47,368 bases of DNA, from assembly GCA_903863905.1 (NCBI GenBank), contig CAIPDT010000029.1:1-47368 (forward strand). The letters are read 5' to 3'. Both the position numbers and the translations under genes were made by a program. Position 1 is the first letter of the stretch. Every line of letters starts with the position of its first letter. Source of the stretch: an uncultured Methylococcaceae bacterium (GTDB lineage: Bacteria > Pseudomonadota > Gammaproteobacteria > Methylococcales > Methylomonadaceae). Below are positions 1 to 47,368 of the stretch, piece by piece. Under the pieces are notes generated by a model that saw only the letters and a list, made by a program, of their open reading frames with translations, had not been told where the DNA came from and made no database searches.

Positions 1-2
1 GC

Positions 3-74
3 ATTATCCATCATGCCACCATTATTGAAATCGAAGGAGACAGTTATCGAAAAAAACAGAGTTTAAAAAAGTAG
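3..74 (+). CDS. istB: IS21-family helper ATPase IstB, last 23 codons (5' part outside the window)
   Basis: Frame 3 reads IIHHATIIEIEGDSYR and then KKQSLKK before a TAG stop at 72-74. This matches the usual tail of IstB/DnaC-like transposition helper proteins, where a conserved region of the type H-A-x-x-I-x-I-x-G-(D/E)-S-x-R-x-K precedes the stop. IstB is an AAA+ ATPase that assists the IstA transposase in target selection. Only the tail is present, so nothing can be said about whether the element is active. The identification rests on this short motif plus the terminal repeats that follow. Confidence 0.65.
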   Translation: MIHHATIIEIEGDSYRKKQSLKK

Positions 75-90
75 CCCATTTTTCAACAAA

Positions 91-135
91 AACCGGCCAG
101 GGTAATTGACGCGAACCGGACAAGATAGTTGACGC
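91..135 (+). repeat. Two 22-bp direct repeats at an IS21 end
   Basis: AACCGGCCAGGGTAATTGAC starts copy 1 (91-112) and AACCGGACAAGATAGTTGAC starts copy 2 (114-135); both continue with GC. They differ at four positions and are spaced 23 bp start to start, about two helical turns. They probably are transposase-binding sites at the right end of the element. Confidence 0.7.
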
Positions 136-144
136 CAGACATTC

Positions 145-288
145 ATGAGTGATCTTAGTGTTTTTGTAGAAAAAACAGGTGTTTTACTATCTAAACCACC
201 TGTTCTTCTACCTAAACCACGTGTTTTACTAACCAAACCAGCTGTTTCTATAGCTAAACCACCCGTAACACATAAATTATCAGAATAA
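145..288 (+). pseudogene. Short ORF with a seven-residue tandem repeat, probably the 3' remnant of a gene cut by the IS
   Basis: An ATG at 145 opens 47 codons ending with TAA at 286-288. After an 11-residue head, the protein consists of four copies of a seven-residue unit, x-V-L-L-x-K-P (GVLLSKP, PVLLPKP, RVLLTKP, AVSIAKP), and a short tail PVTHKLSE. At DNA level these are 21-bp units at 178-198, 199-219, 220-240 and 241-261. The codons differ between copies while the residue pattern is kept, which suggests selection on the protein. The ATG lies only 4 bp beyond the inferred IS tip and has no Shine-Dalgarno, so this is likely the C-terminal end of a longer gene. I do not recognise the family. 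Confidence 0.5.
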
Positions 289-449
289 TCACCTAGACAT
301 CACTAAAACTCTAGCTTTAATCACAAAAGACTTCAACTATCCCGACATGATTCAGAGGTTAAATACAATAAAATCATAATAAGACTAGCTTTATTTTTAA
401 AAAAGACTATAGTCAACTCTTAGGTGATTATTAATCTAAGGAGAATCGT

Positions 450-497
450 ATGAGGCAAACTAAAAGTGTTGTGGGGTATCGGGAGCGACGGGGTTAA
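450..497 (+). other. 15-codon ORF with a strong ribosome-binding site
   Basis: AAGGAG at 438-443 stands 6 bases before an ATG at 450 that opens the reading MRQTKSVVGYRERRG and stops at TAA 495-497. Such a ribosome-binding site is unusual in non-coding DNA. It could be a real micropeptide or, more likely, the start of a gene whose body has been lost. No homolog is recognised. Confidence 0.25.
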
Positions 498-621
498 GAA
501 ATAAGCTAATGGATTAACAAAGGTAAAAGCTTTGTAATTTGATACTATGAGTCATTATAAAACTCTAGTAGCGATAATTTAAATACTAGCAATATTTTCA
601 ATTAGCAATGTGCCGTTTTAT

Positions 622-665
622 GAAAAGTAATAATGTACATAATTTAAATCACATTACTACTTTTC
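622..665 (-). terminator. Inverted repeat downstream of lnt, possible terminator
   Basis: Arms at 622-636 and 651-665 (15 bp each, 14 paired) enclose a 14-base loop. It lies 27 bp past the lnt stop codon on the lnt strand. The stem is AT-rich and no long T run follows, so it may be a weak terminator or an mRNA-stabilising hairpin. Confidence 0.4.
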
Positions 666-691
666 TTAAAGGTAATGAAGGTATATTCTGG

Positions 692-2245
692 TTAACGCCG
701 ATTCACCGCCAATCCCAACAACACCAACAAGCTCCCCCATAACAATCCAGGTACCAACCCAAACCAAGTTTGATAAAACGTAATCGGTGGATTTTTTAAA
801 TAAGGAATCTGATAAACCCCCGCCCACGGTTCATGCACCGGTGATCTTTCTAAAATTTCACCAGACGCTAAAGCCACTGAAGATATACCGGTATTAGTCA
901 CCCTTAAAACCGGTCTTCTAAACTCTATACCACGAGCCAGTGTCATATAAAAATGTTGATAGGGTTCTTGCCAAGTACCATACCAAGAATCATTAGTCAC
1001 ATTAACAATAAACTCTGCACCTAATTGAGCCAAAGAGCGTGAGAAGGCAGGAAACAAGCTTTCATAGCATATTTGTGCGCCCATTTTGTAACCCTTCCAT
1101 TCCAGCAATTGGGTTGGGCCGGCACCTTTCGCAAAATGTCCCGTCGCGGGTAACCAATCTCTGATTTGTGGAAAGATTTGTTCACCGGGAATATATTCAC
1201 CAAAGGCTAATAAAATAGTTTTGCTGTAATGCGGTGAAACCAGTTGACCATCTTTATCTAACACAAATAATGAATTAGTGATGAGTTGGGTCTTTTCTTC
1301 AATGCTGTAAGCCCCGGTAATTAAGGGGAGTTGTCGTTCTTGAAGAAATTGAGACAGCGCTTTTGGTAATTTGTTTTGGGTAAATTGAGATCCTAATAAG
1401 GCAGGAAAAGCGGTCTCAGGCCACACAGCAAAATCAATGTGAATGCCATCGTAGTCTTTAAGTGCTTTATCGGTTAAGGCGGTATACCGATTCATGATTT
1501 CTTGGCTATAACCTTTGCCTAATTCAGCCGCCATTTTCTCTGAGTTTTCGGTACTGGCTTGCACTAATAAAGCCGTAACAGAAGCATCAGGTGCTGGGAT
1601 TCTGGCTTTTAAGGCCAAGCCGCCCATATTCAAAATAACAAAACCAACAATGACAGAGCCTAAAATGATTTTGCCACGCAGTTGTTTGCGTTGTTCCCAA
1701 GCGAAGTAAAGTGGTAGGTTGCACAGTAAGGTCGCGGCACTTAAGCCACTGAAGCCAATAAATTCCGCCCATTGATAAACAGGTAAGTTAGATCCGTACC
1801 AAGAGTAACCAAAGTTCCAATCAAACAGCGTTAAAGAGTATCTTTCACACAGAATCGTAATAAGGCTTAATAAGCCTAAAGACAAAAAATTACCTGGTTT
1901 AAACTTGCTTTGAATTAAGAACCAGAGCAAACCGGTTAAAGGCACATACAAATGGGCAATCAGCGCATAGACAATCATGCCAACCACGGCAATAGGCCAG
2001 TCTAAATGCGCAAATTCATGTAATAAATAGGTGACCCAGTTAAAGCCAATTAACGTAAAGACAAACGCGGTTAAAGCGCCTCCAAGAAGGACGTCTTTTA
2101 ACCGAGTTTGTTGTTGCCAAAATAGCCATAAAGGTACAAAGCAAAATAAAGATGCCCAAGGAGGAAAGGGAATGTAACTCGTCCCAATAAAAAATCCTGA
2201 CAGTGCCGGTAATAACCAATTGGCTTTAGACTTATTTTGGTTCAT
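692..2245 (-). CDS. lnt: Apolipoprotein N-acyltransferase
   Basis: Lnt transfers an acyl chain from phospholipid to the N-terminal cysteine of lipoproteins in the inner membrane, the last step of lipoprotein maturation. The N-terminal half has several hydrophobic helices and the C-terminal half is a nitrilase-like domain. With the start used here (517 residues) the catalytic triad is visible as E277 (in VWPETAFP), K342 (in PHYSKTILL) and C393 (in QICYES); a last hydrophobic helix ends the protein. I chose the ATG at 2245, which overlaps the upstream parA by 14 bp. ATGs at 2257 and 2278 are possible but extend further into parA. Length and motifs are normal for the family. Confidence 0.95.
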   Translation of the reverse strand: MNQNKSKANWLLPALSGFFIGTSYIPFPPWASLFCFVPLWLFWQQQTRLKDVLLGGALTAFVFTLIGFNWVTYLLHEFAHLDWPIAVVGMIVYALIAHLYVPLTGLLWFLIQSKFKPGNFLSLGLLSLITILCERYSLTLFDWNFGYSWYGSNLPVYQWAEFIGFSGLSAATLLCNLPLYFAWEQRKQLRGKIILGSVIVGFVILNMGGLALKARIPAPDASVTALLVQASTENSEKMAAELGKGYSQEIMNRYTALTDKALKDYDGIHIDFAVWPETAFPALLGSQFTQNKLPKALSQFLQERQLPLITGAYSIEEKTQLITNSLFVLDKDGQLVSPHYSKTILLAFGEYIPGEQIFPQIRDWLPATGHFAKGAGPTQLLEWKGYKMGAQICYESLFPAFSRSLAQLGAEFIVNVTNDSWYGTWQEPYQHFYMTLARGIEFRRPVLRVTNTGISSVALASGEILERSPVHEPWAGVYQIPYLKNPPITFYQTWFGLVPGLLWGSLLVLLGLAVNRR

Positions 2246-3014
2246 GAATTTCTGCATATAACGCACGGAATTCATCACTGAGTTTATGGTTGGGCACGTA
2301 GTGAATTAAAGGTTGGGAGACGGTGTGTGATTCTCTTACCTTAACGGAGGGCGAAATCATTGACGCTAAAACGGGCAAACCTTCAGCAATTAATTCTTCG
2401 ACTAATTGGCGTGGTAGGTTAGCTTGTTTTTGGAATTGATTAACGATAATACCTTCAACTTCTAAGCCTTGATTATGATCGGCTTTAACTTCGCTGACTG
2501 AACGCATTAAGGTGTATAACGCTTCTCTAGCAAAAGTGTCACAATCAAACGGAACTAAACATTTATTCGCGGCAATTAAAGCAGATTGGCTGTAAAAATT
2601 TAACACCGGTGGGGTGTCCATGTAGATTTCATCAAAGCCTTCGAGTTTGTCTAATGCTTCTTTAAGTTTAAAAATTTTAAACCGAGATTCTAAGCGTCCT
2701 TGTAAAGGCTCAAGGTCTGGATGCGAAGGTAATACAAATAAGTTTGGAAAGGGCGTTTCATGAATAACGCTATCAATTCCAGAGCCATTATTGCTGCCAA
2801 ATAGCGATAAGCTTAGGCAATCTTTAAAAAAGACAGCGATGGTTTTTTCGCTATCAGTGACTTTGTGGCCTAATAAATACTGCGTAGAATTACCTTGCAC
2901 GTCCAGATCAATGACAAGTGTTCGTTTGCCCTGCATAGCACTGATAGCGGCTAAATTACAGGTGATTGTGGATTTACCAACACCGCCTTTCTGGTTAAAG
3001 ATAACTCTGCGCAT
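2232..3014 (-). CDS. ParA/MinD-type ATPase without a ParB partner
   Basis: A 260-residue P-loop ATPase of the ParA/Soj class. The deviant Walker A motif KGGVGKST lies at residues 9-16, right at the N-terminus, followed by the ALxDLDxQGN-like region (VIDLDVQGNST) and the Walker B-like stretch YMDTPP. There is no N-terminal DNA-binding domain, and no parB-like gene follows. It is translationally linked to lnt (14-bp overlap) and lies 59 bp downstream of a zinc-ribbon gene. ParA-like orphans can position proteins or complexes in the cell; what this one moves is unknown. It is not the chromosomal parAB locus, judging from its neighbours. Confidence 0.85.
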   Translation of the reverse strand: MRRVIFNQKGGVGKSTITCNLAAISAMQGKRTLVIDLDVQGNSTQYLLGHKVTDSEKTIAVFFKDCLSLSLFGSNNGSGIDSVIHETPFPNLFVLPSHPDLEPLQGRLESRFKIFKLKEALDKLEGFDEIYMDTPPVLNFYSQSALIAANKCLVPFDCDTFAREALYTLMRSVSEVKADHNQGLEVEGIIVNQFQKQANLPRQLVEELIAEGLPVLASMISPSVKVRESHTVSQPLIHYVPNHKLSDEFRALYAEIHEPK

Positions 3015-3073
3015 ATTATTCCTCGTTAAATCAAATAGATAAAAACATTATTATAAGCCTTAGTGAGCTAATA

Positions 3074-3559
3074 TCAAATGCGTATAAAAGTTTTTGCATG
3101 ACAGGCGGGGCACTCAGGGATTTCGCTTGCGGTTTTAAACGCAATTTCTTTACCACACGCATCACAAATAAAGGTACCTGGAACAGTGATATCACCGCTA
3201 TGGTAAGTGTGTGTTTCAGCAAGCTGTTCAATTTTAGCCAGTTCAATGCGCGTTTTATCAGCTACACTTAAAAAGGCATCTAAGGTAAAGTTTTCAAGCA
3301 GTTCCACATCAAACTTAAACCAGTTAGAGAGAGAATCATTGTCTGCTTTAGCGGATAAACCGAAGGCAGCTTGTTCCACATCCCGTTTAACATAAGTGGA
3401 TAAAATATTTATTTCTTCATCTGATAATTTATTAGATTCGCTGATTTTTTGCTTTGATATTTCTAAGGCATCTGCAAAAGAATGCAGTGTTTCTCGCATA
3501 GTATCATCCAAATGAATCATGAAATCTGCATAAGCATCGATCAATTTATTTTTGTTCAT
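3074..3559 (-). CDS. Zinc ribbon-containing protein, YbeL-like (DUF1451)
   Basis: 161 residues. The first 110 are mainly helical and charged; the C-terminus carries a rubredoxin-like zinc ribbon with two CxxC knuckles (CDAC and CPAC) about 17 residues apart. This resembles E. coli YbeL, which also sits beside leuS in divergent orientation, so synteny supports the call. AGGAGT precedes the ATG. The function of the family is not known; the ribbon suggests binding of nucleic acid or protein. Confidence 0.8.
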   Translation of the reverse strand: MNKNKLIDAYADFMIHLDDTMRETLHSFADALEISKQKISESNKLSDEEINILSTYVKRDVEQAAFGLSAKADNDSLSNWFKFDVELLENFTLDAFLSVADKTRIELAKIEQLAETHTYHSGDITVPGTFICDACGKEIAFKTASEIPECPACHAKTFIRI

Positions 3560-3641
3560 GGTGCGACTCCTAAAAATGGTGCTTTAGATTTAAGCAACTG
3601 TGCGGTATTCTAACGCTTTTGACTGGTAAAAGACGAGAAGG

Positions 3642-6092
3642 ATGCAAGAAAATTATCAACCGCTTTTAATTGAGCAAGACGTACAGGCCACCTGGGAAGC
3701 TTCAGGTGTGTTTAATGTATCGGAATCTTCTACGCAGGAAAAGTATTATTGCTTGTCCATGTTCCCTTATCCAAGTGGTCGTTTACACATGGGCCACGTG
3801 CGTAATTACACCATTGGCGATGTAATAAGTCGTTATCAACGCATGTTAGGTAAGAACGTTATGCAACCGATGGGGTGGGATGCCTTTGGTTTGCCTGCCG
3901 AAAATGCAGCGATGCAACACGGCGTGCATCCGGCTGATTGGACGTATCAAAATATTGATTACATGCGTGACCAACTTAAGCAATTAGGTTTTGGTTATGA
4001 TTGGAATCGTGAGTTGGCCACGTGTGATCCTGACTATTATAAGTGGGAGCAATGGTTCTTTCTTAAGTTGCTTGATAAAGGCTTAGTTTATAAAAAAACG
4101 GCACCGGTCAACTGGTGTCCTACTGACATGACGGTGCTAGCTAACGAACAAGTGATTGATGGGTGTTGTTGGCGTTGTGATACGAAAGTTGAACGTAAAG
4201 AAATTGCGCAATGGTTCCTAAAAATCACGGCTTATGCGGATGAATTATTAGCGTCTTTAGAAACACTTGATGGTTGGCCTGAGCAAGTAAAGACGATGCA
4301 AGCCAATTGGATTGGTCGTTCTGAAGGGGTTGAAATGGATTTTCAAGTACCTGAGCTTTCACAACCTTTACGCATTTATACCACGCGTCCTGATACGTTA
4401 ATGGGGGTGACTTATTTAGCAGTTGCTGCGGAACATCCTTTAGCGTTAAAAGCCTCAGAAGGTAATGAGTCTATTGCAAACTTCATTGAAGAATGCAAAA
4501 CCATGGAAACGTCTGAAGCGGCTATGGAAACCATGGAAAAGCGCGGTATTGATTCAGGCATTAAAGCCTTGCATCCTCTAACCGGTGAAGCCGTGCCCGT
4601 TTGGATCGCTAACTTTGTGTTGATGGGTTATGGTACCGGTGCTGTTATGGCGGTCCCTGCTCATGATCAACGCGATTATGAATTTGCCAATAAATACGGC
4701 ATTGCTATTAAACAAGTGATCTTCTCTAAAGACGGTGAAGCGGATGATTGTTCAGAGCATGCGTTTACGGCTAAAGGCGTTTTAGGTCATTCAGGAGATT
4801 TTGACGGCTTAACGTCAGAGCAAGCGTTTGTGGCTATTTCTGAAACCTTAGAAAAAGCGGATAAGGGCGTTCGTAAAGTTAATTTCCGCTTACGTGATTG
4901 GGGTGTTTCTCGTCAACGTTATTGGGGTGCTCCTATTCCAGTCATTTATTGTGATGACTGTGGTACGGTTCCAGTGCCTGAAAAAGATTTACCGGTGACG
5001 TTGCCTAGAGATGTGGTCTTAGATGGTTCGCAATCGCCTTTAGTGGCGCATCCGACTTTTTCAAAGGTAGATTGTCCGTGTTGTGCTAAACCCGCTCGCC
5101 GTGAAACTGATACCTTTGATACTTTTATGGAATCATCGTGGTATTTTGCTCGTTTTGCGAGTAGCAAAGCTGACAGTATGTTGGATGAAAGTGCAAAATA
5201 TTGGTTGCCCGTCGATCATTACATTGGCGGTATTGAACACGCTATTCTGCATTTATTGTATGCGCGTTTTTATACTAAGTTATTACGTGATGAAGGCTTA
5301 GTGGTGTGTGATGAGCCGTTTAAACGTTTATTAACGCAAGGGATGGTGTTAAAAGACGGCAGTAAAATGTCTAAGTCAAAAGGCAATACGGTTGATCCGC
5401 AAGAGTTAATTGCTCAATACGGTGCAGATACTGTACGTTTATTTATCATGTTTGCTGCACCGCCAGAACAATCTTTAGAATGGTCTGATAGTGGCGTGGA
5501 AGGGGCTTTTAGATTCTTAAAAAGACTGTGGAGACAAGCCTATTTGCATCTTGAGGCGGGTGGTTCTACCCGTGTTTTGGATAAAGCTACCTTAACGGAA
5601 GAGCAAAAAGTGGTTCGTCGTCAAGTTCATCAGACGCTGCAAAAAGTGACTCATGATATGGGTGTGCGTATTATTTTTAATACCGCGATTGCGGCTAACA
5701 TGGAGTTGGTTAACACTTTAAGTAAATTTACCGATGACTCGGATAACGCTAAAGCGATTCGCCAAGAAGCCTTAGAATTCATTGTATTAATGCTTGCGCC
5801 TATCGTACCGCATATCTGTCATCAACTCTGGCAAGATTTGGGGCATACTGAAGCTTTAGTCGGTGCTTCTTGGCCTGCGGTTGATGAAAGTGCTTTGGCT
5901 CAAGACACAATTGATTTGATGGTTCAGGTTAACGGTAAGTTACGCAGTAAAATTTCTGTGTCTGCCGATGCCTCTTCAGAAGTAATTCAAGCTATGGCAT
6001 TGAATGATGAAACTACCTTACGTTTTATTGATGGGCAAGCCATTAAGAAAGTGATTGTGGTGCCTAATAAATTGGTTAATATCGTTATTTAG
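3642..6092 (+). CDS. leuS: Leucyl-tRNA synthetase
   Basis: Class I aminoacyl-tRNA synthetase that charges tRNA-Leu. The 816-residue protein starts MQENYQP like its E. coli counterpart. The HIGH-type signature is HMGH at 49-52, the CP1 editing domain spans roughly 220-410 with [12 protein letters not shown], and the KMSKS loop is at about 575-579. CxxC pairs in the linker around WCPTDMT and CCWRC suggest zinc binding, and another pair (CDDC) lies just before the catalytic core resumes. An anticodon-binding domain ends the protein. It is slightly shorter than E. coli LeuS (860) but otherwise typical. It heads the leuS-lptE-holA order. Confidence 0.98.
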
Positions 6093-6171
6093 TTCCTTAG
6101 TTCATTTATAGAAGTGCTTACACTTTGTTGATTGATACATTACTAAAATGAAGTAGGTTTGGTTATTAGGT

Positions 6172-6195
6172 TGGGGGTCGTTTAGGCGACTCCCA
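6172..6195 (+). other. GC-rich hairpin between leuS and lptE
   Basis: TGGGGGTCG (6172-6180) pairs with CGACTCCCA (6187-6195) across a six-base loop, a 9-bp stem with one G-T pair. No T run follows, so a simple terminator is unlikely. It ends 7 bases before the lptE ribosome-binding site, so it could insulate or modulate lptE translation. Confidence 0.4.
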
Positions 6196-6212
6196 CATTT
6201 ATGGAGTCCTGT

Positions 6213-6710
6213 GTGCTATTTAAAAAATCAGTTATTTTATTGATGCTATTGTTATTAAGTGCGTGCGGATACCATCTACGCGGTGCTTTAAATTTACCTT
6301 CAAATATTAAAAGTGTCTATTTAGAGGGTGGTTCTGCCTCATTACAAGAGGAATTTAATAAAGCGATGGCCGCTTCTTCGGTGGCTATTGCCGCCTCGGA
6401 ACAAAGTGCTGGACTGATCATTAAGATTACAAACGAAATCAGTGATCGTCGAATTTTATCGTTAAGCACGGGTGGGGCAGCCAATTATTTTGAATTAGGG
6501 TATGAATTTGATTACGAGTTAATAGGCCCTAATGAAAAGATTTTAATGCCACGACAACTTGTGAGTATTAAACGTGAATATTACAACAATCAACAAGCTG
6601 TTATCGCTAAAGATAATGAAGAGATCATTATTCGTAATGAAATGTATCAGCAAGCGGTACGTTCTATTGTTAATGGAACCAAGTTAGCCTTAGAGGCAAG
6701 TTCAAAATAA
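6213..6710 (+). CDS. lptE: LPS-assembly lipoprotein LptE
   Basis: LptE is the outer-membrane lipoprotein that plugs the LptD barrel and delivers LPS to the cell surface. The N-terminus is a lipoprotein signal peptide, with the lipobox LLSAC followed by GYHLRG, the usual start of mature LptE. I prefer a GTG start at 6213 because GGAG at 6203-6206 then lies 6 bases upstream. The ATG at 6201 would place that GGAG inside the gene and has no ribosome-binding site. The mature part has the mixed alpha/beta character of the LptE (RlpB) family. holA follows with a one-base gap. Confidence 0.93.
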   Translation: MLFKKSVILLMLLLLSACGYHLRGALNLPSNIKSVYLEGGSASLQEEFNKAMAASSVAIAASEQSAGLIIKITNEISDRRILSLSTGGAANYFELGYEFDYELIGPNEKILMPRQLVSIKREYYNNQQAVIAKDNEEIIIRNEMYQQAVRSIVNGTKLALEASSK

Positions 6711-6711
6711 T

Positions 6712-7746
6712 ATGCGTCTTAGATCTGATCAACTCGATGGTGTGTTAAAGAAAGGTTTGATGCCCGTTTATTTGATTACCGGTGATGAGCCTTTGCAATT
6801 GGGTGAGGTGGCCGATGCGATTAGAAAAAAAGCGCGTGAGCAAGGTTTTGATAATCGTGAAGTTGTTTCTGTAGAGACTGGTTTTGAGTGGAATCAACTG
6901 GCTTTTATCTCTGATTCTTTTTCAATATTCGGGGATAAAAAAATAATCGATTTAAGATTACCGTCTGCGTCTCCAGGAACAGATGGCTCAAAAGCCTTAG
7001 TTAAATATTGTGAGCGTTTGCCTGAAGATACTTTATTGCTGATTACCGCGGGTAAGATAGACAGTAAATCCTTAAAAAGTCGATGGGTTGAAGCTTTAGA
7101 TAAAAAAGGCGTCATTGTTCAAGTGTGGCCTTTAGAGGGTAACGATTTAATTAACTGGATACAGCAACGTTTGTTGCAACGTGGTTTAGTGACACAACCC
7201 GAAGGCTTAAGGCTTTTGGCCTCTCGAGTAGAGGGTAATCTTTTAGCAGCGGCACAGGAAATAGAAAAGCTGTATGTTTTGTATGGTTCAGGAACAGTTT
7301 CAACACAACAATTGCAGGATGTTGTTGCGGATAACTCTCGCTATGATGTGTTTAAATTGATGGATACTATTTTGTCAGCGAACGTTAAACGCGTGCTTAA
7401 AGTATTCTATGGTTTACGCTCTGAAGGGGTAGCTATGCCGATTATTTTATGGGCGTTGACTCGTGATGCAAGGTTGCTCATTAAAATAAAATTAGCGCTT
7501 AAGCAAGGCCAATCGAAAGACATGGCTTTAAAAAATAATCAGGTGTGGGATAAGCGAAAATTATTAGTTAATAATGCATTAGAGCGTCTTAAGTTAGCGG
7601 ATTTAGATCATCTATTAGTGCTGTGCGCTTTAGCAGATCGACAAACTAAAGGACAGCAAGCCGGTGATGCTTGGGAAACTGTTTTAAAAATCTGTTTAAT
7701 ATTTGCGTCTGTTAAACGAGATCAAACCTTTAATTGCATACATTAG
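6712..7746 (+). CDS. holA: DNA polymerase III delta subunit
   Basis: HolA (delta) is the wrench of the clamp loader that opens the beta sliding clamp. The 344-residue protein has the typical opening MRLRSDQL, then the PVYLITGDEPLQLGE segment of the delta N-terminal AAA+-like domain, and a helical C-terminal collar domain. Like other delta subunits it lacks a functional Walker A. It follows lptE directly, as in most gammaproteobacteria; the nadD gene often found next is absent here. Confidence 0.95.
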   Translation: MRLRSDQLDGVLKKGLMPVYLITGDEPLQLGEVADAIRKKAREQGFDNREVVSVETGFEWNQLAFISDSFSIFGDKKIIDLRLPSASPGTDGSKALVKYCERLPEDTLLLITAGKIDSKSLKSRWVEALDKKGVIVQVWPLEGNDLINWIQQRLLQRGLVTQPEGLRLLASRVEGNLLAAAQEIEKLYVLYGSGTVSTQQLQDVVADNSRYDVFKLMDTILSANVKRVLKVFYGLRSEGVAMPIILWALTRDARLLIKIKLALKQGQSKDMALKNNQVWDKRKLLVNNALERLKLADLDHLLVLCALADRQTKGQQAGDAWETVLKICLIFASVKRDQTFNCIH

Positions 7747-7771
7747 CTTAATAGTTGATTGTTTTTTAAAG

Positions 7772-7777
7772 TATAAT
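7772..7777 (+). promoter_or_regulatory. Possible -10 element before the phosphatase gene
   Basis: A perfect TATAAT stands 28 bp before the ATG at 7805, in the short gap after holA. No good -35 lies at the right distance, so this is a weak call. Confidence 0.3.
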
Positions 7778-7804
7778 ATTTATTTAAACAAAGGTTATTT
7801 CTGA

Positions 7805-8569
7805 ATGTCTATTTCGCTTGCTGAACTTGAAAGTGTGGTCCGAGAAGCTGGAACCATTGCTTTAACGTACTTTAAAGATTTAAAAAATGTCGGACTCAAT
7901 AAAAAAAGTCCACGTGACTTTGTAACAGCCGCTGATGTCGCTGTTGAAGCATTTTTAAAAGAAACATTAACAGCAAGGTACCCCGAACTTGGTTTTTGGG
8001 GGGAAGAAAGTGGCCAAAGTGCTAATCAAACCAATCGCTGGATTGTTGATCCCATTGATGGCACCCATTCTTTTTCAAGAGGTCAGTATTTTTGGTCCAT
8101 TAGTGTGGCGCTTGAAATAGCCGGTGAACTTGTTATTGGGGCCGTCTATGCGCCTGCATTGAATGACTATTATTGTGCAGAACTTAATCAAGGCGCTTTT
8201 AAAAACGGTCAGCCTATTACTGTCTCTTCAGTCACTGATTTAGAAGAAGCGATGGTCGCAACCGGTTTTGCTTGTTTACGCTCTTATTTACCCAATAATA
8301 ATTTAGAACGTTTTAGTCGAATAGCTCAACATACCACAGGTCAGCGTCGTTTTGGTTCTGCTGCGATGGATTTATGTTTAGTCGCTGATGGTCAAGTCGA
8401 TGCGTTCTGGGAACAAGAGTTAAACTTATATGATGTGGCTGCCGGTGCTTTAATAGCGAAAGAAGCCGGAGCAACGGTAACCGACTTTGAAGGAAATTTA
8501 GGTATTTATCCTAAACAAATTTTAGTCACTAATGGCAAAATTTTTGATCAAATTCTGCTTCTCATGTAA
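7805..8569 (+). CDS. Inositol-monophosphatase-family phosphatase, possibly histidinol-phosphatase (HisN type)
   Basis: 254 residues with the metal-binding motifs of the Mg-dependent, lithium-sensitive phosphatase family: GEES near residue 67, DPIDGT near 84 and a C-terminal LYDVAAG where the family usually has WDxAAG. The substrate cannot be fixed from sequence. The closest classes are HisN-type histidinol-phosphate phosphatases, SuhB and CysQ; features around QYFWSISVAL and the short C-terminus favour the HisN-like group slightly. It appears monocistronic, between holA and fusA. Confidence 0.85.
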   Translation: MSISLAELESVVREAGTIALTYFKDLKNVGLNKKSPRDFVTAADVAVEAFLKETLTARYPELGFWGEESGQSANQTNRWIVDPIDGTHSFSRGQYFWSISVALEIAGELVIGAVYAPALNDYYCAELNQGAFKNGQPITVSSVTDLEEAMVATGFACLRSYLPNNNLERFSRIAQHTTGQRRFGSAAMDLCLVADGQVDAFWEQELNLYDVAAGALIAKEAGATVTDFEGNLGIYPKQILVTNGKIFDQILLLM

Positions 8570-8622
8570 CAATAACACGTTACAATATCCATTAAATTAG
8601 ATAATAAACCGCTTTATTTGTT

Positions 8623-8648
8623 AAACCCTTGACATAAAACAAGGGTTT
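8623..8648 (+). terminator. Hairpin downstream of the phosphatase gene
   Basis: AAACCCTTG (8623-8631) pairs perfectly with CAAGGGTTT (8640-8648) across an 8-base loop, followed by a short T-rich stretch. It is a likely terminator for the upstream gene and overlaps a candidate fusA promoter. Confidence 0.5.
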
Positions 8649-8657
8649 TCCTGTATT
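8629..8657 (+). promoter_or_regulatory. Candidate sigma-70 promoter for fusA
   Basis: TTGACA (8629-8634), a 17-base spacer and TGTATT (8652-8657). The -35 is perfect and the -10 moderate. A transcript would carry a leader of about 65 bases before the fusA ATG at 8730. Confidence 0.4.
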
Positions 8658-8729
8658 TTTGCCTCGTTTGTAGGTTAAAATAGGCGGCTTTCTAAAAAAG
8701 TTTTTTATGCCCAACTTTAGAGTAAATAC

Positions 8730-10820
8730 ATGACAGATTTAGCGCATTACAGAAACATTGGTATCTTCGCTCACGTGGATGCTGGTAAAACAACCACTAC
8801 TGAGCGTATTTTAAAGCTTACTGGTAAAATTCATAAAATCGGTGAAGTTCACGATGGTGAAACGACGACTGACTTTATGGATCAAGAACGTGAACGTGGG
8901 ATTACCATTCAGTCAGCAGCAACGACTTGTTTTTGGAAAGATTACCGTTTCAATATTATCGACACCCCAGGTCACGTTGATTTTACAATCGAAGTTTATC
9001 GTTCACTTAAAGTATTGGATGGCGGTATCGGCGTTTTCTGTGGTTCTGGCGGTGTAGAACCTCAATCAGAAACTAACTGGCGTTATGCGAATGACTCTAA
9101 AGTTGCTCGAGTTATTTATATCAATAAATTAGACCGTATCGGTGCTGATTTCTACCGTGTTGTTAAACAAGTAGAAGAAGTCTTGGGTGCAGTGCCTGTC
9201 GTGATGACTTTACCGATTGGTACTGAAGACGAATTCTCAGGCGTGGTTGATTTATTAACCGAAAAAGCATGGGTTTGGGATAACTCAGGTGACCCAATGA
9301 ACTATGTTATTGAAGACATTCCTGCTGATATGGTGGAAATGGCTAAAGAATGGCGTGAAAAATTAATAGACCAAGTGGCTGATCAATTTGATGATGTCAT
9401 GGAAGCGTATCTTGAAGGCGAAACTCCTGATATTGATACCATTAAACGTTGTTTACGTAAAGGGACGATTAACCTTGATTTCTTCCCAACTTTTTGTGGC
9501 TCATCTTTCAAAAACAAAGGTGTACAGTTAGTTCTTGATGGCGTTATTGATTACTTACCTTGCCCAACTGAAGTTAATCCACAACCAGAAGTAGATTTGG
9601 AAGGTAACCCTACTGGTACTTTTGCTATCGTTGATGCAGAAAAACCATTGCGTGCTTTAGCATTCAAAATTATGGATGACCGTTTTGGTGCTTTAACGTT
9701 CCTACGTATTTACTCAGGTAAATTAGAAAAAGGTACATCGGTATTAAATACCTTTACGGGTAAAACTGAGCGTATTGGTCGTATCGTAGAAATGCATGCT
9801 GATGTTCGTGCCGAACTTGAATCTGCGCAAGCAGGTGATATCGTTGCGGTGTTGGGTATGAAGAATGTACAAACAGGTCACACGTTATGTGATCCTAAAT
9901 TCCCTGCGACTTTAGAGCCTATGGTTTTCCCTGATCCTGTTATTTCATTAGCTATTTCTCCAAAAGATAAAGCAGCTTCTGAAAAAATGGGTATTGCTTT
10001 GGGTAAAATGATCCAAGAAGATCCCTCTTTCCATGTTGAAACTGATGAAGACAGTGGTGAAACTATCTTAAAAGGTATGGGTGAGTTACATCTTGATATT
10101 AAAGTTGATATCTTAAGACGTACTCATGGTGTAGACGTAAGCGTTGGTAAACCACAAGTAGCTTACCGCGAAACCATTACACGTGCTGTTGAAGACGAAT
10201 ACACGCATAAGAAACAATCAGGTGGTTCTGGTCAATACGGTAAAATCAACTACATTATTGAGCCAGGTGAACCCGGTTCAGGTTTCGTATTTGAATCAGC
10301 GGTTACTGGTGGTAACGTACCACGTGAATACTGGCCAGCGGTTGAAAAAGGCTTTAAGAGCATGTTGGATAAAGGTGTGCTTGCCGGCTTCCCTTGTTTA
10401 GATTTTAAAGTTATCTTGACTGACGGTTCGTTCCATGCGGTTGACTCGTCTGCAATTGCTTTCGAAATTGCAGCTAAAGCGGCTTTCCGTCAATCTATTC
10501 CAAAAGCGGCACCACAATTGATTGAACCGATCATGGCTGTAGATACGTTTACACCATCTGATCACGTAGGTGATGTTATTGGTGATCTTAACCGTCGCCG
10601 TGGTATGATTAAATCTCAAGATGCAGGTGCAACGGGTGTCCGTATCAAATCTGACGTACCATTAAGTGAAATGTTTGGTTACATTGGTGACTTACGTACA
10701 ATGACATCAGGTCGTGGACAATTCTCTATGGAATTCTCACACTACATGCCATGTCCTAAAAACGTAGCAGACGAAGTTATCAAAGAAGTTAACGAACGTA
10801 ACGCTAAGAAAAATAAATAA
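8730..10820 (+). CDS. fusA: Elongation factor G, stand-alone copy (EF-G2 type)
   Basis: EF-G is the GTPase that drives ribosomal translocation and, with RRF, ribosome recycling. The 696-residue protein has all five domains. G motifs are [12 protein letters not shown] (G1), RERGIT (switch I end), DTPGHVDF (G3) and NKLDR (G4, normally NKMDR). Domain IV has GGSGQYG. It is not in an rpsL-rpsG-fusA-tuf operon but alone between a promoter-like element and a strong terminator. Several residues differ from classical EF-G, such as [12 protein letters not shown] for CAVGGVQPQSET. This fits the second EF-G (fusA2/fusB) found in many gammaproteobacteria; whether a canonical copy exists elsewhere cannot be seen. 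Confidence 0.93.
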
Positions 10821-10844
10821 GTAAAATATTATTTACTTAAATAG

Positions 10845-10878
10845 AAAAAAGCCGAGTAGTTTGACTATTCGGCTTTTT
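10845..10878. terminator. Strong bidirectional terminator between fusA and the TonB receptor
   Basis: GCCGAGTAGT (10851-10860) pairs with ACTATTCGGC (10864-10873), a 10-bp stem with one G-T pair and a three-base loop. It is preceded by six A and followed by seven T, so it can stop transcription from both convergent genes. Confidence 0.92.
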
Positions 10879-10975
10879 TTGTTTGTTCCTCTTGTTAAAA
10901 CTATTTGTTTAGCCGGATATTTTTTTGGGTACATACGTCACCAGCATTGGGTGACAGATGAATCAAAAATTAATT

Positions 10976-12910
10976 TTACCAGTCTAAATAAGCCCCGCCA
11001 TAAATAGCGGCACCCGGGTAGTTAAATCCATATATATCTGGTGTGCGTTGGTTGTTAATGTTTTCGCCTCTTAGTGTCAGTTTTATTTTAGGGGTCACTT
11101 GGTAATTAATGCTGGCATTAAGGTGAGGAGATGCTTTAATTTTAAGTGTGTTATCTTGATCTGCCCAAACTGCATCACGGTAGGTTAAATCAACCCGAAG
11201 TGTGACGGGTGTCAGTATTTTCCATTCTGTCCAGACTTGGCCTTGATGAGTAGGGCGCATGGGGATCTGATAGTTCTTTCGTGGATTGGTCGGATTGTTT
11301 GGATTGTTCGTCAACATGTAAGTATAACTAAAGCCACTTTTCCACTTTAAATTCCATTGAAGACTATTTTGAACTTCAACCCCTAAAATATGTGCTTCCG
11401 TTATATTGGCGCTAGCGATAGAGCCCTGGGCGGTTTGTTGTAAAACAATTAAGTTATGATAACGCTGAAGGTAGCTAGAAGTATTGATCTCATAAAAATG
11501 AGTGGGGTTCCAACGCCAACCTATTTCCCCCCCTATATTGCTTTCTGGAGCCAATTTCATAGTGCCAAATAAGGGATGTAGACGCTCATTGATCGACGGA
11601 GCTCTATAACCGGTCCCCACTTTAGTCCATGCCATCATGGTCGGTATAAAACGCCAGCTATTATTGATATTAAAAAGTACGTGATCTCCGCCCAATTGAT
11701 CATAATGATCAAGGCGTACTTCTGAACTCGTTAGCCAATTGCCCCAAGTTATTTCGGCACGAGTGATAGGGCTTACTAAATTATTAGTTAAGCTATTTGT
11801 GGATTTGTAAAGCAAGTCAATATTTTCTCCGTGTTGCTGTTGCGCATCAACTCCCCAAATTAAATTTAGAGATTGTTGTTTTTGTGTATTTAAAGCTATT
11901 TTATGAGTGTTTCTCCAATGCGCTAAGAGTAATTGGCTCGTTAAATTCATCGAACAGCATTTGGGTAAGCTACCAATTCTTCCCGTTTGTTGATCTTGGG
12001 TAAAGCCAAATTGTAGGGTACTATCCCAATGATCAGATAGGTGATAGGATGCTTTGCTTTGAGCTAACCAAGTTTGTTGCTTGACGAAGCTATTCGGATC
12101 ATCTTTCCAGCCTCGTGTCTTATTAGCCAGTACGCCTGGGCCATCATAAGCATCTCTGCTGTTTACATAATAAACACTACTTTCTACGCTCAACTTTTTA
12201 AAGTCTTTATTCCAGCGTAATAAACCGGTACTCAACTGAGAGTTATCACGTTCATTATTGCCACCATTTGCGGGACTTGCTTGGCTGATTCCTTCAAAAA
12301 TATTAGTCTGGCCACCTGCGAAAGTCCAATTGCCGAGTTTATTTTGGGTGCCAATACCGGCGGTGTTACGTAATGTGCCATAACTCCCGCCTTCGGTATG
12401 TAAAAAGGCTTTGCCATCGTTTAATTGTCGACTTGAGAGGTTAATAGACCCGCCTAAGGTGCGGCTGCTATTTTGAATGGCATTATTTCCTCGGGTGGCA
12501 CTCACACCATCAAGTAAATCTAAAGGGTAATGACTTAATGGAAAAAAACCGGTAAAGTTATTAAACAAAGGTACTCCATCAAAATTAACGAGACCCAAAC
12601 CGCCACTCGCCCCTCTAAGAGTAAGGCCTGACAAGCTATTGCTATTAGCTTGTGACAGTCCCGTGCTGGGAAGGCCTCGCATCACGCCATTTACATCTGC
12701 TCGGTTAACGGATTCTAAACTACTTCGATTAAAGTCACTCTTAGAAATAGAGTTAGATAGAGGGCCAATGCTTTGGTCCGATTCACTCTCTATGACCATA
12801 TCAGGCAAGTTTACTAAGTTACTTTCCTGAGCCTGAGCTATTGTTAAAGTGCAAGGCAACCATAAAAGGCATAAGTATCTTAAATTAAGTTGCTGAGATT
12901 TAATTTTCAT
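10976..12910 (-). CDS. TonB-dependent outer-membrane receptor, ligand unknown
   Basis: A 644-residue outer-membrane transporter. A signal peptide (cleavage after AQA near residue 28) leads to a TonB box-like segment (LPDMVIES). The plug domain (about 50-180) contains the typical LRGASGGLGLVNFDGVPL stretch, and a 22-strand beta barrel with alternating aromatic residues ends in YLDW, the terminal aromatic needed for BAM recognition. The substrate is not evident. It lies 45 bp downstream of nadB on the same strand, so it may be cotranscribed. I see no cobalamin riboswitch or Fur box in the short gap. ExbB/ExbD genes at 20771-21822 could supply energy, but no tonB is present. Confidence 0.9.
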   Translation of the reverse strand: MKIKSQQLNLRYLCLLWLPCTLTIAQAQESNLVNLPDMVIESESDQSIGPLSNSISKSDFNRSSLESVNRADVNGVMRGLPSTGLSQANSNSLSGLTLRGASGGLGLVNFDGVPLFNNFTGFFPLSHYPLDLLDGVSATRGNNAIQNSSRTLGGSINLSSRQLNDGKAFLHTEGGSYGTLRNTAGIGTQNKLGNWTFAGGQTNIFEGISQASPANGGNNERDNSQLSTGLLRWNKDFKKLSVESSVYYVNSRDAYDGPGVLANKTRGWKDDPNSFVKQQTWLAQSKASYHLSDHWDSTLQFGFTQDQQTGRIGSLPKCCSMNLTSQLLLAHWRNTHKIALNTQKQQSLNLIWGVDAQQQHGENIDLLYKSTNSLTNNLVSPITRAEITWGNWLTSSEVRLDHYDQLGGDHVLFNINNSWRFIPTMMAWTKVGTGYRAPSINERLHPLFGTMKLAPESNIGGEIGWRWNPTHFYEINTSSYLQRYHNLIVLQQTAQGSIASANITEAHILGVEVQNSLQWNLKWKSGFSYTYMLTNNPNNPTNPRKNYQIPMRPTHQGQVWTEWKILTPVTLRVDLTYRDAVWADQDNTLKIKASPHLNASINYQVTPKIKLTLRGENINNQRTPDIYGFNYPGAAIYGGAYLDW

Positions 12911-12955
12911 ATCGAAAATGAGTTTCTTTGATCAAGGGGTAAGTTCATTAGGGGC

Positions 12956-14560
12956 TTAGGGTGTTAAAATTGTATTTTGTGCGGGCTGACTATCATCTGT
13001 TTCTGGATAATCTAGGGTATAGTGCAGACCTCGGCTTTCTTTGCGTTGTTGAGCGCAGCGAATGATTAATTCAGCCACAATCACTAAATTACGTAACTCT
13101 AACAAATCGCTGGTTACTCTAAAGTTTCCGTAATATTCAGCGATTTCTTTTTTAAGGAGTTCAACGCGATTCATGGCTCGACTTAAGCGTTTATCGGTTC
13201 TTACAATCCCGACGTAATCCCACATAAAATGCCGTAATTCGTTCCAATTATGTGAAACAACCACTTCTTCATCAGAATCACTGACTTTTGATTCATCCCA
13301 ATCAGGTATATGGGTATTGATCTGGATAGTAGAAATTATTTTTAAAATATCTTCACTGGCTCGCTCTGCAAAAACCAAACATTCAAGTAACGAGTTACTG
13401 GCCATTCTATTAGCACCATGTAAACCCGTGCAGGCCACTTCACCTACGGCATATAAATGGGTGATATCAGTTCTAGCATAATTATCCGTTAATACTCCTC
13501 CACAGGTATAATGCGCTGCTGGTACCACTGGAATAGGTTGTTTAGTAATATCAATATCAAATTCAAGACATTGTTGATAAATGGTTGGAAAATGCTCCTT
13601 AATAAATTCTTCTGATTTATGACTAATATCTAAAAATACGCAATCAATCCCGCGTTTTTTCATTTCATGGTCAATGGCTCGGGCTACTATATCACGTGGA
13701 GCGAGTTCTCCTCTAGGATCAAACTTTTCCATAAAAGAAGAGCCATCGGCTAGAACTAGGCGGCCACCTTCACCCCTTAAGGCTTCACTGATTAAAAAAT
13801 TACGCGCTTCAGGATGAAATAAACAGGTAGGATGAAATTGCATAAATTCCATATTACTCACTCGACAACCCGCTCGCCAAGCCAACGCAATACCATCTCC
13901 GGTTGAACTGTGAGGATTGGTGCTATAGATATAGGCCATGTTAGCACCGCCAGACGCCAGCGCTACTACTTTGGCCGACATAGTGATCACTTTATTATTT
14001 GGGGTATCTAAAACATAAGCCCCTATGACTTGTTTTTGATTAGGAAGATCGGGATTGGGTTTCGTAATTAATTCAACCACGCTATGATCTTCTAATAATT
14101 CAATATTAGGGTGTGCTTGAGCGCGCTCAATCAATGATAAGGACACTGCTTTGCCGGTGGCATCGGCAGAATGTACAACGCGTCTATGGGAGTGCCCGCC
14201 TTCACGATTTAAATGTAATTGAGTTTCGCCTGATTGATTTTGTTCTTCAGTAAAGACAACACCTTGTTCACGTAACCATTCAATAGAACTTTTGCCATGT
14301 GTCACAGTGAGTCTAACAATGTCAGGATCACAGAGGCCCGCACCTGCATCAAGGGTATCTTCAATATGAGACTCTATAGAATCTGCCGCATCAAAGACGG
14401 CCGATATACCGCCTTGGGCATAGTAAGTACTGCTAGATGTTAAGGCAAATTTAGAGAGTACAACTACATTAATTGAATGATCCGCTAGCCTAAGTGCTAA
14501 ACCAAGGCCAGCACCGCCACTACCTATAATGAGCACATCATGTTTTTTTGAGTCAGTCAT
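12956..14560 (-). CDS. nadB: L-aspartate oxidase
   Basis: NadB oxidises L-aspartate to iminoaspartate, the first step of de novo NAD synthesis. The 534-residue flavoprotein opens with the FAD dinucleotide fold VLIIGSGGAGLGLALRL. It has the family signatures STYYAQGGISAVF, REGGHSHRRVVHSADATGKA and FMQFHPTCLF, and the later ALRGEGG and HGANRMASNSLLE segments. A helical C-terminal domain ends the protein. It is divergent from rpoE, the same arrangement as in E. coli. A large dyad lies 22 bp upstream of its start. Confidence 0.97.
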   Translation of the reverse strand: MTDSKKHDVLIIGSGGAGLGLALRLADHSINVVVLSKFALTSSSTYYAQGGISAVFDAADSIESHIEDTLDAGAGLCDPDIVRLTVTHGKSSIEWLREQGVVFTEEQNQSGETQLHLNREGGHSHRRVVHSADATGKAVSLSLIERAQAHPNIELLEDHSVVELITKPNPDLPNQKQVIGAYVLDTPNNKVITMSAKVVALASGGANMAYIYSTNPHSSTGDGIALAWRAGCRVSNMEFMQFHPTCLFHPEARNFLISEALRGEGGRLVLADGSSFMEKFDPRGELAPRDIVARAIDHEMKKRGIDCVFLDISHKSEEFIKEHFPTIYQQCLEFDIDITKQPIPVVPAAHYTCGGVLTDNYARTDITHLYAVGEVACTGLHGANRMASNSLLECLVFAERASEDILKIISTIQINTHIPDWDESKVSDSDEEVVVSHNWNELRHFMWDYVGIVRTDKRLSRAMNRVELLKKEIAEYYGNFRVTSDLLELRNLVIVAELIIRCAQQRKESRGLHYTLDYPETDDSQPAQNTILTP

Positions 14561-14582
14561 CGTCTATTTCTTATTATTTTTT

Positions 14583-14628
14583 ACAACCTCAAAGTTTAAA
14601 AAAAACATAAACTTTAAAGTAAGGTTGT
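14583..14628. repeat. Two-tier dyad in the nadB-rpoE intergenic region
   Basis: Outer arms ACAACCT (14583-14589) and AGGTTGT (14622-14628) flank inner arms AAAGTTTA (14591-14598) and TAAACTTT (14608-14615). The internal loops are asymmetric (1 and 6 bases). On the nadB strand this would be a 5'-UTR hairpin ending 22 bases before the ATG; as DNA the inner part looks like an operator. Confidence 0.5.
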
Positions 14629-14696
14629 GGCTTAGTGATTAATGTTTAGGGATAATAACGCTTTTTAGAGCGAGAACACAATTTTTGTGTAGTATA

Positions 14697-14723
14697 GAAC
14701 TTTTTAAATTTCTATTTGTCCAT
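14697..14723 (+). promoter_or_regulatory. Candidate RpoE-dependent autoregulatory promoter
   Basis: GAACTT (14697-14702), a 16-base spacer, then TCCAT (14719-14723). The -35 is the classical sigma-E/AlgU element. The -10 is imperfect compared with TCTGA/TCCAA. The start site would fall about 14 bases before the GTG of rpoE, leaving a very short leader. Confidence 0.35.
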
Positions 14724-14743
14724 TCAAACAATGCAGAGAAGCA

Positions 14744-15352
14744 GTGAGCCGACATAATAATTATAGTGAACAGTTAGATGAGGAATTGGTTGCAAAAGTA
14801 CAAAGGGGGGATAAGGTCGCCTTTGATTTTTTAGTCATTAAATACCAACATAAAATTATTCAATTAGTCAATGGGTATGTAAAAGATCCCAGTGAGGCAC
14901 AAGATGTGGCTCAGGAAGTTTTTATTAAAGCTTATAGAGCCTTAGGGAATTTTAGGGGGGAGGCTGCGTTTTATACTTGGCTGTATAAAATTGCGATCAA
15001 TACCGCGAAGAATTATTTGTTATCACGTGCGAGAAGAAATTCTAATTCACACGTTGATATTCAAGATGCTGAAGTCCTTGAGCAAGCTCAACAATTGAGA
15101 AATATAGAGACTCCTGAGCGGCAGTTATTAAATGAGGAAATAATCGATACAATTAAAGCTGTTATTGATAACTTACCTGAAGATATGCGTACAGCAATTA
15201 TTTTACGTGAATTTGAAGGGATGAGTTATGAGGAAATTGCAGAAGCGATGGATTGTCCTGTTGGTACCATTCGGTCACGTATTTTTAGAGCACGTGATGC
15301 GATTGATAGTAAATTAAACCCTTTGCTTGAGCATGGTGATTTTGATGCCTGA
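14744..15352 (+). CDS. rpoE: Extracytoplasmic stress sigma factor RpoE (sigma-E/AlgU)
   Basis: ECF sigma factor that directs the envelope-stress response. The 202-residue protein has region 2 with YQHKIIQLVNGYVKD, DVAQEVFIKAYRAL and FYTWLYKIAINTAKNYL, and region 4 with MSYEEIAEAMDCPVGTIRSR. These segments are nearly those of E. coli RpoE. The start is a GTG at 14744 with a purine-rich AGAGAAG just upstream; no ATG fits the family N-terminus better. It overlaps the anti-sigma gene by 8 bases, so the two are translationally coupled. Confidence 0.97.
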   Translation: MSRHNNYSEQLDEELVAKVQRGDKVAFDFLVIKYQHKIIQLVNGYVKDPSEAQDVAQEVFIKAYRALGNFRGEAAFYTWLYKIAINTAKNYLLSRARRNSNSHVDIQDAEVLEQAQQLRNIETPERQLLNEEIIDTIKAVIDNLPEDMRTAIILREFEGMSYEEIAEAMDCPVGTIRSRIFRARDAIDSKLNPLLEHGDFDA

Positions 15353-15929
15353 AGATTTAAATCAAAAAATATCTCAATTTATGGATGATGAGTTGAATAA
15401 GGTAGAGGCCTTACATCTTTTAAAAAAAATGCGCGCCAATCCTGATATGAGTGCCACATTAAACCGTTATCAAGCGATGAGTTCGGTTATAAAAAATGAG
15501 CAACTATTACCACTGAATGCTGATTTTGTAAAAAATATTAGTGCGCAGATTAAAGAGGAGCCCAGTTATTTGTTACCTAATGTTAAGTTTAAAAAAGCTC
15601 AGTCTTCTGATTACCGCGTGGTAGCGGTTGCCGCGTCTCTTTTTATTGTGGCCATTATGACCGGACATAGTGTGACTGATCAAAAACAGTTGCCTAAATT
15701 TAATGCGAATCTGCAGGTCGCGAACATCCCTGCAAGCCCTTTATTAACGCAAGCATCCGAGAAGGTTGCGGCTAAGGCTTTTGAACCAGTATCCGTTCTT
15801 AAAGTGGCAGAGTATCCTTTAAATAAACAAATTAGTGATTATCTTCAAGTACACAAAGGTACTGTAGAGTTAAACAGTGCGATGGGCTATCAGCCTTATG
15901 CACGCTTGAGTTCTTATAGTCAAAAATAA
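15345..15929 (+). CDS. rseA: Anti-sigma-E factor, RseA/MucA-like
   Basis: Inner-membrane protein that holds sigma-E until regulated proteolysis frees it. With the ATG at 15345 it has 194 residues: a cytoplasmic N-terminal domain starting PEDLNQKISQFMDDELN (the typical RseA opening with the DDE motif), one membrane segment at about 91-107 (VVAVAASLFIVAIMTGH) and a periplasmic tail of about 85 residues. A TTG at 15327 and an ATG at 15333 are in frame but lack a ribosome-binding site, whereas GGTGAT lies just before 15345. The tail ends SYSQK; I see no YVF-type C-terminal DegS-activating motif, but that motif belongs to porins. No rseB follows. Confidence 0.88.
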   Translation: MPEDLNQKISQFMDDELNKVEALHLLKKMRANPDMSATLNRYQAMSSVIKNEQLLPLNADFVKNISAQIKEEPSYLLPNVKFKKAQSSDYRVVAVAASLFIVAIMTGHSVTDQKQLPKFNANLQVANIPASPLLTQASEKVAAKAFEPVSVLKVAEYPLNKQISDYLQVHKGTVELNSAMGYQPYARLSSYSQK

Positions 15930-16003
15930 GTATCCTGTTTGAAGTTAAGTTTTTGTATTTTATTAAGTGATTGTTTTTCTAACTGTTAGGGAATGAGGTT
16001 TAT

Positions 16004-17410
16004 ATGCTTAAAAAGCTGGGTTGGTTTGTTTTTTTAATTTTTATTGTTAGTCAGAATGTCATGGCACAATTACCCGACTTTACCGAAATGGTAAAAGTCA
16101 ATGGGGTGGCTGTGGTTAACATCAGTACCGTTCAAAAAGCCAAGCCTGAAGTGGTTGATCCTCAGAAGCAGATACCGCAAATGCCAGAAGGTATGCCGCC
16201 AGAAATGGAAGAGTTATTTAAACACTTTTATAATAACCCTGAAGGAGGTGGCAACGGTGGAGATACCCAATCATTGGGTTCTGGTTTTATCATCTCTAAA
16301 GACGGTTATATCTTAACCAATCATCACGTTGTTAAAGATGCCGATGAGATTATCGTTAAGTTTTCTGATCGCCGTGAATTAGTCGCTAAATTAATTGGTT
16401 CAGATGCTCGAACTGATGTTGCTGTTATCAAAGTTGAAGCCACAGATTTGCCCGCTGTCACTATTGGTGATCCTAATAAGTTAAAAGTAGGTGAATGGGT
16501 ACTGGCAATTGGCTCACCTTTTGGTTTTGAGCAATCAGTGACAGCGGGTATTGTGAGTGCAAAAGGTCGTAGTTTACCGGGTGGTAATTATGTGCCTTTT
16601 ATTCAAACTGACGTAGCGATTAATCCCGGCAATTCAGGTGGGCCCTTGTTTAACATGGAAGGCCAAGTCGTAGGTATTAACTCGCAAATATACAGCCGTA
16701 CTGGCGGCTTTATGGGCTTATCATTTTCTATACCCATGGATGTGGTGATGAATATTGTTAATCAAATTAAAGCGAATGGTAAAGCGGCCCATGGTTGGTT
16801 AGGCGTACAAATTCAAGATGTTACGCGTGAACTTGCGGAATCATTTGGCATGAAAAAACCTCAAGGGGCTTTAGTATCAAGAATTATTCCAGGGAGTCCA
16901 GCTGAAAAAACTGAGCTACAAATTGGCGATATTATCATTGATTTTAATGGTCAATCAATTGATAAATCGGGTGATTTACCACCGATGGTAGGTATGACGC
17001 CTATTCATGATAAAGCCACTTTAAAAGTTCTTCGTCAAGGTGCCGAGAAATTAATTGGTTTTGAAATTGGTTTATTACCTGATCAAGCGGATAAAGAAGT
17101 GGGTAATAAAACAGAGAAAGCTAAGCCCACTAATAGAATTGGGGTGATTGTGACCGATCTAACGGCTGAAGAAAGAGAAGCCTTTCAAGTACCTAAAGGC
17201 GGTGTTTTAGTTCAAGACGTGACTAAAGGTGTCGCTAAAACAGCAGGCATTCAACCCGGTGATGTAATCTTACGATTAGGTAATGATCAAATCAATGATG
17301 TGGCAACGTTCGAAAACAGTCTTAAGAATGCCATAGCCGGCAAATCTATACCTGTTTTAGTTCAACGTCGAGGCAGTCCTGCGTTCTTAGCGCTAAAAAT
17401 AGATAAGTAA
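16004..17410 (+). CDS. mucD: Periplasmic serine endoprotease Do, MucD/DegP/DegQ type
   Basis: Quality-control protease-chaperone of the periplasm. The 468-residue protein has a signal peptide (cleavage after VMA near residue 21), a trypsin-like domain with catalytic H108 (TNHHVV), D138 (RTDVAV) and S211 (GNSGGP), and two PDZ domains (about 265-355 and 375-465). Length suggests the DegQ/MucD branch. It lies 74 bp downstream of rseA and has GAGG 6 bases before its ATG. This matches the Pseudomonas algU-mucA-mucB-mucC-mucD order with mucB and mucC missing. It probably degrades misfolded envelope proteins and damps sigma-E signalling. Confidence 0.95.
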   Translation: MLKKLGWFVFLIFIVSQNVMAQLPDFTEMVKVNGVAVVNISTVQKAKPEVVDPQKQIPQMPEGMPPEMEELFKHFYNNPEGGGNGGDTQSLGSGFIISKDGYILTNHHVVKDADEIIVKFSDRRELVAKLIGSDARTDVAVIKVEATDLPAVTIGDPNKLKVGEWVLAIGSPFGFEQSVTAGIVSAKGRSLPGGNYVPFIQTDVAINPGNSGGPLFNMEGQVVGINSQIYSRTGGFMGLSFSIPMDVVMNIVNQIKANGKAAHGWLGVQIQDVTRELAESFGMKKPQGALVSRIIPGSPAEKTELQIGDIIIDFNGQSIDKSGDLPPMVGMTPIHDKATLKVLRQGAEKLIGFEIGLLPDQADKEVGNKTEKAKPTNRIGVIVTDLTAEEREAFQVPKGGVLVQDVTKGVAKTAGIQPGDVILRLGNDQINDVATFENSLKNAIAGKSIPVLVQRRGSPAFLALKIDK

Positions 17411-17441
17411 TTTTAAGTTAAGTACGGTAGTTAATCTTATT

Positions 17442-17471
17442 AAACGGCGGATTTAATTCGCCGTTTTTTAT
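17442..17471 (+). terminator. Terminator after mucD
   Basis: AAACGGCG (17442-17449) pairs with CGCCGTTT (17459-17466) across a 9-base loop, followed by further T. A typical intrinsic terminator closing the rpoE-rseA-mucD unit. Confidence 0.9.
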
Positions 17472-17545
17472 GGCGAAATTTACCACCTCAAAGCGCATTT
17501 AGTTTAAAATCATCGGATAATTTTTCCCAAGCTATATTTAAAATA

Positions 17546-18478
17546 ATGCAAACACCTGTTCCTGAAGTTTTATCAACCTTATCCACTTTACGTGATTACA
17601 TCCGCTGGGCTTCAAGTCGTTTAAGTCAGGCTCAAGTAAGTTTTGGCCATGGCACAGTCACTGCGCTGGATGAAGCGGCAGCACTTGTTTTACATACCGT
17701 TTATCAACCCTATAACTTATCTGAAACGTATTTTGATACTGTTTTAATCTTAAGTGAGCGTCAAGCTATTGTTGACGTCATCAATAAGCGTATTAATGAC
17801 AGAATCCCCGCTGCTTACATCACTCATGAAGCGATTTTTGCCGGATTATCCTTTTATGTGGATTCCAGAGTTTTAGTGCCTAGATCACCGATTGCGGAAT
17901 TAATTGAACAACGCTTTTCACCTTGGGTAGAAGAAGAAAATGTCACTCGGATTTTAGATCTGTGCACCGGTAGTGGTTGTATAGCTATTGCCTGTGCCTA
18001 TGCGTTTCAACATGCCTGGGTCGATGCGGTTGATTTATCACCCGATGCCTTAGCCGTTGCGGAAATGAATGTTGAAAAACATCAACTCGAAGAGACGTTA
18101 ACCCTCTATCAATCAGACTTGTTTAAAGAACTACAACCCCATCCTTATGACATTATCGTCAGTAATCCGCCGTATGTGGCACAAGCAGAATGGGAGCAAT
18201 TAGCTCCAGAGTTTCGTGCTGAACCCGATATGGGCTTTAAAGGCGGTGATAGTGGTTTAGATTTAGTGATTCGTATTTTAGTTGAAGCGAATGATTATTT
18301 AGCCGAACACGGTATCTTGGTGGTTGAAGTGGGGAGTAGTGCTGAAACATTACAAGATACTTTCCCTGATGTGCCTTTTTATTGGTTAAGTTTTGAACGG
18401 GGAGGGGATGGGGTATTTTTACTCACTGCTGAACAAGTTGATCATTATCACGAATTATTTATAGCGGCTTTAAATTAA
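17546..18478 (+). CDS. prmB: Ribosomal protein uL3 N5-glutamine methyltransferase
   Basis: SAM-dependent enzyme that methylates a glutamine of ribosomal protein L3. The 310-residue protein has a helical N-terminal domain and a Rossmann methyltransferase core with motif [14 protein letters not shown], then the NPPY catalytic motif ([12 protein letters not shown]). PrmB differs from the release-factor methyltransferase PrmC by its N-terminal domain and its place next to aroC, as here and in E. coli. aroC starts one base after the stop. Confidence 0.95.
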
Positions 18479-18479
18479 T

Positions 18480-19568
18480 ATGTCTGGAAATACCATAGGA
18501 AAACTGTTTGCTGTCACTTCTTTTGGCGAAAGCCATGGGCCTGCTATTGGTTGTATTGTTGATGGCTGTCCTCCAGGAATGAGTTTAACAGAAGCTGATT
18601 TACAAGAAGATTTGGATCGTAGAAAACCCGGTACCTCAAGACACACCACGCAACGTCGTGAAGCAGATGAAGTTAAAATTTTGTCAGGTGTTTTTGAAGG
18701 TAAAACCACCGGAACTCCAATTAGTTTGTTAATTGAAAATACCGATCAGCGCTCAAAAGATTATTCAAAAATCTCAGAGACTTTTAGACCTGGACACGCA
18801 GACTATACGTATCAACAAAAGTATGGTTTTAGAGATTATCGAGGTGGTGGACGTTCTTCTGCACGTGAAACAGCGATGCGAGTGGCGGCTGGAGGTATTG
18901 CTAAAAAATATCTTAAAGAAACCTGTGGTATTGAGATTCGCGGTTATTTGTCACAATTAGGTCCGATTAAAATCGAAAAAATAGATTGGTCCATCATTGA
19001 TAGCAATCCTTTTTTCTGTCCTGATATCGATAAGGTTCCTGAAATGGAAGCTTACATGGATGCCTTACGTAAAGAAGGCGAATCTATTGGGGCACGAATC
19101 GAAGTTGTCGCCACCAATGTGCCGCCGGGCTTAGGAGAACCTATATTTGATCGTCTTGATGCAGATCTCGCACATGCTTTAATGAGTATTAATGCCGTCA
19201 AGGGTGTTGAAATTGGTGACGGTTTTGCCTGTGTGGACACTAAAGGAACCCAGTTTAGAGACGAAATAACGCCGACTGGATTCTTAAGTAATCACGCAGG
19301 GGGTATCTTAGGCGGTATTTCAAGTGGTCAAGTTGTCACGGCCAGTATTGCTTTAAAGCCAACTGCCAGTTTACGTTTACCGGGTAAAAGTATTAACGTA
19401 CACGGTGAAGCCATTGACGTCGTGACAGAAGGTCGCCATGATCCTTGTGTGGGCATTCGAGCGACGCCGATTGCGGAAGCGATGATGGCGATTGTTTTAA
19501 TGGATCATTTATTACGCCATAGAGCCCAAAACTTGGGTGTAGACTCTGGGTTACCTTTTATAAGTTAA
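18480..19568 (+). CDS. aroC: Chorismate synthase
   Basis: AroC makes chorismate from EPSP, the last shared step of aromatic amino-acid synthesis, and needs reduced FMN. The 362-residue protein starts [20 protein letters not shown] and contains the family signatures GESHGPAIG near residue 16, [25 protein letters not shown] and the later [16 protein letters not shown]. Length is normal. It is tightly coupled to prmB upstream and to the MFS gene downstream. Confidence 0.98.
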
Positions 19569-19572
19569 CTTG

Positions 19573-20736
19573 ATGGCTATTCCTTATTGGCGACTCTCGG
19601 GTTTTTATTTTTTTTACTTTGCAACCGTCGGTGGATTGCTACCCTATTGGAGTTTGTATTTAAAAGACAGTGGCTTTAATGCCATTCAAATAGGCGAGTT
19701 ATCGGCTTTATTAATCAGTACCAAAATTGTAGCCCCCAATATTTGGGGGTGGATTGCGGATCATACTGGCAAGAGTCTTCGCCTTATTCGGTTGGCTTCC
19801 TTGTTTGCGGCGCTGGTTTTTGCTGGGTTTTTAATCACTGAGCATTATCTAGGGTTTGCAGTTGTCACGCTGGTGTTTAGTTTTTTTTGGAATGCGGTAT
19901 TGCCTCAATTTGAGGCAGTTACCTTGTTTCATTTAAAAGAACACGCTTATCGCTACAGTCAAATTCGGCTTTGGGGATCGGTGGGGTTTATTATCACCGT
20001 CTTAAGTACGGGTCGTTTATTAGATACTGAACCCGTGAATTTTTTACCTTGGGTCGTCATTGGCTTACTCGGGTTAAGTTGGCTGGTGACCTTATTAACC
20101 CCTGAAGCTAACATAAGCTCTTCTAATGTGTGTTCAGTTGGCTTGGGGCAAATTTTAAAAAAGCCTGAAGTGATTGCCTTTTTTGTGGTTAATATTTTAG
20201 TTCAAATGGCGCACTCACCCTATTATGTTTTTTATTCTCTGTATTTAAAATCGAATCATTATTCAGCCACAGTAACGGGTTTATTATGGTCTTTAGGGGT
20301 GGTTTGTGAAATTGTCTTGTTCATTTATATGTCACAGCTTTTAAAAAATGTATCGTTAAGAAATATTTTATTGGTTAGTTTGTTGTTATCCGCTATGCGT
20401 TGGTTTGTCATTGCCTGGTTCCCAGAAACGCTCGTATTAATGACACTCGCGCAATTATTACATGCTGCGACTTTTGGTGGTGTGCATGTGGCCGCTATTC
20501 ATCTAGTTCATTTATATTTTGGTGCAGAACATCAAGGTAAGGGTCAAGCTCTGTATGCCAGCCTTAGTTTTGGTATTGGCGGTATTTTTGGTAGTCTGTA
20601 CAGCGGTTATTACTGGGAATCGTTAGGTGGGCGCTTTGTGTATTCAATAGCCGCCTTATTATGTATCTTGGCTTGGTTTATTTGTTATCGTTGGGTCGGT
20701 AGGAAAAATACTCAAAAGGTTTATTCAATAGGATAA
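19573..20736 (+). CDS. MFS transporter, HcaT-like (PPP family)
   Basis: 387 residues and about 12 membrane helices, in two six-helix halves. The first helix carries FYFFYFATVGGLLPYWSLYL, which is the hallmark of the MFS_1-like/phenylpropionate permease (HcaT) branch, followed by IQIGEL and GWIADHTGKSLRLIRL (MFS motif A). The start is the ATG at 19573, four bases after the aroC stop; a TTG at 19570 is less likely. The substrate is unknown. Orthologs often sit in conserved contexts unrelated to aromatic uptake, so the HcaT name should not be read as a function. Confidence 0.85.
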   Translation: MAIPYWRLSGFYFFYFATVGGLLPYWSLYLKDSGFNAIQIGELSALLISTKIVAPNIWGWIADHTGKSLRLIRLASLFAALVFAGFLITEHYLGFAVVTLVFSFFWNAVLPQFEAVTLFHLKEHAYRYSQIRLWGSVGFIITVLSTGRLLDTEPVNFLPWVVIGLLGLSWLVTLLTPEANISSSNVCSVGLGQILKKPEVIAFFVVNILVQMAHSPYYVFYSLYLKSNHYSATVTGLLWSLGVVCEIVLFIYMSQLLKNVSLRNILLVSLLLSAMRWFVIAWFPETLVLMTLAQLLHAATFGGVHVAAIHLVHLYFGAEHQGKGQALYASLSFGIGGIFGSLYSGYYWESLGGRFVYSIAALLCILAWFICYRWVGRKNTQKVYSIG

Positions 20737-20770
20737 AATACCCCAAAATTTATTTTGGTTAGGATGTGCT

Positions 20771-21385
20771 GTGTTTGAAATAATTAAAAGTGGTGGGTGG
20801 ATGATGCTACCCATCATTCTTTGCTCCATTAGTGCAATGGCCATTGTTGGTGAACGATTTTGGTCTTTACAACGAAAAAAGATTATCCCTGCTGACTTAG
20901 TGCCGCACCTTTGGAAACTATATCGACAAGATAAACTTAATGACCACGTTTTACAAGAATTGAGATTTAGCTCGCCGTTAGGTAGTATATTAGCAGCCGG
21001 CATTGCCAATAGACACTTAGGACGAGATGTCATGAAAGAATGTATCGAAGAATCAGGCCGTAAAGTGGTTCACGATTTAGAACGCTACTTAAATACCTTA
21101 GGAACCATTGCCGCTATTGGGCCTTTATTAGGATTATTAGGCACTGTCTTTGGTATGATAGATATTTTTTCTTCCTTGATGGAACATGGCTCTGGCGATC
21201 CTGCGGCTTTGGCGGGTGGTATTTCAGTGGCTTTAGTTACCACGGCAGCCGGTTTAACGGTAGGTATTCCTAGTTTGATTTTTCATCGTTATTTTGAAGG
21301 TTTAGTCGATGGCTATGTGGTCGATATGGAGTATGAAGCCTTGAGACTAATTGATATTCTGCATGGAGACCGAGAGGCCCTGTAA
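20771..21385 (+). CDS. exbB: MotA/TolQ/ExbB-family proton channel subunit
   Basis: 204-residue inner-membrane protein with three hydrophobic segments: one near the N-terminus (MMLPIILCSISAMAIVGE), then a cytoplasmic loop, then two helices around TLGTIAAIGPLLGLLGTVFGMI and GISVALVTTAAGLTVGIPSL. These last two hold the proton-path threonine region typical of ExbB. Translation starts at GTG 20771 with AGGA 6 bases upstream. It pairs with exbD downstream and can energise TonB-dependent or related outer-membrane transport using the proton gradient. In many gammaproteobacteria this pair stands before lpxK. Confidence 0.93.
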   Translation: MFEIIKSGGWMMLPIILCSISAMAIVGERFWSLQRKKIIPADLVPHLWKLYRQDKLNDHVLQELRFSSPLGSILAAGIANRHLGRDVMKECIEESGRKVVHDLERYLNTLGTIAAIGPLLGLLGTVFGMIDIFSSLMEHGSGDPAALAGGISVALVTTAAGLTVGIPSLIFHRYFEGLVDGYVVDMEYEALRLIDILHGDREAL

Positions 21386-21822
21386 TGAACTTTAGACATA
21401 AAAAAAGAGAAAGGGTAGATATCACTTTAATATCCATGATCGATGTCTTGTTTGTATTGTTACTTTTTTTTATGGTCTCAACGACTTTTAATCGACATAG
21501 CGGAATTAAGATTACCTTGCCAGACGCTAAAGGTCTCACGACAGAGAAAAACATGCAAATAATCACCTTACGTATTGATAAGGACGGTGTTTATTCTTTA
21601 AGTAATGATGAGGGGTCAAAACAGGCCTTGGTTAATTTATCAATAGATACCTTAAAACAGATGTTATTAAGTCGCTCCACGCAAAATAAGGAACTCCCCT
21701 TTGTGATTAATGCCGATGCTAAAACCCCCCATCAATTTGTGATTAGTGCCTTAGAGGTTGCAGGACAAGCCGGTTTTACGCACATTACCTTTGCAGCTCA
21801 ACCAATAAAAGTTAAACCATGA
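21385..21822 (+). CDS. exbD: ExbD/TolR-family biopolymer transport protein
   Basis: 145 residues: a short cytoplasmic N-terminus (NFRHKKRERVDITLI), one membrane helix (SMIDVLFVLLLFFMVSTTF) holding the proton-carrying aspartate in MID, and a periplasmic domain. The ATG shares one base with the exbB stop (TAATG), and the stop overlaps lpxK by four bases (ATGA), so translation of the three is coupled. It forms the ExbB-ExbD motor. Confidence 0.93.
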   Translation: MNFRHKKRERVDITLISMIDVLFVLLLFFMVSTTFNRHSGIKITLPDAKGLTTEKNMQIITLRIDKDGVYSLSNDEGSKQALVNLSIDTLKQMLLSRSTQNKELPFVINADAKTPHQFVISALEVAGQAGFTHITFAAQPIKVKP

Positions 21823-22811
21823 AAAAAACGCTGTCAAGATGGCTCGTTGATGTTTGGTATAAAGATCCTTTTATTGGGGTCTGGTTAATGCCTTTAGGCT
21901 TTTTGTTTAGTGACGCCGTTAAATTCAGAAAGTTTTTATATAAAATCGGCGTGTTAAAGGTTCATACGTTACCGGTACCTGTTATTGTGGTCGGTAATAT
22001 TACTGTAGGTGGAACCGGTAAAACACCGTTAATCATTTGGATGGCGGGGTTTTTAAAAAGTGCCGGCTATCAACCCGGCATTATTAGTCGAGGTTATGGT
22101 GGTCAAGCTGAAACGTGGCCACAAGCGGTTAATAGTTCCAGTGATCCTAAATTAGTCGGGGATGAAGCGGTCTTAATGGCTAAGTGGGCAGGGTGTCCTG
22201 TCGTCGTCGGTCCTTCACGAGTAGAATCAGCGCGTTTATTGCTTGAAAATAATACCTGTGATGTTGTTTTATCGGATGATGGTTTACAACATTACGCGTT
22301 AAATAGAACCTTAGAAATTGCCGTTATAGATGGTGATAGACGCTTTGGTAACGGTTATTGTTTACCTGCGGGTCCGTTACGTGAGCCCATAGAACGTTTA
22401 AAAACCGTTGATTTAGTCATTGTTAACGGCGACAGCACCGAAGATGATGAGTTTTCGATGGCGATGCAAGGTGATGTGTTAATTAACGCCGTCACGGGAG
22501 AACAAAAAGCGTTGGCAGATTTCAAGGGTATACCTTGTCACGCCTTAGCCGGAATCGGCAATCCTGAACGCTTTTTTAAGCACTTAGAGGGTGCTGGGTT
22601 AGCGTGTACGACCCAGAGTTTTCCTGATCATTATCAATATCAAGCGCGAGATATTAAGCACAAAAGTAATATTCCGGTATTGATGACAGAGAAAGATGCC
22701 GTAAAATGTACCAATTTTGTACAAACACAGCATTGGTATTTGCCCATTAAAGCGTGTCCAGAACCGCGTTTTGCAGAACACTTATTAAATTTACTTAAGA
22801 GAAAAGCATGA
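21819..22811 (+). CDS. lpxK: Tetraacyldisaccharide 4'-kinase
   Basis: LpxK phosphorylates the lipid A precursor DS-1-P to lipid IVA at the inner membrane. The 330-residue protein has an N-terminal membrane-associating helix ([15 protein letters not shown]) and a P-loop [13 protein letters not shown], then SRGYGG, a nucleotide-proximal region with GDEAVLMA, and [11 protein letters not shown]. These are diagnostic for LpxK. msbA, often adjacent, is not present; instead exbBD precede it. The trm112-like gene overlaps by four bases. Confidence 0.97.
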
Positions 22812-23002
22812 TAGATAAAAAACTGTTCGATATTTTAGCTTGTCCTTTATGCAAAAGTCCTTTGCATTATGATAAGACCACGGAAGAATTGATATGCCGA
22901 GCAGATCGTCTGGCTTTTCCTATTCGAGATGATATTCCTGTGATGTTAGAAGACGAAGCCCGGGTGATTAGTGACGAAGAAAGAGCCGCTTTATACAAAT
23001 GA
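22808..23002 (+). CDS. ycaR: Trm112/YcaR-family small protein
   Basis: 64 residues. It starts [19 protein letters not shown] with a CPLC knuckle and a single later cysteine, then [16 protein letters not shown], the conserved core of the YcaR/Trm112 family. The lpxK-ycaR-kdsB order is widely conserved, with four-base overlaps on both sides. Bacterial function is not settled; homologs in archaea and eukaryotes activate methyltransferases. Confidence 0.93.
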
Positions 23003-23781
23003 GCGTCCCTTTTAAAGTCGTCATCCCTGCCCGTTATGCTTCAACACGTTTACCAGGTAAGCCCTTATTAAACATAGCGGGTAAACCGATGATTGTGCAT
23101 GTCTGCGAACGTGCACAAGAAGCCGGTGCAGAAGAAGTCATTGTCGCGACCGATAATAACGAGATTTATCAAACGGTTTCAGCGCTGGGCATTAAAGCCG
23201 TGATGACACGAACTGATCATCAAAGTGGTACCGAACGTTTAGCCGAAGTCGCTGAACAGTGTGGTTGGGATGATGATCAAATTATCGTCAATCTGCAAGG
23301 GGATGAACCTTTAATACCACCTGAGTATGTTTATGACGTGGCTCAAATCTTGGCCAGTCAACAACACGCGGGCATTGCGACTTTAGCGGCCAACATTGAA
23401 GACCATCAAGAAATCTTTAATCCCAATGCCGTTAAAGTGGTCTTGAATAAAGCCGGCTACGCCTTGTATTTTAGTCGAGCCCCCATTCCTTGGGAACGGG
23501 ATGCTTTTAGCACGCCTGATAAAAACCCTTCTGGGAAACAAGCGTACTTAAGACATATTGGCATGTATGCTTATAGGGTCGATTTTTTAAAACGTTATTG
23601 TTCTTGGGAGTCTTCAACTCTTGAGTCTATTGAAGCCTTAGAGCAATTAAGAATATTGTGGCAAGGTGAAGCCATTATAGTCAAGGTAGTGGCTAAAACC
23701 CCGCCCGCAGGTGTCGATACACCTGAAGACTTAGCCCGTGTTGATCAATTGATGTCTTTATTATTTGACAGACGGCGTTAA
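22999..23781 (+). CDS. kdsB: 3-deoxy-manno-octulosonate cytidylyltransferase
   Basis: KdsB activates Kdo with CTP to CMP-Kdo for the LPS inner core. The 260-residue protein starts [19 protein letters not shown], the nucleotide-binding signature, and has [12 protein letters not shown] and the later KHIGMYAYR-like segment ([13 protein letters not shown]). It ends the lpxK operon and is followed by a strong terminator. Confidence 0.97.
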
Positions 23782-23806
23782 CACCAGTAATTTAAGCAGT
23801 TTTTTT

Positions 23807-23847
23807 GTAACTTCTTTAAAGCTGAGTGCTTAAGAAGTTACGTTTTT
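23807..23847 (+). terminator. Terminator after kdsB
   Basis: GTAACTTCTT (23807-23816) pairs with AAGAAGTTAC (23832-23841). The stem continues inward for four more pairs past a two-base bulge, and GTTTTT follows. A strong intrinsic terminator separating the LPS genes from alaC. Confidence 0.85.
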
Positions 23848-23882
23848 ACCTCACTCATACTTAGGTTGCAGAAGAGCGCGTA

Positions 23883-25067
23883 ATGCAAGAATTTCATAGA
23901 ATAAGCCGTTTACCCCCTTATGTTTTTAATATTGTTAACGAATTAAAGGCCAAAGCGAGAGCGGCCGGAGAAGATATTATTGATTTTGGTATGGGTAATC
24001 CGGATCAACCCACGCCTCAACATATCGTTGATAAATTAATTGAAGCGGTTAATCGCCCTGATACGCATCGGTATTCCGTATCAAAAGGTATTCCACGCTT
24101 AAGAAAAGCTATCTGTAACTGGTATAAAACCCGATTTGATGTTGATCTTGATCCAGAAACAGAAGCGATTGTAACCATTGGTTCAAAAGAAGGCTTAGCG
24201 CATTTAGCTTTAGCGACTTTAGGCCCCGGTGATGTGGTTTTAGTACCTAACCCTGCGTATCCCATTCATCCGTATGGTGTGGTGATAGCGGGTGCTGATT
24301 TACGTCATGTTCCGATGATTCCGGGTGGTGACTTTTTTGAAGAATTGCAAAAAGCGATTGTCGATTCTTGGCCAAAACCTAAGATGTTAATCCTTAATTT
24401 TCCAGGTAATCCAACCACTCAATGTGTTGAATTGGATTTCTTTGAGAAAATTATCGCAGTCGCTAAAGAACATAATATTTGGGTGGTACAAGATATTGCT
24501 TATGCAGATATCGTATTCGACGGTTATGTCGCCCCGTCTATCTTACAAGTAGAAGGCGCCAAAGATATTGCGGTTGAGTTTTTCTCCATGTCTAAAAGTT
24601 ACAACATGCCGGGCTGGCGTGTGGGCTTTATGTGTGGCAATAAAGAATTGGTTTCAGCTTTGGCTAGAATTAAATCTTACCTTGATTATGGCACCTTTGC
24701 ACCGATTCAAATTGCAGCAATTGCCGCCTTAGAAGGCCCACAAGAATGCGTGGCAGAAATTGCCGACATGTACAGAAAAAGACGTGATGTTTTATGTGAC
24801 GGTTTAAACTCAGTGGGTTGGCCCGTAGAGAAACCAAAAGCAACTATGTTTGTTTGGGCCAAGATTCCTGATGCTTATAAAGATATGGGGTCACTTGAGT
24901 TTTCAAAAAAATTATTAATTGACGCTAAAGTCGCTGTGGCACCCGGTGTTGGTTTTGGTAATTATGGTGACGATCATGTGCGTTTTGGTTTAATTGAAAA
25001 TGAACATAGAACTCGCCAAGCTGTCAGAGGCATTCGTTTAATGATGAAAAAAGATGGTGTTATTTAA
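23883..25067 (+). CDS. alaC: Alanine transaminase AlaC (class I/II aminotransferase)
   Basis: PLP-dependent aminotransferase making alanine from glutamate and pyruvate. The 394-residue protein starts [13 protein letters not shown], typical of AlaC/YfdZ. The PLP lysine is K238 in [16 protein letters not shown], and the NFPGNPTTQ stretch and C-terminal RFGLIEN (cofactor phosphate and substrate carboxylate contacts) are present. The order alaC-hom-thrC occurs in several gamma- and betaproteobacteria. It precedes hom by 56 bp. Confidence 0.93.
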
Positions 25068-25123
25068 AGCCTGACACTGCTAGTCCCTGTGGAATGTGAA
25101 CAATTTTGTAACTGGAGCTTAAT

Positions 25124-26434
25124 TTGAAACCGGTAAAAGTAGGTGTATTAGGATTGGGTACCGTCGGTGGTGGTGCTGTCAATGTGTTAAAGCGTAATGC
25201 AGCAGAAATAGCTCGACGTGCAGGTAGAGAAATTATTATTACTCGCGCCTCTGCCAAAGATTTAAGCAAAGCCAGAATATGTGATACCCAAGGCATTATT
25301 TTAAGTACTGATCCCATGGATATCATCAATGATCCAGAGATCGAAATTGTTCTCGAATTAATTGGCGGTGCAGGCATCGTTAAAGAGTGGGTCTTAAAAG
25401 CGCTTGAAAATGGTAAGCACGTCGTCACGGCTAATAAATCACTGATTGCTTTACACGGCAATGAAATCTTTGCCAAAGCCAGTGAGAAAGGTTTAATTGT
25501 CGCGTTTGAAGCGGCCGTAGCCGGCGGTATTCCGATTATTAAAGCGATTCGTGAAGGCTTAAGTGGTAATCAAATAGAATGGTTAGCCGGTATTATTAAC
25601 GGCACCGGTAATTTTATTTTGACTGAGATGCGTGATAAAGGTCGAGACTTTTATGATGTGTTAGCGGAAGCGCAAGCGTTGGGTTACGCAGAAGCCGATC
25701 CTACTTTTGATGTTGAAGGCATTGATGCCGGCCATAAATTAACCATTTTGGCATCCATCGCGTTTGGGATTCCGTTGCAGTTTGACAAAGTCTACACCGA
25801 AGGCATTACCCAAATTACCCGTTTAGACGTGGAATATGCCGAACAATTAGGCTATCGTATTAAGCATTTAGGCATTGCTAGAAAAACCACCGAAGGTATC
25901 GAACTTAGAGTACATCCTACTTTAATTCCTGAACGTCGCTTGATTGCCAATGTGAATGGCGTCATGAATGCCGTCTTAGTGAAAGGGGATGCCGTCGGTG
26001 CCACCTTGTATTATGGGGCAGGGGCAGGGGCAGAACCCACCGCGTCAGCGGTCGTGGCAGATGTGATTGATGTGGTCAGAGCGTTAACCAGTGACCCAGA
26101 AAATCGGGTGCCGCATTTAGCGTTTCAAGCGGATGCTTTAGACGATATTCCGGTGTTAAGTTCTGAAAGCTTTAAAACCGCTTATTACTTGCGTCTTAAT
26201 GCCGAAGATAAACCAGGCGTCTTAGCCGATGTAACGCGTATCTTAGCAGATCATAACATTAGTATTGACGCCATCATCCAAAAAGAACCCTTACGCGATG
26301 AAACCGCCATACCCATTATATTGTTGACGCAAGTCACCTTAGAAAAAGAAATGAACGCAGCGATTGCAAAAATCGAAGCTTTAAAGACGGTGACGGGTCA
26401 AGTCAACCGTATCCGTTTAGAAACGTTAGGATAA
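25124..26434 (+). CDS. hom: Homoserine dehydrogenase
   Basis: Hom reduces aspartate semialdehyde to homoserine, the branch point to threonine and methionine. The 436-residue monofunctional enzyme has an N-terminal NAD(P) fold (GVLGLGTVGGG), the central catalytic region with the conserved AGGIPIIKAIREG and GIINGTGNFIL segments, and a C-terminal ACT domain (about 350-430) for feedback control by threonine. Translation starts at TTG 25124: GGAG lies at 25114-25117 and no ATG fits the N-terminus. thrC follows 15 bp on. Confidence 0.96.
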   Translation: MKPVKVGVLGLGTVGGGAVNVLKRNAAEIARRAGREIIITRASAKDLSKARICDTQGIILSTDPMDIINDPEIEIVLELIGGAGIVKEWVLKALENGKHVVTANKSLIALHGNEIFAKASEKGLIVAFEAAVAGGIPIIKAIREGLSGNQIEWLAGIINGTGNFILTEMRDKGRDFYDVLAEAQALGYAEADPTFDVEGIDAGHKLTILASIAFGIPLQFDKVYTEGITQITRLDVEYAEQLGYRIKHLGIARKTTEGIELRVHPTLIPERRLIANVNGVMNAVLVKGDAVGATLYYGAGAGAEPTASAVVADVIDVVRALTSDPENRVPHLAFQADALDDIPVLSSESFKTAYYLRLNAEDKPGVLADVTRILADHNISIDAIIQKEPLRDETAIPIILLTQVTLEKEMNAAIAKIEALKTVTGQVNRIRLETLG

Positions 26435-26449
26435 TTAAATAATATCATT

Positions 26450-27523
26450 ATGCAAAAACATTACACTGGATTAATTGAGCGTTACAGAGATCGTTTACCT
26501 GTCAGTGCAAGCACCCGTATTATCAGCTTAGCTGAAGGTGCTACGCCCCTGATTCAATTGCAAAACATTCCTAGAATGATCGGCAAAGATGTCGAAATCT
26601 ATGTCAAATTTGAAGGTCTAAATCCAACCGGTTCTTTTAAAGATCGCGGTATGACCATGGCGGTGACTAAAGCCGTTGAAGCAGGCAGTCAAGCGATTAT
26701 CTGTGCCTCTACAGGTAATACCTCTGCTTCAGCCGCCGCTTATGCAGCGCGTGCCGGTATTAAAGCGTTCGTTTTAATACCCGACGGTAAAATTGCCCTC
26801 GGTAAGTTAGCGCAAACCTTAATGTATAACGCCACTATTATCCAAATTAATGGTAATTTTGACCAAGGCATGGAATTGGTTAAAGAAGTAGCCAATCATG
26901 CGCCTGTCTCTATCGTTAACTCTATTAATCCGTTTAGATTAGAAGGCCAAAAAACCGCCGCCTTCGAAATTGTAGACGAGTTAGGCTTTGCACCCGATTA
27001 TCATTGTTTACCGGTTGGAAATGCGGGTAATATTTCAGCGTATTGGAAAGGTTATAACGAATATGCCACCGATCGCGTGTGTGGAAACCGTCCTGTTATG
27101 TGTGGTTATCAAGCCGCAGGGGCCGCCCCGTTTGTCGCAGGACATCCGATTGAAAATCCTGAAACCGTCGCAACCGCAATTCGTATTGGTAATCCTCAAT
27201 CATGGGATCTAGCCATTGCAGCGCAACAAGAATCAGGCGGTTGGTTTGATAAGTTTACTGACCAACAAATCTTAGCTGCACAAAAAATGTTATCTCAATT
27301 TGAAGGTATCTTTTGTGAACCGGCTTCAGCGGCTTCTTTAGCGGGTGCGCTCTATGACCTTAGTACCGGTAAGATTCCTGAGGGTAGCAAAATAGTCTGT
27401 ACCTTAACCGGCAACGGCATTAAAGATCCTGAAATAGCCATGCAACAATGTGCAGATGCAAAACCAGTCACTATCGAAGCCAATTTGGATGCCGTTAAAC
27501 GCGCCATTTTAGATTCAATGTAA
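26450..27523 (+). CDS. thrC: Threonine synthase
   Basis: PLP enzyme converting phosphohomoserine to threonine. The 357-residue protein is of the shorter class with the PLP lysine K64 in NPTGSFKDRG, the phosphate-binding CASTGNTSAS loop and a GNAGNISAYWKGY segment. It follows hom in an obvious operon. homoserine kinase (thrB) is not in the window, so that step must be encoded elsewhere. Confidence 0.96.
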   Translation: MQKHYTGLIERYRDRLPVSASTRIISLAEGATPLIQLQNIPRMIGKDVEIYVKFEGLNPTGSFKDRGMTMAVTKAVEAGSQAIICASTGNTSASAAAYAARAGIKAFVLIPDGKIALGKLAQTLMYNATIIQINGNFDQGMELVKEVANHAPVSIVNSINPFRLEGQKTAAFEIVDELGFAPDYHCLPVGNAGNISAYWKGYNEYATDRVCGNRPVMCGYQAAGAAPFVAGHPIENPETVATAIRIGNPQSWDLAIAAQQESGGWFDKFTDQQILAAQKMLSQFEGIFCEPASAASLAGALYDLSTGKIPEGSKIVCTLTGNGIKDPEIAMQQCADAKPVTIEANLDAVKRAILDSM

Positions 27524-27559
27524 ACCACTCTTTTATTTGTTCCAGAGAAAAATACCGTA

Positions 27560-28801
27560 ATGAAGCTTCGTACCTTTTTAACCCGTACATTGTGTGTGCT
27601 AACCATCACCAGCAATGCTTACGCGACCACCTATAATTTGCCACAAACAAAAGGTGACCGCGTGGTGGCGATTTCTCCCACTGATATCGTGACGATCACC
27701 TCTGATCATGATCAAACCTTATTAGATATCGCGCGACGCTTTAACATAGGACAAACTGAGATTGTGACTTTAAATACAGGTTTGGATCGTTGGTTGATTA
27801 AAACAGGCACTGTGGTGCGGTTACCTAATCGTCGTATCCTACCTGACAGCCCTCATGTGGGTATTACGTTAAATATTGCCGAGTACCGGATGTATTATTA
27901 TCCAGCGGATCAACCGGGTACGGTACGATCTTACTCACATGGGGTAGGTCGTCAAGATTGGCAAACTCCCTTAGGTAGAACGACGGTTGCTAAAAAAGTA
28001 AAAGATCCTGCTTGGCATCCACCCGAATCAATTCGTCGTGAACATGCGGCTAACGGTGATTTCTTGCCCGAGACTGTGCTGCCAGGCATTCATAATCCTT
28101 TAGGTGCGTATGCCTTGTATTTAAATTTACCGGGTGATTATCGTATTCATGGAACGGATATTGATAAGATATTCGGTATTGGTATGCAAATTACGCATGG
28201 CTGTGTGCGTATGTATCCTGAAGATATTGAAGCGCTTTATAAATCTGTGCCAATTGGAACGCCGGTTTATATTGTTAAACAACCGATTAAAGTGGGCTGG
28301 TTAAACAATACCTTGTATATTGAAGCGCACCCTGATCTTGAAGGTGAAGAAAAAACCCAAGACCAGCGTTATGCCGCGGCTTTAGCATTAATTGAGAAAG
28401 CCAACAACGGTGTAGTACCCGATTTTGATCAGGTAGCGTTGGCTCAAGCTATAAAAGATTTAGATGGTACACCTGTTGCATTGTATGAAGGCTTAGCCCC
28501 TGAACAAGAAGAACTGCAAGATGTCGCACCTGAAATCAAGCCTGTGGTAAAACAATCTGCCACTAAGACTAAAGCGCCTAAAGCAGCATCTAGCAAAAAA
28601 TCAGTTCAAACCAGTGCCGCAACCACTAAAAAATCGGCAGCCGTTAAAAAAGCAGAGCCCGTAGTAGCCAGTAAAGCAAAGGCAAAGGTTAAAGAAGCAG
28701 GTGTTGCCAGTAAACCTGCGCCTGCTGTAAAGAAACAAGTAAACACTAACGCCACTCCTAAACCCAGCAGTTCAACGGGCGGTTATTATCACGGCACCTA
28801 A
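27560..28801 (+). CDS. L,D-transpeptidase (YkuD family) with a long Lys/Ala-rich tail
   Basis: Periplasmic enzyme that makes 3-3 cross-links in peptidoglycan or anchors Braun's lipoprotein. Residues 1-22 are a signal peptide, about 41-90 look like a LysM-type module (DQTLLDIARRFNIGQTEIV), and about 98-240 are the YkuD domain with HGTD at 197-200 and catalytic C215 in THGCVRMYPEDIE. The layout up to residue 310 matches E. coli ErfK/YbiS/YcfS. Residues 325-413 form an extra low-complexity tail rich in K, A, S, P and T that ends GGYYHGT. It probably lies in the periplasm and may bind the wall or nucleic acid. Confidence 0.92.
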   Translation: MKLRTFLTRTLCVLTITSNAYATTYNLPQTKGDRVVAISPTDIVTITSDHDQTLLDIARRFNIGQTEIVTLNTGLDRWLIKTGTVVRLPNRRILPDSPHVGITLNIAEYRMYYYPADQPGTVRSYSHGVGRQDWQTPLGRTTVAKKVKDPAWHPPESIRREHAANGDFLPETVLPGIHNPLGAYALYLNLPGDYRIHGTDIDKIFGIGMQITHGCVRMYPEDIEALYKSVPIGTPVYIVKQPIKVGWLNNTLYIEAHPDLEGEEKTQDQRYAAALALIEKANNGVVPDFDQVALAQAIKDLDGTPVALYEGLAPEQEELQDVAPEIKPVVKQSATKTKAPKAASSKKSVQTSAATTKKSAAVKKAEPVVASKAKAKVKEAGVASKPAPAVKKQVNTNATPKPSSSTGGYYHGT

Positions 28802-28802
28802 G

Positions 28803-28840
28803 ACTTAGACTTTAAGCGAACTTAGACTCTAAGCGCTTAG
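28803..28840. repeat. Tiny tandem duplication and palindrome between convergent genes
   Basis: ACTTAGACTTTAAGCG (28803-28818) is repeated with one mismatch at 28820-28835. The second copy runs into a perfect 12-bp palindrome, CTAAGCGCTTAG (28829-28840), which includes the rsgA stop codon. Confidence 0.6.
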
Positions 28841-29718
28841 GTTAAAGGCATTTTTTCTCTTAACTTTAAGAAGCGTTGATAACGGCTATTGGATATTTCG
28901 CCGTTTTCAACGCCGGCTCTTACTGCACAACCCTTATCTTGTAAATGCCGGCAGTTATTAAACTGGCATTGTTCTAACGGGGCTTGAAACTCCCGATACC
29001 CATAGGCGAGTCTATATTCTGTTAAACCCGCTAAGCCAAATATAGCCACACCAGGGCTATCAATTAAATCTCCCCCCTCATTTAAATGATACAGCGTTGC
29101 CGCCGTTGTGGTATGCCGACCATGCTTCGTGGTCGCAGAGATGGTATTGGTTTTTAATTCTTTATCAGGAATAATCGCGTTGGTTAACGAAGACTTGCCC
29201 ACGCCAGATTGCCCTGCCAACATGCTCACTTGGCCTTTTAAAGCGTCTTTAAGCGCCTGTAAACCCGAAGAAGAATGCGCACTGACCCGATATAAGTCAT
29301 ACCCTAACGATTGATAAGTTAACAACTCTTGTTCAATAGCGTCTGATTGATATAAATCCGTCTTATTTAACACCAGTGCCGCATTAATATTATTGTTTTC
29401 ACACACCGCTAAATATTGATCTAACAATAAAAAATCACAATGCGGTTCTACGGCAAACACTACAAACACGGTATCCAGATTAGCCGCAACCGGCCTGATA
29501 TTACGGTTTCTAGAAGGGCGGGACAAGACAGAACGGCGAGGTAAAATACTTTCTATACGGCCTTGGTCAGGGCTCACCAAGGTCCATAACACGTTATCAC
29601 CCACCGCCACGGTATCCAGTTTTCTTAACGTGGAACACAAAGTAATGGTATCGTTGTGTTCAACCGCGATGCCTTGACCTAAGTGGGCAATGACCCGTCC
29701 TTCTAGTAACTCAGTCAT
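28837..29718 (-). CDS. rsgA: Ribosome small-subunit biogenesis GTPase RsgA
   Basis: Circularly permuted GTPase that checks the decoding centre of the 30S subunit during late maturation. The 293-residue protein has an N-terminal OB fold, then the G motifs in permuted order: G4 NKTD (118-121), G1 GQSGVGKSSL (169-178) and G3 DSPG (220-223). The zinc knuckle at the C-terminus has C251, C256, H258 and C264. Its ATG overlaps the upstream peptidase stop by one base (TAATG). orn, the classical neighbour of rsgA, is divergent one gene away. Confidence 0.97.
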   Translation of the reverse strand: MTELLEGRVIAHLGQGIAVEHNDTITLCSTLRKLDTVAVGDNVLWTLVSPDQGRIESILPRRSVLSRPSRNRNIRPVAANLDTVFVVFAVEPHCDFLLLDQYLAVCENNNINAALVLNKTDLYQSDAIEQELLTYQSLGYDLYRVSAHSSSGLQALKDALKGQVSMLAGQSGVGKSSLTNAIIPDKELKTNTISATTKHGRHTTTAATLYHLNEGGDLIDSPGVAIFGLAGLTEYRLAYGYREFQAPLEQCQFNNCRHLQDKGCAVRAGVENGEISNSRYQRFLKLREKMPLT

Positions 29719-30965
29719 TAGGCTTTAGATTCCAAATGTGCGATACGAATAGCCGCCGGTGGATGACTGTAATGAAACGCAGAATACAGCGGATCAGGGG
29801 TGAGGGTATTGGCATTTTCTTCATATAGCTTCACTAAGCCACTAATCAACATGCCGGCTTTCGCATTCTTAGCTGCAAAGTCATCGGCTTCAAATTCAAA
29901 CTTACGTTGAAAATAGGCACTGATGGGTTGCATAAAAAAAGTAAAGCTAGAAGACACCAACATGAACAATAATAATGCCGCCGCATGAGACTTTTGTTCA
30001 ATCGCTAAGCCTAAACCGGTATAAAACCAATCTTGATCAATTAACCAACCTAAAATACCTAGGCTGATTAAACTCATCACCGCCGTCGCACCCATCATTT
30101 TAATCACATGCTTACATTTAAAATGTCCCAGTTCGTGGGCTAAAACCGCTTCCAACTCCTCTTCTTCCAGTGAGTTAATTAAGTTATCAAAAAACACGAT
30201 ACGTTTGTTATTACCCAAGCCCGTAAAATAGGCATTACCATGACCGGATCGTTTAGAACCATCCATAATAAAGATGCCTTGACTGTTAAAGCCACAACGC
30301 ACTAATAATCCTTGGATACGTTGTTTTAAAGAACCGTCTTCCATGGGGGTAAATTTATTAAATAACGGCGCAATCACCGTGGGGTATAGCCAGCTCATTA
30401 ATAACGAGAAACTCATCATAATGCCCCAAGCCCACAACCACCAGGTAGAACCCACGTTATCCATAATCCATAAAATTAACGCTAATAACGGCAAACCAAT
30501 CACGGCGCCTAAGACCAAGGCGAGTAATTGATCCTTTACAAATTGAGCGGCGGTGCTTTTGTTAAAGCCAAACTTTTCTTCAAGCACAAAGGTTTGATAC
30601 AAACTCGTTGGAATCTCGATGACTGTTAAGACTAAAAACACCCCCGCCAAAGCCACGACGCCCGACCAGAGAGGATCAGAGATTGTTGCCGCACTTAAGG
30701 CAAAGGCTTCATTAATACCGCCACCCAAAGTCATTAGCAGTAACACGACGATGCTTATAACGGTGTCAATATTGCCTAGAACTAATTTAGCCTGGGTATA
30801 ATCCGCCGCTTTTTGATGTGCCGCTAAAGGCACTTTAGCTTTAAAGGCCGCTGGCACTTCGGCGCGATGTTCTGCCACATAATGACCATGGCGAAAAGCC
30901 AACCAAAAGTGGACGGCGTTAGAAATAAGTAAAGCAATTAAGAATAAATTAGTAAAGGTATTCAT
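29718..30965 (-). CDS. M48 family zinc metallopeptidase, Ste24-like
   Basis: 415-residue integral membrane protease. Several hydrophobic helices surround the zinc motif H277-E-L-G-H281 (LAHELGHFKCKH), and the third ligand is probably E359 in EFEADDFAAKNA. The architecture follows the CAAX-prenyl-protease/Ste24 branch (M48A) rather than HtpX, because it has the long N-terminal membrane region and the NAYFTGLGNNKRIVFFDNL segment. Bacterial members are thought to act in membrane protein quality control. It is coupled to rsgA and divergent from orn, an arrangement seen in several gammaproteobacteria. Confidence 0.92.
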   Translation of the reverse strand: MNTFTNLFLIALLISNAVHFWLAFRHGHYVAEHRAEVPAAFKAKVPLAAHQKAADYTQAKLVLGNIDTVISIVVLLLMTLGGGINEAFALSAATISDPLWSGVVALAGVFLVLTVIEIPTSLYQTFVLEEKFGFNKSTAAQFVKDQLLALVLGAVIGLPLLALILWIMDNVGSTWWLWAWGIMMSFSLLMSWLYPTVIAPLFNKFTPMEDGSLKQRIQGLLVRCGFNSQGIFIMDGSKRSGHGNAYFTGLGNNKRIVFFDNLINSLEEEELEAVLAHELGHFKCKHVIKMMGATAVMSLISLGILGWLIDQDWFYTGLGLAIEQKSHAAALLLFMLVSSSFTFFMQPISAYFQRKFEFEADDFAAKNAKAGMLISGLVKLYEENANTLTPDPLYSAFHYSHPPAAIRIAHLESKA

Positions 30966-31051
30966 CAGTCAGGTACATTAAGTTTAGGGTTAGACGTACA
31001 GTTGTGCCAATGCTACACTAACCACTACTAACAATACAATGGAATCAATCA

Positions 31052-31597
31052 ATGACACAGGATTCTCAACATCTTATTTGGATCGATCTTGAAATGACCG
31101 GACTCGATCCCGATCGTGATTTAATTATAGAAATAGCCACCATAGTCACCGACAAAAACTTAAATATCCTTGCCGAAGGCCCTGTGCTTGCCGTGCATCA
31201 ATCTGATGAAGCCTTAGCGGCCATGGACGAATGGAACCAAACCCATCATGGACAATCTGGCTTAATTGAGCGGGTAAAAGCGTCCACTATTAATGATCAA
31301 GAAGCCGAGAGGTTAACTCTAGAATTTTTAGAGCACTGGTTGCCCAAAAATACTTCACCGATGTGTGGCAATAGTATTGGTCAAGATAGACGTTTCTTAT
31401 ACCGTTATATGCCCAACTTAGAAGCCTTTTTCCATTATCGAAGCATTGACGTTTCAACCGTTAAAGAATTAGCCGCACGTTGGGCCCCCGAGGTAAAAGA
31501 TGGCTTTAATAAAGAATCTAAGCATCAGGCTTTAGATGACATTATTGAATCAATTGAAGAGTTACGTTACTACCGAGAACATTTTATCAAGTTTTAA
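31052..31597 (+). CDS. orn: Oligoribonuclease
   Basis: Essential 3'-5' exonuclease that finishes RNA decay by cleaving di- and short oligonucleotides, including pGpG. The 181-residue protein has the DEDDh residues: [10 protein letters not shown] near the start, [11 protein letters not shown] in the middle and HQALDDI near the end. Length is standard. crcB follows after two bases and may be cotranscribed. Confidence 0.98.
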
Positions 31598-31599
31598 TC

Positions 31600-32307
31600 A
31601 TGAACCAATTAATCTCCATTGCTTTAGGCGGCGCCTGCGGTGCGGTTATCCGTTTTTTAATGTCCACCGGTTTGTATCAATGGTTAGGGCGCGGTTTTCC
31701 GTATGGCACCTTAGCTGTGAATGTGGTGGGGTCCTTTTTAATTGGCTTATTAACTGAAGCCTTAATCGTGCAACGGATTGCCATTGCCTTTGAATATAGA
31801 GCCGCCATCTTAGTCGGCTTTATTGGCGCCTTTACTACTTTTTCGACCTTTTCTTTAGAAACCGTTTACTTATTAGAACAAGGCAATATCACCCGGGCGG
31901 GCTTAAATATAGTGGTCAGCGTATTAGGCTGTTTATTAGCGGTTTGGATAGGTTTAGTGTTTGGGCGTAGTTTGTTTTATTATTCGGGTGGGGTCTTTAA
32001 TTGGAGTGGTGGGGTGGTGCCTTATGCGCTATTGATCGTCAATGCCATAGGGGCTTTTATTATTGGCATCGTCGTTACGGTATTAATGCAAAAAGTGGCG
32101 CTGTCGATAGAATATAAAGCCACCTTGATGATAATTATGGTGGGGGTGTACTTAACCTTATCAGGCTTGTATTTAGTATTATTTTTGGTTGAAAATAACT
32201 ATACCTTTGATGCCAATGCCAACTTGATGCTAGGCACCTTTGTTGGCAATGGTTTGGGTTGTTTATTGATGATTTGGTTAGGCTTATTAGTCAGTAAACA
32301 GATCTAA
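31600..32307 (+). CDS. crcB: Double-length CrcB/Fluc fluoride channel, fused and probably inverted repeats
   Basis: Ordinary CrcB has about 125 residues and four helices and works as an antiparallel dimer that exports fluoride. This protein has 235. Residues 1-123 are a complete CrcB: GGACGAVIRF, pore N41 in AVNVVGSFLIG, and the phenylalanine box with F81 and F84 in GAFTTFSTFSLE. Residues 140-233 align to helices 2-4 of the first half (PYALLIVNAIGAFIIG with N148; EYKATLMIIMVGVYLTLSG; GNGLGCLLMIWLGLL). The second half lacks helix 1 and its phenylalanines are replaced by leucines. Seven helices in all should place the halves in opposite orientation. It is 2 bp after orn, so no riboswitch intervenes. 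Confidence 0.85.
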   Translation: MNQLISIALGGACGAVIRFLMSTGLYQWLGRGFPYGTLAVNVVGSFLIGLLTEALIVQRIAIAFEYRAAILVGFIGAFTTFSTFSLETVYLLEQGNITRAGLNIVVSVLGCLLAVWIGLVFGRSLFYYSGGVFNWSGGVVPYALLIVNAIGAFIIGIVVTVLMQKVALSIEYKATLMIIMVGVYLTLSGLYLVLFLVENNYTFDANANLMLGTFVGNGLGCLLMIWLGLLVSKQI

Positions 32308-32322
32308 CAAGCCCTGAGTCCG

Positions 32323-32637
32323 TTATTTAACAATCAAACTATTATTAACCGATCTCACGCCTTTTATTGATTTTGTTAAATCAGTCGCACGCTTTAAACT
32401 CGACGCATTATCAACAAAACCACTCAGTTGTACCACGCCTCTATAGGTCGTGACGTTCACCTGAAAATAATTAAGTTTTGAATCGCCCAATATCGTGGTT
32501 TTTACCTTTGAGGTAATCGCCATGTCATCAAGATACTCTCCCGTGCTTTCATAGGTTTTTCCTCCGGCACAGCCATTAAGGGATATGATCAAGAATAGAC
32601 TTATAAAAAGACGCGTGATGACATTTAAGTAGTGCAT
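32323..32637 (-). CDS. BON-domain lipoprotein
   Basis: 104 residues. An N-terminal lipoprotein signal has the lipobox LNGC near residue 23, followed by a single BON domain (about 40-103) with DDMAITSKVKTTIL, VNVTTYRGVVQLSGFVD and IKGVRSVNNSLIV. BON proteins such as OsmY and DolP bind phospholipid or outer-membrane assembly sites and guard envelope integrity. It is convergent with crcB and probably monocistronic. Confidence 0.9.
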   Translation of the reverse strand: MHYLNVITRLFISLFLIISLNGCAGGKTYESTGEYLDDMAITSKVKTTILGDSKLNYFQVNVTTYRGVVQLSGFVDNASSLKRATDLTKSIKGVRSVNNSLIVK

Positions 32638-32770
32638 GAATTAGGTCCCAAGAAAAATGTAGTGTAGAGTGCTTTTAACGCTAGATGACTGAATCACCTT
32701 GCGAATGCTTAAAATAATACATTAATGCTACATAGATGCAATGACTCTCTTAAAATAAAAGGTTAATTGA

Positions 32771-33628
32771 ATGCTACAGCCACATACGCAGGGGTTTTTA
32801 TTTAGAATGAGTCACTATAAAGTGCTTATTACAGGCTTGCTCTTAGCCTTAACACTGCCGGCTTGTGCAGAGTCAAACGTATATGAGTGGCAGGATAGTG
32901 CAGGGGGTGCGCATTATTCAGATGCTTACCACCCGCAGGCAAAACGGGTCACGCTTAAATCCAATGACGCCTTATATACGGTTAAAACTGTTTATGATGG
33001 TGACACGGTCCAGTTAGAAGATGGCCGAAAAATTCGGTTCTTAGGCATTAATACACCCGAAATACAACATCGAAATAAAGCGGCAGAAGAGGGCGGTTAT
33101 GAGGCTAAAGCATGGTTAAGTCAAAAACTGCAAAACACTCGGGTACGGTTAGAATTTGATGTGGAGAATACCGATAAATATGGCAGAACCTTAGCCTATT
33201 TAGTCACCGAAAATCATGAAGTACTTAATATCTCCTTAGTTAAAGCCGGCTTAGCTGCGGTGAGTATTTTTCCACCCAATCTATTGTATGTGCAAGAATT
33301 AAGCGCGGCTCAACAATACGCCGAACAACATCAGTTGGGTATTTGGAAAGCAGCGTCTTATGCCGTGATACCTGTTGAGCGCTTAACTAATACCGGTCAT
33401 TTTGGTTGGACTCGTTTAGTCGGCAAAGTGCAATCCATTCGAGAATCAGATAAATTTATTTTTTTAGTATTTAATGAGCAGTTTGAAGTGCGTATTGAGC
33501 GAGAAAGTGTGTCGCTATTTCCGGACTTAAAGTCTTATGTCGGTAAGGTTATTGAGGTTCGTGGTTGGCTTAATAAAAACAAAGATCACTTTTCAATGTT
33601 GATTCGGCATCCCAGTGCGATGATTTGA
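32771..33628 (+). CDS. Secreted thermonuclease-family protein with DUF4124 and a C-terminal OB-like domain
   Basis: 285 residues in three parts. After a signal peptide (around ALTLPACAES, possibly with a lipobox cysteine), residues 37-65 are a DUF4124 motif (VYEWQDSAGGAHYSD). Residues 70-198 are a staphylococcal-nuclease domain with VYDGDTVQL, RKIRFLGINTPEIQH and KYGRTLAYLV, so the Arg/Glu/Arg catalytic set appears present. Residues 210-285 look like an OB fold (LVGKVQSIRES, VIEVRGWL). The ATG at 32771 has AAGG upstream; the ATG at 32807 would give a more compact signal peptide. It probably degrades nucleic acids in the periplasm or outside. Confidence 0.85.
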   Translation: MLQPHTQGFLFRMSHYKVLITGLLLALTLPACAESNVYEWQDSAGGAHYSDAYHPQAKRVTLKSNDALYTVKTVYDGDTVQLEDGRKIRFLGINTPEIQHRNKAAEEGGYEAKAWLSQKLQNTRVRLEFDVENTDKYGRTLAYLVTENHEVLNISLVKAGLAAVSIFPPNLLYVQELSAAQQYAEQHQLGIWKAASYAVIPVERLTNTGHFGWTRLVGKVQSIRESDKFIFLVFNEQFEVRIERESVSLFPDLKSYVGKVIEVRGWLNKNKDHFSMLIRHPSAMI

Positions 33629-33729
33629 GGCATTGATCAATTTAATTTATAGTCAGTAAATGGTTTTATTAAGACCTTTTGGGGTTTTTAACTTGTGTTT
33701 TAAGCACTTAATTATTGAAGGTTAAAACA

Positions 33730-34533
33730 TTAAAATATCTTATCCGCGATGGTCATCCCAATTTCAAGCGTAATAAGCCAAATGATAATCCATTCTAAGA
33801 TAGTGGAGTGGCGATGTTTTTGTTCATCAGCTAGCATTTCGAAGAGCTCATGGATGGTTTCAAGTTTTTTGGATAACACTTGAGTGCGTTGGGCAATTTC
33901 TAAATATTTGGCAGTGATTGTATAAAAGATTTCATATTCTGGATACTCCCAGAAGAAGTCGGGGGTATCTAGTAAATCGTAATTTAAAATAATATCGCTT
34001 TTAGTTAAGAATAATTGTCCCCGTATCTTAGCGATGTTGTTGCGGCTTAATTTAATCCGACCATTTTCTGCTAACGATCTAGGGATATAATTGGTGTTAT
34101 TAATCGTGGTAATGGCGTTTGTTTCAAACGATGCCAGTTTGATCGATTGTGCCATGCCTTGAGATAAAGCAAATATCAAAATAGGATCAGAGGATTCAAT
34201 CTCAATATGATCTTCTATAATGCGAGTAGTTGGACAGTTAAGGTTAAACGTAAAAAAATCTTCTTCGATGACCGTTAAGGGATGATCCGCGTTAGCTAAT
34301 AATAATTGGTGTAATTTGGTTTGGTCTTCAGTATTTACATTCCAATGAACCACGGCACCGTAGGCAAAAACCACTGACCATGAGTTATCATCTTCAATGA
34401 GTAAAGCGCCTTTAATGATTCGAATTAAGGTTGTTTCAGAGAGGGTGGTCGCTAATTCGTTTATATCAAAGCGTAAGGCTAAACAAAAAGCCGCGCATTT
34501 TTTTGTTGGGTTTTTTGTTGACGTTGCGGTCAT
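33730..34533 (-). CDS. RMND1/Sif2-like membrane protein (DUF155, YagE family)
   Basis: 267 residues. The soluble part (1-235) contains the DUF155 core (ALLIEDDNSWSVVFAYGAVVHWN, FALSQGMAQSIKL, NIAKIRGQLF), followed by a helical segment with YEIFYTITAKYLEIAQRTQVL and the family's closing membrane helix, HRHSTILEWIIIWLITLEIG. Mitochondrial homologs (RMND1, Mrx10) support translation of organelle-encoded membrane proteins; the bacterial role is not established. It is monocistronic, with 101 bp to the nuclease gene it faces and 247 bp to the next. Confidence 0.88.
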   Translation of the reverse strand: MTATSTKNPTKKCAAFCLALRFDINELATTLSETTLIRIIKGALLIEDDNSWSVVFAYGAVVHWNVNTEDQTKLHQLLLANADHPLTVIEEDFFTFNLNCPTTRIIEDHIEIESSDPILIFALSQGMAQSIKLASFETNAITTINNTNYIPRSLAENGRIKLSRNNIAKIRGQLFLTKSDIILNYDLLDTPDFFWEYPEYEIFYTITAKYLEIAQRTQVLSKKLETIHELFEMLADEQKHRHSTILEWIIIWLITLEIGMTIADKIF

Positions 34534-34780
34534 GTTTATTTCGCTATGGTGTGGTATTAGTTATTTGAGATCACGGTTTAATGTAGATTATCAAATAGGG
34601 GCAATACAGGGCTTAAATACTTAATTAAATGAAGTGTATTATTTCATAATTGTATGACTATTATGCTATTTATCTGAATATTTACAGTGCGCTTCTGGCA
34701 GCATAACAATAATAATTTTGAAGAATGAGATTAGTGAGCAATAATTGTGCAAATATTATTTTAATTTAGGTCAATTTGCG

Positions 34781-37015
34781 ATGATTCGTATTCAAGTCAC
34801 TCCGTTCCATCTTCTCAGGAAGCATGCTCTAATTGTGAGTATATTAACTCTTGTTGGTTTAAGCAGCGCTCACGCAGATTGGAATCCTGATGCAGGTTTA
34901 ATTTCGTCCTTGACTCAAGGGGCTACGTTATCCGCGACTTCACCAGGGACCAATTTAACCTCGATATTAGATGGCAATACGGATACGAGTTGGCAATCGG
35001 GTGGCTGTTTACCAACGGGGTACATTGCTAGACCCGAGTTAAATCAAATCTTAGGCGCGTGTGCGGCAGGTCGTTGTACCAGTTCTGGATCCACTAATAC
35101 GCAAGATGCAACCGATAATAATCCATATACCGGTGCTTATGTGCCTCTGAATAGTGGTACGGCTTGGATTAATGTTCCGTTACCTAAAACTCGATCTTTG
35201 TATCAATTAGGAGTGCGTGGTTTTGGTAATCAGCCCATTGTGTTTGAAGCCGTAACAGCTAACGGTAATAAAGTAGTCAGCACGTTAACCACAGCAGATA
35301 ATTATCAATATCGACGTTTTGCAGCGCCATCTGATCCTATTGTTTCCTTACGAGTTTCTTCTAAAGATAAATTCACCTTAACAGAACTCTCTACTTTGGC
35401 TGATCCTTGTTTTGAGGCGGTGACAGTAGACTTAGGGAGTCCTGTTAATGTCGGTTGGATACAGATGAAACATTGGTCGCCTGATGCAACATCGACCACG
35501 TTATCGATTAGTACTGATGGACAACAATGGACCCAAGTGGCTTCGTTGATACCGACGTCTTTATCTTATCAAAGTACCCGATTCCAAGAACAGTTGGCGC
35601 GTTATATCAAAGTGAGTCATACGGTGGTTGAACGTGATTGGGCCAAAGTATATATGTGGGAAATTGCGGCGTATGATGCCAACGGTCCTTATGGTGCAGT
35701 CCCAACACCAAAACAAAACGTACATACTTTTGCAGAATTATTGGGGATTAACGGTATTTGGGGGTGGGGTAATAGCAATCCTAATGGGGCCGTGTTATAT
35801 CGACAGGTGGCTAGTCATGCGCGTAATTATCACAGCATGAGTTGGGATGTAAAAGATCCCGATCATATTCCTGATTACACGGCTATGTCAGCGGGTAAAG
35901 GCACTGAAGCACAGTGGTGGCTTAATTGGGATAAAGAGTATGCGGCTTGGGTTAAGGCCGGCTTGCAAGTTGAGACGAGTATACAATTTACCAATCGCGT
36001 TTTTCCGATTAGTGTTTGGGATAATCCCAGTCTGGCAGGTTACAACTATGGCTTTGCGTTTGCTCAGCATTTTGGGCCCTCTTATGGCAATGGTTTAGTG
36101 CGTGCCTTAGAAGTGGGAAATGAACCTTGGGATTATCCAGCGAATTTTTATAAAACAATCTTAGGAGGTATGGCAGCAGGGGCTAAAATGGGTGATCCTG
36201 CTATCAAAGTCATGCCGGGCGCGTTACAGGCTTTTAAGCCAGAGGCGGTTAATGCGAGTAGTGGTAATTATATTGGTGCTCGTTTGTCACCGATTGAGGC
36301 GGTTAATATCGATGTGCTCAATACCCATGCTTACAGTTACAGTTACTCTGCCGATGGCAAACGCACCGCGGTTCCCCCAGAAAATGCGGATTCGAGTCTC
36401 AATGAAGTGCGTAATTTTTTACGTTTTAGAGATGTTAACTTACCCACTATGCCGGTTTATTTGACGGAATGGGGTTGGGATAGCTTAGGAGTCGGTGAGA
36501 GCTGTAATGCTACTGAATGTGTCAGCGAAAGAGCGCAAGCTTTATATGGGGTGAGAGGCGCTTTAATACTATCTCGATTTGGTTTAGATCGGTTGACGTG
36601 GTTTTTTTATGCCAACGATGCAAAGTGCGATACCTTATATTGTCGTAGTGGTGTGACTGGATCTTTAAATACGGGGTTTGCACCTAAACAATCCTTTCGT
36701 GCTTTTCAAGCCTTGCTTAAAAATGTAGGAACACAGTATTTTTTAAAGGTATTACGTGAAGACAGTGCGGCTTATGTCTACGTATTAGGAGATAAAAATG
36801 GTGTGGCTACTCATATAGTGGCATGGCGACCTGTGAGTGGTGATGATACTGATGTTGCTCAAATAACTCTGCCCATCAATGCACTCCCTGCAAGTGCGGT
36901 GATCTTGTCAGGTGTGACTTTAAACGGTGAGCCTGCAGTGATGCCCGTTGTGGTGGATGGCTTGTGGACAATACCAGTGTCTTCTGCACCTTTATTAGTT
37001 ACTTTAACTCGATAA
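34781..37015 (+). CDS. Secreted clan GH-A glycoside hydrolase-like protein with discoidin-type modules
   Basis: With the ATG at 34781 (AGG about 10 bases upstream) it has 744 residues; the TTG at 34745 is unlikely. A signal peptide ends near SSAHA (residue 32). Residues about 42-298 look like an F5/8 type C (galactose-binding-like) domain interrupted after DGNTDTSWQSGGC (C76) by a second sandwich (about 77-209) and resumed at C210 with VTVDLGSPVNVGWIQMKHWS. Residues about 315-650 are a TIM-barrel glycosidase: acid/base E448 in LEVGNEPWDYP and nucleophile E563 in VYLTEWGWDS. A C-terminal beta domain follows. The pattern resembles GH39-like or cellulase-like families; substrate unknown. Confidence 0.75.
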   Translation: MIRIQVTPFHLLRKHALIVSILTLVGLSSAHADWNPDAGLISSLTQGATLSATSPGTNLTSILDGNTDTSWQSGGCLPTGYIARPELNQILGACAAGRCTSSGSTNTQDATDNNPYTGAYVPLNSGTAWINVPLPKTRSLYQLGVRGFGNQPIVFEAVTANGNKVVSTLTTADNYQYRRFAAPSDPIVSLRVSSKDKFTLTELSTLADPCFEAVTVDLGSPVNVGWIQMKHWSPDATSTTLSISTDGQQWTQVASLIPTSLSYQSTRFQEQLARYIKVSHTVVERDWAKVYMWEIAAYDANGPYGAVPTPKQNVHTFAELLGINGIWGWGNSNPNGAVLYRQVASHARNYHSMSWDVKDPDHIPDYTAMSAGKGTEAQWWLNWDKEYAAWVKAGLQVETSIQFTNRVFPISVWDNPSLAGYNYGFAFAQHFGPSYGNGLVRALEVGNEPWDYPANFYKTILGGMAAGAKMGDPAIKVMPGALQAFKPEAVNASSGNYIGARLSPIEAVNIDVLNTHAYSYSYSADGKRTAVPPENADSSLNEVRNFLRFRDVNLPTMPVYLTEWGWDSLGVGESCNATECVSERAQALYGVRGALILSRFGLDRLTWFFYANDAKCDTLYCRSGVTGSLNTGFAPKQSFRAFQALLKNVGTQYFLKVLREDSAAYVYVLGDKNGVATHIVAWRPVSGDDTDVAQITLPINALPASAVILSGVTLNGEPAVMPVVVDGLWTIPVSSAPLLVTLTR

Positions 37016-37053
37016 GTTGGTAATTTAACGCTTTCTAAATTAGAGAATTTAGG

Positions 37054-37350
37054 CTGGGCTTCTGTTTCCACACCTTCAGCGATAACCTCAATATTTAGTT
37101 TGTTTGCCATAGCAATGATGGTCTCAACAATAATAGCACTATCTAGGTCTGTTAAAATGTCTCGAACAAAGGTCTGGTCAATTTTGAGTTGATTCAGTGG
37201 TAGTTTCCTAAGACTGGCTAGTGATGAATAACCTGTGCCAAAATCATCCATTGAAAAGCATACGCCAAGTATTCTAAGTGCGTTCATTTTGAATATAGTG
37301 TCATCAACATCATCAAGGACTAAACTTTCTGTTAGTTGTTTGACGGTAAA
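37054..37350 (-). pseudogene. Remnant of an EAL-domain (c-di-GMP phosphodiesterase) gene
   Basis: The minus strand encodes about 99 residues of the C-terminal half of an EAL domain: QLTESLVLDDVDDTI, MDDFGTGYSSLASL, LKIDQTFVRDILTD and IEVIAEGVETEAQ. The N-terminal half with the EAL signature is gone; an in-frame TAA stands at 37351-37353 and the sequence diverges after 37054, before the end of the domain. Similar wording appears in large GGDEF-EAL proteins. The fragment keeps clear residues but cannot be functional, so a deletion at both sides is likely. It converges on the glycosidase gene, with a gap of only 38 bp. Confidence 0.85.
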
Positions 37351-37729
37351 TTACCCGAGTTTATTCTCTAAGCCTTTAGGGTGATTTCATGGCAATGCTG
37401 GGCCTTGCTGAATAGTTACGTTTTTTTTCGATATTTATCTATCTCATTTTCTGAGTGTACTAAGCGTTATCACACAACACCCATAACTTGGTAAATGACA
37501 GTGCAGTTAATTAAGATACTGGATGAGAAGGGGTTGAATAATTTAGGTTTACCCTAATGTGTGGATTGATGTTTAGGGCAAGGTGGTTGGGTGGTCAATG
37601 ACCATTATAAAAATTAAAAATCAGTGTTAATAAGCTTTTGATGAGTTTGTCATAAATATTTAATATTGAATGTGCTGAATATAAGCAGTTATATGGTAAT
37701 CTATGCGTCATTTTAAATGAGGAAAAGAA
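37351..37729. other. About 380 bp without a gene; scar with a possible IS end and the osmC promoter
   Basis: No coding signal on either strand. GGCCTTGCTGAATAG (37401-37415) resembles, in 12 of 15 positions, the tip of IS5-group elements such as IS903 (GGCTTTGTTGAATAA, from memory). A 13-base dyad TGGTCAATGACCA lies at 37592-37604. The last 65 bases hold a promoter-like sequence for osmC. The stretch probably is deletion debris from the lost EAL gene. Confidence 0.4.
37666..37694 (+). promoter_or_regulatory. Candidate promoter for osmC-speD
   Basis: TTGAAT (37666-37671), 17 bases, then TTATAT (37689-37694). An alternative extended -10, TGGTAATCT at 37694-37702, overlaps it. The gene's ATG is at 37730 with GAGGAAA upstream. 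Confidence 0.4.
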
Positions 37730-38149
37730 ATGCAAGCAACAGTCAAATGGGTCGACGGTGTGATGTTTGTCGGCGAAACTGGCAGTGGCCACGCGGTTGT
37801 GATGGATGGCCCTCCAGATCATGGCGGACGCAACATGGGTGCGCGGCCAATGGAAATGATCTTATTAGGTTTAGGCGGCTGTTCATCGTTTGACGTAGTA
37901 GAGATTTTACAAAAGGGCAGAAATAATATCGTTAACTGTGTTGCAGAAATAACTGCAGAACGTGTTGACGCGGTGCCCAGTGTGTTTAGCAAGATTCATT
38001 TGCATTTTGTCGTCAGTGGTCGTGATTTAAAAGAAGCGACTGTTGAAAGGGCAGTGAGGTTGTCGGCAGACAAATATTGTTCTGCTTCCATTATGCTAGG
38101 TAAAGCAGGGGTAGAAATTACCCATGATTTTGAAGTTATCGAGGTTTAA
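37730..38149 (+). CDS. OsmC-family peroxiredoxin-like protein (YhfA type)
   Basis: 139 residues of the OsmC/Ohr fold, a thiol peroxidase family acting on organic hydroperoxides. The two reactive cysteines are visible in [14 protein letters not shown] (about residue 50) and [10 protein letters not shown] (about 116). The sequence type, with [14 protein letters not shown], corresponds to the YhfA subgroup rather than Ohr. A good ribosome-binding site (GAGGAAAAG) precedes the ATG. speD starts 5 bp after its stop. Confidence 0.9.
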
Positions 38150-38154
38150 CCGTT

Positions 38155-38961
38155 TTGAATAAGTTGCAATTACATGGCTTTAACAATTTAACAAAGTCAC
38201 TTAGTTTTAATATATATGATATTTGCTATGCACCCGCAGAGCAGCAACAAGCTTATATTGAGTATATTGATGAAGCTTATAACGCCAAGAAATTGACGCA
38301 GATTCTTAGAGATGTTGCCGAGATTATAGGGGCGCAGATTCTTAATATTGCCCATCAGGATTATGAACCTCAAGGTGCGAGTGTGACCATGCTTATCTCT
38401 GAAGGAGATGCGCCACCACCGCCTAGTATGAATAGCCAATCCCCCGGTCCTTTGCCTGAAACCGTGTTGGCGCATTTAGATAAGAGTCATATTACGGTTC
38501 ATACCTATCCAGAGAGTCATCCTGATAATGGGATTAGTACGTTTCGTGCGGATATTGATGTGTCTACGTGTGGGCGTATTTCGCCTTTAAAAGCGCTTAA
38601 CTATTTGATTCATAGTTTTGAGTCTGATGTCGTGACGATGGATTATAAGGTACGTGGTTTTACCCGTGATATTTCAGGTAAAAAGCATTACATTGATCAT
38701 AACATTACCTCTATTCAAAATTATATTGCTAGGGATACCCAAGAAAGCTATCAAATGATTGATGTGAATGTGTATCAAGAAAACATTTTTCATACGAAGA
38801 TGATGCTTAAGGAAACGGAGTTAGAAAATTACTTATTTGAAAAAGAAAGTAATTTGAATGAAACTCAAAAAGCAGAAATTGAAGAAAAATTACGCCGTGA
38901 AGTGACCGAGATTTTCTATGGTCACAACTACAGACGTAAGAAATTAAAAGTTGCTGATTAA
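38155..38961 (+). CDS. speD: S-adenosylmethionine decarboxylase proenzyme (E. coli type)
   Basis: SpeD makes decarboxylated SAM, the aminopropyl donor for spermidine. The 268-residue proenzyme cleaves itself to form a pyruvoyl group from S111, in [17 protein letters not shown]139 in DVSTCG is the counterpart of the E. coli catalytic cysteine. The N-terminus [20 protein letters not shown] matches E. coli SpeD residue for residue over much of its length. That alignment fixes the start at a TTG (38155), with GAGG 10 bases upstream. speE is not adjacent. A strong terminator follows. Confidence 0.96.
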
Positions 38962-38978
38962 TATTAATTAACAGTATG

Positions 38979-39016
38979 AGAAGAGGTATCTCCTTGAAGA
39001 TATCTCTTCTTTTTTA
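38979..39016 (+). terminator. Terminator after speD
   Basis: AGAAGAGGTATCT (38979-38991) pairs with AGATATCTCTTCT (38998-39010), 13 bp with one G-T pair and a six-base loop, followed by a run of T. It lies between convergent genes. Confidence 0.9.
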
Positions 39017-39055
39017 TAACCACCTCTTAACAATCTACGGGTTAAGAGTTCAGGC

Positions 39056-39547
39056 TTACTGCGTTTTTTGTTCAGAAAGCGCTTCTACAAGACGGGTGTA
39101 TTCGCTTAATTTAGGTCGATACAACACCAACCCTAACACCGATAAGCCACTGAATATATACAGTGTATTGGTCTTATCTCCCATATAAAACATGATTAAA
39201 CCAAAAGAATCCACACTGACGATAAGTAGCATGGAGATTAGGCAGGTTAATAAATAGCGATTCTTAGCGCATTTTTGAATAGCTTGACCACTTAGAGGCA
39301 TGGTTTCATTTAAGCGGTTTTGAACATACCGAATTAAATTAGTCATAGGAAATATTACAATGGCAATCACGTATAATAACGACCTACTTAGGACACGCTG
39401 AGGTTCTACCACAGGTTGTTGAAGTTGATCGCCAAACCAAGCACTCAAAACCGCTAAGGTAATAACGGTGATTAAAAGTAAGCCTTGTAGCAAATAAGGA
39501 ATAAGAAGATCAGACTTCAAGGAGTCAGGTTTAAAGTGCCGTGGCAT
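39056..39547 (-). CDS. Hypothetical four-helix membrane protein
   Basis: 163 residues with four clear hydrophobic segments: at about 15-37 (IPYLLQGLLLITVITLAVL), 55-75 (RSLLYVIAIVIFPMTNLI), 97-118 (YLLTCLISMLLIVSVDSFGLI) and 128-145 (LYIFSGLSVLGLVLY). Both ends are polar and charged, so termini on the same side of the membrane are expected. I do not recognise the family and see no catalytic motif. It is flanked by the speD terminator and the divergent ppgK. Confidence 0.75.
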   Translation of the reverse strand: MPRHFKPDSLKSDLLIPYLLQGLLLITVITLAVLSAWFGDQLQQPVVEPQRVLSRSLLYVIAIVIFPMTNLIRYVQNRLNETMPLSGQAIQKCAKNRYLLTCLISMLLIVSVDSFGLIMFYMGDKTNTLYIFSGLSVLGLVLYRPKLSEYTRLVEALSEQKTQ

Positions 39548-39649
39548 TTTGTTTCCAAATAGATTAATAAGAATGTCTTTATAATATCAAATATAGTGGC
39601 ATAGGCTGTTTTTTTAGATGACAGAGTTAAATAATTTAAAAGGTATTGT

Positions 39650-40399
39650 ATGTTGATTCTTGGAGTAGATATTGGTGGGTCGGGTATTAAAGCGGCTGTG
39701 GTTGATACCTTAAATGGGGTATTAATGACATCGCGGCATCGTATTGAGACGCCTCAACCGGCCACACCCGAGGCGGTGGCGACTGTACTGGCAGAGATGG
39801 TACGGTATTTTAATTGGACCGGTGTGGTGGGTTGTGGTTTTCCTGCGGTTGTTTTACATGGGGTCTGTAAAACAGCCTCAAATATATCATCTGAGTTTAT
39901 CGGTACGCCTATTGATCATTTATTTTCTGAAAGAACAGGATGTCCTTGTTTTTGTCTTAATGATGCCGATGCCGCCGGTCTAGCTGAAATGCGTTTTGGT
40001 GAAGGTGTTGATCAATCAGGTGTCGTGTTATTAGTGACTGTTGGTACGGGCATTGGTACGGCTATTTTTACTGAAGGTCGCTTATTACCTAATACTGAGT
40101 TAGGGCATTTAACGCTCCCGAATGGCAAAAAAGCCGAGAGTTCTGCCTCTGATGCGGTGCGTAAACTTAAAGAATTAAATTGGAAACGTTGGGGTAAGCG
40201 TATTAATCGATATTTAACAGAGATGGAAGCTTTATTCTGGCCAGATTTAATTATTATTGGCGGTGGAATTAGTAAAAGTTTTGATAAGTTTAAAGAATAT
40301 TTAACACCCGAGGCGACTATTAAACCGGCTGCATTTTTAAATCAAGCCGGTATTGTGGGCGCGGCACTGTATGCTAAATCAAAGGTTACGCTGGATTAA
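39650..40399 (+). CDS. ppgK: Polyphosphate glucokinase (ROK family)
   Basis: Phosphorylates glucose with polyphosphate (and possibly ATP). The 249-residue protein is of the PPGK branch of the ROK sugar kinases: LGVDIGGSGIKAAVVD at the start (phosphate 1 motif), CGFPAVV, LNDADAAGLAEM with the catalytic Asp, VTVGTGIGTA (phosphate 2) and ELGHLTL. It lacks the zinc-binding CxCGxxGC cluster of other ROK kinases, as PPGKs do. GGTATT precedes the ATG. The oxidoreductase gene follows after 14 bp, so both may be in one operon. Confidence 0.9.
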   Translation: MLILGVDIGGSGIKAAVVDTLNGVLMTSRHRIETPQPATPEAVATVLAEMVRYFNWTGVVGCGFPAVVLHGVCKTASNISSEFIGTPIDHLFSERTGCPCFCLNDADAAGLAEMRFGEGVDQSGVVLLVTVGTGIGTAIFTEGRLLPNTELGHLTLPNGKKAESSASDAVRKLKELNWKRWGKRINRYLTEMEALFWPDLIIIGGGISKSFDKFKEYLTPEATIKPAAFLNQAGIVGAALYAKSKVTLD

Positions 40400-40413
40400 A
40401 GAGGTTATCACTG

Positions 40414-41427
40414 ATGTCGACTAAAACAAAATTACGTTGGGGCATATTAGGGGCGGCGCGAATTAATGAGCGCTTAATGCCGGCAATTGTTGGTGCTAAT
40501 AATGCCGAATTGGTGGCGATTGCAAGTCGGCGGGCAGGAGCGGCGACGGCAACGTTGGATCAATATGCACCGCAATTAAAGAACGTAGCCACCTATGACA
40601 GTTTAGAAGCGCTATTAGACGATGAAAATGTACAGGCGGTTTATGTGCCTTTAGCGAATCATGAACATGCCGAATGGGTACTGCGGGCCCTTAAAAAAGG
40701 CAAGCATGTCTTGTGTGAGAAGCCGATGGCTTTAACCACCGAGGCCATTGATGAAATCAAAGCCGAGGCTGAGCAGCAGCAACGGGTCGTCATGGAAGGC
40801 TTTATGTATCGTTTTCATCCGCAACATACCCGGGTGCATGAATTAATTCAATCAGGGATTATTGGAGAGGTGCGTTCGGTACGGGCGCATTATTCTTTTA
40901 TGATGAAACCGGCTCGTCAGTATCGTTTAGTAGAAGGTGTGGCTAATGGTGGCGGTGCGATGTGGGATATTGGTTGTTATGCGATTCATACGGCTCGGTA
41001 TTTCTTCTCAGAACCACCGGTCGCCATCTCTGCCATGGCGCATTACGTTGAAAGTGGCGCTGATATCTCCACCAGTGGTGTCATTGATTACGGCGCAGGT
41101 AAATTTGCCCAGTTCGATTTTAGTTTTGAACGCGCAAGACGGTGTGAGTATGAAATTATAGGCACGCAAGGGGGTATAAAATGTCATACCGTTTGGCAAT
41201 TGCCTGGGGATGTGCCGGTTATTTCCTGGTGGACTGAAGCGGGTCTTAAACAGCAAGTACAATTGTTGCCGCATAATCATTTTAAACTAGAAATTGAGCA
41301 TTTTAGTGACTGTGTTTTAAATAAAAAACCGCCTTTATTGTCGTTGGATGATGCGAGAGAAAACTGTCGCTTAATTGTGGCGGCGTTGCAATCGGCGGCT
41401 GAAGGTCGAGTGATTAAATTAAACTGA
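40414..41427 (+). CDS. Gfo/Idh/MocA-family oxidoreductase
   Basis: NAD(P)-dependent sugar or inositol dehydrogenase-like enzyme. The 337-residue protein has the Rossmann start LRWGILGAARINERLMPAI, the family EKP motif (LCEKPMALT, about residues 96-104) and the C-terminal alpha/beta domain with MEGFMYRFHPQ and GAMWDIGCYAIHTARY, where D and H of GCYAIH are near the active site. The substrate is unknown; the neighbouring glucokinase hints at a sugar. Confidence 0.9.
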   Translation: MSTKTKLRWGILGAARINERLMPAIVGANNAELVAIASRRAGAATATLDQYAPQLKNVATYDSLEALLDDENVQAVYVPLANHEHAEWVLRALKKGKHVLCEKPMALTTEAIDEIKAEAEQQQRVVMEGFMYRFHPQHTRVHELIQSGIIGEVRSVRAHYSFMMKPARQYRLVEGVANGGGAMWDIGCYAIHTARYFFSEPPVAISAMAHYVESGADISTSGVIDYGAGKFAQFDFSFERARRCEYEIIGTQGGIKCHTVWQLPGDVPVISWWTEAGLKQQVQLLPHNHFKLEIEHFSDCVLNKKPPLLSLDDARENCRLIVAALQSAAEGRVIKLN

Positions 41428-41474
41428 TTATTAAAATAAAAGTCGGGTGCGGTTATGAAATGTTATAAAATACA

Positions 41475-41506
41475 CGGTTTTAACTTTTCAAACCGAGTTG
41501 TTCGGT
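41475..41506 (+). promoter_or_regulatory. Two overlapping, mutually exclusive hairpins before nrdR
   Basis: CGGTTT (41475-41480) can pair with AAACCG (41490-41495), or ACCGA (41492-41496) can pair with TCGGT (41502-41506). Both cannot form together. They lie 19 bp upstream of the nrdR start, in a gap of 97 bp; no FMN riboswitch consensus is seen. Confidence 0.3.
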
Positions 41507-41524
41507 GCATAACAGAGTGATTGA

Positions 41525-41983
41525 ATGATGCGATGTCCATTTTGTGGGGCACATGAAACGCGAGTCCTTGATTCTAGATTAGTGAATGAAGGCGATCAAG
41601 TGCGTCGTCGTCGTGAATGCAACGCTTGTAAAGAACGTTTTACCACGTTTGAAGTAGCTGAATTGATGATGCCTCGTGTCATTAAACGTGATGGTAATCG
41701 TGAGATTTTTGAAGAACATAAATTGCGCTCGGGTATGTTGAAAGCACTCGAAAAAAGACCGGTTGAAAGCGATGCCATTGAAGCGGCTATTAATCGTATT
41801 AAACGTGAACTGATGGAGTCGGGTGAACGTGAGATTCCGGTGCAAGCCTTGGGTGAAAAAGTGATGAAAGAACTGAGTCTTTTAGATCATGTGGCTTTTG
41901 TCCGCTTTGCCTCGGTGTACCGAAGCTTTCAAGATGTGAGTGAATTCACTGAAATGATCAACAGTTTACAAAATAAACAATGA
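41525..41983 (+). CDS. nrdR: Transcriptional repressor NrdR
   Basis: Regulator of ribonucleotide-reductase genes that senses ATP/dATP. The 152-residue protein has the zinc ribbon with C4, C7, C32 and C35 ([17 protein letters not shown] ... [11 protein letters not shown]) and an ATP-cone domain ([19 protein letters not shown]). A second ATG at 41528 is an equal start candidate. It is the first gene of the rib operon, coupled to ribD by a 4-base overlap, as in many proteobacteria. Confidence 0.97.
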
Positions 41984-43071
41984 CTCATCCTCAAGATGCT
42001 TTTTTTATGGCACGTGCCCTTGAGTTGGCAAGAAAAGGTCGCTATACCACCGACCCTAATCCGCGTGTGGGCTGTGTTTTAGTTAAACAGGGTCTGATTA
42101 TTGGTGAAGGTTGGCATAAACAAGCCGGTTTTGAACATGCCGAACTCAATGCCTTAAAATCTGTTGAGCCAGCACACAGTGTTGAAGGTGCGACGGCTTA
42201 TGTCACCTTAGAGCCGTGCGCACATCAGGGTAAAACTCCCCCTTGTGCCGATGCTTTAATCAATGCGAAGGTTGCTCGTGTGGTGGTGGCTATGCAAGAT
42301 CCGAATGAATTGGTAGCCGGTCGGGGTTTACAAAAATTAAAGGCAGCGGGCATTGAAGTGTGTTGTGGCCTCTTAGAAGCCGATGCTCAAGCCTTAAATC
42401 GGGGCTTTATTAAACGGATGATTCACCAGCGCCCTTTTGTGCGCAGTAAGTTAGCGATGAGTTTAGACGGTCGTACCGCTTTAGCTTCCGGTGAAAGTCA
42501 ATGGATTACCTCTGACTGTGCGAGGGCCGATGTGCAACGTTTAAGAGCCGAGAGCTCCGCTATTTTAACCGGTATTAATACCGTGTTAGCGGATGATCCG
42601 TCTTTAAATGCTCGAGTGTCTGAAGACGTGAATCAACCGATACGGGTTATTTTAGATTCCGCTTTACAGATGCCAACAACGGCAAAAATGGCAACCTTAC
42701 CGGGACGCACGTTGATTTTAACCTGCCTTGATGATGCGCAAAAGCGTGAGGCCTTACAGGCAGTTGGTTTTGAAGTGTTTGTGTTGCCCGCTAAAAATAC
42801 ACGCTTAGACTTAAGTGCGGTGATGACCTTTTTAGGGCAACAACAGGTGAATGAAGTTTTAGTTGAAGCGGGCGCTATTCTTAATGGTGCTTTATTGACT
42901 GAAGGCTGTGTGGATGAATGGATTGTTTATATGGCGCCTTGTGTGCTGGGTGATCAGAGTCGAGGGTTATTTTCAATACCCAGCTTACAAACCATGGCGG
43001 ATAAAAAGACCTTGCAGTTACGTGAAGTAAGGCAAGTGGGTCTCGATTTAAGATTAACACTGTCATCGTAA
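41980..43071 (+). CDS. ribD: Bifunctional pyrimidine deaminase/reductase RibD
   Basis: Catalyses steps 2 and 3 of riboflavin synthesis. Residues 1-145 are a cytidine-deaminase-like domain with zinc ligands H53 (HAELNAL, catalytic E55), C80 ([13 protein letters not shown]) and C89. Residues about 150-360 are the NADPH-dependent reductase domain ([24 protein letters not shown]). 363 residues is standard. It overlaps nrdR by 4 bp; ribE follows after 15 bp. Confidence 0.97.
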
Positions 43072-43086
43072 GTTATAAGGGGTTAA

Positions 43087-43743
43087 ATGTTTACAGGTAT
43101 TATTTTAGCGGTGGGTAACATAGCCGCCATAGAACGTAGAGCGGGTGACTGTCGTTTAAAGATTGATACGGGTAAGTTATCTTTAAGTGGGGTGGCCTTA
43201 GGGGATAGTATCGCAGTCAATGGGGTTTGCTTAACGGCAGTCGAATTAGGCCCACAATTTTTTTACGCCGATGTATCCAATGAGACGCTGTCTAGAAGTA
43301 CTTTAAATACCGCCACGGTGGGAACAGCGGTTAATTTAGAATTGGCTTTAACACCGGCTACCCGCATGGGCGGACATATTGTCAGTGGTCATGTAGATGG
43401 TATTGGTAAAGTGATTGAAAAAAAAGCCGATGGACGTTCCATTCGGTTTACGTTTAAGGCCCCCGATAATTTGGCAAAATATATTGCCGAGAAAGGGTCT
43501 ATTTGTATTAATGGCATTAGTCTGACCGTCAATGACGTGAACGGAGCAACTTTTAGTGTCAATATCGTGCCTTATACCTTAAAGGATACTACTTTGGGTG
43601 AGGCGATAGTGGGCACAACAGTTAATCTTGAAGTCGATTTGTTGGCAAGATATATGGAACGCTTAATGCAGGGTGAGGCAGCCGCTAAAAGTCCTAGTGG
43701 TATTACAGAAGAGTTATTGCACAAGAGTGGATTTTTTGGCTAA
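43087..43743 (+). CDS. ribE: Riboflavin synthase alpha chain
   Basis: Dismutates two lumazine molecules to riboflavin. The 218-residue protein shows the internal duplication of the family: MFTGIILAVGNI, DSIAVNGVCLTAVEL and GGHIVSGHVDGIGKV in or at the end of the first barrel, and GSICINGISLTVNDV in the second. The stop TAA shares its last base with the ribB ATG. Called ribC in some species. Confidence 0.97.
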   Translation: MFTGIILAVGNIAAIERRAGDCRLKIDTGKLSLSGVALGDSIAVNGVCLTAVELGPQFFYADVSNETLSRSTLNTATVGTAVNLELALTPATRMGGHIVSGHVDGIGKVIEKKADGRSIRFTFKAPDNLAKYIAEKGSICINGISLTVNDVNGATFSVNIVPYTLKDTTLGEAIVGTTVNLEVDLLARYMERLMQGEAAAKSPSGITEELLHKSGFFG

Positions 43744-44849
43744 TGAATACAATTGAAGAGATTATTGACGATTTGCGTCAGGGTAAAATGGTTATCATTA
43801 TGGATGATGAAGACCGAGAAAATGAAGGTGACTTAGTCATGGCGGCGGCGTTTACCCGCCCTGAAGATGTTAACTTTATGGCCCGTTATGGCCGTGGTTT
43901 AATTTGTTTAACCTTAACCAGTGAGCGTTGTCAGCAATTACGTTTACCTTTAATGGTCAATGAAAATAAAACCTCACATTCCACTAATTTCACCGTCTCT
44001 ATTGAAGCGGCTACGGGTGTAACGACCGGTATATCTGCGGCTGATCGAGCTAGAACTATTCAATGTGCGGTCGCGGCGGATGCTAAAGCGGATGATTTGG
44101 TGCAACCAGGACACATATTCCCCTTAATGGCTAAACCAGGTGGGGTGTTACGTAGAGCCGGTCATACTGAAGCGGGTTGTGATTTAGCTAAATTGGCGGG
44201 TGTTGATCCTTCGGCAGTGATTGTCGAAATCTTAAATGAAGATGGCACAATGGCGAGAAGACCCGATTTAGAAATCTTTGCTAAAGAGCATGATTTAAAG
44301 ATGGGCACTATTGCGGATTTAATTCATTACCGTATTCAGCATGAAAACACCCTAGAGCGGATTAGCGAATGTGCGTTTCCTACTGACTTTGGTGATTTTC
44401 GTTTGTACGCTTACCAAGATAAAAACGATAATAATGTCCACTTGGCCTTAGTGATGGGGCATGTGTCAGGGGATGAGCCGGTTTTGGTACGTGTGCATGC
44501 GCGTAATTTATTAGATGATGTATTTTCATCAAAACGTAACGAATGTAGCGTGTCTATTCGAGTCGCTATGGAAAAAATTGCCCAGGAAGGGCGGGGCGTT
44601 TTAGTGGTTATTCGGCAGAGTGAAGATAATAAATCACTGGCTGAATTAATTCATCGCTATCAGTTAGAAGACAATGGAGTCATAACGTCAGGTTCTAATG
44701 CAGAAGCAGCAGACTGGCGTATGACAGGGACAGGGTCACGGATCTTGGCAGATCTTGGGGTTCATAAATTAAAAGTATTAGGGACTCATAAGAAGTATAT
44801 AGGTCTGTCTGGATTTGATCTGGAAGTCTCTGAGCACGTTGAAAAATAA
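43743..44849 (+). CDS. ribB: 3,4-dihydroxy-2-butanone 4-phosphate synthase with a degenerate RibA-like domain
   Basis: RibB makes the four-carbon precursor of riboflavin from ribulose 5-phosphate. Residues 1-200 are a complete RibB (MDDEDRENEGDLVMAA, HSTNFTVSIEA, RRAGHTEAGCDLA). Residues 205-368 align to GTP cyclohydrolase II but have lost the zinc cysteines: where RibA has a Cys-x10-Cys-x-Cys arrangement, this protein reads RNLLDDVFSSKRNECS. The RGVLVVIRQSEDNKSL stretch replaces the RRQEGRGIGL-like loop. So only RibB activity is expected and a true ribA should be elsewhere. Such RibB-RibA-like fusions are known in proteobacteria. Confidence 0.93.
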   Translation: MNTIEEIIDDLRQGKMVIIMDDEDRENEGDLVMAAAFTRPEDVNFMARYGRGLICLTLTSERCQQLRLPLMVNENKTSHSTNFTVSIEAATGVTTGISAADRARTIQCAVAADAKADDLVQPGHIFPLMAKPGGVLRRAGHTEAGCDLAKLAGVDPSAVIVEILNEDGTMARRPDLEIFAKEHDLKMGTIADLIHYRIQHENTLERISECAFPTDFGDFRLYAYQDKNDNNVHLALVMGHVSGDEPVLVRVHARNLLDDVFSSKRNECSVSIRVAMEKIAQEGRGVLVVIRQSEDNKSLAELIHRYQLEDNGVITSGSNAEAADWRMTGTGSRILADLGVHKLKVLGTHKKYIGLSGFDLEVSEHVEK

Positions 44850-44911
44850 TCGTTTAACCGCGGTGTGGTTTTATAAAATAGAATGTTAGTATTTTTAAGT
44901 AGAGAAATAAT

Positions 44912-45388
44912 ATGTCAACTATAAGCACGTTTGAAGGAAATTTATTAGTTCAGGGCGGTAAGTTTTGTATCGTAGCCTCTCGTTTTAACAGTTTTATTGT
45001 TGAGCAGTTAGAAGCCGGTGCAATTGATGCGTTGGTTCGTCACGGTGCCGATAAAGCTAATATTCATCTGGTTAAAGCACCGGGTGCCTTTGAACTACCT
45101 ATGGTCGTTCAACGGGTGGCGGCAACCAAAAAATATGATGCCATCATTGCGTTAGGTGCCGTGATTAGAGGCGGCACCCCGCATTTTGAATATGTCGCGG
45201 GCGAATGTGTTAAAGGTATTGCCACTGTCTCTTTGCAATATAACATTCCAGTGAGTTTTGGGGTTTTAACGGTGGATAGTATTGAGCAAGCCATTGAACG
45301 TGCAGGCACAAAAGCCGGTAACAAAGGCGCTGAAGCGGCGTTATCTGCCATTGAAATGGTTAGTTTATTTAATAATTTGGAAGCCTAA
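44912..45388 (+). CDS. ribH: 6,7-dimethyl-8-ribityllumazine synthase
   Basis: Condenses the pyrimidine and butanone precursors to lumazine in an icosahedral or pentameric shell. The 158-residue protein has the family core [35 protein letters not shown] and [21 protein letters not shown] with the active-site histidine in PHFEY. The stop overlaps the nusB ATG by one base. Confidence 0.97.
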
Positions 45389-45840
45389 TGAGTCAAGCGC
45401 GTACCAATGCACGTAAAGCTGCTGTGCAAGCATTGTATCAATGGCAGATGACAGGGCAGAGTTTAGTTGAAATTGATCGTCAATTTCTAGAAGAAGAACG
45501 TTTGAAAGATGCACAGAAAAGTTATTTTACGGAATTGTTTCATGGCGTCCCTAAAAATTTAGCCGTGATTGATGAGGCCTTGACACAATTTGTTGATCGT
45601 CCTGTGGATGCTATTGATCCAGTGGAACGTGCTATTTTAAGAATAGGCGTGTATGAGTTGCTTAATCGTTTAGATATGCCTTACCGCGTTATTCTTAATG
45701 AAGGCATTAACTTAGCAAAGTACTTTGGCGCTGATGGCAGTCACAAATATGTGAATGGCATTTTAGATAAAGTGGCTCAACAAAAGCGCAGCGTTGAAAT
45801 TACGGCGAGCGTTAAACGTAGAGCACAAAATCCGAATTAA
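45388..45840 (+). CDS. nusB: Transcription antitermination factor NusB
   Basis: Binds boxA RNA with S10 (NusE) and supports rRNA antitermination. The 150-residue all-helical protein has ARKAAVQALYQWQMTG at the N-terminus, DPVERAILRIGVYELL and the closing HKYVNGILDKVA motif. ribH-nusB-thiL-pgpA is a conserved gammaproteobacterial order. The last codons take part in a terminator-like hairpin. Confidence 0.97.
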   Translation: MSQARTNARKAAVQALYQWQMTGQSLVEIDRQFLEEERLKDAQKSYFTELFHGVPKNLAVIDEALTQFVDRPVDAIDPVERAILRIGVYELLNRLDMPYRVILNEGINLAKYFGADGSHKYVNGILDKVAQQKRSVEITASVKRRAQNPN

Positions 45841-45850
45841 TCGGGTTTTT
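45828..45850 (+). terminator. Terminator-like hairpin over the nusB stop codon
   Basis: AAATCCGA (45828-45835) pairs with TCGGGTTT (45841-45848), 8 bp with one G-T pair; the loop ATTAA includes most of the stop codon, and T run to 45850. It may partly terminate before thiL. Confidence 0.5.
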
Positions 45851-45878
45851 GTTTAATACGTTTCCTTAAGAGACAGCC

Positions 45879-46814
45879 ATGGCGCTTACTGAGTTTTCAC
45901 TGATTCAACGTTTCTTTACCCAGCAAGCGGTACAGAATAGTTCAACCCAGATGGGGATTGGTGATGATTGTGCCTTGCTGTCTTTTCCTGCCGGTTATCA
46001 ACTGGCGGTCACTACCGACACCATGGTAGAGAATGTGCATTTCTTTGCCGGTGCTGATCCTAAAACCTTAGGCCATAAATTATTGGCCGTTAATCTAAGT
46101 GATTTAGCCAGTATGGGTGCCAAACCCGTCTCGGTTACTTTAGCCTTAACGTTGCCTGAGGTTAATGAAGCGTGGTTACACGCCTTTTCTAAAGGCTTTT
46201 TGGCTTTAGCAGAAAAATATCAAGTCGATTTAATTGGCGGAGATACCACCTCAGGGCCGTTAACCTTAACCGTGCAGGCAATGGGCTTAGTGCCTACCGG
46301 ACAGGCTTTATTACGTTCTAAAGCAAAACCTGGGGATTTAATTTATCTGACCGGTTCCTTAGGTGAGGCAGGGCTGGGCTTAAAAATTAACCAAGGCTAT
46401 GTCTGTGCTCAGCCTGAGCAGGCTTTACAGCATTTTAATCAACCTGAACCTCAAGTCAAAGCCGGCTTAGCCTTATTAGGCCTCGCCAATGCCTGTATTG
46501 ATTTATCTGATGGCTTAGCCAGTGATTTAGGGCACATCTTAGAGCGCAGTCAAGTCGGGGCCTGTGTGGACTGGGTGTCTTTACCGCTCTCAACCGAAGT
46601 ACTCACTTATATTCAAGACACCGGTGATTGGTCAATGCCCTTAACCGCGGGTGATGATTATGAATTGTGTTTTACGATTCCGCCAGAACACGTCAACGCG
46701 TTAACTATTCCCTGTACACAAATCGGTGTTATAGAATCACAACCTGGCTTACGTATTAAAAAGTCAGGCATTATCCAACCCTTTAGTAGCAAAGGTTATG
46801 AGCATTTTTCTTAA
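45879..46814 (+). CDS. thiL: Thiamine-monophosphate kinase
   Basis: Phosphorylates thiamine monophosphate to the active diphosphate. The 311-residue protein has the PurM-like ATP-binding motifs GIGDDCALL (about residue 27), DTMVENVHFF, VNLSDLASMGA, GGDTTSGPLTL and the later CIDLSDGLASDL. Length is normal. Its last 17 bases overlap the start of pgpA. It lies 38 bp after nusB. Confidence 0.97.
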   Translation: MALTEFSLIQRFFTQQAVQNSSTQMGIGDDCALLSFPAGYQLAVTTDTMVENVHFFAGADPKTLGHKLLAVNLSDLASMGAKPVSVTLALTLPEVNEAWLHAFSKGFLALAEKYQVDLIGGDTTSGPLTLTVQAMGLVPTGQALLRSKAKPGDLIYLTGSLGEAGLGLKINQGYVCAQPEQALQHFNQPEPQVKAGLALLGLANACIDLSDGLASDLGHILERSQVGACVDWVSLPLSTEVLTYIQDTGDWSMPLTAGDDYELCFTIPPEHVNALTIPCTQIGVIESQPGLRIKKSGIIQPFSSKGYEHFS

Positions 46815-47316
46815 GTCCCATTACGGTAAGAAACAATTAACACCCCAGCAAATCATGACCGATCCGGTGTTATTTTTAGCCTTTGGTTTTGGTTCAGGCT
46901 TGGCAAAAAAAGCCCCCGGTACCCTGGGTACCATAGCCGCAATTCCCGTGTATTGGTTGTTTGCGCAAACGCAAAGTTTATTAATTTATAGTGTCTTAAC
47001 GGTGCTTTCCACTGTTATTGGTATTTGGATCTGTGGTGTGGCAGCCGATAAACTAGGCGAACATGATTTTGGGGGTATCGTCTGGGATGAAGTGGCCGGC
47101 TATCTGATTACACTATGGTTTGTCCCGTTAAGTTGGCAAACCATGTTGGCGGGATTTGTGTTATTTCGGATCTTTGATATTTTTAAACCTTGGCCGATTA
47201 AATGGCTAGATAAACACGTTGAAGGCGGTTTTGGCATTATGATAGATGATGTGTTGGCGGCGGTCTTTGCCGGTGGTTTGCTAGAGTTAATGGTTTATCT
47301 TAACTGGTTGAGTTAA
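46798..47316 (+). CDS. pgpA: Phosphatidylglycerophosphatase A
   Basis: Membrane phosphatase making phosphatidylglycerol from PGP. The 172-residue protein has the family core LAFGFGSGLAKKAPGTLGT, the acidic IVWDEVAGYLITLW segment, FRIFDIFKPWPIKWLD and GFGIMIDDVLAAVFAGG, with four or so hydrophobic segments. It matches E. coli PgpA closely and starts inside thiL. No terminator is seen before the window ends 52 bp after the stop. Confidence 0.96.
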   Translation: MSIFLKSHYGKKQLTPQQIMTDPVLFLAFGFGSGLAKKAPGTLGTIAAIPVYWLFAQTQSLLIYSVLTVLSTVIGIWICGVAADKLGEHDFGGIVWDEVAGYLITLWFVPLSWQTMLAGFVLFRIFDIFKPWPIKWLDKHVEGGFGIMIDDVLAAVFAGGLLELMVYLNWLS

Positions 47317-47368
47317 GCGGTGGTGTTAGCTATATATTGGCAAGTTGATGTAAATTAAGCTATTTTTA

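Follow-up and report, generated by a model that had tools for sequence, protein, structure and literature searches.

A fused CrcB gene of Methylococcales joins a complete Fluc domain to a degenerate, probably inverted three-helix copy

Fluc proteins, encoded by crcB genes, are four-helix proteins of 120-130 residues that pair antiparallel to form channels, through which fluoride leaves the cell passively, driven by the membrane potential. The stretch of DNA considered here (the window: all 47,368 nucleotides of contig CAIPDT010000029.1, from an uncultured Methylococcaceae bacterium) carries an open reading frame of 235 residues that was originally predicted to be a fused CrcB with helix 1 missing from its second repeat. 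Such a protein raises the question of whether one chain could fold back upon itself as a channel with a single intact pore, as that prediction held, or whether two chains would still need to meet. The features on which the argument draws are as follows.

31052..31597, plus strand: open reading frame of an RNase_T-family exonuclease, upstream, ending 2 bases before the crcB start
31600..32307, plus strand: fused crcB gene, 235 codons and a stop, with an ATG start; 227 distinct complete 4+3 relatives
31600..31971, plus strand: first half, residues 1-124, a complete four-helix Fluc domain (PF02537; TM 0.90 to 5nkq_C)
31720..31722, plus strand: N41, the pore asparagine, N in 227/227 and essential in Fluc-Ec2 (PMC5636608)
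31816..31860, plus strand: TM3 motif, residues 73-87 (GFIGAFTTFSTFSLE), with a break at 79-80 and Phe-box residues F81 and F84; T79, T80, F81 and F84 in 227/227
31972..32019, plus strand: join of the halves, residues 125-140, without TM1; aligns with the CrcB TM1-TM2 loop, the profile alignment beginning at the end of TM1
32020..32304, plus strand: second half, residues 141-235, a degenerate copy of TM2-TM4, predicted to be inverted (profile matches, model, median dN/dS 0.108)
32158..32169, plus strand: L187 to L190, the second-half counterparts of F81 and F84; neither Phe of the box remains
32248..32250, plus strand: N217, at the place of S107 in TM4; N in 204, S in 14, T in 6, Q in 2 and H in 1 of 227

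A complete Fluc domain and a partial second copy

The 235-residue frame holds a complete CrcB/Fluc (residues 1-124) and a degenerate copy of CrcB TM2-TM4. As a whole, the protein exceeds the curated cut-offs of PF02537 (108.5 against 32.9 bits), TIGR00494 (113.7 against 80.45) and NF010791 (137.4 against 129), and residues 1-128 alone match PF02537 at E 2.8e-28. A CrcB match for the second half had been named in advance as a test, and it was found in two ways. Residues 129-235 alone match NF010791 best (E 1.7e-7), followed by TIGR00494 (E 4.9e-6) and PF02537 (E 1.4e-4; its 22.6 bits fall short of the gathering score, 32.9), and a profile of 20 second halves aligns with one of 23 stand-alone CrcBs at E 2.3e-25. 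The latter alignment, which at the level of sequence profiles is beyond chance, spans CrcB columns 22-129, that is, the end of TM1 through to the C-terminus; it bears out the absence of helix 1 from the second repeat and rules out an unrelated C-terminus in the homologues. A more diverged type of second half (17 sequences) also aligns with the CrcB profile, at E 3.4e-18. Individually, 19 of 37 second halves reach PF02537 at E 0.01, so that about half are recognisable as a group only.

Structure prediction gives the same division. An AlphaFold2 model built from a 143-row alignment (mean pLDDT 87.6, pTM 0.80) has seven membrane helices: residues 2-29, 35-57, 61-78 with 81-93 (the broken TM3) and 97-127 in the first half, and 142-165, 170-198 and 207-234 in the second, with short strands at 133-135 and 138-140 in the join. 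TM3 is broken at 79-80 in the first half, and the corresponding helix of the second is unbroken. The first half superimposes on Fluc-Bpe (5nkq_C) with a TM score of 0.90 and an rmsd of 1.3 A. In an earlier model from 49 rows (pLDDT 79.1, pTM 0.67) the seven spans are identical, and the fit of the first half to Fluc is weaker (TM 0.60, rmsd 4.8 A); an eight-helix protein is thus rejected by both models. As the first unit has four helices and none separates it from the second, the second unit should lie upside down in the membrane, an orientation deduced from the predicted span count, with which parallel halves would be incompatible. The expectation of a 4+3 protein, inverted by loss of a helix rather than by an added one as in the eukaryotic FEX proteins, thus agrees with both the model and the profile alignment. 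The four helices and 120-130 residues that define the family describe the first half alone, and the whole, at seven helices and 235 residues, falls outside that definition.

An assembly or frameshift artefact joining two neighbouring genes merits virtually no credence: nothing spoke in its favour, and the identical join recurs in independent genomes, among them those of cultured Methylobacter marinus A45, Methylobacter luteus and Methylomonas sp. LW13, the last a complete chromosome. In all, 227 distinct complete 4+3 proteins were collected, of 225-244 residues and almost exclusively from the methane-consuming order Methylococcales. Of the 61 closest genomes, the window's own among them, 56 gave a match: 48 fused (four of them interrupted by contig ends or unknown bases), seven of standard length, all in families f7 and f8, and one of 160 residues. 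Within the window's genus, 5 of 35 genomes (G005, G016, G023, G025 and G030), some of them nearly complete, lack a fused CrcB match at E 0.001; across a wider sample of the order, a match occurs in 275 of 301 genomes. Second halves were also used to scan named genomes, a set that overlaps the unnamed one; of the 79 loci returned, 72 encode this second half (65 completely) under titles naming Methylobacter, Methylomonas, Methylovulum, Crenothrix, Methylocucumis, Methylococcaceae, Methylococcales or 'uncultured proteobacterium'; the remaining seven (Geomonas, Citrifermentans, Pelobacter) are standard CrcBs of 124-125 residues. For fusions of this kind, which are what these two scans cover (unlike fusions would escape them), the matches listed from 369 evenly drawn gammaproteobacteria reach far into the second half without a stop in Methylococcales only, and among 299 genomes of the phylum the window's own gene alone spans the second half without stops.

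The upstream exonuclease frame is presumably an oligoribonuclease. Directly behind crcB, on the opposite strand, lies a small BON-domain protein with a lipoprotein-like start (32323-32637, minus strand; PF04972), and further downstream a Staphylococcal-nuclease-like protein with a DUF4124 domain (32771-33628, plus strand; PF00565). A search for a fluoride riboswitch brought up no Rfam family above its gathering score in the window or in 20 relative loci; a review puts the share of Flucs under such a riboswitch at about 15% (PMC11139923).

Pore residues, constraint and cut-down forms

Residues were counted over the 227 distinct proteins, drawn from 296 complete fused frames in 288 loci after exclusion of frames that held unknown residues, lacked a start or stop within the locus, or had a length other than 215-250 residues. 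The first half is that of an intact Fluc: R18, P34, T37, N41, T79, T80, F81 and F84 are kept in all 227, S82 in 226, and position 87 is E in 205 and D in 22. The TM3 motif of Fluc/CrcB, GxxGGxTTFSTFxxE (PMC3755343), is recognisable in the first half as GFIGAFTTFSTFSLE, with A replacing the second G of GG, and is absent from the second. In the alignment of all 227 proteins N41 pairs with N148, EYRAA with EYKAT, F81 with L187 and F84 with L190, just as originally proposed. Leu stands at position 187 in 147 proteins and Phe in 20; at position 190 the counts are 205 for Leu and six for Phe; a single protein has Phe at both. Other second-half residues persist—S188 in 201, N148 in 170 and N217 in 204—and at position 191 Y (172) and W (33) prevail, while the places of T37 and E87 are taken mostly by hydrophobic residues.

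These counts bear directly on the proposal of an asymmetric channel in which a single chain holds one intact pore, the part of the prediction that is not supported. Each Fluc pore is described as combining Phe80 of one domain with Phe83 of the other (PMC4969038), and in Fluc-Ec2 the substitutions F80L, F80I, F83L and F83I all abolish flux (PMC5636608). Since each domain lends one Phe to each pore, L187 and L190 together leave both internal pores of the window protein short of one Phe, and the FEX arrangement, in which one internal pore has both, is not found here. One internal pair, with F84, would be complete in the 20 of 227 relatives that have F at 187. The Phe-pair reasoning is an argument and not a proof, as other coordination schemes may exist.

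Selection has acted on both halves. Over 61 non-overlapping pairs of related genes, dN/dS has a median of 0.053 in the first half and 0.108 in the second; the value of the second half is the larger in 53 pairs and peaks at 0.397. Both halves are under purifying selection, and the second is less constrained. Mean-field couplings, computed from 227 rows with an effective number of about 99 at 80% identity, yielded scattered pairs between the halves.

The two types of second half align with each other at E 4.1e-19, which at the sequence level favours a single origin. On a tree of first halves, which has few columns and two of whose 'standard' rows, L169 and L218, are contig-edge fragments, the fused proteins need six label changes, a number that fits one fusion with later losses and several fusions alike. 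Cut-down forms occur in family f4, the family whose most diverged second halves have lost the S/T and Phe motif. One gene encodes 133 residues without a second half (G461, L351:3278-3676, plus strand), and in another, of 160 residues, a single hydrophobic stretch replaces it (G057, L049:3144-3623, plus strand). Near both genes, second-half queries matched the gene itself, and in L351 a further, weak match (E 0.005) lay 0.9 kb beyond the gene. Separately, genome G474 has both types of second half (L228 and L230), the L228 copy looking broken, with internal stops.

One chain or two

Charge bias, taken as K+R on the N-terminal face minus K+R on the other face, offers a further view of how these chains assemble. 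It averages -1.0 in 219 fused proteins (sd 1.0, range -3 to +2). Four loci, in G058, G431, G439 and G443 of one genus (family f6), instead hold two convergent fused genes, of which one protein has a bias of +3 to +5 and its partner one of -4 to -8, values more extreme than in any other of the 227 proteins; the pore residues are intact in both twins. For comparison, dual-topology proteins are listed with biases of -2 to +1, and members of antiparallel heterodimers with biases of size 6 to 7 (PMC3962082, Table 1), which some of the twins fall short of. The split between twins persists under alternative loop limits, although under strict limits the negative twins, at -2 to -4, touch the singleton minimum of -2. 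Balanced singletons together with oppositely biased twins point to the sequence signature of dual topology. The four loci are probably the product of one duplication, and the twin evidence therefore counts as a single event; the balanced charge, for its part, may be inherited rather than selected. The twins of one locus lie at L039:2546-3256 (plus strand) and L039:3562-4266 (minus strand), the others in L194, L196 and L224. A DUF190 gene sits between the L039 twins (PF02641, E 1.3e-11), and look-alike frames were seen by eye in L194, L196 and L224.

The reading towards which we lean, with a little better than even confidence, is an antiparallel pair of seven-helix chains in contact through their first halves, with the second halves as side domains. 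Each subunit would consist of a normal, complete Fluc first half and a tandem TM2-TM4 copy, lacking TM1 and lying upside down; the working channel would be an antiparallel dimer built, as in ordinary Fluc, by both first halves, which would supply two canonical pores. The second halves would not conduct; as side domains they may associate with one another on the same two-fold axis. We infer the dimer and its interface, the conduction of fluoride and whatever part the second half may play from the conservation and charge patterns and from the family, by analogy with which fluoride would be the substrate and its exit passive and driven by the membrane potential. Pairing of two chains would preserve an entirely intact first domain, and the first-half pore residues are present in 227 of 227 proteins; F81 is among them, although in a single-chain channel it would be turned towards a dead pore. 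Also in favour of pairing are the loss of both Phe from the second half, hence of any internal Phe pair, the balanced bias of 219 proteins and the opposite bias at four twin loci, and the f4 relatives that do without the second half (G461) or most of it (G057). Against it stand a constrained second half that keeps S188, N148 and N217, which an internal dimer might explain, and the precedent of FEX and engineered fusions, which show that single chains can work (PMC3755343, PMC5417652, PMC4969038); the twins, moreover, come from one genus and probably one duplication, and the negative ones touch the singleton minimum under strict loop limits.

Were the single chain instead an internal antiparallel pseudo-dimer, a bacterial counterpart of FEX, its one live pore would be lined mainly by the first half, with the missing Phe replaced, perhaps by Y191. 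Seven helices permit such a fold, as the relatives with F at 187 would permit an internal pair with F84. The aromatic residue at 191 aligns with Ser84 of Fluc-Ec2, which projects into the partner's pore (PMC5636608), and the S/T near the TM3 crossing is retained (S188), as in both FEX domains (PMC5417652). Yet the window protein and most relatives have no internal pore with both Phe, Leu at either Phe place kills Fluc-Ec2 (PMC5636608), F81 is invariant although it would face a dead pore, and neither near-zero bias nor oppositely biased twins would be expected of a self-sufficient chain. Weakened in this way, the one-pore single chain is not supported, and we regard it as unlikely. Less probable still is an ordinary Fluc homodimer of first halves, with the second half a functionless, decaying passenger retained only because its removal is rare. 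The faster evolution of the second half, the eroded f4 sequences and the cut-down genes of G461 and G057 are what decay would produce, but dN/dS remains low, the frame is open in 227 distinct proteins, and a set of second-half residues is conserved at 80% or above; neither S188, N148 and N217 nor a low dN/dS would have to persist in a mere passenger.

Pairing of two chains through their first halves admits a more tentative extension, which we consider possible while holding it rather doubtful. An even-helix, dual-topology channel would have become an inverted repeat by losing a helix upon fusion, without the dimer ever being internalised, leaving an assembly of 14 helices in which a live first-half channel sits with a dead, fossil second-half channel acting as scaffold or regulator; in one genus this seven-helix unit would later have split into oppositely oriented twins.

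Relation to known Fluc fusions and inverted repeats

The Methylococcales form belongs to Fluc by the score, motif and fold of its first half. In fold, TM3 break and tested pore residues this half matches Fluc-Ec2, Fluc-Bpe and La1/La2, homodimers and paired heterodimers alike. The charge pattern, too, is that of Fluc homodimers and heterodimers, singletons being balanced and gene pairs opposite. What differs is that an inverted three-helix repeat has been added in the same chain, giving 225-244 residues rather than 120-130, so that each member of a pair here is a seven-helix protein. Fluc fusions have been described for eukaryotes and for engineered proteins. Among the papers searched, by title and opening of the abstract, no natural fused CrcB is named in bacteria, which is no proof of novelty.

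FEX, too, has two homologous Fluc domains per chain, the second inverted and one degenerate. It is, however, eukaryotic, unlike the present protein, which comes from a bacterial contig with Methylococcales relatives, and it is described as having captured an extra helix (PMC3755343): two four-helix domains and a linker helix make nine helices (PMC5417652), as against 4+3 here, with a helix lost and no linker helix. Of its two Phe pairs FEX retains one and has lost that of the other pore (PMC5417652), whereas here both Phe of one domain are gone. Engineered concatemers (Laf-TM; Ec2 WT/WT) likewise place antiparallel domains in a single chain, as predicted here, but they are man-made and use a glycophorin helix as the inversion linker (PMC3755343, PMC4969038). 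The concatemer with both Phe of one domain changed was reported as 'biochemically intractable' (PMC4969038); the Methylococcales protein is thus a natural counterpart of a mutant that lay beyond its makers' study.

The DUF606 family resembles this one in uniting dual-topology singles, gene pairs and fused two-domain proteins (PMC3962082). The same paper describes even-helix units such as EmrE as 'evolutionarily frustrated' for duplication and fusion; set against that discussion, here an even-helix unit is fused by dropping one helix. Helix loss would thus be another route from a dual-topology dimer to an inverted repeat, one that is order-wide in bacteria. As unfused relatives, fused singletons, fused twins and cut-down forms coexist, the step from dimer to inverted repeat becomes testable within one gene family.
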